A DNA stretch of 64,000 nucleotides from Planctomycetota bacterium (GTDB lineage Bacteria > Planctomycetota > Planctomycetia > Pirellulales > UBA7805): assembly GCA_003389215.1 (NCBI GenBank), contig QQVP01000110.1, forward strand, positions 1 to 64,000. Direction: 5' to 3'. Below are positions 1-64,000 of this stretch, piece by piece. Positions within the stretch are counted from its first letter, which is position 1, and each line of letters starts with the position of its first letter. Under the pieces are notes generated by a model that was given only the letters and a program-made list of their open reading frames with translations, had not been told where the DNA came from and searched no databases. A program made the translations under genes and the position numbers.

Positions 1-9441: not shown

Positions 9442-9773
9442 CTACTGGCCTACCGGCGCAAAAATTAGGCCCCTGTGCGAGCGCAGCGGCCGAAGTCATA
9501 TCCGTACTTCCATTGTTGCCACAGTACCGACACGCTCCTTCCCTTCCATGTTCATCGGCGTGCCTATTATACGACATTTAAGCCGAATGTCAAGACGCAA
9601 AATGAGTCCACAAAAGGACTTGCGCCCAACCGCAATACTTAAGGGCCTGTATCGCACGGCTTTACAACATCTAATACACATCAACGACGCCCGAGGTTCA
9701 ACCCCCGCACGCATTTTCACACACCACCCTTCGTTCGTCAGCCCGCCGGGCCGGCAGCGCAGGGCAAGATCGC

Positions 9774-10085
9774 CTACCAGCGGTCACGCCGACGCTTGCC
9801 GGATCCGCGAAAGATCCCGCGGACCAAGGCCAGCAGCAGCACCATGCCGACGGGCGCGATGAGCGTGATCAGCACGAATTGCCCCTTGCTGCGATCTTCG
9901 ATTCCCGAGCCGCTGTGGCGCACCAGTCCGCCCAGGGCAAGGAACAACACGCACGCCAACGCCATGATCAGGAACATCGTGCGCAGCGTGAACTGAAACC
10001 GCACGCGCGACCGCCGTGGGCTACCGTTCGGATCCGAATTCTGCGGGCTCTCGCTCATGGACGGTCTCGCCTGCGAAATCTGCAC
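9774..10085 (-). CDS. Small membrane protein
   Basis: 103 aa; 'RFQFTLRTMFLIMALACVLFLALGGLV' plus a second TM segment and basic C-terminus. Confidence 0.6.
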   Translation of the reverse strand: MQISQARPSMSESPQNSDPNGSPRRSRVRFQFTLRTMFLIMALACVLFLALGGLVRHSGSGIEDRSKGQFVLITLIAPVGMVLLLALVRGIFRGSGKRRRDRW

Positions 10086-10154
10086 CAGGAAAATTGCACC
10101 GCGACTGGCAGCGGCTCTCGACTCGACCGCGCGACTTCCAGCCAGAGACGCCGC

Positions 10155-11027
10155 CTACCGACCCGCCAGCGGCTTGATGCGACCCACCACGTCCTCTTGG
10201 GTCAACCGCTGACCGACCGGCAAAATGACGTACTTTGCCCGATCGGCCGTGCAGTCCAAAATCACTTGCCGCGTATTCGGCGTGGCAAAGCCCGTTTCGC
10301 TGGGCTCATGTCCGTGAATCAGAATCTCCGCCTGCACGACGTCGGCAAAGGCGTCGGCATTCTCCTGCCGATAGTCACGTCCCCAAACGAAGCCGAACAG
10401 TGCGCTGTCTTCGACCAAGTCGTCGTCCCGCAAAGGGCGATCGAAGATGTCGGTCTTGAACTTCCTCTGATCGACCTTTTCGGGCAGCGTATGGCTCACC
10501 CAGACCCCTTCGGGAAATCGTACCGCCAAGGGTAGCGTACGCAGAAATCCCAAAAATGCTTCGCGAATCTTGTCCGTGGCCGGGCCGTACATCTCCTGCA
10601 GCCCGAACCGGAACATCAGATTCAGCATCTTGCCGTTCTTCACGATCGGGTAGTCCGTCAGCTCGGCCAGCTCGTGATTGCTCAGCAAGAAGTGCACTCG
10701 ATCGGGATACTTGGCCTTCAGCGCGGCCACGTCCTCGAGCATCTGGTGCGACATGCAGCCGCCGGAAATCGGGTAGGTCGGCCCGCCATGGCAGACCTCT
10801 TGGAGGATGAGGTGCCGCTGGGGATGGCCATCGAGATTGGCAATCTGCCGAATCTGGTTGAAATTCTTGCGGTGTCCGTGCAGATCCGCCGTGATCATCA
10901 CTTCCTTGGCCGAATCGGTCGTGAGCTCGATCACGTTTCCGCGTCGGGTCGACGGACTGGTGTTGGCCTTGGCGGCCTTGGCGAAGGTGTCGATGACACG
11001 CTCGATGTACTCGATTGTCGCAACCAT
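10155..11027 (-). CDS. Metallophosphoesterase (calcineurin-like)
   Basis: 'MITADLHGHRKNFNQI', 'FLLSNHELAELTDY', 'ILIHGHEPSETG' metal-binding motifs. Confidence 0.8.
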   Translation of the reverse strand: MVATIEYIERVIDTFAKAAKANTSPSTRRGNVIELTTDSAKEVMITADLHGHRKNFNQIRQIANLDGHPQRHLILQEVCHGGPTYPISGGCMSHQMLEDVAALKAKYPDRVHFLLSNHELAELTDYPIVKNGKMLNLMFRFGLQEMYGPATDKIREAFLGFLRTLPLAVRFPEGVWVSHTLPEKVDQRKFKTDIFDRPLRDDDLVEDSALFGFVWGRDYRQENADAFADVVQAEILIHGHEPSETGFATPNTRQVILDCTADRAKYVILPVGQRLTQEDVVGRIKPLAGR

Positions 11028-11231
11028 AGCAGGTCAAAACTATCAGTCGGCTGGCGGCACGACAAGCAGTGCTATCGGCCGAGCTCGTGGAACGACGACG
11101 GATTTAACGATTGTGTGGATTCTACGGATCGCGCCGCCGATATCTTTCCATGTGGCTCGTTGCTAGCCTCGCGCTCGCGGTGCCCTCATGGCGAGCGGAG
11201 GCGGCGTCAGCACGTTCAGGGAGGTGAGGAA

Positions 11232-11564
11232 ATGATCCATCGAAATCTTCTGGCCGCCGCGGCCGTCGTCCTGCTCGCGGCCACGACCGGCTGCCACTGC
11301 AATCGCGGACCGTGCGCCGGCGGCTGCTACGATCCGCAACAGGGCGTGTTCGGCAACCTGATCGGTTCGCTCAAGGCCGACGCCGAGTGCGATGCCTGCC
11401 TGGCCGGCGACGCGCGCTGGAACCGACATGGTCGCCGCGGACTCGACGCGACGGCGGGCATGCTGCCCTCCGGGCCACCGTCGGCCGCGGTTACCTATCC
11501 GTATTATACGACCCGCGGTCCGCGCGACTTCCTGGCGGTCGATCCGCGCGGCATTGGCCCCTAA
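11232..11564 (+). CDS. Small putative lipoprotein
   Basis: In-frame start MIHRNLLAAAAVVLLAATTGCHCNRG: signal peptide with lipobox-like LAATTGC. The annotated ORF starts further upstream. Confidence 0.6.
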   Translation: MIHRNLLAAAAVVLLAATTGCHCNRGPCAGGCYDPQQGVFGNLIGSLKADAECDACLAGDARWNRHGRRGLDATAGMLPSGPPSAAVTYPYYTTRGPRDFLAVDPRGIGP

Positions 11565-11631
11565 CCGGCCTTTCGCGACGTGCCGAGCAGAGTCCGCAGC
11601 CGGCCACGTCGACACGCGCCGCGCTACGATC

Positions 11632-11736
11632 TATTGAGCCCTGCGCAGCCAATGAACCAGGCCGACCAGCGGGAGGCCGGCATTCCAGCTATCACCGCCG
11701 CGGCGAAGGGCTCATTAACAACGCAGCCATCAATAA
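11632..11736 (+). repeat. Dispersed ~105-bp repeat, copy 1
   Basis: TATTGAGCCCTGCGCAGCCAATGAACCAGGCCGACC...CTCATTAACAACGCAGCCATCAATAA; near-identical to four other sites in the window. Confidence 0.95.
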
Positions 11737-13010
11737 ACGCGACCGAGCACCAGCGAAATGTTTTGGCCACCGAAGCCGAAGCTGTTCGTCAGCGCCACGT
11801 CGCACTTCGCCTGGCGGGCTTCGTTGGGCACGTAGTCCAGATCGCATTCCGGATCGGGCGTCTCGTAGTTGATCGTCGGCGGCAGGACCCCCTCGCCCAG
11901 GGCCTTCAGGCAGATGATCACTTCCGTCGCGCCCGCGGCGGCGATCAGATGCCCCATCATGCTCTTCGTGCTCGAGACGGGCACCTTGTAGGCCTGGTCC
12001 CCGAACACCTCGCGGACCGCCAGCGTCTCGACCTTATCGTTCACCGTTGTGGCTGTGCCGTGGGCATTGATGTAGTCGACATCCTCAAGCGTGACGTTGG
12101 CATCGTCGATGGCCATCTTCATGCAGCCGATCGCACCGCGACCTTCCGGATGGGTGTCCGTAATGCGAAAGGCGTCGGCGGTGGAGCCGTAGCCCAGCAC
12201 CTCGCCGTAGATCTGCGCGCCGCGGGCCTTGGCGTGTTCGTACTCTTCCAGCAAGACCATCGACGAGCCCTCGCCGAGCACGAATCCGTCCCGATCGCGG
12301 TCGAAGGGCCGTGAGGCCCGCTGGGGTGCGTCGTTTCGCGTGGAAAGGGCCGTCAACAGATTGAACCCGGTGACGCCGAACGGATGAATCATGCTGTGCG
12401 TTCCGCCCGAGAGCATCACGTCGGCGTCGCCGCGGCGAATCAGCTCGGTCGCTTCGCCGATGGCCTGGCTGCTCGCGGCACAGGCGGTCAGGCAATTGGC
12501 GTTCGGGCCCTGGGCGTCGAACATACTCGCCAGGTGGCCGGCCGGCATGTTCGGTTCCTGCTCGAGCTCGGCAACCGGGTCGAGCATTTCGAGGCCAACC
12601 TGGAGGAACTTGGCCACGTCGATCTTCTCGTCGTGGAACGACTTCAGCACCATTTGCGTGAAGGTCTGAAAATCCTGGGTACCCTCGCCGCTGCCCAGGT
12701 AAACGCCGAAGCGGGTCGGATCGAGATCGCCTTCGAGAACCCCCGAGTCGAGCACGGCCTGCTTCGCCGCCCCGCCGGCAAATCGACTATGGCGTCCGCG
12801 TGCTTCCCAAACCTGCGCATCCTCACCCTCGTCGGTGATGTCCCAGTTCTTCACCTCGGCCGAGAACTTCGTGGGAAACTCGCTGGCGTCGAAGATCGTG
12901 GTGGGCGCCACGCCCGAGGCCCCTTCCTTGAGATTGCCCCAGAGCTCTTCGACCTTGGTGCCCAGTGGCGTTACGCAGCCAACTCCCGTTACGACGACTC
13001 GTCGTCTCAT
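11730..13010 (-). CDS. fabF: 3-oxoacyl-[ACP] synthase II (FabF-type ketosynthase)
   Basis: 'RRRVVVTGVGCVTPLG', active-site 'CLTACAAS', 'NAHGTATTVND', 'KSMMGHLIAAAGA', 'NSFGFGGQN'. Confidence 0.93.
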   Translation of the reverse strand: MRRRVVVTGVGCVTPLGTKVEELWGNLKEGASGVAPTTIFDASEFPTKFSAEVKNWDITDEGEDAQVWEARGRHSRFAGGAAKQAVLDSGVLEGDLDPTRFGVYLGSGEGTQDFQTFTQMVLKSFHDEKIDVAKFLQVGLEMLDPVAELEQEPNMPAGHLASMFDAQGPNANCLTACAASSQAIGEATELIRRGDADVMLSGGTHSMIHPFGVTGFNLLTALSTRNDAPQRASRPFDRDRDGFVLGEGSSMVLLEEYEHAKARGAQIYGEVLGYGSTADAFRITDTHPEGRGAIGCMKMAIDDANVTLEDVDYINAHGTATTVNDKVETLAVREVFGDQAYKVPVSSTKSMMGHLIAAAGATEVIICLKALGEGVLPPTINYETPDPECDLDYVPNEARQAKCDVALTNSFGFGGQNISLVLGRVY

Positions 13011-13047
13011 CTCCGACTTCCTCCAACAGAACCTCAGCGGCTCACGG

Positions 13048-13584
13048 TCACGCCACGGCCGAGCCTTCGGCCACGGCCAGGTGGCGGGGCATCTTGATCG
13101 GCTCGCCCTCGGGAGTTTGGCCGACTTCGTACATTCTCAGCGCCCGCAAGGTCGTCGCAAAGTCACGTTCGTCGAAAAGTCCACCTCCGGCACCTTCGCC
13201 ATCAATATCGGCGTGGGCGAAAAGAACTTCCATCTCGGCCTGCAACCGCTCGCCCAGGTGGCTGGTCACTTCGGCGCGTGCGCCCGACTCATCGATCGTC
13301 GTCAACACCGCGCGATAGGTGAGCGTCTCGCCGGGCGTCGCCCGCTCGTGGAACCGCACCTTGGCGACCTTGGCCAGGATCACGCTTTCCTGGAACCCGT
13401 AATGTTCGCCCGCCAGCAGTCCGGCCGTTTGTGCCATGCCCTCGATGATCAGAGAATTCGGCATGGTCGACGTGCCGCACAGATGGTCGTGCACGTGCTC
13501 TTCCGAAAGCGAAACGGTCTTCACGGCCGTGGCCCGCTGACCGCTCGTGAACTCGGTAAATCGATCGATCCAAAACCAGCGCAT
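13048..13584 (-). CDS. Hotdog-fold FabZ/FabA-like dehydratase (divergent)
   Basis: 'MRWFWIDRFTEF', 'HVHDHLCGTSTMPNSLIIEGMAQTAGLL'; located in the fab cluster. Confidence 0.75.
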   Translation of the reverse strand: MRWFWIDRFTEFTSGQRATAVKTVSLSEEHVHDHLCGTSTMPNSLIIEGMAQTAGLLAGEHYGFQESVILAKVAKVRFHERATPGETLTYRAVLTTIDESGARAEVTSHLGERLQAEMEVLFAHADIDGEGAGGGLFDERDFATTLRALRMYEVGQTPEGEPIKMPRHLAVAEGSAVA

Positions 13585-13626
13585 CTATCCCGCCCTTGGC
13601 CCAAGCGGCTCGTCGTCCAGGGCGTC

Positions 13627-14019
13627 CTAAGCCGCGTCACTCAGCTTGCTCTCGACAAAGTTGCACATGTCCTGGACGGTCAACTGCGTGGCGAATTCCT
13701 GCACTTCCGGGTTCTTCTCGAAGGTGGAAAGATCCGCGAACGGCATCCGCTCTTTCAAAAGCGCCAGGCCGGCCTCGTTGATCTTTCCATCGACCACGTA
13801 ATCGGCACTGGTGAGAATGTCCTCCGGAAACAGCTCTCCACGCGGAATGCTGATGTCGAAGCCCTTTTCCAAACGGAACACGATGTCCAGAAAGTCGATC
13901 GATTCGGCTCCCAGATCGCCGACCAGAGTCGCCTCGGGCGTGACCTCGTCATCGTCAACGGCCAAGGCGTCGACCAGTGCGGCCTGGACCTTCTCGAAAA
14001 TCTCTTCTCTCGTCGCCAT
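13627..14019 (-). CDS. Acyl carrier protein
   Basis: 'ALAVDDDEVTPEATLVGDLGAESIDFLDIVFRLEKGFDISIPRGELFP' with the phosphopantetheine Ser in GAESIDFLD. Confidence 0.9.
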   Translation of the reverse strand: MATREEIFEKVQAALVDALAVDDDEVTPEATLVGDLGAESIDFLDIVFRLEKGFDISIPRGELFPEDILTSADYVVDGKINEAGLALLKERMPFADLSTFEKNPEVQEFATQLTVQDMCNFVESKLSDAA

Positions 14020-14168
14020 CGCTTGCAGTCCTCCAAGTAACGTATTTGCTTGCTGACCCGTTATCGGCCGCCCTTCAAGTTGGGGCGGTCATCAATTTGT
14101 GCCAACCACGCGACGTCTCTTTCTTGTCTTCTGTTCTTGTCTTCTGTCGACGCCGGCAGCTGCATTGT

Positions 14169-14699
14169 CTATCGAACTCGATCGGTCTCGGACCCCACCG
14201 CTTCGGTCACCCCACCCGCGGCCACGGCCGCCGGGCCTCCGAGCAACATAAACCACTTTCTCGCGTCGTCACGGGCAAACTCATCTCGCGGCCATTCGGT
14301 CGGATGCTCGTCCGCCAGGTTATATCGTTCGAATACCATACGGCCGCTCACGCACAACTTGTCGTCGACCCGTCCCGACGCCTTCACTTCGGTCTCCCGC
14401 TCGTCGTGGCGAACCACCAACACCTCGACCTGCAACGTATCGCCAGGGAAAACGAAGCCCGCATACTTAATGTTCTTGGCCTCCTTAAGGACGATGATCG
14501 AATGCGCGAAGTCGTCCTCGACGCGAATCAGCCAACTCGCCGCCTGCGTCATCGCCTCGACCATGAACACGCCGGGCAACACGGGGAATCGAGGAAAGTG
14601 GTCCGCCAGATACTCTTCGGCAAGCGATAAACTCTTGGTCGCGACGATCTTTTCACCGCGATGGATCTCCAAGATGCGGTCGATAAGGGCAAATCGCAT
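14169..14699 (-). CDS. 3-hydroxyacyl-ACP dehydratase FabZ-like
   Basis: 'MRFALIDRILEIHRGEKIVATKSLSLAEEYLADHFPRFPVLPGVFMVEAMTQAASWL'. Confidence 0.85.
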   Translation of the reverse strand: MRFALIDRILEIHRGEKIVATKSLSLAEEYLADHFPRFPVLPGVFMVEAMTQAASWLIRVEDDFAHSIIVLKEAKNIKYAGFVFPGDTLQVEVLVVRHDERETEVKASGRVDDKLCVSGRMVFERYNLADEHPTEWPRDEFARDDARKWFMLLGGPAAVAAGGVTEAVGSETDRVR

Positions 14700-15032
14700 A
14701 GGTGGGTAACACTGACGCGGCAGGCAGATACGAAAGTGGGAACTGCGCGAAGCCCGTGACGGTCATCCTCGGATAATCCAAGCCCCTGAGTGTAGCTCTG
14801 CCACCAAAAAACCTCAACGGAGCATTGCTATCGCCCGCCAGTGACAATGCGGCCCGCAGCCCGCCGAATCACGCCGAGCTTTGCCTCAGCGCCAGGGACC
14901 GCCAAGCGGCATGGACCGCCGGGATACCGCACGGGAGGATCCGGACCATGACCGACTCCCACCGCACCAGGACAGCCCACACCGCAGAATCGAGGATGCC
15001 ATTTTGGCAGGACCGCCGCATTCGCAGCCGCA

Positions 15033-15049
15033 ACTGCCATATCGGCAGT
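15033..15049 (+). promoter_or_regulatory. Inverted repeat ACTGCC-N5-GGCAGT, possible upstream activator site
   Basis: Perfect 6-bp half-sites about 80 bp upstream of the sigma-54-like promoter; role inferred. Confidence 0.3.
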
Positions 15050-15127
15050 CCCGACACCATCGACCTGGCGCTGGGGAATCATCGCAACGTATTTACATGA
15101 CGCATCTTATGAATCCAATAGACGACT

Positions 15128-15145
15128 CTGGCACGCCGCTTGCAT
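15128..15145 (+). promoter_or_regulatory. Sigma-54 (RpoN) -24/-12 promoter
   Basis: CTGGCACGCCGCTTGCAT fits YTGGCACG-N4-TTGCW, about 100 bp upstream of the Hsp20 start codon. Confidence 0.75.
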
Positions 15146-15245
15146 ACCTACACGAACATCGTTTCATCCTGGCCTGAATCGCCGACCGTCCCAACCAGCG
15201 ACCGACAGCCAGGACCCGAGAATCACTAGAGGAGGTAACCAAACC

Positions 15246-15725
15246 ATGACGCGAATCTCAACGCATCCATTCGCTCCGTTGACCCGAGTCGGTTCCGACC
15301 TGGACTGCATCTTCTCGGGCGCCTTCGACCGGGACTTCGCTCGCTTCGAAGGTAGCCGCTCCCCCCGGGGGTGGGCGCCGGCGCTCGACGTGACCGAAGA
15401 GGACGACACCTATCACTTCGAGGTCGATGTGCCGGGTTTCCGGCTCGAAGACATCGACGTCACGATCGAAGGTCGCAAGGTAACGATCGCGGGCAAGCCT
15501 GCGCGTGAGGACGCGACGGAGCACGACGGGACGGACGAGCCGACGACGCCAAGAACCATTCACCTTCGCGAGCGGCATGCGGACGCCTTCAGCCGTACCG
15601 TGACCATGCCGGTGCACGTCGATGCTACGAAGGCCGAAGCGTCCTTGAGCGACGGCGTCCTTTCGCTTCGCGTTCCCAAGGCGGAAGCGGCGCGGCAACA
15701 CAAGATCGAGGTCCGCGCGAGCTAA
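15246..15725 (+). CDS. Hsp20/alpha-crystallin family small heat shock protein
   Basis: 'APALDVTEEDDTYHFEVDVPGFRLEDIDVTIEGRKVTIAGK', 'FSRTVTMPVHVDATKAEASLSDGVLSLRVPKAEAARQHKIEV'; SD-like AGAGGAGG upstream. Confidence 0.95.
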   Translation: MTRISTHPFAPLTRVGSDLDCIFSGAFDRDFARFEGSRSPRGWAPALDVTEEDDTYHFEVDVPGFRLEDIDVTIEGRKVTIAGKPAREDATEHDGTDEPTTPRTIHLRERHADAFSRTVTMPVHVDATKAEASLSDGVLSLRVPKAEAARQHKIEVRAS

Positions 15726-15769
15726 GGCCCCCCGGGGGACTCTCAAATTTGTAAGGTAAGCGTGTGCAG

Positions 15770-15815
15770 ACCCCTCGTTCGCGCCGTCGTCCGGCGCGGC
15801 GAGGGGTTCTTTGTT
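15770..15815 (+). terminator. Rho-independent-like terminator after hsp20
   Basis: ACCCCTCG-ttc-GCGCCG-tcgtc-CGGCGC-gg-CGAGGGGT followed by TCTTTGTT. Confidence 0.75.
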
Positions 15816-15866
15816 CGCACGACGAAGTGAGGCTGACTAGGGCGCCTTGCGACGCATACGGCTGGG

Positions 15867-17900
15867 TTAGTGCACCCGCTCGCCCGGCACAGCGCCCTCG
15901 TCGGGACTTAGCAGATAGACTTCCTTGCCACCGCCCCCGGCCGCCACGACCATGCCCTCACTCACGCCGAACTTCATCTTGCGCGGCGCCAGGTTGGCGA
16001 CACAAATGACCAGCCGCCCGACCAGCTGTTCGGGTTGATAGGCCGCCTTGATGCCGGCAAAGACCGTACGCTCTTCGGTGCCGCCCAGGCTTAGACAGAG
16101 CTTGATCAGCTTGCGGGCCTCGGGCACCTCTTCGGCCGACTTCACCCGGGCGACGCGAAGGTCGACCTTGGCAAAGTCGTCGATCGTAATCTCCTCGGCC
16201 AGCGGTTCCGCGGCCAGCGCGTCTCCGCTATCGCTGGGGGCCATTGCCGGAGCGGCTTCTTCACGACTTTCTTCAATCATGGCTTGCACCTGTTCTTTCT
16301 CGACACGTTGCATCATGTGCTTGAATTTGGCGACTTCGTTACCACACAGCGGCGACTGCGACTCGGCCCAGTGCTCGATCGGCGCCCCCAAGAGTTCGCC
16401 GGTCTGCTCCGCCAGGCGGGGCAGCACCGGGGCGAGATAGACCGCCAACTGCCGGAATAGATTGAGCACGACGGAGCAGACGTCCTGAAGCCGCGCGTGC
16501 TGCTCGGGGTCCTTCTTGAGCTTCCACGGCTCGTGCTGTTCGACGTAGGCATTCGCCCGATCGGCCAAGGCCATGATGCGACGCATCGCCTGGTTGTAGT
16601 CGCAATTCTCGTAGGCCGCGGCAATCTGCTCGCCTTCCTGCGCGGCGGCGGCGAACAGGCCGCCGTCGTCGGGATAGACCTGGGAAAGCCCCAGGCCCGC
16701 AACAAACTTGGCGGAACGGCTGGCCAGGTTGACGACTTTGCCGACCAGGTCGGAATTCACCTTGGCGGCAAACTCCTCCAAATTCAAGTCGAGGTCATCC
16801 ACCCGCGGCGTCAGTTTCGCGGCGTAGTAGTAGCGCAGGTAGCTCGGATCGAGATGCTCCAAGTAGGTCGCAGCCCGGACGAACGTTCCTTTCGTCTTCG
16901 ACATCTTCGCGCCGTTGACGGTCAGGAACCCGTGAATGTGCACCTTCGTGGGCAGATTGAATCCGGCCACCTTGAGCATGCCGGGCCAGAACAGCGTATG
17001 GAAGTAAGTGATGTCCTTGCCGATGAAATGGTGGATTTCGGTCGCCTCGTTCCGCCACCACTCGTCGAAATTCTCACCCTCTCGCTCGCACCACTCGCGC
17101 GTCGAGGCAATGTAGCCAATCGGGGCGTCGAACCAGACGTACCAGTAGTTGCCTGGACTGTCGGGGATCTCGAACCCAAAGTAGGGCGCGGGCCGCGAGA
17201 TATCCCAGTCGCGTAACGGCTCGTGCAGGAAGTGACCTTTCAGATAGTTGGCCACCTCGCGCTGCAGGTGATCGCCCGACTGCGTCCACGCTTCGAGAAA
17301 CGGATGGAGTTGCTCCAGCTGGATGAAGAGGTGCGGCGCGCTGCGGACCTCCGGTTTACTGCCACTGAGCGTGCTTACGGGGTCGATCAAGTCGGCCGGG
17401 CTGTAGGTATGCCCGTTGTCGCAACTGTCACCGTACTGGTCGGTCAGTCCGCAACCAGGGTGCGGGCAGGTGCCGCGCACGAAGCGGTCGGCCAGAAAGG
17501 TCCCCGCCTCGACGTCGAACAACTGCGTGACGTCTCGCTCGACGACCAGGTCGGCGGCCCTCAGCTGCTGCCAAAACTCGTGACAGAGCTCGCGGTTGGC
17601 AGGGCTGTTGGTGCTGCCATAGTTTTCGAACTCGATGTCGAATCCGGCGAAGTCCGCGATATGATGCTGCTGCATCTCGGCAATCAGCTCTTCCTCCGAT
17701 CGCCCGTCGTCGCGGGCGCGAATCATGATCGCCGTGCCGTGGGTGTCGTCGGCACAGATGTAGATGCAGCGATGGCCGCGGAGCTTCTGAAACCGCACCC
17801 AAATATCCGTCTGCAGATACTCCACCAAGTGGCCAAGGTGGATGTGACCGTTGGCGTAGGGCAGGGCGGCAGTGACGAGAATGCGTCGCTCAGACATCAA
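15867..17900 (-). CDS. metG: Methionine--tRNA ligase
   Basis: '[39 protein letters not shown]', '[16 protein letters not shown]', C-terminal tRNA-binding domain '[20 protein letters not shown]...[20 protein letters not shown]'. Confidence 0.97.
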
Positions 17901-18229
17901 ATCAAATCAGCGAATCGAACGAACCTCTCTGTAGACTCCGATGGCCGCCCGGGGCGGACCGAGAAGTGGGGCATTGTAGCCCAGGCAGGGCGGTAGCATG
18001 AACCCTGCTATCGCTGCAGGCATGCGGAATGTTCGCGCGATTGGTACGGAAACTGCACCGCCTTTGCTCGCTTGGCTGCGACGACCAAGGAAGGTCCACC
18101 AAAGCAGCCGCAAGTGACAATCAGTTCGCTAGTTGAGGCAAACCGAACTCGAAAGAGCGAGGTTTGTCCCGGGGTCCTTTTGTAAATTGCGACCTCGCCG
18201 GCGTGAAAGATGTTCCATGGAGGGAACCG

Positions 18230-19849
18230 ATGGGCACGCTCACGATAACGACCGCTCTGCTGGCAATCAGCGCCGCGGGCGAGACCGTTCTTCTCGACTT
18301 TCAAGCCCCATGGTGTGGTCCATGTCGCATGATGGACCGCCATGTCGAGCAACTCGCCGAAACGGGCTATCCGATTCGGAAGATCGACACCGACCAAGAC
18401 CAGGACACCGCCGCGCGGTATGGGGTTCAGAGCATTCCCTGCTTTGTGCTGCTCGTCGACGGTCAGGAACGCGGGCGAGTCGTTGGCGCCACCACCCGTG
18501 AGCGACTCGAACAGCTGTTTCGAGACGCGGGCGTCCGCCCCGTGACCAAGCGGGGTGCGGTGACCCGCGGGCAGTCGCCGGATGGTCGGTTCTTTGGGCG
18601 AGGACGAGGTCGCTCGCCGGCTTCCAGTCCGCCGTCGGGTTCGCCGATGGGTCTGCACATTGAAGAAGGCCAATTGGTCTCCGCCGCTTCGACCGAACAA
18701 CCACGCACGCCACCCCCACCGCGGCCCAGCGTGGCGCCCGCCGCGGCACCGAGGACCAATCCCGGCGCAATGGCCGCCGTGGCCCCGCCCGCGCAACCTG
18801 CGGCCAGTCGTCCGACCCCGCCTGTTGCCCCAGCCTCCTTTGTCGCGCAGGAACCGCCGACCGATCTGCGGACCGCAGGCAATCCGCAAACCGATCTGGC
18901 CACCCAGCTGCTCGCCTCGAGTGTCCGCCTGAACGTCGGCGACGCCGCCGGGGCGTCTCACGGGTCGGGCACGATCATCGACTCCATTCCGCCGCGTGAC
19001 GGCAAACCGGGCGAGGCCCTCATCCTCACCTGCGCGCACATCTTCCGCGACTCACAGGGGAAGGGCCCGATTCGCGTCGATCTCTTCGATCGTGGTCAGC
19101 CGCAATCGTCGCGCGGCTATCTGGTGCGTTACGACCTGGAACAAGACGTGGCCCTGGTGAGCATCTATACCAATCGCGTTATCCCAGCCGTCAAGATGGC
19201 CGGCGATTCGTACCGGCCGCAGCGCGGTGACGCGACCATGAGCATCGGCTGCGGCGGCGGCCGACAACCGACCGTGCAGCAAGGGCAAGTCATCAACGTC
19301 GAGGGCTTCTCGGAAGTCGGCAAGATCCAGGTCAGCGGCCAGCCTGAGATTGGACGCAGCGGCGGCGGACTCTTTAACGCCGACGGGCACCTGGTCGGGG
19401 TCTGCAACTTCGCCGACCCGACGGACGCCGCCGGACTGTACGCCAATTTGAGTGCGACCAAGCAACTCTTCGTCGACGCAGGTCTGGCCGCGATCTATCA
19501 GGACGCCTCGGTTCCGAGCTCAATCGATCGGGCCCCCGCGACACTCGCTTCGACTGCGGCCACGCCACCGCCGATGCCGAACATGCCGGGCTGGGGCGTG
19601 CAACCGGCCGCTGCTGCCGCTTCCCTGCCACGGCAGATGGAGCCGGTCGAAGGCCTGAGCGTGACCGACCGCGAGAAGGAACTGATCTGCATCGTGCGCT
19701 CCGAAAGCGATCCCACGGCGCCCGCCGAGGTGATCGTGATCGACCGCGCCTCGCAGGAACTCCTGCAGCGAATCGCCTCCGAACGACGGCAGCGGCAAGG
19801 GGCGTATCCCACCTCGCAGCACTCGCCCGCGACGACAAAGCATCGCTAG
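18230..19849 (+). CDS. Thioredoxin-domain/trypsin-like serine protease fusion protein
   Basis: N-terminal 'ETVLLDFQAPWCGPCRMMDRHVEQLAETGYPIRKIDTDQDQDTAARYGVQSIPCFVLLVDG'; C-terminal protease-like 'LILTCAHIFRD', 'DLEQDVALVSI', 'GRSGGGLFNADGHLVGVCNF'. Confidence 0.85.
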   Translation: MGTLTITTALLAISAAGETVLLDFQAPWCGPCRMMDRHVEQLAETGYPIRKIDTDQDQDTAARYGVQSIPCFVLLVDGQERGRVVGATTRERLEQLFRDAGVRPVTKRGAVTRGQSPDGRFFGRGRGRSPASSPPSGSPMGLHIEEGQLVSAASTEQPRTPPPPRPSVAPAAAPRTNPGAMAAVAPPAQPAASRPTPPVAPASFVAQEPPTDLRTAGNPQTDLATQLLASSVRLNVGDAAGASHGSGTIIDSIPPRDGKPGEALILTCAHIFRDSQGKGPIRVDLFDRGQPQSSRGYLVRYDLEQDVALVSIYTNRVIPAVKMAGDSYRPQRGDATMSIGCGGGRQPTVQQGQVINVEGFSEVGKIQVSGQPEIGRSGGGLFNADGHLVGVCNFADPTDAAGLYANLSATKQLFVDAGLAAIYQDASVPSSIDRAPATLASTAATPPPMPNMPGWGVQPAAAAASLPRQMEPVEGLSVTDREKELICIVRSESDPTAPAEVIVIDRASQELLQRIASERRQRQGAYPTSQHSPATTKHR

Positions 19850-20137
19850 CGCTCGACGACGAAGCATCGCTAGCCCGCTTCAGCTCGGGCCGTCGCCGAA
19901 AGCGGCACCGCACTCATGGCGGCCCGCGGCGAATAACGTCACGGTGCGCAACGGCGCGGACCAGTGCCCTTACAACCGGCACGAGCCGTACCGGCGGAAC
20001 GCTCGGGCACCTCGACACGGCGTCCACGGTAGGAAGCGGGCCGGGCCGCCGGCGCGCCGACGTATAGTTCAGAGCTTGGCGGCGGCTCTCCGTTCGAGAA
20101 CCGTCGATCCTCGAGGAACCTGCCGACGGACGATCCC

Positions 20138-20506
20138 GTGTCGATGTTCTTGCTCATCCTGGTGCTCTGCCTCGTCAACGTGGCGGGCGGCTATGCGCTT
20201 GCCCGCTATCTGGCACAGACACCCGTCGAAGAGGGCGAGCTCGAAATCCGCAAGTCGGGCGGCTCGCTGAGTAACGTGTTCCAGGACGATCGCGAATCGG
20301 CGGCATCCGACGGCCATTCGGCGGGCGCGAAGAACGACGCGACCAGCGGGCCGATGGCGTCCGTCGGTCAGGCCGACACGGGCCAGGCCGACACGGGGCA
20401 GTCCGACACGGGGCAGTCCGAAGCTTCCAACTCTGCTAAGGGCGAACACGAAGACGCGATCGCAGTCTTCAAAGCGCAACTCGCCAGCCAGGCCGCCGCC
20501 GAATAG
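20138..20506 (+). CDS. Small membrane-anchored hypothetical protein with internal repeats
   Basis: N-terminal TM 'MFLLILVLCLVNVAGGYALARYL', then GQADTGQADTGQSDTGQSEA. Confidence 0.6.
   Translation: MSMFLLILVLCLVNVAGGYALARYLAQTPVEEGELEIRKSGGSLSNVFQDDRESAASDGHSAGAKNDATSGPMASVGQADTGQADTGQSDTGQSEASNSAKGEHEDAIAVFKAQLASQAAAE
20366..20420 (+). repeat. 15-bp tandem repeat, about 3.7 units
   Basis: GGTCAGGCCGACACG / GGCCAGGCCGACACG / GGGCAGTCCGACACG / GGGCAGTCCGA. Confidence 0.85.
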
Positions 20507-20550
20507 CGACCGGCAGCGCACTCGCGCGGGGCGTGGATCGCGCCGGCTCG

Positions 20551-21345
20551 CTAGCGGTTTCGGCGTCGACCGAACAACCGCAGCCGACGCCAGCGTCGCA
20601 CCGGCTCGACCGCTGCGGTCGATTCTTCAAGACGGACGATCCGAATGTCGTCGAAGTCGCCGGCGTCGTCGAACGAGCCGATGCCGAACTTGCCACGACC
20701 GTGCGTCGTGTCGTGGGCCACCATGATCGGCTCTTCCATGTTGTCGAAGTAGACTTCGATCAGACCGTCGCCCAGCTTGCGGACGATCTTCACGGTGTGC
20801 CACTTGTCATTCCACGGCGTGCCCTCGGTCGTCTTCTCCGAGATCTTCACGCGGGCCGCATTGTTGACGATGAAGATCTGGTTTGCCCGGTCGTCGCCGC
20901 GGTTGGCCAGGTGGCAGTAGTAGAAACGGGCCGGGTCTTGATAGCCCAGAAAGAAGCACAGGTCACGATGACCGTAGTCGTGGGTGTTGCTGCGCACGCG
21001 GAGCGTGGCTTCGAAGTCGCCCAACTCGACGTCTTCCAGCCAGGCGATATTCAACGGACTGGTATGCGGCGGGCTGTACTCACTGTCCTTGAAGAGGCTG
21101 TACACGTTCCCGTCTTCGGTCTTCTTGATCTTCCAGGCAGAAGGATCGGTCGGCGTCCACTTGTCCGCTCCGTTCTCGAAATCCTCTTCGAAGACGACAC
21201 AACCAGGTTCATCGGCAAGAACGACCAGGGCCGTGCCGAGAAAGAAACCGAGCGACAAAGCCGCCACGACGCGCCGTTGAAAAGACTCCGAACAAAGTCG
21301 CATGCTCATGCTCCCAAGTAAGTTGGATGGTGAATCGGTTCTCAA
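20551..21345 (-). CDS. Secreted concanavalin-A-like/DUF1080-like protein
   Basis: 'CVVFEEDFENGADKWTPTDPSAWKIKKTEDGNVYSLF...LGDFEATLRVRSNTHDYGHRDLCFFLGYQDPARFYYCHL...GKFGIGSFDDAGDFDDIRI'. Confidence 0.65.
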   Translation of the reverse strand: MRTDSPSNLLGSMSMRLCSESFQRRVVAALSLGFFLGTALVVLADEPGCVVFEEDFENGADKWTPTDPSAWKIKKTEDGNVYSLFKDSEYSPPHTSPLNIAWLEDVELGDFEATLRVRSNTHDYGHRDLCFFLGYQDPARFYYCHLANRGDDRANQIFIVNNAARVKISEKTTEGTPWNDKWHTVKIVRKLGDGLIEVYFDNMEEPIMVAHDTTHGRGKFGIGSFDDAGDFDDIRIVRLEESTAAVEPVRRWRRLRLFGRRRNR

Positions 21346-21354
21346 TCAATGAGT

Positions 21355-22230
21355 TTAATCAATGACTTTGTTGAGCGGATACTCGACGATGCCACGGGCC
21401 CCGGCCGCCTTGAGCCGCGGGATGATGTGCCGGACGACCGATTCGTCGAGCACGGTGATCACGTCGACCCAACTCTCGTCCGCCAGGCTCGAGACCGTCG
21501 GGCGTTGCAAGGCGGGCAACAGTTCGATCACTTCGTCGAGGTGGTCTCGCGGCACGTTGATCATCAGACCCACCTTGCCTTCGGCCGCCATGGCACCTCG
21601 CAGCATGAGGGCCATGTCGTCAATCTTCTGACGTTTCCAGGGATCCTGGTACGACTCGTGATTGGCAATCAACCGCGTCGTGCTCTGAATCACCTCGGCC
21701 ACGATCCTCAAGTTATTCGCGCGGAGCGAACTTCCCGTTTCGGTTACCTCGACGATCGCGTCGGCCAGATGAGGCGGCTTGACCTCGGTGGCTCCCCAAC
21801 TGAATTCGATGTTGGCCTCGACCCCGTGATCCGCGAAGAACCTTGAGGTCAGTCCGACGGCCTCGGTCGCGATCTTCTTCCCGGCCAGGTCCTTCACGCT
21901 CTGCACCGGCGAGTCTTGCGGCACGCAGAGCACCCACCGCACGGGTCGCTTGGTGGCCTTGGAGAAAACCAATTCTTCCACTTCGCGGACATCGGCGCCC
22001 GTTTCGACGATCCAGTCGTGCCCCGTCAGTCCGGCGTCGAGCGCTCCGTTCTCGACGTAGCGAGCCATCTCCTGGGCGCGGATCAACGTGCACTCGATTT
22101 CGTCGTCGTCGATCGTGGGAAAGTAGCTGCGCGAGCGAAAGACGATGTTGTATCCCGCGCGGCGAAAAAGCTCGCCGGTCGATTCCTGCAGACTTCCCGC
22201 GGGAATTCCAAGCTTGAGGGTATTTGCCAT
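21355..22230 (-). CDS. hisG: ATP phosphoribosyltransferase
   Basis: In-frame start [27 protein letters not shown]; '[31 protein letters not shown]', '[15 protein letters not shown]'. The 21355..22752 ORF over-extends through hisI. Confidence 0.93.
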
Positions 22231-22271
22231 GCCAAGTGTGTCTCTCGGGAAGAGCCTGCGTGGCCGCCGGG

Positions 22272-22673
22272 CTATTTCTTGTAGACTTCCGCCGGGTCGA
22301 AGACTCGTTCGCCGACGACTTCGAGTCCCTGCGGGGTCACCCGACGAAAGAAACAGCTGCGATAGCCTTCGTGGCACGCGGCGTCGCCAACCTGGGTGAC
22401 TCGCAGCAAGATCGTGTCGCGATCGCAATCGAGATAGACACTCTCGACCTGCTGGACGTTCCCGCTTTCCTCGCCCTTGCGCCAGAGCTTCCCGCGGCTG
22501 CGGCTGAAGTAGACCGCCCGGCCGGTGTCCAGCGTCTCCGCGTAGCTCTCGGCGTTCATATAGGCCATCATCAGCACGTCGCCGGTGGCGGCGTCCTGGG
22601 CGATGGCGGGCAGGAGTCCGTCGCCCTTGCTGAAATCGGGCTCGGCGGGGGAATCTTCCACGGTCCGGATCAC
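22272..22673 (-). CDS. hisI: Phosphoribosyl-AMP cyclohydrolase
   Basis: '[91 protein letters not shown]'. Confidence 0.95.
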
Positions 22674-22730
22674 TCTCGAAAGTCCGTCGAGTGGGCAACG
22701 GGAGCCTACGGCTGCCGCCGCCGCGTCGAA

Positions 22731-22836
22731 TTATTGAGCTCTGCGCAGCCAATGAACCAGGCCGACCAGCGGGAGGCCGGCATTCCAGCTATCACCGCCG
22801 CGGCGAAGGGCTCAGTAACAACGCAGCCATCAATAA
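22731..22836 (+). repeat. Dispersed ~105-bp repeat, copy 2
   Basis: TTATTGAGCTCTGCGCAGCCAATGAACC...CTCAGTAACAACGCAGCCATCAATAA. Confidence 0.95.
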
Positions 22837-23264
22837 GCCCTTCAGGATAGTTGGCAAGAATCGCGAAAACCAGGGTAGGCGACCCACAACGACCGGGACG
22901 CAGCGCGGGTGAATAATCGGCAAAACCCTCTGAATGGCGAGTTTTCCGCAAACTTCTCGCCACCGCCCAACTACCTCGCGGTCGCCTGCGAGCGACGGCC
23001 AATCGGGTCGAGATCGCACCCGATGGCAAACGCACCCGTCGCGACCGGCCCGCCCCAACCGCCGGCGCGCGCCCGTCTCGCCTATTTCTCCGGAGAGCCG
23101 TCGCGACCCGACTTGGCGTTAGGAAGGCGACAACTCGTATTCCGGCAAGGCTGTTTCAGTTGCCCGGAGCGAGAATCCGATCCTCCTTTCGGCGTGCTGT
23201 CGAAGGGGCCCCCCTGGGGCGGCCGCCCTGTCCCTAGTCCTTCTGTCGCCAAAGGCACTGTGTC

Positions 23265-23936
23265 TTGAACGATTCACTTAGCATCCTGATCCCGATTCAC
23301 AATGCCGAATCGACGTTGGCCGATTACGTGCATCGCCTGCTCGAAGTGGCCGCCGAACTCACTTCACGCTTCGACGTGCTGATTCTCGACGACGGCTCGA
23401 CCGACGGCACCGAAGACGTTGCCCGCGAGCTGTCGACGAACTACCTCCAGGTTGCCTACGTGCGGTTTCCGCAGCGACGGGGCCTCGTCAGTGCGTTGCG
23501 GGCCGGCGTGCCGATCACCCGCGGCGCGTACGTCGCGATTTGCGACACGGAAAAGCGACTGAGCTGCGACGCGCTGGCCAGACTGTGGGCCGGACGCATG
23601 GCTGCCGGTGAGGTGACCACCGACGCCACAGACGTTCCCCGCTGGCTACGGCACCTGATGCGCTGGGGCCGCGCCCTCAAGGAAACTGACACCGCCCAGG
23701 ACAGCTCCGGCAGCATCCGACTGATGCACCGCGATGACACGACAGCCCTGAATGCCCTCGATTCCAAACCGGAACGTCCTCACTTCGACCGGATGCGCAA
23801 GCGACAGGCGGGGCCGCGACGGTCCCGGACCCACCACGGTGCCGACGTCGGCCGCGTGGACGCGACGAGCCCCACGGGTACTCCGAGTTGGGTTGGCCCG
23901 AGCGGCGCGACGCAGACGTTCGCGATCGACGACTAA
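23265..23936 (+). CDS. Glycosyltransferase family 2-like protein, N-terminal half only
   Basis: 'LSILIPIHNAESTLADYVHRLLEVAAELTSRFDVLILDDGSTDGTEDVARELS...VPITRGAYVAICDTEKRL'; the remainder shows no GT2 motif. Confidence 0.65.
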   Translation: MNDSLSILIPIHNAESTLADYVHRLLEVAAELTSRFDVLILDDGSTDGTEDVARELSTNYLQVAYVRFPQRRGLVSALRAGVPITRGAYVAICDTEKRLSCDALARLWAGRMAAGEVTTDATDVPRWLRHLMRWGRALKETDTAQDSSGSIRLMHRDDTTALNALDSKPERPHFDRMRKRQAGPRRSRTHHGADVGRVDATSPTGTPSWVGPSGATQTFAIDD

Positions 23937-24205
23937 GCAAGCCCAAGAGACGGGCGCAGCGTTCGGTTGCCCTGCGGCGGGCCAGAAGGTCGCTTTGCCG
24001 CAAGCTCTCGTCTTCACTTCGCCGAATCGTCCGCTCGCCACGTCTCTTTCCTTTCGCAGCTGGCCGCCCGCGCCGGCTCACTCCGCAGTCGTGCAGACGT
24101 TTGCCCACATGTGTCGCGGCGACTAAGATTCGGCAACGCGGACATTGATGTCGTTGCCAGGCAGATTGGGCTGTCAGCCAGCCAGATCGCGGAACCATCG
24201 GGAGA

Positions 24206-25255
24206 TTGCTTGTGGGTTGGCACGTTGCCGTGCTCGGAACCGGACGCTGGAGCGAAGTGCACCTGCGAGCGCTAACCGCCAGTCCGTACTGTGACCGGGT
24301 CACCCTGGCGGGTCGCAATCGCGCAGCGGCGGCGGCACGCGCCGCGGAATTTCCCATCGTCCAGCACTGCGTCGACGACTTTTGCAGCGTCTACGACGAT
24401 CCGTCGATCGAACTGGTGCAGATCTGTCTTCCGCATCATCTGCATACCGAGGTGGCCTACGACGCTCTGCAGGCGGGCAAGCACGTCATTTGTGAGAAAC
24501 CGGCCGCGATCGACATGGCGTCCTTCGATCGTGTCGTGGCCAAGGCGGAAGAGGTCGGGCGACGTTATCTCGTCGTCATGTGTCAACTCTACAATCCGCT
24601 CGTTCTGCGGGCTCGCGAACTTGTCGACGAAGGAGCGTTGGGGCGGGTCTTCCTCTACGTGGAGACCGGCTTCAGCCAACACGCCGATTCCTATCGCAAT
24701 CCGGACGACTGGCGAACGCGCGTCGCGCTGGCCGGCGGCGGCGTGCTGATCGACGGCGGCTACCACATGGTTTACAAGCAGCTCTTCTTGCTGGGCGGAG
24801 TTGCCCGGCCGCGTTGGATCATGGCAGACGCTTCGCAGCTGAATGTCGACCCGCGCGGCAAACCCATCGAAGCGATTGGCGAGGACTACATTGCTTACAC
24901 GATCGGCTTCGATGAGCCGCTGCGAGTCGTTTCCTCACATGCCTGGACGTTGGCGGCCGACGCCCACCCGGCGCGGCGGGGCTTCATCGCGGGAAGCGAT
25001 GCCACGCTCGAACTACCCACCAATGTGACTGAACCGCTCATATTGCGCGCCGCGGACGGAACCGAGCGGATCGAGGACGTGCCGGGTCCGCGGAGCGGTG
25101 CCGACGCGACGCATGCATGTTTGCTTGACTATCTCGAAACGCTGGCCACAAACCGTGAATTACAAAACGCTTCCGTGGCGGCGGCGCGAAGCGCGCTCGC
25201 GGTAATTTTCGGTGTTTACAAGTCGTCATCCCTCCGGCAACGCATAACTCTTTAG
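24206..25255 (+). CDS. Gfo/Idh/MocA family oxidoreductase
   Basis: TTG start; 'WHVAVLGTGRWSEVHLRAL', 'VQICLPHHLHTEVAYDALQAGKHVICEKPAAI', 'GGGVLIDGGYHMVYKQLFLLG'. Confidence 0.92.
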   Translation: MLVGWHVAVLGTGRWSEVHLRALTASPYCDRVTLAGRNRAAAAARAAEFPIVQHCVDDFCSVYDDPSIELVQICLPHHLHTEVAYDALQAGKHVICEKPAAIDMASFDRVVAKAEEVGRRYLVVMCQLYNPLVLRARELVDEGALGRVFLYVETGFSQHADSYRNPDDWRTRVALAGGGVLIDGGYHMVYKQLFLLGGVARPRWIMADASQLNVDPRGKPIEAIGEDYIAYTIGFDEPLRVVSSHAWTLAADAHPARRGFIAGSDATLELPTNVTEPLILRAADGTERIEDVPGPRSGADATHACLLDYLETLATNRELQNASVAAARSALAVIFGVYKSSSLRQRITL

Positions 25256-25897
25256 AGTGGTTATCCGGCGACGACGCTTCGGTGTCGGCCGATTCATTAG
25301 CCCTCAAAACGATCTTCGCTTTGACCTTCGCGTCGTCGTGGCAGACAGCGTGTGCGCAGTCTTTCTCGCATCTCGGGAAGACGTCCCTCTCTCGAAACAT
25401 TTCGGCTACCCTTGCCTGAAGCATGCGGTTGGGATACCATTTGCGCATGAAGACTACGTCGTAGCACATCTTCTTCGAGAGTCTTCAGCGAATCACATCT
25501 TCGGCACAACGAAACAGCGCGAAACAGCCACCACAACGGTCTAGGTCGGTGGCAGGGAATCTCGGGTAGTGCTGAAGAAATCAGGGAACGACAAGACCGG
25601 TGTGTGTCTGCGCACTAAGGCGTCTATGCGGACGCAAGCGAGGCCAGCGCAGCGCCCCGGAGGCCGTCGTAACGGCGTTCTGGACCCGGAACGGAAACGC
25701 GTGGCGTTACTTTCGAGGAAGGTTCAAGTCGTTTGAACCCGAGAGTTCCGCACGTGGTGTGCTGCTGGCACACGAGGCGCAAATTCGGCAAGCCGAAGGG
25801 ATTCGATAGGCGCGGGGTAACACGCCCCGCGTGAATTGCGTCGTCTGACATTTCCGTTTTTCTCCCTAGGAAGTCCGAATTTCGGACGGAGAGGACC

Positions 25898-26440
25898 ATG
25901 ATGAGTTCTGCTCCTTACAACGCGTATCCAGGGACGCCGCGCGGTCAAACCGTCAAAACCACCAGCGGGCTGGGAAGCTCTGCCCGCCCGCTTCACCGGA
26001 TCTCGACGGTAAGACGTCGGCAAGGCGTTTCCTTGCGTACCGTTGCCCGACACTGGAACGTTGAAGTGGCAAAAGTGCGTGAGCAACAGGACGAGAACTA
26101 CGACCTGACGCTCAGTGAGCTCTTTCGATGGCAAGAGTTGTTGAATGTGCCCGTTGCCGAGTTGTTGGTCGATTGCGATGTTCCGCTGTCGACACCCGTC
26201 ATGAAGCGGGCTCAACTCGTCAAGCTCATGAAGACCGCCGTCACCATCAAAGAGAACACCCGCGAGCGTTCGACGCAGCGTATGGTCCGCATGCTCATTG
26301 AACAACTTGTCGAGCTGATGCCGGAACTGGCCGAGGTCGGTCCCTGGCACGGCAACGGCAGCCGACGCAGCACGGCCGAGTTTGGCCAGGCCGCCCGTCG
26401 GCAACTCTCCGAGGACATGTTCGCAAGCGACATCGATTAA
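25898..26440 (+). CDS. HTH-domain (XRE-like) hypothetical protein
   Basis: 'RISTVRRRQGVSLRTVARHWNVEVAKVREQQDENYDLTLSELFRWQELLNVPVAELLVD'. Confidence 0.65.
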   Translation: MMSSAPYNAYPGTPRGQTVKTTSGLGSSARPLHRISTVRRRQGVSLRTVARHWNVEVAKVREQQDENYDLTLSELFRWQELLNVPVAELLVDCDVPLSTPVMKRAQLVKLMKTAVTIKENTRERSTQRMVRMLIEQLVELMPELAEVGPWHGNGSRRSTAEFGQAARRQLSEDMFASDID

Positions 26441-26777
26441 CCCATCCATCCGGAGAAACTTGTTGCAGGCGGCAACACCCGACTTTTTGCCCGTGGCGGG
26501 GTCCTTTCACACTTCTCATCTTTTTTTGCGAGCCACAGGCAAACGACATTCGTCACTTTTCAACAAATCCAAACTCGACATTCACGAACCACGCGAGCGT
26601 TCACGGTGCCATCACCGCGCTGTGTGCCTGCCAGGTCGGTCGTCTTGGTGCGTCGCCACCGCGGGCGCGCAGGTTGTGTTGCCAAGTATTCACGCGTTGA
26701 TCCGCCGCCGAATTGCGGTGCCTGATCACCTGCGGGAAGGCGCTGTGCCACCATCCCGACACCGGCGGCCTTCCGCC

Positions 26778-28805
26778 TTACGATCGTAGCACGGCACCGT
26801 GACGCTCGTGACAGGCTCGCTCCACCGCATCGCGAAGTCGATCGGCCTCTTCGCTGGTCAGCGTGCCATCGTCGCGGCGCAGGCTCAGCTTGAAGACCAG
26901 ACTCTTCTTGTCGGCACCCAGTCGCTCGCGGTCGCGATAGGTCTCGATGTACTCAACCGTTTCGAGCAAGTCGCCGGCCGTCTCGTTCACGGTCCCCAGC
27001 AGATCCGCCCAGCGAACGTCCTGGGCGACCTCGAAATTGATATCGCGAGTGACGGCCGGATAGGCCGACAGCGGCCGATAGCGAGCCACGTCGCGTGCCT
27101 GCGCGAAGAGGGGCCGCAGCATCAGTTCGGCGACACTCGCGGGGCGACGCAGATCGAAGTGCCGCTTTGCGAACGAGGCGTCAACTTCTCCGAGGTAACC
27201 GCAGACTTCGGTGCCGATCACCAGCTCGGCGCTGCGCGACGAGAGCAGCGGCAACCTTCCGCCTGGGACGTCCTTAGAGATGAGAAACTTCGCCTCGGGG
27301 GCGATTTCCGCGAGAATCGCTTCCAGAACGCCCTTGAGCTGGAAGTAGTCGCCGCCGCTGGTCAGCGCCAACATCCGCTCCTCGACCGGCAGCTGGCTCC
27401 GCTGCGGCAGATAGATGTTGGCCAGCTCGAACAGCTCGATGGGGTCGTTGCCGAGAGTCTCGTTCAGGCGCCGTGCCGTTAGCAAACTCGGCACCAGCGA
27501 CCGCCGCAGTCGGGTCGCCCCGCGCAACAGCGGCGTCGAGGTCCGCAGAGGAGCCGCGTCGGTCCAGGGACTGAAGGCTTCGGACGTCGCCTCGTCGACC
27601 ACGCTGGTCGTCATCGCCTCGTCGAAGCCGGCGCCCAACAACACCGAGTGGACCTTCTCGACCAGGCGGTCCTGTTCCGTCTTGTGCGAGGGCACCATCG
27701 GCACTCGCGAATCCTCCGGAATCTCCCCGTATCCGTAGATGCGAGCAACCTCTTCGACCAGATCGATCTCGCGGGTCAGGTCACTCCGCCAGCTCGGCGG
27801 CACGACCGTGAGCGAATCGTCGTCGCTGGACTTCAATTCGGTGCCCAGCGCCGTCAGGATGCGCCGCACCTCGTCTGGCGGAACGGGAATACCCATGATG
27901 CGTTCCACCTGACCCAAGCGCAGCGTCACCGGTTCGCGCGGTACGGGAGCTGTTCCGGCGTCGATCATTCCGCTCGCCAATTCGCCGCCGGCGACTTCGA
28001 GAATCAGCTCGCAACAACGACGACTCGCCCATTCGACGCTTTCCGGGTCGGGGCCGCGCTCGAATCGAAAACTCGAGTCGCTATGCAGATTGAGCTTTCT
28101 GGCAGTGGCGCGAATCGATACGGCGGCGAAGGCGGCACTCTCGATCAGCACGTCGCGCGTCGACTCCGTAACCTCCGTCTCCGCTCCGCCCATGACCCCG
28201 CCAATCGCCACGGCTCGCGTCGCGTCGGCGATGACGCAGACGTCCGGGTCGAGTTCGTACTCTTTGTGATTGATCGCCTCGAAGCGCTCGCCACGGGCGG
28301 CACGTCGCACCACGATGCGGCTCTCGGCCAGCTTCGCGAGGTCAAAGGCGTGGAGCGGCTGGCCACACTCCATGAGCACATAGTTGGTCACGTCGACAAC
28401 GTTGTTGATCGACGCAATGCCTAAGGTTCGTAGACGAGCCACGAGCCAATCGGGACTCGGCCCGACCTTGACGCGACGAATCACGCGTGCCGTGTAGCGA
28501 GGGCAAAGGTCCGCGCACTCAATCTTCACCTGCGCCAGTTCGGCAACCGGCGTCGAGCTCTGCTGAACTTCAGCCGCGGGAACCTTCAACGGCGTGTCGA
28601 AGAGAACCGCCACCTCACGAGCCACGCCGAGGTGCCCCAGGCAGTCGGGACGATTGCTGGTGACTTCCAGGTCGATCGCCGCGTCCCCTTCGACGACTTC
28701 CGTGCCCTCGTGATTCAGGCCGGCCATCATCAGCCGCCGCTCCAGCTCGGTGCGCGGCATCTCCAGGGCGACATACTCTTTCAGCCAATCCCAGCTAACG
28801 ATCAT
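26778..28805 (-). CDS. pheT: Phenylalanine--tRNA ligase beta subunit
   Basis: 'MIVSWDWLKEYVALEMPRTELERRLMMAGLNHEG', 'INNVVDVTNYVLMECGQPLHAFD'; downstream of pheS. Confidence 0.96.
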   Translation of the reverse strand: MIVSWDWLKEYVALEMPRTELERRLMMAGLNHEGTEVVEGDAAIDLEVTSNRPDCLGHLGVAREVAVLFDTPLKVPAAEVQQSSTPVAELAQVKIECADLCPRYTARVIRRVKVGPSPDWLVARLRTLGIASINNVVDVTNYVLMECGQPLHAFDLAKLAESRIVVRRAARGERFEAINHKEYELDPDVCVIADATRAVAIGGVMGGAETEVTESTRDVLIESAAFAAVSIRATARKLNLHSDSSFRFERGPDPESVEWASRRCCELILEVAGGELASGMIDAGTAPVPREPVTLRLGQVERIMGIPVPPDEVRRILTALGTELKSSDDDSLTVVPPSWRSDLTREIDLVEEVARIYGYGEIPEDSRVPMVPSHKTEQDRLVEKVHSVLLGAGFDEAMTTSVVDEATSEAFSPWTDAAPLRTSTPLLRGATRLRRSLVPSLLTARRLNETLGNDPIELFELANIYLPQRSQLPVEERMLALTSGGDYFQLKGVLEAILAEIAPEAKFLISKDVPGGRLPLLSSRSAELVIGTEVCGYLGEVDASFAKRHFDLRRPASVAELMLRPLFAQARDVARYRPLSAYPAVTRDINFEVAQDVRWADLLGTVNETAGDLLETVEYIETYRDRERLGADKKSLVFKLSLRRDDGTLTSEEADRLRDAVERACHERHGAVLRS

Positions 28806-28873
28806 GTTCGAAGGGGCTCAAAATCCTTGGATATCGGGCAGGAGCAGCGACGTCGCGACACGCCCTCGGTCGC

Positions 28874-29944
28874 TCAAAACTGATGGAGAAATCGAATGTC
28901 GTTCTTGTAGAACTCGCGAATGTCGTTGATGCGATGACGCCGGGCACAGAGTCGCTCGACCCCCAGGCCAAACGCAAAGCCGGTGAATTCTTCAGGATCG
29001 TAGCCGACCGAGCGCAACACGTGCGGATCGACCATGCCGGCGCCGCCAAACTCGATCCACTCTCCGTCGGCGTCGTGGCGACTCATGTCGACTTCGACGC
29101 TCGGCTCGGTGAAGGGAAAGAAGCTGGGACGAAACCGCACGTGGACGTCCTCACCCAGGTAACTGCGGGCGAACAATCGCAGGACGCTCTTCAGGTCGGC
29201 CATCGACACGTCGCGATCGACCATCAGGCCTTCGACCTGGTGGAACATCGGGTAATGCGTCGGATCGGCGGTATCGGGCCGATAGACACGACCGAGCGAG
29301 ATGATCCTCACCGGCGGCTGCGTCTGCTCCATGACACGTATCTGTACCGTGCTGGTCTGGCTGCGCAACAGCAACGGCGATTCGTGCTCGACGGCAGCGC
29401 CATTTGCCTCGGCCGTGGCCAGATAGAAGTTCTCGAGCGGATCGCGAGCGGGGTGCGACTCGGAGATGTTCAGGGCCTCGAAGTTGTGCCACTCGTCCTC
29501 GATCTCCGGACCTTCGGCCACGCTGAACCCCAGGCGGCCCATGATGTCCTTGAGGTCGGCAATCGTCTGCGTGATCGGATGGAGTCGCCCGCGTACGAGG
29601 CGACTGCCAGGTTCCGTGGGATCGAAGGCGCCATCGTCGGCGGACGCGGCCTCGCCGGCCAGCCCCGACTTCGCCTCTTCGAAGGCCGCCTCGACCGCGA
29701 CCTTGGTCTCGTTGAATTGCTTGCCGGCGGCCGGTTTGTCGGCCTTGTCGACGCTGCCCAGACCCTTCTGAGCCACCTTCAAGCGACCGTTCTTGGCGCC
29801 CAGATACTCGATGCGGGCCGCCTCGAGTTGTTCGGCCGTGTGGGCTTCGGCAAAGGCGCAGCGAGCCTGCTGGACGAGATCGTCGAGCTGCGTCAGATAG
29901 TCGTTCAGTGCCACGACCAGCGTACCGAAGAAAGAACTGCTCAA
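28874..29944 (-). CDS. pheS: Phenylalanine--tRNA ligase alpha subunit
   Basis: '[47 protein letters not shown]', '[26 protein letters not shown]', '[32 protein letters not shown]'. Confidence 0.96.
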
Positions 29945-30012
29945 ACCGTTCCGCCGGTTCGAACGCCAAATGCGGAACCCGTGTCGCGATTTGGCCCCGC
30001 GCCAGGCCAGAC

Positions 30013-30375
30013 TTACGCGGCGGTGCCCAGCGCCTCGCGGACCTGTTCGACGACCGCGTCAAACGCTCCCGGGTCGCTTACGGCCAGCTCGGCCAGCATC
30101 TTGCGGTCCAATTCGATCTCGGCCTTGTTCAAGCCGTGAATGAATTCGCTGTATCGCAAACCGCGCTCACGACAGGCCGCGTTGATTCGAATAATCCACA
30201 GCTTGCGGAACTCCCGCTTACGGACGCGTCGATCGCGATAAGCAAAAGCGCCGGCGCGGACGAGCGTCTCTTTCGCCGTACGCAGCAATTTTCGACGACC
30301 GCCACGGTAACCCTTCACCTTCTTGAAGAGTCGACGTTTCGCCTTGTTGCGGGCTGCGCCCTTGATTGTTCTCAT
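30013..30375 (-). CDS. rplT: 50S ribosomal protein L20
   Basis: '[82 protein letters not shown]'. Confidence 0.97.
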
Positions 30376-30461
30376 CGTCTCGTGCCGATTCTCAAGTCGT
30401 CTCGTTGCGTCCGCCTGCGGCCATCTGGCGGCGACGCCCCGCTGTGTTCGTAACTGCTGCT

Positions 30462-30728
30462 CTAGTAACTATTGTCGCCCAAGGCCTGGCGGATGCGCTT
30501 GGCATCGACTTCCGCGACCACGGTCGTGCCACGAAGATTCCGCTTGCGCTTCTGATCCATGCGCGCGGCCAGGTGGCTCGTGCCACTTTGGCGATGCTTC
30601 GCCTTGCCGGTGCCGGTCAGACGAAATCGCTTTTTGGTGCCTTTGTGAGTCTTCTGCTTGGGCATCGCTCTTCCACTCCCCGCCGGACCGAAGTCGAACC
30701 AGACCGGTCCGCGAGCTGCAATTCGCAA
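30462..30728 (-). CDS. rpmI: 50S ribosomal protein L35
   Basis: '[50 protein letters not shown]'; internal ATG (MPKQK) is the likely start. Confidence 0.95.
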
Positions 30729-30862
30729 ATCGATAAGTTCGCTAGTATAAAGTGCTTGCTCGCCCGCAGGAAGGGGGCTTTTGCACCATTCACGGTTGCC
30801 ACCGACAGCCCGCGGCAGCCGGAAATGCCACGCTTCGCCACCAGCGTCGCCCGCGTTTCGAG

Positions 30863-31372
30863 CTACTTCGGTGCCAGAATACAGATGATTCGGCGACCCT
30901 GACGGGAAGGTCCCGATTCGACTTTGGCAATGTCGTCGAGTGCCTCGATGATGCCCTGCAGCACCTTTTCGCCCTCCTCGACGTGGGCCAGCTCTCGCCC
31001 GCGGAAGATCACCGACACGGTGACCTTATCCTTGTGGCCGAGAAACTCACGGGCATGATTGACCTTGAAGTCGATGTCATGCTGCCCCGTCTTCGGACGC
31101 ACGCGAATTTCTTTCGTGCGACCGTGATGCGCGGCGGCCTTGTTGCGGTGCTGTCGTTTCTTTTGCTCGTACTTGTACTTGCCGAAATCCATGATTCGGC
31201 AAACAGGCGGCCGCTCGTTGGGCGCCACCTCGACGAGATCCAGCCCCGACTCCCGCGCCGTCGCCAACGCGTCCTCGGTGCTCAAGATGCCTAGTTGCTC
31301 TCCTTCAGCAGAAACGACCCGCACCGGGGTAATTCGTATCTGCTCGTTAATCCGTTGCTGTTGCCGTTCGAT
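30863..31372 (-). CDS. infC: Translation initiation factor IF-3, with proposed AUC start
   Basis: '[46 protein letters not shown]'. The listed ORF starts at an internal GTG; conserved residues [15 protein letters not shown] lie upstream in frame. Confidence 0.93.
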
Positions 31373-31536
31373 CGTGCGAGTCCTTCTATCCTGTCTTCAA
31401 CTAATTCCAGCGGTGGGGGTCGAGTGACGAGCGGCGTCTCCGCTCGTCGGCCAATCCCCCCCGACAATCTCACAAGTATCGGTATTTTGGGAACTTTCGT
31501 CAACGCCCGAGCCCTCCGGCTACCCGCCCGGCGAGG

Positions 31537-33540
31537 CTAATACTCGTTGCTCGTCTGGCCGTCGCCCAGGCCGGCCGACGCTTCGGCCACCTGGCGCACG
31601 ACGCGAGCTCGTATCTCTTCCTCGAAGCTGGCAATTGCCTCGGCGATGCGGATCGTCTTCTGCGAGCCGTCGACGCGGTCGCGAACCGACACCGTTCCCG
31701 CCTCGGCGTCCTTGGGGCCCACCACCACCGTGTAGGGGATCTTCTCCAACTGCGAATCGCGAATCTTTGCCCCCAGCTTTTCGGGTCGAAAATCGGCCCC
31801 CACCCGCAGGCCGGCCGATCGCAATTGGGCCTCGACCTGCCGACCATATTCCTCCGACTTCTCGCTGACGGTACAAACTCGCACTTGCTCGGGCGCCAGC
31901 CACAGCGGAAAGGCCCCCTCGAAGTGCTCGATCAACACGCCGATAAAGCGTTCCAGGCTGCCCAGCGGCGCGCGATGGATCATGACCGGTCGATGCGGAT
32001 GATTGTCGGCCCCGATGTACTCGAGCGCGAACCGCTCTTCGCTCGGCAGGTTGTAATCGAGCTGGACGGTGCCCAATTGCCACTCGCGGCCGATACAGTC
32101 GGAGACCACGAAGTCGGCCTTCGGCCCGTAGAAGGCCGCCTCGCCCGCTTCGGCTTCCGCCTCCAGACCGGCATCGCGGCACACCTGGACCAGGGCCGCT
32201 TCGGCACGATCCCAGCTCTCCGGGCTGCCGACGTACTTGTCGCTCATCGGGTCGCGAAATCCGAGCCGCACCCGATAGTTGCTCATGCCCACGGCTCGCA
32301 GCACTTCCTGAGTCATCTCGATGCAGCCGCGAAACTCCTCGGCGACCTGTTCCTCGGTACAGAAGATGTGGGCGTCGTCCTGAGTAAAACCGCGTACCCG
32401 GGTCATGCCCGACAGCTCGCCCGACTTCTCGTTGCGATAGACGGTGCCGAATTCCGCCAGCCGCAGCGGCAGATCGCGATAGCTGCGCGGTCGCGCCTGA
32501 TAGATCTTGATGTGATGCGGACAATTCATCGGCTTCAGCAGATACCGCTCGTCCTTCTCCATCTCGATCGGGGCGAATTGGCTGTCCGAGTAGTACGGGT
32601 AGTGGCCCGACGTCTCATAGAGTTCGATGCGCCCGATGTGTGGCGTGTTGACCGGCTGATAGCCGCGCTTGGTCAGCTCGTCGCGGACAAAGCCCTCGAG
32701 CGTGGCCCGCACTGTCGCGCCCTTGGGCATCCACAGAATCAAACCCGAGCCGACCATCGGATCGATCGTGAACAGGTCGAGCTGTTTGCCGAGCAGGCGG
32801 TGATCGCGCTTCTTGGCTTCTTCGACGCGAGCCAGGTACGCCTCCAGCTCCTTCTTGTCCCAGAAAGCGGTCGCGTAGACGCGTTGAAGCTGTTGCCGCG
32901 AACTGTCGCCTTTCCAGTAGGCCCCGGCCACCGAGAGCAACTTGAAGGCGGACCCGATCACCTTGGCGCTGCGCACGTGCGGTCCGCGGCAAAGATCGAG
33001 AAACTCACCTTGGCGATAGAACGACAACACGTCGTCCTCGGCGAGCCCCGTTTCGATATGCTCCACCTTGAGCGGTTGGGCCAGATCACTGCAAATTGCC
33101 AGCGCCTCGTCGCGGGGCTCCTCCAACCGCTCGAACGGTTCGTCGAGCTTAATGATCTCGCCCATCTCCTTCTCGATGGCCGGAAAATCCTCCTCGGAGA
33201 GCGCGTGCGGCAATTCGAAGTCGTAGTAAAATCCGTTTTCGATCGTGGGACCGAACGCCAGCTGCACGCCGTCAAAAAGCCGCATCACCGCCCGGGCCAT
33301 CACGTGGGCACAACTGTGCCGCATCACGCCCAGCGATTCGGGGTCCTTCTTCGTCAGCAGCCGCAACGAGACGACGCCGACCTGTGGCAGCGAAGTGTCG
33401 AGGCCGACGATCTTGTCGTCGATGGCCGCGGCCACGGCCGCCTTGGCCAGACCGGGTCCGACATCGCGGGCCACGTCGAACGGGGTGACCGGCTCACCAT
33501 ATTCGCGGACACTTCCATCGGGGAGGGTTACCTTGAGCAT
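31537..33540 (-). CDS. thrS: Threonine--tRNA ligase
   Basis: TGS domain '[14 protein letters not shown]', '[34 protein letters not shown]', '[57 protein letters not shown]'. Confidence 0.97.
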
Positions 33541-33914
33541 GGGGAGATCGCACCTTCGTGAGAGGAGGCGGAGGCGTGGTCGACGTCGCTACAAATGACG
33601 TCCTCCGGCCCAAGCGGCCGACGCTCGCCCACGGGCGTCGCACCCAACTGCAGCCACGGACCGCTGAGACCGGCCAGTATAGGCAGCCAGCGGCGACGGG
33701 CAAGAAGAGTTATTCGCGGCGTTGCGGCAAGCCGGGCCGCCCCTCTGTCGCGATCGGGTGCCCGAGCGGTAGAATGTTGCACGGCGGCGCTCCAGTTGTC
33801 ATATTTCTGGAGGCGCGTGGCGCCGGAAAGGTTCGTCGGTCGTCCGTCAGTTCGGTTCATCGAGTTCGGCTCATTGGTCGGTTCGGCTCGTCGGCGGATA
33901 CATCGAAGAATTCA

Positions 33915-33989
33915 GGGCGATTAGCTCAGTTGGTTTAGAGCACTAGCTCGACAAGCTAGGGGTCACAGGTTCGAGCCCTGTATCGCCCA
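33915..33989 (+). tRNA. tRNA-Val (GAC)
   Basis: GGGCGAT/ATCGCCC acceptor, D arm TAGCTCAGTTGGTTTAGAGCA, anticodon arm CTAGC-TCGACAA-GCTAG, T arm ACAGG-TTCGAGC-CCTGT. Confidence 0.95.
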
Positions 33990-34381
33990 CTCCTACACAT
34001 CGACTACTCCTGCATCGTCTCGCCGGACTCGTGGCCCGTGGCACCGTGGGCGCGAGTTTCGCCGCGGCCGAGGAGCGGTGGTTTTTTTTCCTCAGCGGCA
34101 TATTTCGGACCGAGTGGTAAAAAACTCGAAGTCCGCCGTGCGGCACGACTTGGCGATTTGCGGTCTCGGGCAGTTTGGGCACGCAACGTTTGGACCTCGC
34201 TGGGCTTACGTTCTTTCCCCCACTCCCGCGAGTGGACGGCAAAAAACTCCCTCTGTGTCGTGGGGTGGCCATCCCGGGGTCGGGTCCAATTTTCGGCCGC
34301 TCGGCTCTCCTCTTGGAGATCGCACCGACCGAAAACTTGGACCTGCCCCCGTCGTCGCGCACTCTGACCGCACGGACTCGA

Positions 34382-34440
34382 GACAGGATGAACAGGATCG
34401 ACGGGATTGAATTCCCATCCTGTGATCTTGTAATCCTGTC
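34382..34440. repeat. 59-bp imperfect palindrome built from ACAGGAT/ATCCTGT heptamers
   Basis: GACAGGATGAACAGGATCGACGGGATT-GAATTC-CCATCCTGTGATCTTGTAATCCTGTC. Confidence 0.75.
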
Positions 34441-34465
34441 AACTCTCCTGTCAACAAGTCTCGGC

Positions 34466-34557
34466 CGGGTGCCATGGCCACGCTCGCGTGGCCATGCGCG
34501 ATCAAGGACATACCCCGTCGCGGCACTGGCTGACAAGCGGCCAGTGGCACACAAAGG
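34466..34557 (+). repeat. Structured ~90-bp direct repeat, copy A
   Basis: CCGGGTGCCATGGCCACGCTCGCGTGGCCATGCGCGATCAAGGACATACCCCGTCGCGGCACTGGCTGACAAGCGGCCAGTGGCACACAAA. Confidence 0.9.
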
Positions 34558-34606
34558 GCAGAATCCGTGACACCCGTCGCATTACGTTCCTCGCAGAGAC
34601 TCTCGC

Positions 34607-34921
34607 TCATTCCTCCAACAGCACGCCCGTTGCCACACAATGTGGGCCTTCGTAGAGCTCGAATCTCCGACCGGCGCGAAGCTCGTGACGAGGTGCTTCC
34701 GGCATCGCGTAGCGGACATCCGCGATCCACTCGCGCTCGCTACTCCCCGCGGCGAGTTGTCGCACGAAAACCGTCCACGTAACCTCCTGCGAAGGCCAGG
34801 GCTCGGTGGGATCGTGCAAACGAATCGCAGGATTGTACGGAGTCTCCCACCACTCTGCGGGCGCAGGAGGTTTCGATCGACCTCCCTCGTCAGCGGTCTT
34901 CCAGTGAATTTTGGCTCGCAT
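34607..34921 (-). CDS. Small protein, possibly EF-Tu-domain-like
   Basis: 104 aa 'MRAKIHWKTADEGGRSKPPAPAEWWETPYNPAIRLHD...VTWTVFVRQLAA...YAMPEAPRHELRAGRRFELYEGPHCVATGVLLEE'; beta-rich, EF-Tu C-terminal-like pattern. Confidence 0.6.
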   Translation of the reverse strand: MRAKIHWKTADEGGRSKPPAPAEWWETPYNPAIRLHDPTEPWPSQEVTWTVFVRQLAAGSSEREWIADVRYAMPEAPRHELRAGRRFELYEGPHCVATGVLLEE

Positions 34922-34974
34922 CGTGGCTCCTCATCGACTCCTTGCGACCACGCTCGATGGCGCGTAGCCGGGTG

Positions 34975-35066
34975 CCGGATGCCAATTCCACGCTCGCGTG
35001 GCCATGCGCGATCAAGGACATACCCCGTCGCGGCACTGGCTGACAAGCGGCCAGTGGCACACAAAC
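34975..35066 (+). repeat. Structured ~90-bp direct repeat, copy B
   Basis: Shares TCGCGTGGCCATGCGCGATCAAGGACATACCCCGTCGCGGCACTGGCTGACAAGCGGCCAGTGGCACACAAA with copy A; left part partly diverged. Confidence 0.9.
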
Positions 35067-35296
35067 CGAGGAGCCCGTGCCACCCCTTCGGCTCACCCTA
35101 CCAAACGAGTGTCACATTCCCAAATGGTTTGGCGGTCGCGAATGTCGGTTGCCCGCGTGCGGGCGCATCGTCCCGACGGCCCGGCATTCCAGACGCGTTC
35201 CATCACTGCCCCACGCGCGCGCTCGTCGCTGGCGCAGGCCCACCGTGTGACAGCGCCCCATCGCCGGCGTCCTCGCCCTTCTATCGGCACCACCTT

Positions 35297-35908
35297 CTAT
35301 CGGCACCAGGATTGTCCGCCGCCGAACTCCGTGGCGACGGGTTCGTCAAACTCGCGGGCGAAGCGGGGCATCAGCAAAATCACGTACACGAACACGGGGT
35401 ACACGGTGCCAATGAGCGTGCCGATCTCGCCGCTCGTCACGGCCGACACGGACGAGAAACCAACCAAGCCGGTGACGATCAGACTCACGATGCGTCCCCA
35501 TTGTCGCCGCATCAGCACGCCATAGCCCGCCAGCACCGTGACGACTCCGATTCCGACAACCAGGATTCCCGCGACCAACATCATGGCGCGGACCACGAAC
35601 GCCAAGCCGTGAAGCAAGAAGAGAACCGAGTCGGGCGACGGCGTTTTCCAGTTGAGCGAAATCATCACCCACGTCAGGGCAACGCCGAGGACGATCTTCG
35701 CGGCCCCCGACAGGAAATTGAGAATGGCGACCGAGGTGACCCAGCCGCTCCGCCGGCGGTCGAGCGGCGGAGGTGGCTCGACCGGGAACGGGCGTACGAC
35801 CGGTGGCGGCGCCACGAGCGGGGGCGGCTCGACGGGTGCGGGTCGCGCGATGGGGGCAGGTCGCGCGACGGGCGGCGCTTCGAGCGGTAGATCGTCGGGA
35901 TCTGGCAT
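35297..35908 (-). CDS. Membrane protein with Pro-rich N-terminus
   Basis: Pro-rich 'APPVARPAPIARPAPVEPPPLVAPPP', then about four TM segments. Confidence 0.65.
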   Translation of the reverse strand: MPDPDDLPLEAPPVARPAPIARPAPVEPPPLVAPPPVVRPFPVEPPPPLDRRRSGWVTSVAILNFLSGAAKIVLGVALTWVMISLNWKTPSPDSVLFLLHGLAFVVRAMMLVAGILVVGIGVVTVLAGYGVLMRRQWGRIVSLIVTGLVGFSSVSAVTSGEIGTLIGTVYPVFVYVILLMPRFAREFDEPVATEFGGGQSWCR

Positions 35909-35989
35909 ATCCGAATTGTGGCGGAGAGCGGAACGCGATTCGAGATTCCCGGTGTCGGAATCAGTCCGCCAGAAGCAGCCATCGGCCCG

Positions 35990-37234
35990 CTAGCGCGCAC
36001 TCCGCCGCCGCCAGCCGTAAAGGCCGAGGCCAACGAGCGCCAGCGCCGCCATGGCATAGGTCGACGGTTCGGGGACGATCGTGGCGAGGTAAATGACCTC
36101 GCCCCCAAAGGCAGGGCTGGAAGCAACGAAGACGATCTGGTTGCCGACGATGTCCGGACGGTCGGACGCCAGGAACGGGATCGACTCGCCGTTGATGAAT
36201 CCACCTTCCTCGATCACTTCAACGAGGGTTCCGTCAATCTCTGCATAGAGGCCGACGATGGAGTTGGAAAGCGAGCTGTCCGTGCCCGTAAAGACGACGT
36301 TTCCGTTTGAGATATCGGGGTCCCCGATGTTCGCAAAGGTAACGGACCGACCCGGGATCACCGTGTTGGTATCGGCGACAAGATCCAACACTCCATCTTG
36401 CCAGCGGTACGCGCCGCGAACCCCGGTGGTGACGGACGCACCACGAAAGACAACGTCGCCGTCCTTGATACGAGAGTCGCTCAAGCTCGTGAAGTCTCCT
36501 GCGCTGCCAGGCATGGTGGTGTCGACGTCGGCGACCAGATCGGTGGTGGCTCCGTCAGTTACGTAAATGCCGGCGTGACCGGAACCGTCGAATCCGGCGA
36601 AGACGACTTGCCCGTCGTCAGCATCCGGCTCGAAGAAGTCGCTAAAGTTGCCGGTGTGGCCGGGGATGGCGACCGAATTGTCGATCACGGTGCTGAGACT
36701 GCCACCGGTGCTCGATAAGATTCCGTCGACGCCGCCGCCCTGCGCCGCGAAGATGACGGAGCCGCCATCGATGACCGGACGAAATACGAAATCAAACGTG
36801 CTGGCCGTTCCGGGTACCATCGTATTCCCATCCGCCACGAGTTGGACGCTGCCCGACACGTCGCTATACACCCGCTGATTGAAAGGTGACGTGGTACTGC
36901 TGAACGTGACCTTTCCGCCGTCGATGTCCGAGGGCTGGTTATCGAAAGGGATGAGATTGTCCGTTCCACTCAGCGTGTTTCGGTCAGCAACCCGTTGCAG
37001 TTGCCCACTCAGAAGGTCATACGTGTAGATGCCCGCCTGGTCACCGGACCCGCGACCTTCGAACACGACGGTCTGACCGTCGAATGCCGGACGTAGCAAG
37101 CGGGAAAACGACCCGGTTCCATCAGGAATCGCAGCGGAGTTCTCAACGAGCTTTTGAAACTGAAACGTCACGCCCCAGGCGGGCGTTGCCAAATGCAGCA
37201 GCGCGAATGTGAAGATAATGACATTGAATCGCAT
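35990..37234 (-). CDS. PEP-CTERM sorting domain protein (beta-propeller-like repeats)
   Basis: C-terminus 'VPEPSTYAMAALALVGLGLYGWRRRSAR'; repeated 'DGQVVFAGFDGSGHAGIYV' / 'DGSVIFAAQGGG' modules. Confidence 0.9.
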   Translation of the reverse strand: MRFNVIIFTFALLHLATPAWGVTFQFQKLVENSAAIPDGTGSFSRLLRPAFDGQTVVFEGRGSGDQAGIYTYDLLSGQLQRVADRNTLSGTDNLIPFDNQPSDIDGGKVTFSSTTSPFNQRVYSDVSGSVQLVADGNTMVPGTASTFDFVFRPVIDGGSVIFAAQGGGVDGILSSTGGSLSTVIDNSVAIPGHTGNFSDFFEPDADDGQVVFAGFDGSGHAGIYVTDGATTDLVADVDTTMPGSAGDFTSLSDSRIKDGDVVFRGASVTTGVRGAYRWQDGVLDLVADTNTVIPGRSVTFANIGDPDISNGNVVFTGTDSSLSNSIVGLYAEIDGTLVEVIEEGGFINGESIPFLASDRPDIVGNQIVFVASSPAFGGEVIYLATIVPEPSTYAMAALALVGLGLYGWRRRSAR

Positions 37235-37249
37235 GTACGTGCCTGACCG

Positions 37250-37354
37250 TTATTGATGGCTGCGTTGTTAATGAGCCCTTCGCGGCGGCGGTGATGACTG
37301 GAATGCCGGCCTCCCGCTGGTCGGCCTGGTTCATTGGCTGCGCAGGGCTCAATA
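37250..37354 (-). repeat. Dispersed ~105-bp repeat, copy 3
   Basis: TTATTGATGGCTGCGTTGTTAATGAGCCC...GGCTGCGCAGGGCTCAATA, 15 bp upstream of the 35990..37234 start codon. Confidence 0.95.
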
Positions 37355-37448
37355 GGTTGGAATTCCGAAAGAAAACGTACTCATTGTGCTATCGCTTCAT
37401 AAACGTGACGGGACCCGCAACGTGACGGGACCCACCTGAGCGTCGATC

Positions 37449-38825
37449 TCAGGAATCACGAACTTGTCGCGAGGCCAGGATGGTTGGCATGCGGGCTGCG
37501 TTCTTGAAGCTGTGTGATTGAACAGCCGCACGGACTTCATCCGCATCCCGATCGGGTTTGGCGTCGCGGTGATCCATGCGTGCGAAAGCGGCACGGGGCG
37601 CTCGCCGCCAGCGGTAAAGGGCAAGGCCAACGAGCGCCAGCGCCGCCATGGCATAGGTCGACGGCTCGGGAACAGGCGGCGCGTAGACGTAGGCCGCCCC
37701 GGCTTGCGACTCGGTTTCGCTGTCGAGTCGCGCTCCAATCAGGGCCGTGTCGCCCTCGATCGCCACGGCAAAGCCGAACTCAGTCTGCGTGGCACCATCG
37801 AACGCCGTGATGAGCTGCAGTTCCGCTCCCGTAATCGTGTCGAAGATGAACACGTTATCGCGATCTCGAGAGCCGACAATGGCTCGGTCGCCGTCGATGT
37901 CGACCGACCAACCGAATTCGAAGGTTCCGTCGGACGGCGTGAGCTCGAAGAGCTGGTTGCCGGTCGTCGTGTCGTACAGATAGGCACTACTGGCTCCCGG
38001 TGCGCCAATGATGGCCGTCGTGCCACTAACGGCCACCGACCGGCCAAAGTCGGCCGTAATCTCGCCCGTGGGATTGGGAATCTTGAACAGTTGACTGCCC
38101 GTGCTCACGTCGAAGATGTAGGCCGCTCCCTCCTTGATGAACGAGGCGGTTTCCAAGGGGTCGTCGCCGGCCGCGCCGATCACGGCGACCGAGCCGTCGA
38201 GGGCGACCGAGGTACCGAAATGGTCTTCGGCGTCGGTATCGTTACCCACCAGTTTGAAGACCTCGTTGCCGGTCGCCGTATCGAATACGAAGGCAGCGCC
38301 GGGCGCGCAATGGAGTTCGACACAGCCGTTCTTCTCGAAGATGGAACCGACCATCGCCCGGTTTCCGCTGACCGCGACCGATCCGCCGAAACCACTACCC
38401 GGCACGGGCACGTCAAACTCGTGAAGCTGATTTCCCGTCGTCGCGTCGTAGAGATAGGCCGCACCGGTGGCGGCCGTCATCAGGTGGTTGCCATCGATGT
38501 CGACGGTGAGCCCAAACTCCTTCCGCACCGCCGGATCGGGATTGGGGATGGCCAGAAGCTGGTTTTGCGTCGTCCGATCGAAGAGATAAACCGTTCCCCG
38601 GTCAGGTGCCGGCTTGCTCAACAGTCGAGGCTCGCCGACGACAAGGCGATTGCCGCTGATCGCCACGTCGGTTCCAAAGCGGTCGGTGTCGTCCGGCGCC
38701 GGCGGTAAGATCTTGGCCGTCGGCTGGTAGTCGGCCTGTACCGCGGTGGCCGCGACAAGGCCGATCGTGAACAAGCCGACGAGCAGTAGAAGTTGGTTCG
38801 TGGAGAAGTTGGCTGAAGGTCTCAA
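37449..38825 (-). CDS. FG-GAP-repeat protein with internal PEP-CTERM motif
   Basis: Repeats 'DRFGTDVAISGNRLVVGEP...GTVYLFDRTTQNQL'; VPEPSTYAMAALALVGLALYRWRR followed by an unusual ~50-aa tail. Proposed TTG start MRPSANFSTNQLLLLVGLF; the 39035 start overlaps the upstream gene. Confidence 0.8.
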   Translation of the reverse strand: MRPSANFSTNQLLLLVGLFTIGLVAATAVQADYQPTAKILPPAPDDTDRFGTDVAISGNRLVVGEPRLLSKPAPDRGTVYLFDRTTQNQLLAIPNPDPAVRKEFGLTVDIDGNHLMTAATGAAYLYDATTGNQLHEFDVPVPGSGFGGSVAVSGNRAMVGSIFEKNGCVELHCAPGAAFVFDTATGNEVFKLVGNDTDAEDHFGTSVALDGSVAVIGAAGDDPLETASFIKEGAAYIFDVSTGSQLFKIPNPTGEITADFGRSVAVSGTTAIIGAPGASSAYLYDTTTGNQLFELTPSDGTFEFGWSVDIDGDRAIVGSRDRDNVFIFDTITGAELQLITAFDGATQTEFGFAVAIEGDTALIGARLDSETESQAGAAYVYAPPVPEPSTYAMAALALVGLALYRWRRAPRAAFARMDHRDAKPDRDADEVRAAVQSHSFKNAARMPTILASRQVRDS

Positions 38826-38955
38826 TGGTCGGTTCCTCGGTTCGTGGGACGACTTGCCTGGGAGGTTGTGCTGGAAAGGATGTGTGGTGCCGTGCTTGGA
38901 ACGACGATCTCTTTCTTGGCTCTTTCTTGGCAGAGTTCTTGTTTCTACGGCGCCT

Positions 38956-39657
38956 CTACCACGACTCTGTGCTTGGCAATCGCCGCCGCCAGCCGTAAAG
39001 ACCGAGCCCCAGTAGCGCCAGCGCCGCCATGGCATAGGTCGACGGTTCGGGGACGACGTGGGCCCCGCCGTACTCGATGACCGCGCGACGACTGGGGTTT
39101 CTCAGATTGTTGACGTCGTTCCACTTCAATGGTGGGGTGAACAACCAAGCGACCCCGTAGTCCTCGCCTCCGCCTGGTTGCTGGGTGTGATTGTCGAAGA
39201 TGGCCGGTGCCGAGTAGGTCCACGGTTCCCCCGTCACCCACGTCCAGTTTCCTTCACTCACTTCGTCCGTCGCGCCGATCCAGCCTTGGTCGAAGGCCTT
39301 CTGATGCGGCTCCAGTACGGCCTGACGAACAAACAGCCACTCGCTTGCGCTGGTGAACGTCGCCAGATGACCAAAGCGGCCGTCATGGACTAAGTTCTCT
39401 GCCGTGTCGCGGGCCGTGTGCCAGGTAACGGGGCCCTCGTCGAATTCAATCAGTTGGTACCACTTGTCGTTGCCACCGGAACCGGCCGCCCACTGCTGCG
39501 TTTCCAACACGATAATGCTGGCACTTGCGAGCTGCGAACCGAGCTGCCAGCAAGTGACAGCCAAGAGTGTTGTGACAACCGAGGCGCAGCGCCGACTCCG
39601 TGGCGATGGCCCGCTGAATCGGAACAGGCGAGCGGAGGCGAATGGTAGCGCGTTCAA
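38956..39657 (-). CDS. C-type-lectin-like PEP-CTERM protein
   Basis: 'WHTARDTAENLVHDGRFGHLATFTSASEWLFVRQAV...GWIGATDEVSEGNWTWVTGEPWTY...GEDYGVAW'; C-terminus 'VPEPSTYAMAALALLGLGLYGWRRRLPSTESW'. Confidence 0.85.
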   Translation of the reverse strand: MNALPFASARLFRFSGPSPRSRRCASVVTTLLAVTCWQLGSQLASASIIVLETQQWAAGSGGNDKWYQLIEFDEGPVTWHTARDTAENLVHDGRFGHLATFTSASEWLFVRQAVLEPHQKAFDQGWIGATDEVSEGNWTWVTGEPWTYSAPAIFDNHTQQPGGGEDYGVAWLFTPPLKWNDVNNLRNPSRRAVIEYGGAHVVPEPSTYAMAALALLGLGLYGWRRRLPSTESW

Positions 39658-39876
39658 GGGATCGCTCCTTATGTCTTGGTATGAAAGACGACGTATTTTT
39701 CCGCATTCCCCGGGACCGGGTTGCGTCGCAAATAGAGTGCCTTCGGTGCCGCCGGCCGGGGACTTTTCTGTAAGACACGCTCGGCCCGCGACTTAGTACG
39801 GCCGGCGCGCCTGGACCAACTGTCCGCGTGCGGTCAGCTGCGGCGCGGCCGTGTCCGGCTGCGGTCAAGTCGCCAA

Positions 39877-39904
39877 CGCAACTGTCCGGAATCGGACAGT
39901 TGCG
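39877..39904. promoter_or_regulatory. Perfect 12-bp inverted repeat, candidate operator
   Basis: CGCAACTGTCCG-GAAT-CGGACAGTTGCG; extra CAACTGTCCG half-site at 39817-39826. Confidence 0.45.
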
Positions 39905-40185
39905 CATGGGCCACCCAGAAGCGAACGATGAAGCTCTCACTCCTGCCGTTCGGCGGGCAGACGGCAGTGACGCTCGACGCGGCGCAAGCCCGCGGAACGA
40001 CGTGCCATTAGCGCGCGACAAAGAGAACGCGACCGGGAGAACCAAGGAAAAAAGAAGTGACGACCGGTACGAGGCGGCCCGGCGCGGTATGGCGGTCGCG
40101 CCCTTCGCGTCGTCGAACCGCGCGGCACTTCCGTTCGCGCAACAATCCAACCGCGCAAAAAAACAACCACACGAACCAACCGCGC

Positions 40186-40226
40186 AAAAAAAGACCCTTC
40201 GCAGTCGGGGCAGTAACTGCGAAGGG
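40186..40226 (-). terminator. Rho-independent terminator on the minus strand
   Basis: Minus strand: CCCTTCGCAGT-loop(10)-ACTGCGAAGGG followed by TCTTTTTTT. Confidence 0.75.
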
Positions 40227-40624
40227 AAGCGAGGGCTCTAAGACTTCCCCCGCTGCACATGTGTATTTGTATTCTTTGCGGATGGGCCCCCGAATGCAAG
40301 TGTGGTCGTGGAGAATTCTCTTGCGGCGGTTCGCCGCACCTCGTTCGGCAAGCGAACTCGTCCGCGCGACGTTCCGTCGCCCTGTGTAAAGGAGCCGATT
40401 TTCGCGGGTTTTCGTTCGCTCACGTCCCGCTGCCGGGCCAACTTATACCCCCTGCAAAGCGGACTCATGACGTGCCGAACGTCTTCGTTCGCGGCGCTAA
40501 CGACACCCCCCCTCATCGGCTGGTTCGCCAGGCGGTGAGAGCTGCCTCACCGCAGGCGGCGCGGACTCCGCTCACCGCCCGCCGTCGGCTCCTGGGGCCA
40601 ACCCCAGACAGGCAAGCCCAAGAA

Positions 40625-42223
40625 CTACAACTCGGGAATCGCGGCGTCCGCTTCGACGCGCTCGCCTTCCCAAGTCACCACGCCCGCTTCATACGTCAAC
40701 ACGCGGCCACCGCTGCCGGGAACGGGTCGGGCGTTGCGCTTCGGCAGGTGCGCGCGATGCCGCGCGAGGTCCGCTTGATATTGCGGGTCCGCGGCCAGGT
40801 TCTGCCACTCGTTCGCATCGCGGCGATGATCGTACAGTTCTTCGCTGCCGTCGGCGTAGCGAATGTACCGCCAGTCGCGGCTGCGGACCGAGTGGTTGTC
40901 ATGGTTGTGCGTGGTGATGGCCGGCCACGGTCGCGCCGTCTGCGCATCGCGCAGTTGCGGCATCAGGCTATGACCCTCCAGTCCTTCCCGCGCGGGCAGG
41001 CCGCAGAGTTTGACGAGCGTCGGATAGAGATCCAACAACTCGGCCGGCTCACCACAGCGGGCGGTCTTGGCGACCTGCGGACCGGCGAAGATCAGCGGTA
41101 CCTGCGTCGACTCCTCCCAGAGAGAGTTCTTGCCGGTGATCAGCTTCTCGCCGAGATGAAAACCGTGATCGGACCAGAGCACGACGACCGTGTTGTCGGC
41201 CAACTCGTTTTCCTCCAGCGCCGCCAGAACGCGGCCCACCTGGGAATCCATGAAGCTGACGCAGGCCAGGTACGAGCGAACCAGATTCTTCCACTGGTCC
41301 TCTTCTTCCAGAAAACGGAGTCGCGGCTCGGGCAATTTCCAATGCAGGTACCAGGAAAATCGCGGCGTGTCGTCACGGTCGTCGCGACGGACCTTCGGAA
41401 GCTGGAGGTTCGACGTCGGGTAAAGATCGAACCACTCTTGCGTCGCGTAGAGCGGCACGTGGGGCAGAAAAAACCCGACGGTAAAGAAGAACGGCTGCTC
41501 GTCGTCGCGACGCGCTTCTGACAGGCGTTCGACTGCCCAGCTGGCGACACGCCAGTCGCCCTTCTCCTCATCGCGGTGGGGAAAGGTGCCCCAGTCGACC
41601 AGCGGATGCCGGCTCGGCGTTTTGACGAGCAGCTGTCCGGGACCGCGACCGATGCTCACCGGCGGTCCGTGGCGCGCGAACTCGGCCCGTGTGCGGTCCT
41701 CGCGATAGTGATGCACCTTGCCGGCGGTCAGGGTGCGATAACCATGTCGGGCAAAGTACTGGGTGAGGGTCTCGTGATCCTTGAGCGTGGCCACTTCGCG
41801 CAACCACGGCGAGAGACCGTAGACGCCAGTCGTCGAGGGTCGCAGCCCGGTGAAGATACTGGTCCGCGACGGATTGCAAAGCGGAGCCTGACAGTGGGCG
41901 TTGGTAAACAACGTGCCGCGCGCCGCCAGGGCGTCGATGTGCGGGGTCTTCACCTGCTCATGCCCGCCGAGGCAACCGACCCAATCGTTCAGATCGTCGA
42001 TGCAGATCATGAGCACATTGGGCCGGCGGCCTGCACCCCGTTGGTCAGCGGAGGCTTCTGCCTTGGCCTCACCCGTTACTCCGCCAACCGTCTCGTCGGC
42101 AACCGGCTCGCCATCATCGGCGGCGGCCGAGCCCGCTGTCGTCAGCGTGACGACCGAGAAGATCAGCAGCAGCCGACCTAACGTCGTCGTCGCTGGCTGC
42201 GTGCGTCGTCGTTGCTTCGTCAT
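40625..42223 (-). CDS. Sulfatase (iduronate-2-sulfatase-like)
   Basis: 'RPNVLMICIDDLNDWVGCLGGHEQVKTPHIDALAARGTLFTNAHCQAPLCNPSRTSIFTGLRPSTTGVYG' with C-N-P-S-R sulfatase signature; likely start MTKQRRRTQ after a longer ORF start. Confidence 0.95.
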   Translation of the reverse strand: MTKQRRRTQPATTTLGRLLLIFSVVTLTTAGSAAADDGEPVADETVGGVTGEAKAEASADQRGAGRRPNVLMICIDDLNDWVGCLGGHEQVKTPHIDALAARGTLFTNAHCQAPLCNPSRTSIFTGLRPSTTGVYGLSPWLREVATLKDHETLTQYFARHGYRTLTAGKVHHYREDRTRAEFARHGPPVSIGRGPGQLLVKTPSRHPLVDWGTFPHRDEEKGDWRVASWAVERLSEARRDDEQPFFFTVGFFLPHVPLYATQEWFDLYPTSNLQLPKVRRDDRDDTPRFSWYLHWKLPEPRLRFLEEEDQWKNLVRSYLACVSFMDSQVGRVLAALEENELADNTVVVLWSDHGFHLGEKLITGKNSLWEESTQVPLIFAGPQVAKTARCGEPAELLDLYPTLVKLCGLPAREGLEGHSLMPQLRDAQTARPWPAITTHNHDNHSVRSRDWRYIRYADGSEELYDHRRDANEWQNLAADPQYQADLARHRAHLPKRNARPVPGSGGRVLTYEAGVVTWEGERVEADAAIPEL

Positions 42224-42284
42224 GAGATGCTCCTCCGTAGGACCCTGTACCGCCGTCGCACCTGCGCCGCCGCGGGCGGCCTCG

Positions 42285-43529
42285 CTAATTCGTGAAGCGA
42301 TCGGGCCGCAGCGCCGCAATGTCGAGGCTCGTCTTGCCGGTCAAAATTCCCTCGGCGACCAGCTTACCCGTGATCGGCCCCTGGGTAAGTCCCAGCATAC
42401 CGTGTCCCGAGGCGATCCAGACCTTCGGCGACGTGGGCGTGGGCCCAATCATCGGCACGCCGTCGGGGGCCATTGGTCGCAGATGGCACCAGCGCGACCG
42501 CACGGGGGCCGATTCGATGCCCTCCATGTAACGCCCGGCGCCGACCGACAGCTGGCGAATGCGTGCCGGCAGCTGACGCAGATTGAAGCCACTCAGTTCC
42601 ATGGTTCCGGCCAGCCGCACGAAGTCGTCGATCGGCGTGGCAAAGACCCGCTCCTCGACGAATAAGGTCGGCGCCCGAATGCCGGGCTGGGGCGCTTCGA
42701 TGTCGAGATGGTAGCCCTTGCCGGGCTGGATCGGCAGCCGCAGGTCGAGCTGCCGGGCGAGCCGGGGCGTCCAGGCTCCGCCAGCCACCACGGCACGGTC
42801 GACCTCGAGCTGGTCGTCCGCGGTCGTGATTCGCACCGGGCCACTTCCGTTGGCGAGGACCTGTTTCACCTCGACGTGTTCTCGCAGTTCGACGCCACGC
42901 TCCGCGGCGGCCCGGCTCAGCTCGACGACGAACGTGGCCGGGTTGCAGTAGGCCGATTCGTGGAATTGCACGCCGCCGGCCACCGGGGTCGTGACCGCCG
43001 GCTCCAACTCGCGAACTTCGTCCGCCGAGACCTCGCGCCAGGTGAAGCCAAAGCCCTCGAGCAGCTCGGCTTCGTGAAGCACCTCGGAGAGCGATTTCTT
43101 GCTGAGACAAACTTCCAGGCGGCCGAGGCGATGATAGCCGAAGTCGAAACGGTCCTTGAACTCTTCGAAGAGCTCGAAGCTGGCATGCCCCAACAGGGCG
43201 AGCAGCTCCGTGGCGCGGCGAACCCGCGGCGGCGAACAAGCCTTGTGAAATCGCCACAGCCAGCACATGAGCCCCCAGTCCCAGCGCATGGGAATGTAGA
43301 GCGGGCTGGACCGCTTCATCAGCAGGCTCAGGTTGCGCCAGATGACGCCGGGCTGATTGAGCGGCATATGCCCGGGAGTCAGTTGTCCGGCATTGCCCTG
43401 CGAGCTGCCCGAGCAGATCTTGTTCTGTTCGAGCAGGGTCACGCGGGCGCCCATCTCGGCGAGGTAGTAGGCAGTCGAGACGCCGATGACGCCCCCGCCG
43501 ATGACCACGACCCGCGACTCCGACATCAC
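42285..43529 (-). CDS. FAD-dependent oxidoreductase, DadA/D-amino acid dehydrogenase type
   Basis: 'RVVVIGGGVIGVSTAYYLAEMGARVTLLEQNKICSGSSQGNAGQLTPG', '...GVPMIGPTPTSPKVWIASGHGMLGLTQGPITGKLVAE'. Confidence 0.9.
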   Translation of the reverse strand: MMSESRVVVIGGGVIGVSTAYYLAEMGARVTLLEQNKICSGSSQGNAGQLTPGHMPLNQPGVIWRNLSLLMKRSSPLYIPMRWDWGLMCWLWRFHKACSPPRVRRATELLALLGHASFELFEEFKDRFDFGYHRLGRLEVCLSKKSLSEVLHEAELLEGFGFTWREVSADEVRELEPAVTTPVAGGVQFHESAYCNPATFVVELSRAAAERGVELREHVEVKQVLANGSGPVRITTADDQLEVDRAVVAGGAWTPRLARQLDLRLPIQPGKGYHLDIEAPQPGIRAPTLFVEERVFATPIDDFVRLAGTMELSGFNLRQLPARIRQLSVGAGRYMEGIESAPVRSRWCHLRPMAPDGVPMIGPTPTSPKVWIASGHGMLGLTQGPITGKLVAEGILTGKTSLDIAALRPDRFTN

Positions 43530-43952
43530 ACGCTCCCGAACTCTCCATCACCTCGTACGGAACCGCCCCGCGACGGCCCGACATTGCCAATATAGGCAGT
43601 GTCGTGAAGCCGGAGAATGGTCGGCGGCGCCCGGCCGCGAACGCGTGCCGTTCTCGCTTGACGCGGGGGTGCCGGCGCGATTGTCGGCAACAACTCGAGC
43701 CACGAGCGACGGCAACCGGACCGGTCGTGCCGATTAGTTGACGTTTAGCGATCGCCGCCCGGCGTGGCGGACCGCAAGCCACGAGAACCGGCAGGACCCG
43801 CCTCGCCCAGCGAGAAAAGCGGGCCGCCCCACACGTTCTGGCGGGGCGATCGAGCACACCTTGGCCGGCGAAAGCTAGACTTGCCCGAATACGAAGCCCG
43901 CGGTGGACTCCGAGAATGGGACCCGCTTACGGCGTTTTCCGAGAACTTGCCG

Positions 43953-44768
43953 ATGCCAGCCGATACTTCCAATTTCGCCTGTCCCAGCACCGTCGAGTCG
44001 CTGCTGCATACGATCGACGCGCTCGTTCTGGTCATGGAGCCGGACGGCACGATCGCCGAGGTCAATCGGACCTGCGAGAAGCTGAGTGGCTTTGCCGCCG
44101 ACGAACTGTGTGGTCGCAACGTGGCCAGCGCCCTGTTGACGCAGGATTCGCACGTCGAGTTCATGCAGAACGTGCGTCGCGTGACCAACGGCGAGACGAT
44201 CGATCGCTTTGACGGCTCGCTCCTCACCAAGCGAGGCGACTCGAGCCGCATCCGCTGGACGGGACTGCCGCTTCCCGGCGCCGAATTCGAAAACGACACC
44301 CCCAGCGTGCTGCTGTGTGGCATCGACGTGACCACGGAACATCGGGCCCTGGTGGAGCTGGAAGAGGCCCGCACGATCAACACCGAGCTGCGGCAGGAAG
44401 TGGAACAGCTGAAGACGGTTGTGGAAGAGTCGGCCGAGCAGCCTCGCCAGGAGCGCCGCAGCGACCGCCGCCGCCACTATCCGTTCGAACAGGCGCTCGC
44501 CCCGCTGGTCGACCGACGGATGCCGGCCGAGAGCGATTTCTTCCGGGTCAAGTTCTACAACCTGGGAGCACGCGGCTTTTCTTATCTGAACCGCACGGCG
44601 CCGGCGCATCGGGATGTCGTCGTCTCGCTGGGAAGCGAAGACATGCAACTGATGCTCACCGCTCAAGTCAAGCACGTCACCGATCGAAACACGGTGGAAG
44701 GCAAGACGCTGTTGATCGGTTGTGAGTTTACCGGTCGCATGGCGACGAATAGTCGCGACGAGAAATAG
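43953..44768 (+). CDS. PAS-domain and PilZ-like protein
   Basis: 'VESLLHTIDALVLVMEPDGTIAEVNRTCEKLSGFAADELCGRNV', coiled coil, 'RRSDRRRHYPFEQALAPL...FYNLGARGFSYL'. Confidence 0.75.
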   Translation: MPADTSNFACPSTVESLLHTIDALVLVMEPDGTIAEVNRTCEKLSGFAADELCGRNVASALLTQDSHVEFMQNVRRVTNGETIDRFDGSLLTKRGDSSRIRWTGLPLPGAEFENDTPSVLLCGIDVTTEHRALVELEEARTINTELRQEVEQLKTVVEESAEQPRQERRSDRRRHYPFEQALAPLVDRRMPAESDFFRVKFYNLGARGFSYLNRTAPAHRDVVVSLGSEDMQLMLTAQVKHVTDRNTVEGKTLLIGCEFTGRMATNSRDEK

Positions 44769-44817
44769 GATGCCGACGGCCAGACGAAGGCGGCCCGACG
44801 ACAGTGAGAATCGAACC

Positions 44818-45168
44818 ATGTTCCGATTGACGCCCGCTGCCCCGACCTCCGATTCCCTCGCCAGCGACCGCGACTTGCGACGCGAACCGCGCACCCATGA
44901 TCCCGCCACCGTCGTCTGGCTCGACTCCGGCCACGACGCCGCCGAGCAGGCCGCGACCGGAGACGCCAGCTTCTTGGGCATCGTGCTGCCGCAGGTGGTC
45001 GACGAGTCGCCGAGCGGGATGGCCCTGTTATTCGACTCGTTGCCAAATCTTAACGTCGGCGATCGGGTGCAACTCTCGCAGGACGCGGTCGGCCGTTCGG
45101 CCGTGGTGCGGAACATCGAGCATCTGCCGGAAGGGCAGGTCCGACTCGGTCTCGAGTGGGTCGACTGA
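44818..45168 (+). CDS. PilZ-like protein
   Basis: 'LRREPRTHDPATVVWLD...DESPSGMALLFDSLPNLNVGDRVQL...VVRNIEHLPEGQVRLGLEWVD'. Confidence 0.65.
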   Translation: MFRLTPAAPTSDSLASDRDLRREPRTHDPATVVWLDSGHDAAEQAATGDASFLGIVLPQVVDESPSGMALLFDSLPNLNVGDRVQLSQDAVGRSAVVRNIEHLPEGQVRLGLEWVD

Positions 45169-45528
45169 GCCGGTCTCCAACCCGGGACGGGCGTTCGAAG
45201 GTATCGACGGCATCTGCAGCCCCGCCCCGTTTCTTCAGCAGCCCCGCCCCATTGCTTCAGCGGGCCAACCTACCTTCGTCGTCATTGACAAGCTTGGGAG
45301 TGCGAAGCATCATACTGGGTTTACGCCGATGGCATGGCCCACGATGGGGAATCTGTCGGCGGTGGCGGAACTGCATTGCGGCCTCCTGCGTTCCCGGCGG
45401 GCGACGTCGGGCCTTTGCCAGCGAGCTGCGCGACGATGCGGGCGTGGATGGTTGACGTCTTCGCTCGTGCGAGCCCGTCAGCACTCGCCCCGCCGCTCGA
45501 CTTCTCTTGAGACAGGATTGCAGGTCCT

Positions 45529-47316
45529 TTGACCACGAAGCGCGCGGCGATTCGAGGGGTAATCTTCGGCTGGGTCACCGTGGTGGGCCAGATCCTCATC
45601 GCCTTCGTGGCGACGCCCATCTTCATTCACGAACTGGGGATCGATCGCTACGGAATCTGGACGATCGTGATGTCGTTCACGGCCTGGTACCTGTTGGCCG
45701 ATTTCGGTCTGCGGGGCGCCGCCGTGAAGTACATTTCGCAGCACGAGGCCCTCGAAAATCACGACGCCATCGATGCGGTCATTGTCACGTCGACGGGCGC
45801 TTATCTTGCGTTCAGCGCTTTGCTCATGGCCGTCGGACTGGTCATCGCGTGGCTGTTTCCCGCCTTCTACGAGACGGAGCTGGTTTCGACGACGACCCTT
45901 CGTTGGGTGATTATCTTTGCCACGGCGTCCGTGGTGATCAATTTGCTGGGACAGGTCTTCGACGCCTCGTTGGTCGCCCTGCGCCGCTTCGACCTGCAGA
46001 ACCTGGGAGCGCTCGGGGCCCAACTCGTGCAAGCCTGTCTGATTGTCTATGCCTTGAAAGTCGGCCGCGGACTATTGACGATGTCGGTCATCGTCTTCCT
46101 GGTCGCCGTGGGCACGCTGTGCTTTCGCTTCTTGATGGCTCGGCGGATCCTGCACGGCATCTCGCTGCGGCCGAAGCACTTCGATCGCAACCTGCTCTGG
46201 CGGCTCTGTCATTTCGGTGGACTCAGCTCGATTCAGATCATCGCCCGGCAGGGCGCGACACCGGCGAGCAACATCCTGATCGCGATTGCCTTGGGAACCA
46301 AAGCCGGGCCGCCCAACGTAACGTACTTTTCCATCGCCAGTATGCTCTCCGACTACGGAGCACGACTGGCGACCGGGGTGGCGGGGCCGCTCATGCCCGT
46401 CGCCAGCCAGCTCGATACGCTCGGCCGCGAAAAGATCCTCCGCCGGGCATTTGTCCTCGGCACGAAGACGCTGTTGGCGATGGGCTGCATTATGGCCACG
46501 GTGCTCGTGGCGATCGGCTTCCCGCTGATCGAGTTTTGGATCGACGATCCCACGACGCTGGGAGGCCTTACCAGCAGCGAATTCGCCGGCATGACCTATC
46601 CCTTGCTCTGCATTCTGTTGCCGGCCTATATCTTTCGGATGGTCGGCATGGGTTCGCGCAGCATCCTGATGGGGACGAATCGGATCGAATTTCTCGGCGT
46701 CGTGGGGCTCGTGGAGATCGTGCTGACGCTCGGCATCGGCTCCGTGCTGCTGTGGAGCTTCAAGTGGCCCATCGGCATGGCCATTGGCATCCTCGTCGGG
46801 CAGGCGGTCGGCGGCGGCTTCCTGATTCCACTCGCGGCAGGACGCGCCGTGCGCATCACGCTCGGTGAATTTCTCGCCAAGGTGATCGGCCCCGTGCTGA
46901 CCGCCATCGTGCCCGTCATCGCCGTGGCTTATGGAGTCTGGCTTACGAATCAGTACGGCGGTTGGCTGCAGGCTCAGAACGTCTACCACATCGTCGTGCA
47001 GGCCTTGGCGATTGGCTGTGTCGGTGCCTTGTGTATCTTTCTGATCTGCTTCGATCGCCCCCTGCGGAATGACATTCTGCAATCGTTCATTACGAAGAAC
47101 TTCCTGCTCTCCTCTGTAGGCACTCGCCTCCGCCGACTGCCGGGTGGACAGCGGTTTCTCGAGCCGTTGCTGCATCACACCGGTCGAGGAGACGTGCCGC
47201 CAGAGGACGACGACGACGGTTCCGCAGCGGTGGCCACGGATGGTGACCGCACCGCGGCGGCGACCGATTCGGCGTCCAGCGCAGACGCCTCCGCCGAACC
47301 AAAGCAGGGACGCTGA
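45529..47316 (+). CDS. Oligosaccharide flippase family (Wzx/MATE-like) membrane protein
   Basis: Polytopic; 'FIHELGIDRYGIWTIVMSFTAWYLLADFGLRGAAVKYIS' typical of polysaccharide-export flippases. Confidence 0.85.
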   Translation: MTTKRAAIRGVIFGWVTVVGQILIAFVATPIFIHELGIDRYGIWTIVMSFTAWYLLADFGLRGAAVKYISQHEALENHDAIDAVIVTSTGAYLAFSALLMAVGLVIAWLFPAFYETELVSTTTLRWVIIFATASVVINLLGQVFDASLVALRRFDLQNLGALGAQLVQACLIVYALKVGRGLLTMSVIVFLVAVGTLCFRFLMARRILHGISLRPKHFDRNLLWRLCHFGGLSSIQIIARQGATPASNILIAIALGTKAGPPNVTYFSIASMLSDYGARLATGVAGPLMPVASQLDTLGREKILRRAFVLGTKTLLAMGCIMATVLVAIGFPLIEFWIDDPTTLGGLTSSEFAGMTYPLLCILLPAYIFRMVGMGSRSILMGTNRIEFLGVVGLVEIVLTLGIGSVLLWSFKWPIGMAIGILVGQAVGGGFLIPLAAGRAVRITLGEFLAKVIGPVLTAIVPVIAVAYGVWLTNQYGGWLQAQNVYHIVVQALAIGCVGALCIFLICFDRPLRNDILQSFITKNFLLSSVGTRLRRLPGGQRFLEPLLHHTGRGDVPPEDDDDGSAAVATDGDRTAAATDSASSADASAEPKQGR

Positions 47317-47479
47317 GGCGTACGCCGCTGATCTCGCTTGTTTCGTTGCAGGCCGCCCTGTCGGCCCCATGCGCCGCCTCGTCTGCCGACGAGCCAAAGC
47401 AAAAAGGCGAACCTCGCCCGTGAGGTCCGCCTCTTCGTACTTTCAACAGCGTTGCCTGCAGCGCGGGGCGGTCCGCGTC

Positions 47480-47998
47480 CTATTCGGGAATGATTACGGA
47501 GTCGATCACGTGGATCACCCCGTTGCCACACTCGATATCCGCCTGGACGACGTTAGCGTTGTCGATCTTGACGCCGCCGTCGGCGACGCTGATGGTGACG
47601 TCGCTGCCCTGGACGGTGGTGGCTTTGTCGAGCTTGACCACGTCGGCGGCGGTGACTTTGCCAGGAACGACGTGGTAGGTGAGGATCGCTACCAACTTCG
47701 ACTTGTTCTCCGGCTTGAGCAGCGTTTCGACGGTGCCCTCGGGGAGCTTGGCAAAGGCGTCATCGGTCGGAGCGAAGACGGTAAACGGGCCGTCGCCCTG
47801 AAGGGTGCCGACAAGATCGGCAGCCTGAACGGCGGCGACGAGTGTGCTGAAACTGCCGGCGTCAACCGCCGTGGCAACGATGTCGGGCTTGGCTTCGGCG
47901 TGCTGATCGTTGAGGGGGCACTTGTCGGCTGCCAGAGCAGGAACGGCTACGAGAGAGGCGACGACCGCGAAGGCGGCCAATGTGAGGAAATGTTTCAT
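47480..47998 (-). CDS. Fasciclin (FAS1) domain protein
   Basis: '[56 protein letters not shown]...[16 protein letters not shown]...[14 protein letters not shown]'; signal peptide. Confidence 0.95.
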
Positions 47999-48282
47999 CG
48001 GTTTAGCCTTACTTTTTTTGTGTTTCGAATTGTTTCTTGTTTACCGGTAGGTGAAAAAGCAACGCCGCTCGGCCGAGTCGTTCTGCTTCTTTCGTTCTTT
48101 AGCGCCCGTCGTCCGATTCGACAAGTTCACCCGGCGATCGGCGCGCTGGACGAAAATGAATGCGTCCGTGAATCGATGCGCTGACGGCGCAGGATGAAAG
48201 GGCGCGGGATCGACGGGACGTCTCCGCGCTTCGCACTTGAAGAAACGAAGAGTGAAGAGCAGAGATAAGCGCCGGCTCGTAT

Positions 48283-48633
48283 CTAAGAACCCGAGGACGC
48301 GGCAGCACGCGCACGCCGCAGAGGCACCGCTAGGGGGCCGCATCGGCCCCCAGTAGCGTGCCGGCAAACTCGTCGAGGTGCTGCAAGTTGTCGCAGTACG
48401 CGGTGCACGGAATCTGCTGCCGAAGACTCTCGTGCAGCGATCTTCCGCCCAGCACGAAAGGCCACCTTGTCGGAAAACTCGAGCAACCCGCTGAGCGGAA
48501 TCCGGCGATGGCCGCCCGGCGTGTATTGGGTGGCGATGGCGCCTCGATCACACCACCGTTTAATCGACGACTCGCTTACGGAAATCGCCCGGGCAACCTG
48601 TTTGGGAGTGAGCAGATCGTTCATCGCTGGCAC
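48283..48633 (-). pseudogene. MerR/excisionase-type HTH protein, probably frameshifted
   Basis: 'MNDLLTPKQVARAISVSESSIKRWCDRGAIATQYTPGGHRRIPLSGLLEFSDK' is coherent; the rest is low-complexity while frame 48330..48551 continues more plausibly 'SLHESLRQQIPCTAYCDNLQHLDEFAGTLLGADAAP'. Confidence 0.5.
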
Positions 48634-48872
48634 CGAAATAGATCGATTTGACCGTTTTTTGTGGATTCCCGCCTGTCGCTAAAACATACCCCTGCTGTCG
48701 GGCCGAACAGGCCAAAATGTATACAACTTTATTGACTGCAAGTAGTTAAGAAAACCACATCGAAAAGAACCAAGAATTTTAGCTGGCGGCCGTTGCCTGG
48801 GGCCCGGGAGATCGGTATAACGGATGTGAACGAATTGACCGTTTTTTAACTCTACCGCTTCGGGAGCCGATC

Positions 48873-49841
48873 ATGGCCACCGCGACCGCTCAGAAAACTC
48901 GTCCGACGGCAAGACTCCGTGCTCGTACTCGCTCGAATCGCGTCAGTTCAGAGCGACTGAAAACACTGCGATTGCGGGAAATCACCTTCATCCCCTGCCA
49001 GAGTTTCCGACTACGTCATCCGGCCACCGTGCCCGAGTGGACCGAAAGCCCGCACCTGAAGGCCGTCGAGTTGGGTGAGGTGACCCCCAAGGTGCCGAAG
49101 CTCAGCGGCTTTCCCGCCCACCTAATGCGGATGTGTGAGACGCCGATTCTGGAAGTGGCCGACGAGCGACTCTTCTTCCGCCGCATGAATTATCTAAAGT
49201 TCCGCGCCCACAACCTCCGCGACAAACTCAAGTCGACGGCGACCTCCGCTGAAATCGGCGACGTGGAAGCTGCGATCGCCGCTGCTGAGCGGATTCGCAA
49301 CTACATCATCCAAGCCAACACGCGGCTGGTGATCTCGATCGCCAAGAAGTTCTCCGACGCGACGAACGATTTTGACGAAATGCTCAGCCAGGGTATCACC
49401 TCGCTAATGAACTCGGTCGAGAAGTTCGACTTCGATCGAGGGTTCCGTTTCAGCACCTACGCCACGACGGTGATCCAGCGAGACCTTTACCGGCTCGTCG
49501 TCAAGAATCGGAATCAGCGGACCCGCTTCAACACCGGAGCAGAAGAAGTCTTTGCCGGCTGCGCTGGCGACCAGGCCGAAGAGAACCGGGCCGCCCGTAA
49601 CGCAACCCAGACTTACGGTCGACTCACCGAGATGATCGAACGGCTCGACCCACGGGAGATGCGGATCATCCGCTCGCGGTTCGGGTTCGATACGGAAGGG
49701 GGCCGCAAGGAAACGTATACGAGTCTTGGCAAGGAACTTGGCATCTCCAAGGAGCGCGTGCGGCAACTCGCCGAGCGCGCACTCGCCAAGCTGCGCAAGG
49801 CCGCTCCCGAGTTCGGTCTGGCGGCGAGATTCGACTACTAG
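48873..49841 (+). CDS. RNA polymerase sigma-70 family factor
   Basis: 'NTRLVISIAKKFSDATNDFDEMLSQGITSLMNSVEKFDFDRGFRFSTYATTVIQRDLYRLV', 'LDPREMRIIRSRFGF...TYTSLGKELGISKERVRQLAERALAKLR'. Confidence 0.93.
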   Translation: MATATAQKTRPTARLRARTRSNRVSSERLKTLRLREITFIPCQSFRLRHPATVPEWTESPHLKAVELGEVTPKVPKLSGFPAHLMRMCETPILEVADERLFFRRMNYLKFRAHNLRDKLKSTATSAEIGDVEAAIAAAERIRNYIIQANTRLVISIAKKFSDATNDFDEMLSQGITSLMNSVEKFDFDRGFRFSTYATTVIQRDLYRLVVKNRNQRTRFNTGAEEVFAGCAGDQAEENRAARNATQTYGRLTEMIERLDPREMRIIRSRFGFDTEGGRKETYTSLGKELGISKERVRQLAERALAKLRKAAPEFGLAARFDY

Positions 49842-49844
49842 GCT

Positions 49845-50261
49845 TTGTTTCAAGAGTGGGTGGTCGCCCCCTTGATGCTCGCCGAGGTGGCTACCGCGCT
49901 GGCCCTGCTCGTCGTGACGCCCCCGCAGGTGAGTACCGATCTGGTGTGGACGGGGCTGGCATCGACGGGGCTGGCATCGACGGGGCTGGCATCGACGGGG
50001 CTGGCATGGACGGGGCTGGCATGGACGGGGCTGGCATGGATGGGGCTGGCATGGACGGGGGCGGGTCTGGCCGTCGCGACCTGGCTGATGACGCTCTTGG
50101 TCGCCATGCCCCAGCACGCCCGCCTGGCCCGCGGCTACGATCCCCAGATACAGCGCAACCTGGTGCGTGGCAACTGGTACCGTACCGCGGCTTGGACGCT
50201 GCGAGGGCTTCTGGTGCTGACGATGTTGGGTCAGACCTTGTCAATTTCGGGGTCACGGTGA
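49845..50261 (+). CDS. Small membrane protein with tandem-repeat-expanded segment
   Basis: TTG start; 'LAEVATALALLVV...LAVATWLMTLLVAMPQHARLARGYDPQIQRNLVRGNWYRTAAWTLRGLLVLTMLG'. Confidence 0.65.
   Translation: MFQEWVVAPLMLAEVATALALLVVTPPQVSTDLVWTGLASTGLASTGLASTGLAWTGLAWTGLAWMGLAWTGAGLAVATWLMTLLVAMPQHARLARGYDPQIQRNLVRGNWYRTAAWTLRGLLVLTMLGQTLSISGSR
49941..50060 (+). repeat. 15-bp tandem repeat, 8 units
   Basis: CTGGCATSGACGGGG x8 (first unit CTGGTGTGGACGGGG; one unit GATGGGG), in frame, encoding repeated LA(S/W)TG. Confidence 0.95.
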
Positions 50262-50354
50262 CCATAACTCCGGGCGGTGAAAGCAGTTCACGGTGGAACG
50301 GCTCGAGCAGCGCCCCGCCGGCATGGCAGAGAGAACAGAGGCAGGTTTACGGAA

Positions 50355-51257
50355 ATGACGGAAATGACGAGCGTCCCCTGCGACTTGACCACAGTCGCCA
50401 CCAACATCGAGGCAACCGTGCCGGAAGAAGTCAAATGCATGGAAGTTTGGGGCGGCTGCGGTGCCGTCTCCCAGGGATTCTCTCGGCCCGGCTTGGACGT
50501 CTGGATCTGGAGCCGACCCCAGGGCGACTCGGCTGCGGCGGGCGGCGAGCTTCATCTGCTCTCTTCCTGCGCCTCGGGTCGCATCACCCGCATGCTCGTG
50601 GCGGACGTTTGTGCTCACGGCTCCGTTTTCGCCGAACTTGCGGGCAGCCTTCGCGACATGATGCTCCGCAACCTCAATCAAATTCGCCAGACACGGTTTG
50701 TCGAGTCGATGAGTCGTAGTCTGCACGACTTCGCCCCCAAAGGCGGATTCTCCACCGCGCTCATCGCGACGTACTTCGCACCGCGACGCACGTTCTCGCT
50801 CTGCAACACCGGCCATCCTCCGGCCTTGCACTATCGTCAGTCCGACCGTAGCTGGACGCTACTCAAGCAGGCGCCAGCCGACACGGTAGGGCGCAAGTCG
50901 TTCGCGGCCGACGTCACCAGCGAAGCAGAGTACCAGCAGTTCGAGTTTCACCTGGAAACCGGCGACATGGTCATCGGCTACAGCAATACGCTCGCCGAAT
51001 GTCGCGATGCCGACGGGAACTACCTGGGCGTCGATGGCGTGCTCGATCGCGTGCGGCGTTTGGATGCCACGGCTCCGGACGAGCTGGCGACTCGCCTGGT
51101 CGATTCGATTCGCGACGAGCGTACGGAAAATCTACAGGCCGAAGACGCCACGATCCTGGTCTGTCAGGCGACCGACAAGCGGGTGCCATGGAAAGACAAC
51201 CTGATGGCTCCGCTACGGCTGCTTACCGGTGCGACCGACAAGACGCGCCTCACTTAG
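50355..51257 (+). CDS. SpoIIE/PP2C-type serine phosphatase
   Basis: 'GGELHLLSSCASGRITRMLVADVCAHGSVFAELAGSLRDMM', 'FSTALIATYFAPRRTFSLCNTGHPPALHYR', 'GDMVIGYSNTLAECRDADGNYLGVDGVL', 'EDATILVCQAT'. Confidence 0.88.
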   Translation: MTEMTSVPCDLTTVATNIEATVPEEVKCMEVWGGCGAVSQGFSRPGLDVWIWSRPQGDSAAAGGELHLLSSCASGRITRMLVADVCAHGSVFAELAGSLRDMMLRNLNQIRQTRFVESMSRSLHDFAPKGGFSTALIATYFAPRRTFSLCNTGHPPALHYRQSDRSWTLLKQAPADTVGRKSFAADVTSEAEYQQFEFHLETGDMVIGYSNTLAECRDADGNYLGVDGVLDRVRRLDATAPDELATRLVDSIRDERTENLQAEDATILVCQATDKRVPWKDNLMAPLRLLTGATDKTRLT

Positions 51258-51285
51258 GGCTGCGTACCGTCAACTGCCGCGACGG

Positions 51286-52815
51286 CTAGCTCCATTGCTG
51301 TCGCAGTTCTTGGGCTGTCTTTCGGATCTCGCGCAGCTCGTCGGCACTCTTACGAGTGAGATTCTTCAATTGCATGGACATGCGGTTGTTGCCGCGGAGG
51401 CGCTTTTCGTGGCGGGCCAGGAAATCCCAGTAGAGCGTGGTAAAGGGGCAGGCCCGCTCGCCGACCGCCAGGGCGGGATCGAACTGGCAACCGCGACAGT
51501 AGTTGCTCATGCGATCGATGTACTTGCCCGTGGCACAATAGGGCTTGGAGGCCATGACGCCCTCGTCCGCGAATTGCGACATCCCGAGCGAATTGGGCAG
51601 CTCGACCCATTCGACCGCATCGACGTAGATGGCCAGGTACCACTGGTGAACCTCGCGAGGATCGACCCCCAGCAGCAGGCAGAAGAGACCCGTCACCATC
51701 AGGCGCTGAATGTGGTGCGCGTAGCCGTGATCGAGCGTCTGCGTGATCGCCTGTCGCAGACAGTTCATCTCCGTATCGCCCGTCCAGAAGAACTCCGGCA
51801 ACGGCACCTTGGCCCGCAGCGTGTTGCGGTCGAGGTAACCCGGCATGTAGAGCCAGTAGATGCCGCGAACATACTCGCGCCAGCCGAGCACCTGGCGAAT
51901 GAATCCCTCGACGGCGTTGAGCGGGGCGCGGCCCGCACGATAGGCCGCCTCGGCCGCCGCCACGACGTCCCGCGGGTCAAGCAACTTGAGATTCAGTGCC
52001 GCGGAAATGCGGGCGTGGAACAGGTAGGGTTCGTCGGTCCACATCGCATCCTGATACTCGCCGAACTGCGGCAGGCGACGCTCGATAAAGTCGGCGAGGG
52101 CCGCGGTCGCCTGACGCGGCGTCACCGGCCAATCAAATTGCTCCAGGCGACCGGGGTGCTTGGCGAATTTTCGCTCGACGAGATCGAGGACTTCCCGTGT
52201 GGTTGCGTCGGGACGGAACCGCTTGACGCGTGGCAGCTCGCCGGGGCCCGCTCGCGGAAAGCTCCCGCGGTTTTCCGCATCGTAGTTCCACTTACCGCCG
52301 ACCGGCGCGTCGCCATCCATCAGCACCCCGGTCTGGCGGCGTAGCTCGCGATAGTAGTACTCCAGACGCAACTGCTTCCGACCGGAGGCGTGCTCGGCAA
52401 ACTGGGCCGGCGTGCTGAAGAAATGACGGTCGTCGCGTACTTCCAGCGGGACCTCAACGGCACGAGCCGTCTCGCGAAGCTGCTCGAGCACACGCCACTC
52501 ACCCGGCTGGACGACGATCAGCCGCTGGGGAGCGTGGTTTCGCACCGCGGCCTGCAGTGCGGCGGCCAGCGTCTTGCGATTGCCACGATCGTCGAGCTGC
52601 CGATAGTGGACGACGATGTTGCGCTTGCGTAGGGCGTCGCGGAAATGGCGCATCGCGGAGAGAAACAGGGCGATGCGAGCCTTGTGGCTCCAGACATGGG
52701 TCGACTCTTCGGCCACCTCGGCCATCCAAACCGCGTCCGACTTCTTGTCGAAATCGTCAAACGCCGCGGAGTTGGCATTGAGCTGATCGCCGAGCACCAG
52801 CACGAGATTACGCAT
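51286..52815 (-). CDS. Cryptochrome/photolyase-related protein, probable FeS-BCP/DPRP type
   Basis: 'LVLVLGDQLNANSAAFDDFDKKSDAVWMAEVAEESTHVWSHKARIALFLSAMRHF', 'GWREYVRGIYWLYMPGYLDRN', four-Cys 'CATGKYIDRMSNYCRGCQFDPALAVGERAC'. Confidence 0.92.
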   Translation of the reverse strand: MRNLVLVLGDQLNANSAAFDDFDKKSDAVWMAEVAEESTHVWSHKARIALFLSAMRHFRDALRKRNIVVHYRQLDDRGNRKTLAAALQAAVRNHAPQRLIVVQPGEWRVLEQLRETARAVEVPLEVRDDRHFFSTPAQFAEHASGRKQLRLEYYYRELRRQTGVLMDGDAPVGGKWNYDAENRGSFPRAGPGELPRVKRFRPDATTREVLDLVERKFAKHPGRLEQFDWPVTPRQATAALADFIERRLPQFGEYQDAMWTDEPYLFHARISAALNLKLLDPRDVVAAAEAAYRAGRAPLNAVEGFIRQVLGWREYVRGIYWLYMPGYLDRNTLRAKVPLPEFFWTGDTEMNCLRQAITQTLDHGYAHHIQRLMVTGLFCLLLGVDPREVHQWYLAIYVDAVEWVELPNSLGMSQFADEGVMASKPYCATGKYIDRMSNYCRGCQFDPALAVGERACPFTTLYWDFLARHEKRLRGNNRMSMQLKNLTRKSADELREIRKTAQELRQQWS

Positions 52816-52881
52816 CGCGCGGGACCCTCCGCCGCCAAATACGCCGTGCCGAAGCGAGCCTGGGGCCTAGCGGGCACGCCT

Positions 52882-53391
52882 TCAGGCCGTCCAGTTCTTG
52901 CGGTCGAACGCCAGGTAGTTGAGCAGGATCGGCAGCTCGTAGAGCGAAAGCAGAATGAACAGCGTAAACCCCTTCGGGTATTTTTCGGCGAACTCCGACA
53001 TGTCGCGGTGCTTCGTATAGAACTTGTGCGTCCAGTTCTGGAACTGGTGACACAACACGATCAACACCAGGTACACCCACGGATACAACCACCACGGCCC
53101 GAGCGGAACGACCTTGAACAGGGCGAGGATCAGCAGGATCGAGATTACGTTGACCAAGAACACCCGCACCGGAATATTAAAGGCCAGCACCACGAAATAG
53201 ACAGCCAAAATGCCCAGCACGATCCAGTCGGGATTGACGGGCAAGAAGTCCGCCAGCCAATAGGCCAGCCCAAACAGACCAAAATAGGTACCGGCCACGG
53301 CTATCAGGTGGGTCAGGTTGAGGCCGAACTGGGAATGGCGACAAAGGTGGCGACGATAGATCTCGTCGAAGTCGATATTGAGGATGTTCAT
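52882..53391 (-). CDS. Polytopic membrane protein (distantly DUF962/Mpo1-like topology, uncertain)
   Basis: 'FDEIYRRHLCRHSQFGLNLTHLIAVAGTYFGLFGLAYW...CHQFQNWTHKFYTKHRDMSEF'; start overlaps upstream stop by 4 bp. Confidence 0.75.
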   Translation of the reverse strand: MNILNIDFDEIYRRHLCRHSQFGLNLTHLIAVAGTYFGLFGLAYWLADFLPVNPDWIVLGILAVYFVVLAFNIPVRVFLVNVISILLILALFKVVPLGPWWLYPWVYLVLIVLCHQFQNWTHKFYTKHRDMSEFAEKYPKGFTLFILLSLYELPILLNYLAFDRKNWTA

Positions 53392-55562
53392 GGCGTCGTC
53401 TCCGATTGCAAACGCGGCCTCCGCGGCGCGACGGCGCGATTTGCGCGCTGCCGACCGTATGGTAGCCGAGACTGAAGGGCCGCCCCTACCCCCATCGCCA
53501 ACGCACGGGCCCCCATCGCCAACAAGCGGGAGAGCGGGATCCGCAGCACTTCGGCGATGGTCGATGTGATCGCGTCGATTTCGTGATCGGTGATGGTAAG
53601 CGGCGGCGTCAGCTTGAAGATGTGCGGCTCGTACTGGCAGAAGCCCATCAAGAGCGGATCGGTGCGGTGTCGCGTCATGGCCAGCAGGTAGAGGCGGTGT
53701 GCTAATTTGCGCAGTCGCGCGCTCCGCCACGAGTCGTATTCAAGCTCGATGCCGATCAGCATGCCAAACACCCGGACGTCGCGCACCGAGCGACAGCCAC
53801 GCAACTTCGCCGCCAACTGCTCGGCGAGGAGCCGACCCGCATGGGCGACCCGCTGCGAAAGCTGCAGATCCTGGGCCCGCTCGATAACATTGGTCGCGGT
53901 GAGGTAGCCCATCCGGTAACCGTGGGCCGCTTCCCAGGCTTTGAGCAGCGGACAATCGAGTTCGGCCATGCGCGTGCGGATCGCCTCGTTGTAGAGCGTT
54001 ACGGCGAAGGGGAACATCATGTCGGACGTGCCCTTGCCGATCGTCATCAAGTCGGGCGTGATGTCGAGATGCCGCGCCCGCACGAACGGCCCGGTGCGGA
54101 ACATGCCGGTCTGCACCTCGTCACAGAAGAGGTAATAGCCGTACTTTTGCCGCGCGGCGTCGAGAAACTCGAGCACGGCGCGGGGGATCTCGCGCACGCC
54201 ACCGACCCCCTGCACGAGCTCCGCCTGAACGACGGCCACGGGATGCTGCTTGAGGGCGGCGGTCAGCTGCTCGACCGCGTCCGCGGCAAAGGGATCGACG
54301 TAAACCACGTGGGGATAGAGCGGCGCGAGCCCCGACTTGTAATAGGGCCGCGCCGTGCCGGTCAGGGCGAAGAGCGTCTTGCCACCAAACCCTCCGCCGA
54401 GGGCGAGCACAGTCTGCTTGGGCCAGGCGGCCGCCAGGGCCAGCTTCAGCGCGCTCTCGACAGCCGACGCCCCACTGACCGCCGGCGCGAAATGCTCGAT
54501 GCCGGTCAGTTCGTGCAGGTGCCGGCCCAGACGACCGCGAATGTCGGGCTCGTCGGCCAGTTGTTCGATTTCCTCGACGTACGATTCGGGGTTGTGGCCG
54601 CGCACGCTGCAGGCCACGCCCGCCACGCCGTCGAAGATGCGTCGCTCGCCGATCTGCACGTGGTGACCGCGAGCTTGAATCTCCTCCCGATCGAAGCCAA
54701 GCGCGGCGGTGACCTTCCGCAGCGAAGGGCTGTAGTAGCGGGCAAACTGCTCGGCGGCCTGCCCGCGGTCTTCGGCGATCGCCCGTAGGGGGGCCGCGTG
54801 CTCGGCGCGAAACTCGGCGTCGGCCGCTTCCAGACAGCGGACCAAGTGCCGGCTGGAGATTGTGTTCGGCTGAAACGTCGTGGAATGAAACGTCGTCATG
54901 CCGGCCCGCTGCCAGTGATCGTAGTGCTCGCGACGCGCGGCGAAGGCGGCGAAGGGCACCTCGCGGTCGACGAACGACTCGTCGAACACGACGACGTCGG
55001 GCGACGACGGGGCAGGCCACTGCAAACGGCCTGAGCGCAAGTCGCCAAGACACGCGCGCGAGACCCCCAAGATCGTCACGGGCCGGTGGCGGCTCAGCAA
55101 TTCGCCCAGCGGCTCGGCCACTGCGGCGAGCGCGGCGGGCACCACCGCGACAAAGCCGAGCGGCTGCTCGTCGTGCGCGGCCGCGGCCACCTCGCCGGCG
55201 TGGCGAGCGACGGTCAGCTCGGGAATGAACTCGATCTGGCCGTCGGGAAGTTCGAGTTTGGCGAAGTGCGGCAGCAGCCCGTCAGGATCGATCAGCAAGC
55301 CGCGCGTCGCGGCCGACTCAAGATTTCGCACGTAGCGGGCCAACTTGGTGGCCCCGCTAAACGCCTCTTCCAGGCCGTTGGCCAGGAAGATCTGCCGATC
55401 GACCGCCGGCTCGCCCGGAGCGTCCTCGGGCCATGTCGTGCTCACATAACGCGAGAGGCAGAAGCAGCACTGCGCAACGTGCGGGTTGATGTAGACCCGA
55501 AACAGATTGGGAATCTGTCCGTCGATGATCTCCTGGCAGGTTTCCAGCACGGACGACGACAA
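53388..55562 (-). CDS. Large class-III aminotransferase
   Basis: C-terminal part 'FAPAVSGASAVESALKLALAAAWPKQTVLALGGGFGGKT', 'GYYLFCDEVQTGMFRTGPFVRARHLDITPDLMTIGKGTSDMMFPFAVTLYNE'; extra ~300-aa N-terminal region. Confidence 0.88.
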   Translation of the reverse strand: MSSSVLETCQEIIDGQIPNLFRVYINPHVAQCCFCLSRYVSTTWPEDAPGEPAVDRQIFLANGLEEAFSGATKLARYVRNLESAATRGLLIDPDGLLPHFAKLELPDGQIEFIPELTVARHAGEVAAAAHDEQPLGFVAVVPAALAAVAEPLGELLSRHRPVTILGVSRACLGDLRSGRLQWPAPSSPDVVVFDESFVDREVPFAAFAARREHYDHWQRAGMTTFHSTTFQPNTISSRHLVRCLEAADAEFRAEHAAPLRAIAEDRGQAAEQFARYYSPSLRKVTAALGFDREEIQARGHHVQIGERRIFDGVAGVACSVRGHNPESYVEEIEQLADEPDIRGRLGRHLHELTGIEHFAPAVSGASAVESALKLALAAAWPKQTVLALGGGFGGKTLFALTGTARPYYKSGLAPLYPHVVYVDPFAADAVEQLTAALKQHPVAVVQAELVQGVGGVREIPRAVLEFLDAARQKYGYYLFCDEVQTGMFRTGPFVRARHLDITPDLMTIGKGTSDMMFPFAVTLYNEAIRTRMAELDCPLLKAWEAAHGYRMGYLTATNVIERAQDLQLSQRVAHAGRLLAEQLAAKLRGCRSVRDVRVFGMLIGIELEYDSWRSARLRKLAHRLYLLAMTRHRTDPLLMGFCQYEPHIFKLTPPLTITDHEIDAITSTIAEVLRIPLSRLLAMGARALAMGVGAALQSRLPYGRQRANRAVAPRRPRLQSETTP

Positions 55563-55568
55563 GACACT

Positions 55569-57431
55569 CTAGCCCGCTAACATGCTGTGCTTCCCCACGT
55601 TCGACTGCACGTGCGAGAAGTTGTTGCGAAGGTACTCTTGGAACACGCTACTATGCTTGCGCCGCATGAACAAGTCGGCCGAGATGCAGTCGTGTTTCCC
55701 GAAGGGCGAATGCGGCATGCCGTCCTGCTTGACGTAACGCAGCTGAATCTTGGAAATCGGCAGCTCCGCGTGCGTTTCCCAGAAGCGGACAAACTCCTCT
55801 TTCGTGAAAAACAACTCGACGTGGTAGCCGAGTTCCCGCACCATGGCGTGAAACAGGTACGAGCTGATCGGGTTTTCTTCGAGCCGGTCCCAGAGGCGGC
55901 CAATGGCGTCCTTGGGCATCTCCAGCGCCCCGGCACCGCCGCCTTCGCCATCGCCCTGGTCGTAATACTTGTAAACGTCGATCGTTTCGCTGGCGGCCTG
56001 CGATTTGCGGATCTCGATGTTCGACGGTTCCCGATCGGCAAACACCTCTAGCACGGCCTCGCCGCTGGTGGCCGAAAGCGTCTCTTGCTTGACGAAGTAC
56101 CGCGACTTCTCCTTGGCCCGCACGTAGAGCCGCAGCAGCAACGCCCCGCTGGCCGGGTTGTAGAGATAGCGCCCGAACGCCTCTTCGCTGCGAGAGGTGG
56201 CCACCAGGCGATCTTCGACCGGGTCGTAGAGCAGCACCCTTTCGATCGTATCGGCGACCGTCGTGACCTCGCTGCCCGAGCCGTGGACCGGCACGAAGAA
56301 GCACGTGCCCATACTGATGTACGAGTAGTTGGGGACGACGAACAGTTCTTTGTCGTCGGCGCGAAGCGCGTCGATCGTCGTCCGCATCAGCGTGCCTGCG
56401 TCGAGCTTGACGCGATAGCCGTCGATGCGCGGCGGACCGGCCGTCTTGATCGTGGAAACAACCGTGCGACCGGGAAACGTCTGGCCGAAGTGTACCACGC
56501 CGGTGTTGTAGCCCACGACCTTCACATCGCGATAGCCATAGCAGTTGTACAGGGACAGTAGCTCCGAGACGCTCTGCGGGTAAAGCGTATCGAACCAGCA
56601 CGACCGCAGTCGCGACGACCAACGACGCAGCGGACCGACAAAGAGCGCGACGAGCTGCCCGACGAGCAGGAAGCTGAGCACGGTTGCCAGGCCACGCAGT
56701 CCCGCCGAGAGCGGGCCGCCGGGGTTGTGCTCACCAAGCACTTCGCGCCAGGGTCGGTTGCGGCCCAGCAGGGTCAATTCGCGGCAGCTTGCGCGGCGCA
56801 TCGTCCCGGCTTCCGCCGCTTCGGTGGCCACCATCGCCCAAAGGTCCGACTCGTTGAGGAACGTGCTGGAGATGCGTCTCGGCACCAAGGGGGCCAGCCA
56901 GCTTAGCGATCGCAGGCGACAGGCCAGCCGTGTGCCGTCTCCGAGCAGGTGCCCCGCCCGCAGAAAGGTGATCGGGACCCCGTCGAGGCGTCGGCGGACC
57001 TCCGCTTCGTCACGAATCGTCCGGGCGTCGGCGAAGTGGCGGAGGAACGTCCCCACCAGGAGCACCCGAGTGCCGGGCGACTCTTTCGCCCGTCGGGCAA
57101 TGTCGTCGACCAGCGCCGTTTGAGCAGCGTCATGCTTTGCGGCGAGCAGCAACACGATGGCAGCGACCGAAGCGTCCGCATCGCCGGCGTTGGCAACTTC
57201 GTCCCACCGGCAGGGTTGCAGCGACGGATGCGAGCCTGGGCGCTTTTCTGCGGCCGCCGCCGACACCGGAAGCGACTGGCCAAGGGCGGCCGCTAGCCGA
57301 TCGACAACCCGGGCGACAAGCCGAGCATCGACCGCGGCGACAGGCAGCAGAGCAGGGGGGCTTTCGGCAGAGGGCTCGGCAGCGGAGCCAGACTGGGCGT
57401 CGGGGTAGGCAAGATTACCTTGGGTCTTCAT
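55569..57431 (-). CDS. Fused NAD(P)-binding-like/FAD-linked oxidase-like protein
   Basis: C-terminal PCMH-like 'VVSTIKTAGPPRIDGYRVKLDAGTLMRTTIDALRADDKELFVVPNYSYISMGTCFFVPVHGSGSEVTTVADTIERVLLYDP'; N-terminal epimerase-like 'SPGTRVLLVGTFLRHFADARTIRDEAEVRRRLDGVPITFLRAGHLLGDGTR'. Confidence 0.7.
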   Translation of the reverse strand: MKTQGNLAYPDAQSGSAAEPSAESPPALLPVAAVDARLVARVVDRLAAALGQSLPVSAAAAEKRPGSHPSLQPCRWDEVANAGDADASVAAIVLLLAAKHDAAQTALVDDIARRAKESPGTRVLLVGTFLRHFADARTIRDEAEVRRRLDGVPITFLRAGHLLGDGTRLACRLRSLSWLAPLVPRRISSTFLNESDLWAMVATEAAEAGTMRRASCRELTLLGRNRPWREVLGEHNPGGPLSAGLRGLATVLSFLLVGQLVALFVGPLRRWSSRLRSCWFDTLYPQSVSELLSLYNCYGYRDVKVVGYNTGVVHFGQTFPGRTVVSTIKTAGPPRIDGYRVKLDAGTLMRTTIDALRADDKELFVVPNYSYISMGTCFFVPVHGSGSEVTTVADTIERVLLYDPVEDRLVATSRSEEAFGRYLYNPASGALLLRLYVRAKEKSRYFVKQETLSATSGEAVLEVFADREPSNIEIRKSQAASETIDVYKYYDQGDGEGGGAGALEMPKDAIGRLWDRLEENPISSYLFHAMVRELGYHVELFFTKEEFVRFWETHAELPISKIQLRYVKQDGMPHSPFGKHDCISADLFMRRKHSSVFQEYLRNNFSHVQSNVGKHSMLAG

Positions 57432-58329
57432 CCCGATGTCCGTTCGTCATCGAAACCCCATTGGCGAACACGCCGCCACCATACTGCACCTTATCCTCGG
57501 CGGCAATGAGCGGCGTCAGCGCCTCGTGCGGCGAGGTGAGCAATATGACGGTCGAGCCGAGTTCGAAGGTGCCGATCCACTCGCCGCGTTCGACCGGTCG
57601 TGGATCCTTGAAGCGGCGCCGCTGCACCAGTCGCGAGCGACGCTTCAGGCCGGTGCTGAAGGGATGCGTGATGTTGCCAACTCCCCAGCCGGCGACCATC
57701 ACGACCGCCATCGGGCCGAAGTTGGTCGAGAAACGCATCACAACCCGTTCGTTGAGCGTGAAGACCGGATACTCTTCGCGCTGGTAGGGGGGATGCACCA
57801 GCAGACGACGGCCTGGCACGTGGCATATCTCTTCCAGCATTCCGTCTTGCGGCGCGAAGACGCGGTGACAGTCGGCCGGCGAGAGAAAGAAGATGGCGTA
57901 ACGACCGCCGCGGAAGGGCGTCTCATCGGTGTCGGCCAGTAACGAGCCGACTGAGTACTTGGTTCCCTTGACCGTCAGCTCCGCCTGCTGATCGACGACG
58001 CCCACGTCTTGGACCGTGCCGTCGCAGGGACTGACAAAGTGGTCGGCCTCTTCGGGAAGCGGCCGCAGCTCGGGCCGAATGCCGCGCGTGAACAGGGCGT
58101 TGAACGATCGATACGACTCGAGCGGATGTTCCAGGTCGTCTTCGACCAGCGCCGGGTACTTCTTTCCGTAGATCGTGCGGTACAGCTTCAGGCGAAGCCG
58201 CTGCGAAGGAATCGGCACGCGCGAGAGCTTCACCCCCATCTTCATCAGCCACATATTGAACAGGCCGCCATGGATCGAACTGGCCTGGCGGACCTGTTCG
58301 ATGCGGGCATTCAACTTTCCTGTGGGCAT
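57415..58329 (-). CDS. psd: Phosphatidylserine decarboxylase
   Basis: 'YRSFNALFTRGIRPELRPLPEEADHFVSPCDGTVQDVG', 'AIFFLSPADCHRVFAP', 'WIGTFELGSTVILL' with the LGST self-cleavage motif; likely start MPTGKLNARIEQ. Confidence 0.93.
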   Translation of the reverse strand: MPTGKLNARIEQVRQASSIHGGLFNMWLMKMGVKLSRVPIPSQRLRLKLYRTIYGKKYPALVEDDLEHPLESYRSFNALFTRGIRPELRPLPEEADHFVSPCDGTVQDVGVVDQQAELTVKGTKYSVGSLLADTDETPFRGGRYAIFFLSPADCHRVFAPQDGMLEEICHVPGRRLLVHPPYQREEYPVFTLNERVVMRFSTNFGPMAVVMVAGWGVGNITHPFSTGLKRRSRLVQRRRFKDPRPVERGEWIGTFELGSTVILLTSPHEALTPLIAAEDKVQYGGGVFANGVSMTNGHRDEDPR

Positions 58330-58360
58330 GAGGGCAACCGCGTTCTCGCCGTGTGGCTTG

Positions 58361-59860
58361 TTAGATTTCTTGAGTGAGGATGTCCGCGACGCGAAGCGCC
58401 ATGGCACTAATCGTCAACGAGGGACCAACTCCCAATGAAGTCGGCAAAATGCTGCCGTCGACGACAAATAAATCTCTCTGGCCGAACATTCGACAATCGG
58501 CGTCGACGACGGCCTCGTCCGCCCGGCGACCGAAACGGAGCGTGCCGCACTGGTGGGCCACGTGCTCCTGCGAAGGGAGCGCGTTACCTGCACAGTATAC
58601 CGCCCCGCCGCGGCGCAGAATACGCTTCATCTGACGCCCCAAGGCCCGTCCGCGGTCGCGGTCATATTCGCTGAATTGGTGGCTCAGGCAAATGCGACCT
58701 CCCTCACCCAGGGTGACGCGATTCGCCGGATTCGGCAAGTCCTCGACGATGCCGACCAGAGGCAACATCCGCTTGCGCAGCGACGCCAGCAGCCAGCGCG
58801 GCAACAGGCGACCTCCGCTCTTGGCCATCATCAGCGGACCCGGCGCCGGCAGCGACTGAACGAGGCCCATTTTGTGGGGGCAGTCGTCGGTGCCAAAGTA
58901 ATAATCGGCAAAGCCAACCTGCTTTACGAAAGTTTCGTCAGCCCCCGTCGATGCCAGGTAGAAACCGACGCACAGCGGCGAGTAGTGCATCATGTAGTGA
59001 CGACCGATTAGCGGATGGACGAAACCCGAGCGGAGCAAAATGGCGGGCGAGCCGATGGCTCCCGCGGACAGGACGTAACGCCGCGCGCGATAGAGCGACA
59101 ACTCGCCCGTCGAGCGCTCGCGCACATGGACCCCTCCGAGCACCTCGCTCGTGCCCGATTCGAATCGCTCCACCTCACAGTTGGTGAGCAAGGTGAGTTG
59201 GCTCGTTGCGGCCTGTGCTTCATCGACAAGTTGCGCGGCCGAGCGGCGCGCGCCGGTCGGACAAGGAAAGCCCGCGCAGTTGTCGCAGCGCAGACAAAGG
59301 CTGGCGTCAATCGACAAGGGCAATTGAAAGGGATGGAGTCCCTGCCTGCGATTGGCGTCGATCAGGCGGCGATTGATGTCCGCCAGCGGCAGGATCTCAT
59401 CTTCGTTGCTCGCGGTCGGCGGCGCGAGGGGGGCGAAGTCGTCGCCACCCCTGGCGGCGACGTGATAGAGTCGTTCGGCCTGGTCGTAGTACTCGGCCAA
59501 TTCGTCGTAGCCGAGAGGCCAGTCCCAAAGGGCCCGGTCGATTCGTTCGCCGTACGACTTGCCGGGGTGGAAATCGTCGACGCTGGGACGGATCATCGCG
59601 CCCCCGTAGAGCGAGGTGCCACCGCCCAGGACGCCGCCCATCAGCAGCCGTCGCGACTCGCCGTTCAGTTCGATGGGACGATCGTCATAGGGCTGCTTGT
59701 CGAAGAGCGTCCGCTGCTCATCGTGCACCCGCTCGTCGATTTGCGTGCGACGACCGCGCTCGATGACCAACACTCGCTTGCCCCGCGTGGCACAGGCAGA
59801 GGCCAGGGTGCCACCGCCCGCGCCGCTGCCGATGACAATCAGGTCGAAGTCATAGTCCAT
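58361..59860 (-). CDS. GMC family oxidoreductase (long-chain-alcohol-oxidase-like)
   Basis: 'DFDLIVIGSGAGGGTLASACATRGKRVLVIERG', 'LLMGGVLGGGTSLYGGAMIRP', 'LSAGAIGSPAILLRSG', 'VAHQCGTLRFGRRADEAVVDADCRMFGQRDLFVVDGSILPTSLGVGPSLTISAMALRVAD'. Confidence 0.93.
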   Translation of the reverse strand: MDYDFDLIVIGSGAGGGTLASACATRGKRVLVIERGRRTQIDERVHDEQRTLFDKQPYDDRPIELNGESRRLLMGGVLGGGTSLYGGAMIRPSVDDFHPGKSYGERIDRALWDWPLGYDELAEYYDQAERLYHVAARGGDDFAPLAPPTASNEDEILPLADINRRLIDANRRQGLHPFQLPLSIDASLCLRCDNCAGFPCPTGARRSAAQLVDEAQAATSQLTLLTNCEVERFESGTSEVLGGVHVRERSTGELSLYRARRYVLSAGAIGSPAILLRSGFVHPLIGRHYMMHYSPLCVGFYLASTGADETFVKQVGFADYYFGTDDCPHKMGLVQSLPAPGPLMMAKSGGRLLPRWLLASLRKRMLPLVGIVEDLPNPANRVTLGEGGRICLSHQFSEYDRDRGRALGRQMKRILRRGGAVYCAGNALPSQEHVAHQCGTLRFGRRADEAVVDADCRMFGQRDLFVVDGSILPTSLGVGPSLTISAMALRVADILTQEI

Positions 59861-60048
59861 GACGCGATGTCAGGTCCCGTTGGCGAAATGTGGGGCAGTC
59901 AGCAAGGATAGATAAAGCCTGCCGATTACGAGTGGGCAGCTTGCGATTCGCTGGGAACGTGCGATCTCGCGCACATGGTGCGCCGAGAGTGGGGGCATCC
60001 GCAAATTCCCGAGAACGAGAATGCGACGGCTCGAATCGGGCGAGGACC

Positions 60049-60153
60049 TTATTGATGGCTACGTGGTTAATGAGCCCTTCGCGGCGGCGGTAATGGCTGG
60101 AATGCCGGCCTCCCGCTGGTCGGCCTGGTTCATTGGCTGCGCAGGGCTCAATA
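60049..60153 (-). repeat. Dispersed ~105-bp repeat, copy 4
   Basis: TTATTGATGGCTACGTGGTTAATGAGCCC...GGCTGCGCAGGGCTCAATA. Confidence 0.95.
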
Positions 60154-60214
60154 GACCTGCGAGTGCGCAAGACCGGTGAGTCCCCACAACCGGCGAGCGA
60201 TCGACGGCGACTGG

Positions 60215-60262
60215 TACGTCGGCACCCTGGTACGCCGGCACCCTGGTACGCCGGCACCCTGG
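60215..60262 (+). repeat. 16-bp tandem repeat x3
   Basis: TACGTCGGCACCCTGG TACGCCGGCACCCTGG TACGCCGGCACCCTGG. Confidence 0.9.
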
Positions 60263-60383
60263 AATCGGACCACCTCCTCGCTGTGCAGAGAATCTGCTAG
60301 GATTCTAGCTTCTGCTAACTCGGCCGCAATTGGAGTGGTAGCGGTCGCCGCCGGGTTTTCGTAAAGTTCGCGAAGCTCTTCGT

Positions 60384-60488
60384 TTATTGATGGCTGCGTT
60401 GTTAATGAGCCGTTCGCGGCGGCGGTGATGGCTGAAATGCCGACCTCCCGCTGGTCGGTCTGGTTCATTGGCTGCGCAGGGCTCAATA
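60384..60488 (-). repeat. Dispersed ~105-bp repeat, copy 5
   Basis: TTATTGATGGCTGCGTTGTTAATGAGCCG...GGCTGCGCAGGGCTCAATA, same orientation as copy 4. Confidence 0.95.
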
Positions 60489-60756
60489 GGATGTCGCCCG
60501 GCGCGAAGAAAACATCGACGAAAAGGCATTCGTCATCCCAATCTTAACTGGATCTTTTTCCTGCCTTGACACAGTTTTCGCCGTCGTTGGTCACAATAAC
60601 GCGGACGCTGGCATTCGTCATCGGACGACGAATCGTCGGTTTCGCGGAAGTCGCAATCCACGGTCGCGCTCGTCCCTGCTGGCGAGACGCGGCCCGCTTG
60701 AGCGGATTTGCGACGCGTAGGAGGGTCGACACGGCAAGGAGCACACTTCTCCCGCG

Positions 60757-61575
60757 ATGAACACGGCCGTCATCCAACGTCAGTACGACGAACTCATTGC
60801 CGAACGCTACGATCAGGATCCTCACGGCCTGACGGGCGCTTCGCTCGACCGCGCCATCGCTCAGATCGAGCAGGCGGGTCTCCTGTCTTCTGAACTCTCC
60901 CCGCTGCGGATGCTCGATTTGGGCATGGGAACGGGTCTGTTTTGCGAAAAGCTGCGATTCAGTTCCGACCGCGAAATCGCCCCGTACGGCATCGACATCT
61001 CGGCCAAGATGATCGAGGTCGCCCAGCAGCGGCTGCCCGATCTGATTGCCGAGACCGACGACGCGGCCAACGTCGACCGCCAATTCGTCGGCGAGACGTT
61101 CGACCTGCTCTGCACTCACTTCATCACCGGGTTTGTGCCGATCGACCATCTGGCTCCGCGGATCCACGACAAATTGGAGGACGGCGGCTATTGGTCCTTT
61201 GTCGGCGGCACCAGCGCGGCGTTTCCGGGTCTGCAGAAGCGGGCCAACTCGCGCGAGGTGCGCTGGCTCTTCGGGGCGGGCAAGCTCGACGTCTCCGAAG
61301 CGACCTCCACCCCGGCCGACGAGCACGAGGTGTCGCAGACGATGCTCGCCCACGGCTTTGAGCTCTGTACCTGCGAGACGTTCCGGCCGCAGCTCGATTT
61401 TCCCAAGTTCGCCGACTTCATGCGGTTCGGCTACGAGGGAGGCTGGCTCACGCCGTTCATCGAGGAGATCGGCTTGCACAAATGTGGCCCCGTCACTCGG
61501 GCACTGATCAACACTTTGTTCTTCCCAATGCGCGACCACCACGATATCGTGATCGCGCTGGCGCGGAAGGTTTGA
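60757..61575 (+). CDS. Class I SAM-dependent methyltransferase
   Basis: 'LRMLDLGMGTGLFCEKLRFSSDREIAPYGIDISAKMIEVAQQRLPD'. Confidence 0.88.
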   Translation: MNTAVIQRQYDELIAERYDQDPHGLTGASLDRAIAQIEQAGLLSSELSPLRMLDLGMGTGLFCEKLRFSSDREIAPYGIDISAKMIEVAQQRLPDLIAETDDAANVDRQFVGETFDLLCTHFITGFVPIDHLAPRIHDKLEDGGYWSFVGGTSAAFPGLQKRANSREVRWLFGAGKLDVSEATSTPADEHEVSQTMLAHGFELCTCETFRPQLDFPKFADFMRFGYEGGWLTPFIEEIGLHKCGPVTRALINTLFFPMRDHHDIVIALARKV

Positions 61576-61713
61576 CGGACGATTGGGACGCTGACATCGC
61601 GATTTCCCGACAGCGTCGCAGGGCGAGCAGGAGGCACGCCCCCGGGAGAATCGGCCAGCACCAGGACGCTCTCGCAAAGCGCTGGCTCCTACGGGCCAGA
61701 CGATGAGGAAACG

Positions 61714-62967
61714 ATGCGGATCGCGATTATCGCGGAAGTCTTCTTGCCCAAGGTCGATGGGGTCGTCGTCCGCACGATGAACCTGATCGAGCACTTGCAG
61801 CGGTCGGGCGACGAAGTGCTGGTCGTTTGCCCCGAGGCCGAGGGACGTCGTGACTGCTCGGTGCCGGTAGTCGAGTTTCGCAGCTTCCCGTTTCCGACCT
61901 ATCCCGAATATCGTATCGGGCTGCCGGATCAGCGCCTGGTAACCGCAGTGCGCGATTTTGCGCCCGACGTCGTGCATTACATCAATCCGTTCGCCTTCGG
62001 ATTTCGCTGCTACGACCGGCTCCGTAAGGGCGGTCTCGACCTGCCCAACGTGTTCTCGTTTCACACCCTCTACGGTGAGTTCGTGAAGCGCTACGGGGTG
62101 CTCAAGCCACTTTCCAGAATGCTCTGGTGGCTGACGCGCGAGTATCACAACTGCGCCGATCTGAATCTGACCGTCTCGGCCATCATGCGGGAAGAACTGA
62201 TTCGCCGCGGCTTCGAACGCGTCGAGTGCTGGCCGCCCGCGGTCGACAGTGCGCTCTTCCAGCCCGAGCGCGAGAACGACGAGATGCGTCGCCGGATCGC
62301 CGGCGGCGAGTGCGAGAAGCCGCTGTTGCTCACCGTGTCGCGGCTGGCGCCCGAAAAGAACGTCGCGTTCCTGGCCGACGTCCTCGAACAGGCGCCCGGC
62401 GCGCGGCTCGCCATCATTGGCGACGGTCCACAGCGGGAGGAGTTGGAGCGACGCTTCGCCAACGTCGACGCGCACTTCGTGGGCTACCTGCAAGGTGCCG
62501 AGTTGGCGGCGGCCTACGCCTCGGCCGATGCGTTTATTTATGCTTCCGAAACGGAGACGATGGGGAACGTGGTGCTCGAGGCGATGGCCTCGGGCTTGCC
62601 GGTCATCGCCCCCGCCGCCGGAGGCATCCCCAGCCTGGTCGTCCACGGCGAGACCGGCCTGCTCTTTGCGCCGGGCCAGCTGGACGAGGCGGTCGGCCAC
62701 GTGCAGGCGGTGCTGACCGACGAAGCCTTGCGCGAGCGACTCGGCGCCTCGGCGCGACAAACCGTGCAAGCGTGGGACTGGAACAATTCCGTGGAAACGG
62801 TGCGACAGTCGTATCTCAATTCGATCGAGCAACATGGCCGGCGCAACGGTCGCCGCGTGCCGGGCCATCATCTGGCGCGGGCGACGGTCGGCGGACTGGT
62901 GATGGCGTTTCGGGCCGTGCCGCGACGCCGCAAGAAGGCAAATCCGATTTCCACCACGCCTGCTTAG
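61714..62967 (+). CDS. Glycosyltransferase family 4 (MgtA-like)
   Basis: 'MRIAIIAEVFLPKVDGVVVRTMNLIEHLQRSGDEVLVVCPE', 'LLTVSRLAPEKNVAFLADVLEQAPGARLAIIGDGPQREELERRF', 'ETMGNVVLEAMASGLPVIAPAAGGIPSLVVHGETGLLF'. Confidence 0.95.
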   Translation: MRIAIIAEVFLPKVDGVVVRTMNLIEHLQRSGDEVLVVCPEAEGRRDCSVPVVEFRSFPFPTYPEYRIGLPDQRLVTAVRDFAPDVVHYINPFAFGFRCYDRLRKGGLDLPNVFSFHTLYGEFVKRYGVLKPLSRMLWWLTREYHNCADLNLTVSAIMREELIRRGFERVECWPPAVDSALFQPERENDEMRRRIAGGECEKPLLLTVSRLAPEKNVAFLADVLEQAPGARLAIIGDGPQREELERRFANVDAHFVGYLQGAELAAAYASADAFIYASETETMGNVVLEAMASGLPVIAPAAGGIPSLVVHGETGLLFAPGQLDEAVGHVQAVLTDEALRERLGASARQTVQAWDWNNSVETVRQSYLNSIEQHGRRNGRRVPGHHLARATVGGLVMAFRAVPRRRKKANPISTTPA

Positions 62968-63028
62968 AACAACGCCCGCCGAGAACAAAGCCAGATCGAA
63001 GACCGCCCCGAGCTGGGACGACTCGCGA

Positions 63029-63937
63029 ATGACAACGCATCAGGGAGGAAACGAAGCTATGCCGGGATGCCACGACAGTTCGGAACGCCAGGTGCGTTCG
63101 ATCTTCGTCAGCGACACCCATCTGGGCTGTAAACACGCGCGGGCCGATGCCTTGCTCGACTTTCTGCGCAACCACCGCGCGGACACGCTGTACCTGGTTG
63201 GCGACATCATCGATGGCTGGGCCCTGCGGCGGAAATGGCACTGGCGGCCGATTTACGACGCCATCATTCAACGCCTGCTCGAGATGCGCGCCGAGGGCAC
63301 GCGACTTCGCTACGCACCCGGCAATCACGACGCCTTCCTGCGGCAGTATCTGATCGATATGGGCGTGGTCGACGTCGCCGATCAATTCATCCACACGACG
63401 CCGGCGGGCCAGCGATTCCTGGTCTTGCACGGCGATCGCTTCGACAAGTTCGAACAGTACGCCACCTGGTTCACGATGATGACGGCGGCCACCTACAACG
63501 TGATGTTGTCGATGGACTACTGGCTGCATCGACTCACGTTCCGTCGCACTCAGCGCAACGTGGTCTGCGGCGTGGTGAAGACCAAAGCCAAGAAGCTGGT
63601 GATGCACTACAGCGAGTTCGAGCGCCAACTAATCGACAACGCCGAGAAGCACGAGTGTCACGGAGTTATCTGCGGCCACATTCACAACCCGAAGATCAGC
63701 GAGTTGGCCGGCATCACCTATGTGAACACCGGTGACTGGTTGGAAAACTGCACGGGGCTCGTGGAACGGGAAGACGGCGTGCTGGAAATCGTCAATGCCG
63801 ACGGAAGCGTACGCCAGGCCTCGCAGCCGTGGGGACCGATGTCGGTCGAGGGTGAATTCAACGGTGACGAACCGCAGCGCGAAGTCGCCGAAGAAGACGT
63901 CGACGTGTCGGAGCCCGCCGAGGTGGCCGTCGCCTGA
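63029..63937 (+). CDS. UDP-2,3-diacylglucosamine diphosphatase-like (LpxH-type) metallophosphoesterase
   Basis: 'RSIFVSDTHLGCKHARADALLDFLRNHRADTLYLVGDIIDGWALRRKWHW', 'LRYAPGNHDAFLRQYL', 'LVLHGDRFDKFEQYATW', 'GVICGHIHNPKI'. Confidence 0.92.
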   Translation: MTTHQGGNEAMPGCHDSSERQVRSIFVSDTHLGCKHARADALLDFLRNHRADTLYLVGDIIDGWALRRKWHWRPIYDAIIQRLLEMRAEGTRLRYAPGNHDAFLRQYLIDMGVVDVADQFIHTTPAGQRFLVLHGDRFDKFEQYATWFTMMTAATYNVMLSMDYWLHRLTFRRTQRNVVCGVVKTKAKKLVMHYSEFERQLIDNAEKHECHGVICGHIHNPKISELAGITYVNTGDWLENCTGLVEREDGVLEIVNADGSVRQASQPWGPMSVEGEFNGDEPQREVAEEDVDVSEPAEVAVA

Positions 63938-64000
63938 GCCGCGAGGTACCTTGCTCCTCCGGGTTTGCCCGAGGGCGTATTCTCGTCGTTCACGCTCGGC

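Follow-up and report, generated by a model that had tools for sequence, protein, structure and literature searches.

A conserved planctomycete gene cluster with its own clade of phosphatidylserine decarboxylases, a candidate pathway for membrane-lipid head groups

Genes at the locus

The window, i.e. the whole stretch of 64,000 nt of planctomycete DNA analysed here, carries five co-oriented genes on its minus strand (59860–52882), which the initial annotation had described as a compact operon. All five open reading frames are present, in the 5′ to 3′ order GMC oxidase, phosphatidylserine decarboxylase (PSD), 620-aa protein, 724-aa aminotransferase and membrane protein, and the gaps of +31, −17, +6 and −4 nt as well as the +66 nt to the photolyase-like gene all proved correct. 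Its family assignments were likewise upheld (GMC oxidase, PF05199/PF00732; PSD, PF02666 and TIGR00163; aminotransferase, PF00202; photolyase-related protein or DPRP at 51286–52815 on the minus strand, PF04244). An Rfam scan of the region from 48 to 64 kb gave no match, and scans for promoters and terminators yielded no informative signal.

The first gene (58361–59860, minus strand) encodes a GMC-type FAD oxidoreductase of 499 aa that is 48–61% identical across all loci. Its closest solved relative is glucose dehydrogenase (8hdd), and it also matches 6‴-hydroxyparomomycin C oxidase (7dve). GMC oxidase and class III aminotransferase form an alcohol-to-amine pair in aminoglycoside synthesis. The neomycin-type pair of 7dve and its partner has the same two enzyme classes adjoining and leads from alcohol via carbonyl to amine; in our cluster, however, no aminoglycoside genes were seen, the aminotransferase has an extra degenerate domain, and a VAO oxidase, a PSD, a methyltransferase and a membrane protein are added.

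The second gene (57415–58329, minus strand) encodes a PSD-family protein of 304 aa; it starts with the ATG at 58329, and the open frame reaches 58407. The protein passes the curated models, scoring 168 bits with PF02666 (2.5e-49) and 158.2 bits with TIGR00163 (cut-off 111.75). The LGST site for processing of the pyruvoyl group is found C-terminally in all cluster PSDs. The HRxH motif of the E. coli type is missing: all cluster PSDs read DCHR[VI][FY] (DCHRVF here) and lack the second histidine, an absence that is not strictly diagnostic because short-type PSDs are also without HRxH.

The third gene (55569–57431, minus strand) encodes the 620-aa protein, first described as NAD(P)-binding-like plus FAD-oxidase-like. 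The FAD oxidase part, of the VAO/aldonolactone-oxidase type (residues ∼280–620), and a degenerate Rossmann/SDR-like domain (∼75–250) were both recovered, but a nucleotide-binding motif was not: the GxxGxxG site of SDR enzymes is absent from the alignment of the N-domain. The AF2 model (pLDDT 82.8) matched alditol oxidase (2vfs, E = 1.3e-15) and DprE1 (4ff6, E = 1.3e-12) in Foldseek, and 8 out of 18 orthologues matched the FAD_binding_4 profile. The protein is thus modelled as a degenerate Rossmann domain fused to a predicted alditol-oxidase/DprE1-like flavoenzyme, whose C-terminal part shares its fold with alditol oxidase, L-galactono-lactone dehydrogenase and DprE1. DprE1 likewise has an SDR-like partner, DprE2, whereas here this domain is degenerate and fused, and identity is just 10–17%. 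An epimerase of the DprE1/DprE2 type was considered and rejected, as the SDR-like domain is without the nucleotide motif.

The fourth gene (53388–55562, minus strand), with an uncertain TTG start, encodes a 724-aa protein that matches the class III aminotransferases (PF00202, 2.8e-43). Its C-domain carries the PLP lysine K510 together with D481 and Q484, all invariant across 26 sequences. Residues 1–270 form a second class III aminotransferase domain in which E195 occupies the position of the PLP lysine; hhalign matched this part to class III aminotransferases with a probability of 93.4% (E = 2.5e-7; reversed control 0.1%), and although direct comparison with the protein's own C-domain gave no match, the family alignment did. 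Together with the AF2 model (pLDDT 88.1), the alignments indicate that a class III aminotransferase is joined in one protein to a degenerate aminotransferase domain without the lysine. The closest solved relative of the C-terminal domain is PigE (4ppm), an enzyme of prodigiosin synthesis that acts on an aldehyde and not on a keto acid. PigE has an extra N-terminal part too; in the 724-aa protein, by contrast, this part is the degenerate aminotransferase, and no prodigiosin genes were seen at the locus.

The end of this gene overlaps the start of the fifth (52882–53391, minus strand) by 4 nt in an ATGA at 53388–53391, as first annotated. The ATG of this overlap is the start of a small polytopic membrane protein of 169 aa, and the 282-aa version in the open reading frame list begins too early. 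Its orthologues share invariant RHLxRH...N..H and Q...H residues. The motif is suggestive of an Mpo1-like (DUF962) dioxygenase. Weak matches to this family (PF06127) came from 5 out of the 20 orthologues, the best with E 0.0017, and the window protein stayed below the cut-off (E 0.036); hhalign gave a probability of 5.7% for this relationship, and a PDB sequence search yielded no match.

Conservation of the cluster in planctomycetes

The five genes were found together, with identical gene order and comparably small gaps, in all complete loci on 33 planctomycete contigs, which places the operon beyond chance. Carriers in Myxococcota, which the initial annotation had suggested as a place to look, were not seen: a scan of 85,488 species yielded solely planctomycete-type contigs. 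The photolyase-related gene, first proposed as a possible further member, lies outside the conserved unit: searches of 20 + 33 loci gave no match to it.

A member that had been overlooked is transcribed divergently from the operon. This gene (60757–61575, plus strand) encodes a SAM-dependent methyltransferase of 272 aa (Methyltransf_25/11); it belongs to the cluster because it is present in exactly those 24 of 299 genomes that have the 620-aa protein, the same genomes that also carry the N-domain of the aminotransferase. The conserved unit comprises six genes: GMC oxidase, PSD, 620-aa protein, 724-aa aminotransferase, membrane protein and methyltransferase. Two accessory neighbours follow on the plus strand. 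For a GT4 glycosyltransferase (61714–62967), roughly half of the 24 cluster genomes and one genome outside this set have matches with E < 1e-140, and an LpxH/PlcP-like metallophosphoesterase (63029–63937; PF00149, with the NCBIfam LpxH-like model scoring below its cut-off) adjoins the cluster frequently but not universally.

Such a set could in principle serve the synthesis of a soluble small molecule, i.e. a secondary metabolite, with the PSD-family protein as an amino-acid decarboxylase. PSD-family enzymes can take free amino acids, as PsiD does, and the kinship of the aminotransferase to PigE points in the same direction. However, neither a synthase nor a carrier gene turned up in the conserved set, the small membrane protein is obligatory, and the set is steady across several orders and not patchy inside genera; we consider a soluble product improbable.

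Phosphatidylserine synthase and the cluster PSD

In the standard bacterial route to phosphatidylethanolamine, serine is added to CDP-diacylglycerol and the product is then decarboxylated. We scored the serine-adding enzyme, phosphatidylserine synthase (PssA), with TIGR00473, a search that the PLD-type (E. coli type) enzyme and any undescribed phosphatidylserine synthase fall outside. PssA was detected by this model in 123 of 127 PSD-containing genomes without the cluster, in 2 of 148 genomes without PSD and in all nine cluster genomes that have a second PSD (9 of 24), but in none of the 15 genomes whose sole PSD is that of the cluster, this genome included. For the absence of PssA with a lone cluster PSD, Fisher's test gave p = 6e-17, a value that ignores the kinship of the genomes; the genomes concerned span three families (f21, with Singulisphaera; f22, with genus g92; and f1, with this genome). 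Since genomes with a lone cluster PSD lack a recognisable PssA (0/15 versus 123/127), the cluster probably supplies its PSD with the amino-acid substrate itself, by oxidation and transamination of a lipid head group.

The PSD might instead be an ordinary enzyme that makes phosphatidylethanolamine and depends on a phosphatidylserine synthase that escaped recognition, for instance one of the PLD type, the other genes being a separate pathway that shares the operon. Several genomes are indeed without any other PSD, and the PLD-type enzyme is outside the search. Against this, the cluster PSD is always gene 2 of the same order, even in genomes with another PSD, and the cluster PSDs (17/17) fall into a clade of their own, so that they appear to represent a separate lineage tracking the cluster. 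This reading is in our view quite unlikely.

A candidate lipid head-group pathway

We tentatively favour the reading that the cluster serves the synthesis of membrane-lipid head groups and that its own enzymes, in place of phosphatidylserine synthase, provide the PSD with its amino-acid substrate. Two flavoenzymes, the GMC oxidase and the 620-aa protein, would oxidise the hydroxyls of a glycerol-type lipid head group to an alpha-keto acid, which the 724-aa aminotransferase would convert to the alpha-amino acid; PSD would then decarboxylate the lipid-linked amino acid to the amine, and the methyltransferase would N-methylate the amine head group. The order of the enzymes, the lipid-bound substrate, the starting lipid, the methylation target and the role of the membrane protein are what we infer in this scheme. 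In its favour, the cluster PSD scores above the cut-off of the curated model, the 620-aa protein is akin to oxidases of polyols and sugars, alditol oxidase among them, and the pairing of GMC oxidase with class III aminotransferase has its precedent in aminoglycoside synthesis. On the other hand, nine genomes keep the cluster and PssA together, the second histidine of HRxH is missing from all cluster PSDs, PigE takes an aldehyde and not a keto acid, and the membrane protein is without an assigned step. Compared with the PssA/PSD route, a PSD-family pyruvoyl decarboxylase (above the TIGR00163 cut-off) and an expected amine head group as end product are shared, whereas the genomes relying on the cluster PSD have oxidases and an aminotransferase instead of a recognisable PssA, and the PSD clade is distinct. 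With the decarboxylase kept and the serine-adding enzyme missing, cells would, if the reading is true, be able to build an amino head group on an existing lipid.

The most economical version starts from phosphatidylglycerol, which would pass through phosphatidylglycerate, phosphatidyl-hydroxypyruvate and phosphatidylserine to phosphatidylethanolamine and its N-methylated forms, following the logic of serine biosynthesis on a lipid. The CDP-alcohol transferase matches of this genome and of genome G161 are PgsA, and phosphatidylglycerol should therefore be available. This would be an undescribed way to phosphatidylserine and phosphatidylethanolamine that needs no PssA, the glycerol head group undergoing oxidation, transamination, decarboxylation and methylation while in place on the lipid. 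That the cluster is such a route, and that planctomycetes have exchanged PssA for it on three or more occasions, we regard as rather doubtful.

The product could also be a different, undescribed amino lipid, such as an amino-sugar or long-chain amine lipid. The GMC oxidase and the aminotransferase would then turn a lipid alcohol into an amine, and the PSD homologue would decarboxylate some amino-acid lipid that is not phosphatidylserine. The separate PSD clade with its altered motif would fit, as would the ordinary PssA and second PSD retained in the nine cluster genomes mentioned above and the presence, beside many of the loci, of GT4 and LpxH/PlcP-like genes; a pairing of this kind serves glycolipid synthesis under phosphate limitation (PMC4796936). 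PlcP-Agt lipid remodelling likewise has metallophosphoesterase and GT4 genes adjoining, here as accessory genes near the cluster and not in all loci. A glycolipid is not the general product, because GT4 occurs in just about half of the cluster genomes, and the score with the curated PSD model also speaks against such a lipid, which we hold to be possible rather than probable. Were the product such a lipid, a new class of membrane lipids would await identification in a widespread phylum.

The interpretation proposed at first is thus partly supported: the conserved multi-gene unit and an amino-containing lipid as its likely product are borne out, whereas the photolyase as a member and Myxococcota as carriers are not. 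Conserved co-occurrence of the genes, the lack of which the initial annotation had given as a refutation, was found. Literature searches of open-licence papers found no earlier description of the cluster or of the proposed pathway, and in the searches made the conserved cluster occurs in planctomycetes only.

One carrier is Singulisphaera acidiphila (DSM 18658). Its major lipids, as reported, include trimethylornithine lipid, phosphatidylcholine, phosphatidylglycerol and phosphatidic acid, and four further spots are unassigned (PMC12493201). The unassigned lipids would agree with a different amino lipid, and phosphatidylethanolamine, missing from this list, is hence not abundant in the organism, which speaks against the favoured pathway. 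We dropped its phosphatidylcholine as proof of a phosphatidylethanolamine route: a phosphatidylcholine-synthase-like gene is encoded, so this lipid need not arise via the cluster. Ornithine-lipid synthesis by the cluster was ruled out, as the genes for it form another operon, OlsH-OlsG-OlsI (Sinac_1599-1601); this is also a planctomycete amino-lipid pathway with a methyltransferase in the same organism, but it consists of different genes, without PSD, oxidases or aminotransferase (PMC12493201). S. acidiphila is genetically tractable, and a knock-out method for it has been published (PMC12493201).

Conservation and extent of the gene cluster

The genome carrying the window is of planctomycete type (5.5 Mb, 92.9% complete). 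Five genes are closely packed on the minus strand: a GMC oxidoreductase (59860-58361), a phosphatidylserine decarboxylase (PSD, 58329-57415, gap +31 nt), a 620-aa protein (57431-55569, overlap -17 nt), a 724-aa protein (55562-53388, gap +6 nt, uncertain TTG start) and a 169-aa membrane protein (53391-52882, overlap -4 nt); the run continues with a photolyase-related gene after 66 nt. The coordinates and gaps stated in the initial annotation were correct on checking the ORFs. The proposed five-gene unit proved to be conserved: gene order was constant, wherever the contig was long enough, across 20 fetched regions and 33 loci obtained by scanning 85,488 species, usually with overlaps or gaps of <100 nt. 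The scan used two peptide patterns and so could overlook highly divergent relatives outside this phylum. Among the carriers with species names are Singulisphaera acidiphila, Aquisphaera insulae and Paludisphaera soli; two further contigs (L054 and L066), from bins labelled Trichodesmium and Candidatus Kuenenia, are probably mis-binned planctomycete contigs. No description of the cluster was found in the published literature searched.

The conserved unit is larger than initially reported and includes a SAM-dependent methyltransferase (60757-61575, plus strand), which lies beside the cluster at almost every locus, with variable relative orientation. At E<=1e-30 the methyltransferase occurs in exactly the 24 genomes, out of 299 sampled from the class, that contain the 620-aa protein, and the N-terminal domain of the 724-aa protein in those same 24 plus one weak match. 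The GT4 glycosyltransferase (61714-62967) has highly similar counterparts in roughly half of the genomes with the cluster and in one other; this gene and the one for an LpxH/PlcP-like phosphoesterase (63029-63937) are best regarded as accessory.

The window also contains five near-identical copies of a dispersed repeat of ~106 nt, at 11636 (+), 22736 (+), 37326 (-), 60125 (-) and 60460 (-), the last two forming a direct repeat between the GMC and methyltransferase genes. A 16-nt tandem repeat (3.2 copies, 60211-60262) is intergenic upstream of the GMC gene, and a 15-nt tandem repeat (7.6 copies, 49947-50060) lies directly downstream of a sigma-factor-like ORF.

Characterization of the cluster proteins

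The 620-aa protein matched nothing in Pfam or NCBIfam. A structure search with its AlphaFold2 model (mean pLDDT 82.8) retrieved alditol oxidase (E=1.3e-15) as well as L-galactono-lactone dehydrogenase and DprE1, an oxidase fold in line with the FAD-oxidase likeness noted initially; FAD_binding_4 was matched in 8/18 orthologues. The N-terminal domain is Rossmann-like, the alignment contains no GxxGxxG motif there and, judging by this, the domain is therefore probably not an active dehydrogenase.

The 724-aa protein bears a class III aminotransferase domain in which D481, Q484 and K510 are invariant; PigE is its closest solved structure by sequence and is also among the top fold matches. Because residues 1-270 likewise align to class III aminotransferases (93.4% probability, E=2.5e-7; reversed-sequence control 0.1%) and have a glutamate (E195) at the PLP lysine position, the protein is, from its sequence, an enzyme of two aminotransferase halves in tandem, one of them degenerate. 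Alignment of the membrane protein revealed invariant histidines (RHLxRH...N..H and Q...H); any similarity to Mpo1-like proteins is faint.

The cluster PSD scores above the cut-off of the curated PSD model and retains the LGST processing site. All cluster PSDs carry DCHR[VI][FY] at the site of E. coli DYHRVH, and they form one clade (17/17, support 0.91). Nine cluster genomes encode a second, unlinked PSD, and 15, that of the window among them, do not. Some genomes (loci L096, L097, L104 and L108) carry yet another, third type of PSD-family protein, marked by DYHRFH and GGSS motifs; in one of these cases, genome G137, PssA is absent.

Co-occurrence with phosphatidylserine synthase and proposed pathway

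The PSD substrate phosphatidylserine is normally provided by phosphatidylserine synthase (PssA, TIGR00473). Across the 299 genomes, strong PssA matches were found in 123/127 genomes with a PSD and without the cluster, in 9/9 with the cluster and another PSD (adjoining the second PSD in at least four), in 2/148 without PSD, and in 0/15 with the cluster PSD alone, including that of the window (the search covered TIGR00473-type, as distinct from PLD-type, PssA). The weak matches examined were PgsA in the genome of the window and in G161, and phosphatidylcholine-synthase-like proteins in G190, G077 and G210. The p value of 6e-17 overstates independence, as the 15 genomes come from three families; the PssA-less pattern was seen in three separate lineages. 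Nearly all of the 148 of 299 genomes without PSD lack PssA too, and many therefore probably lack phosphatidylethanolamine from the standard route.

Since the cluster PSD can occur without PssA and always has a pair of flavin oxidases, an aminotransferase and a methyltransferase as companions, we suggest that the cluster builds an amino acid on the lipid itself. The GMC and 620-aa oxidases would convert a lipid alcohol to a keto acid, the 724-aa aminotransferase would turn this into an amino acid, the cluster PSD would decarboxylate it and the methyltransferase would methylate the product; starting from phosphatidylglycerol, phosphatidylserine and phosphatidylethanolamine would result. Each step is ordinary chemistry for its enzyme class. 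The initial interpretation is partly supported and made more specific: the conserved unit is supported, as is an amino lipid as the likely product, and the photolyase, thought possibly co-transcribed, drops out, being absent from the other cluster loci searched. The strongest evidence against the phosphatidylethanolamine route is that this lipid is not among the reported major lipids of S. acidiphila; because of this, and of four lipids left unassigned there (PMC12493201), another amino lipid as product is a close rival. The phosphatidylcholine of S. acidiphila may derive from choline.
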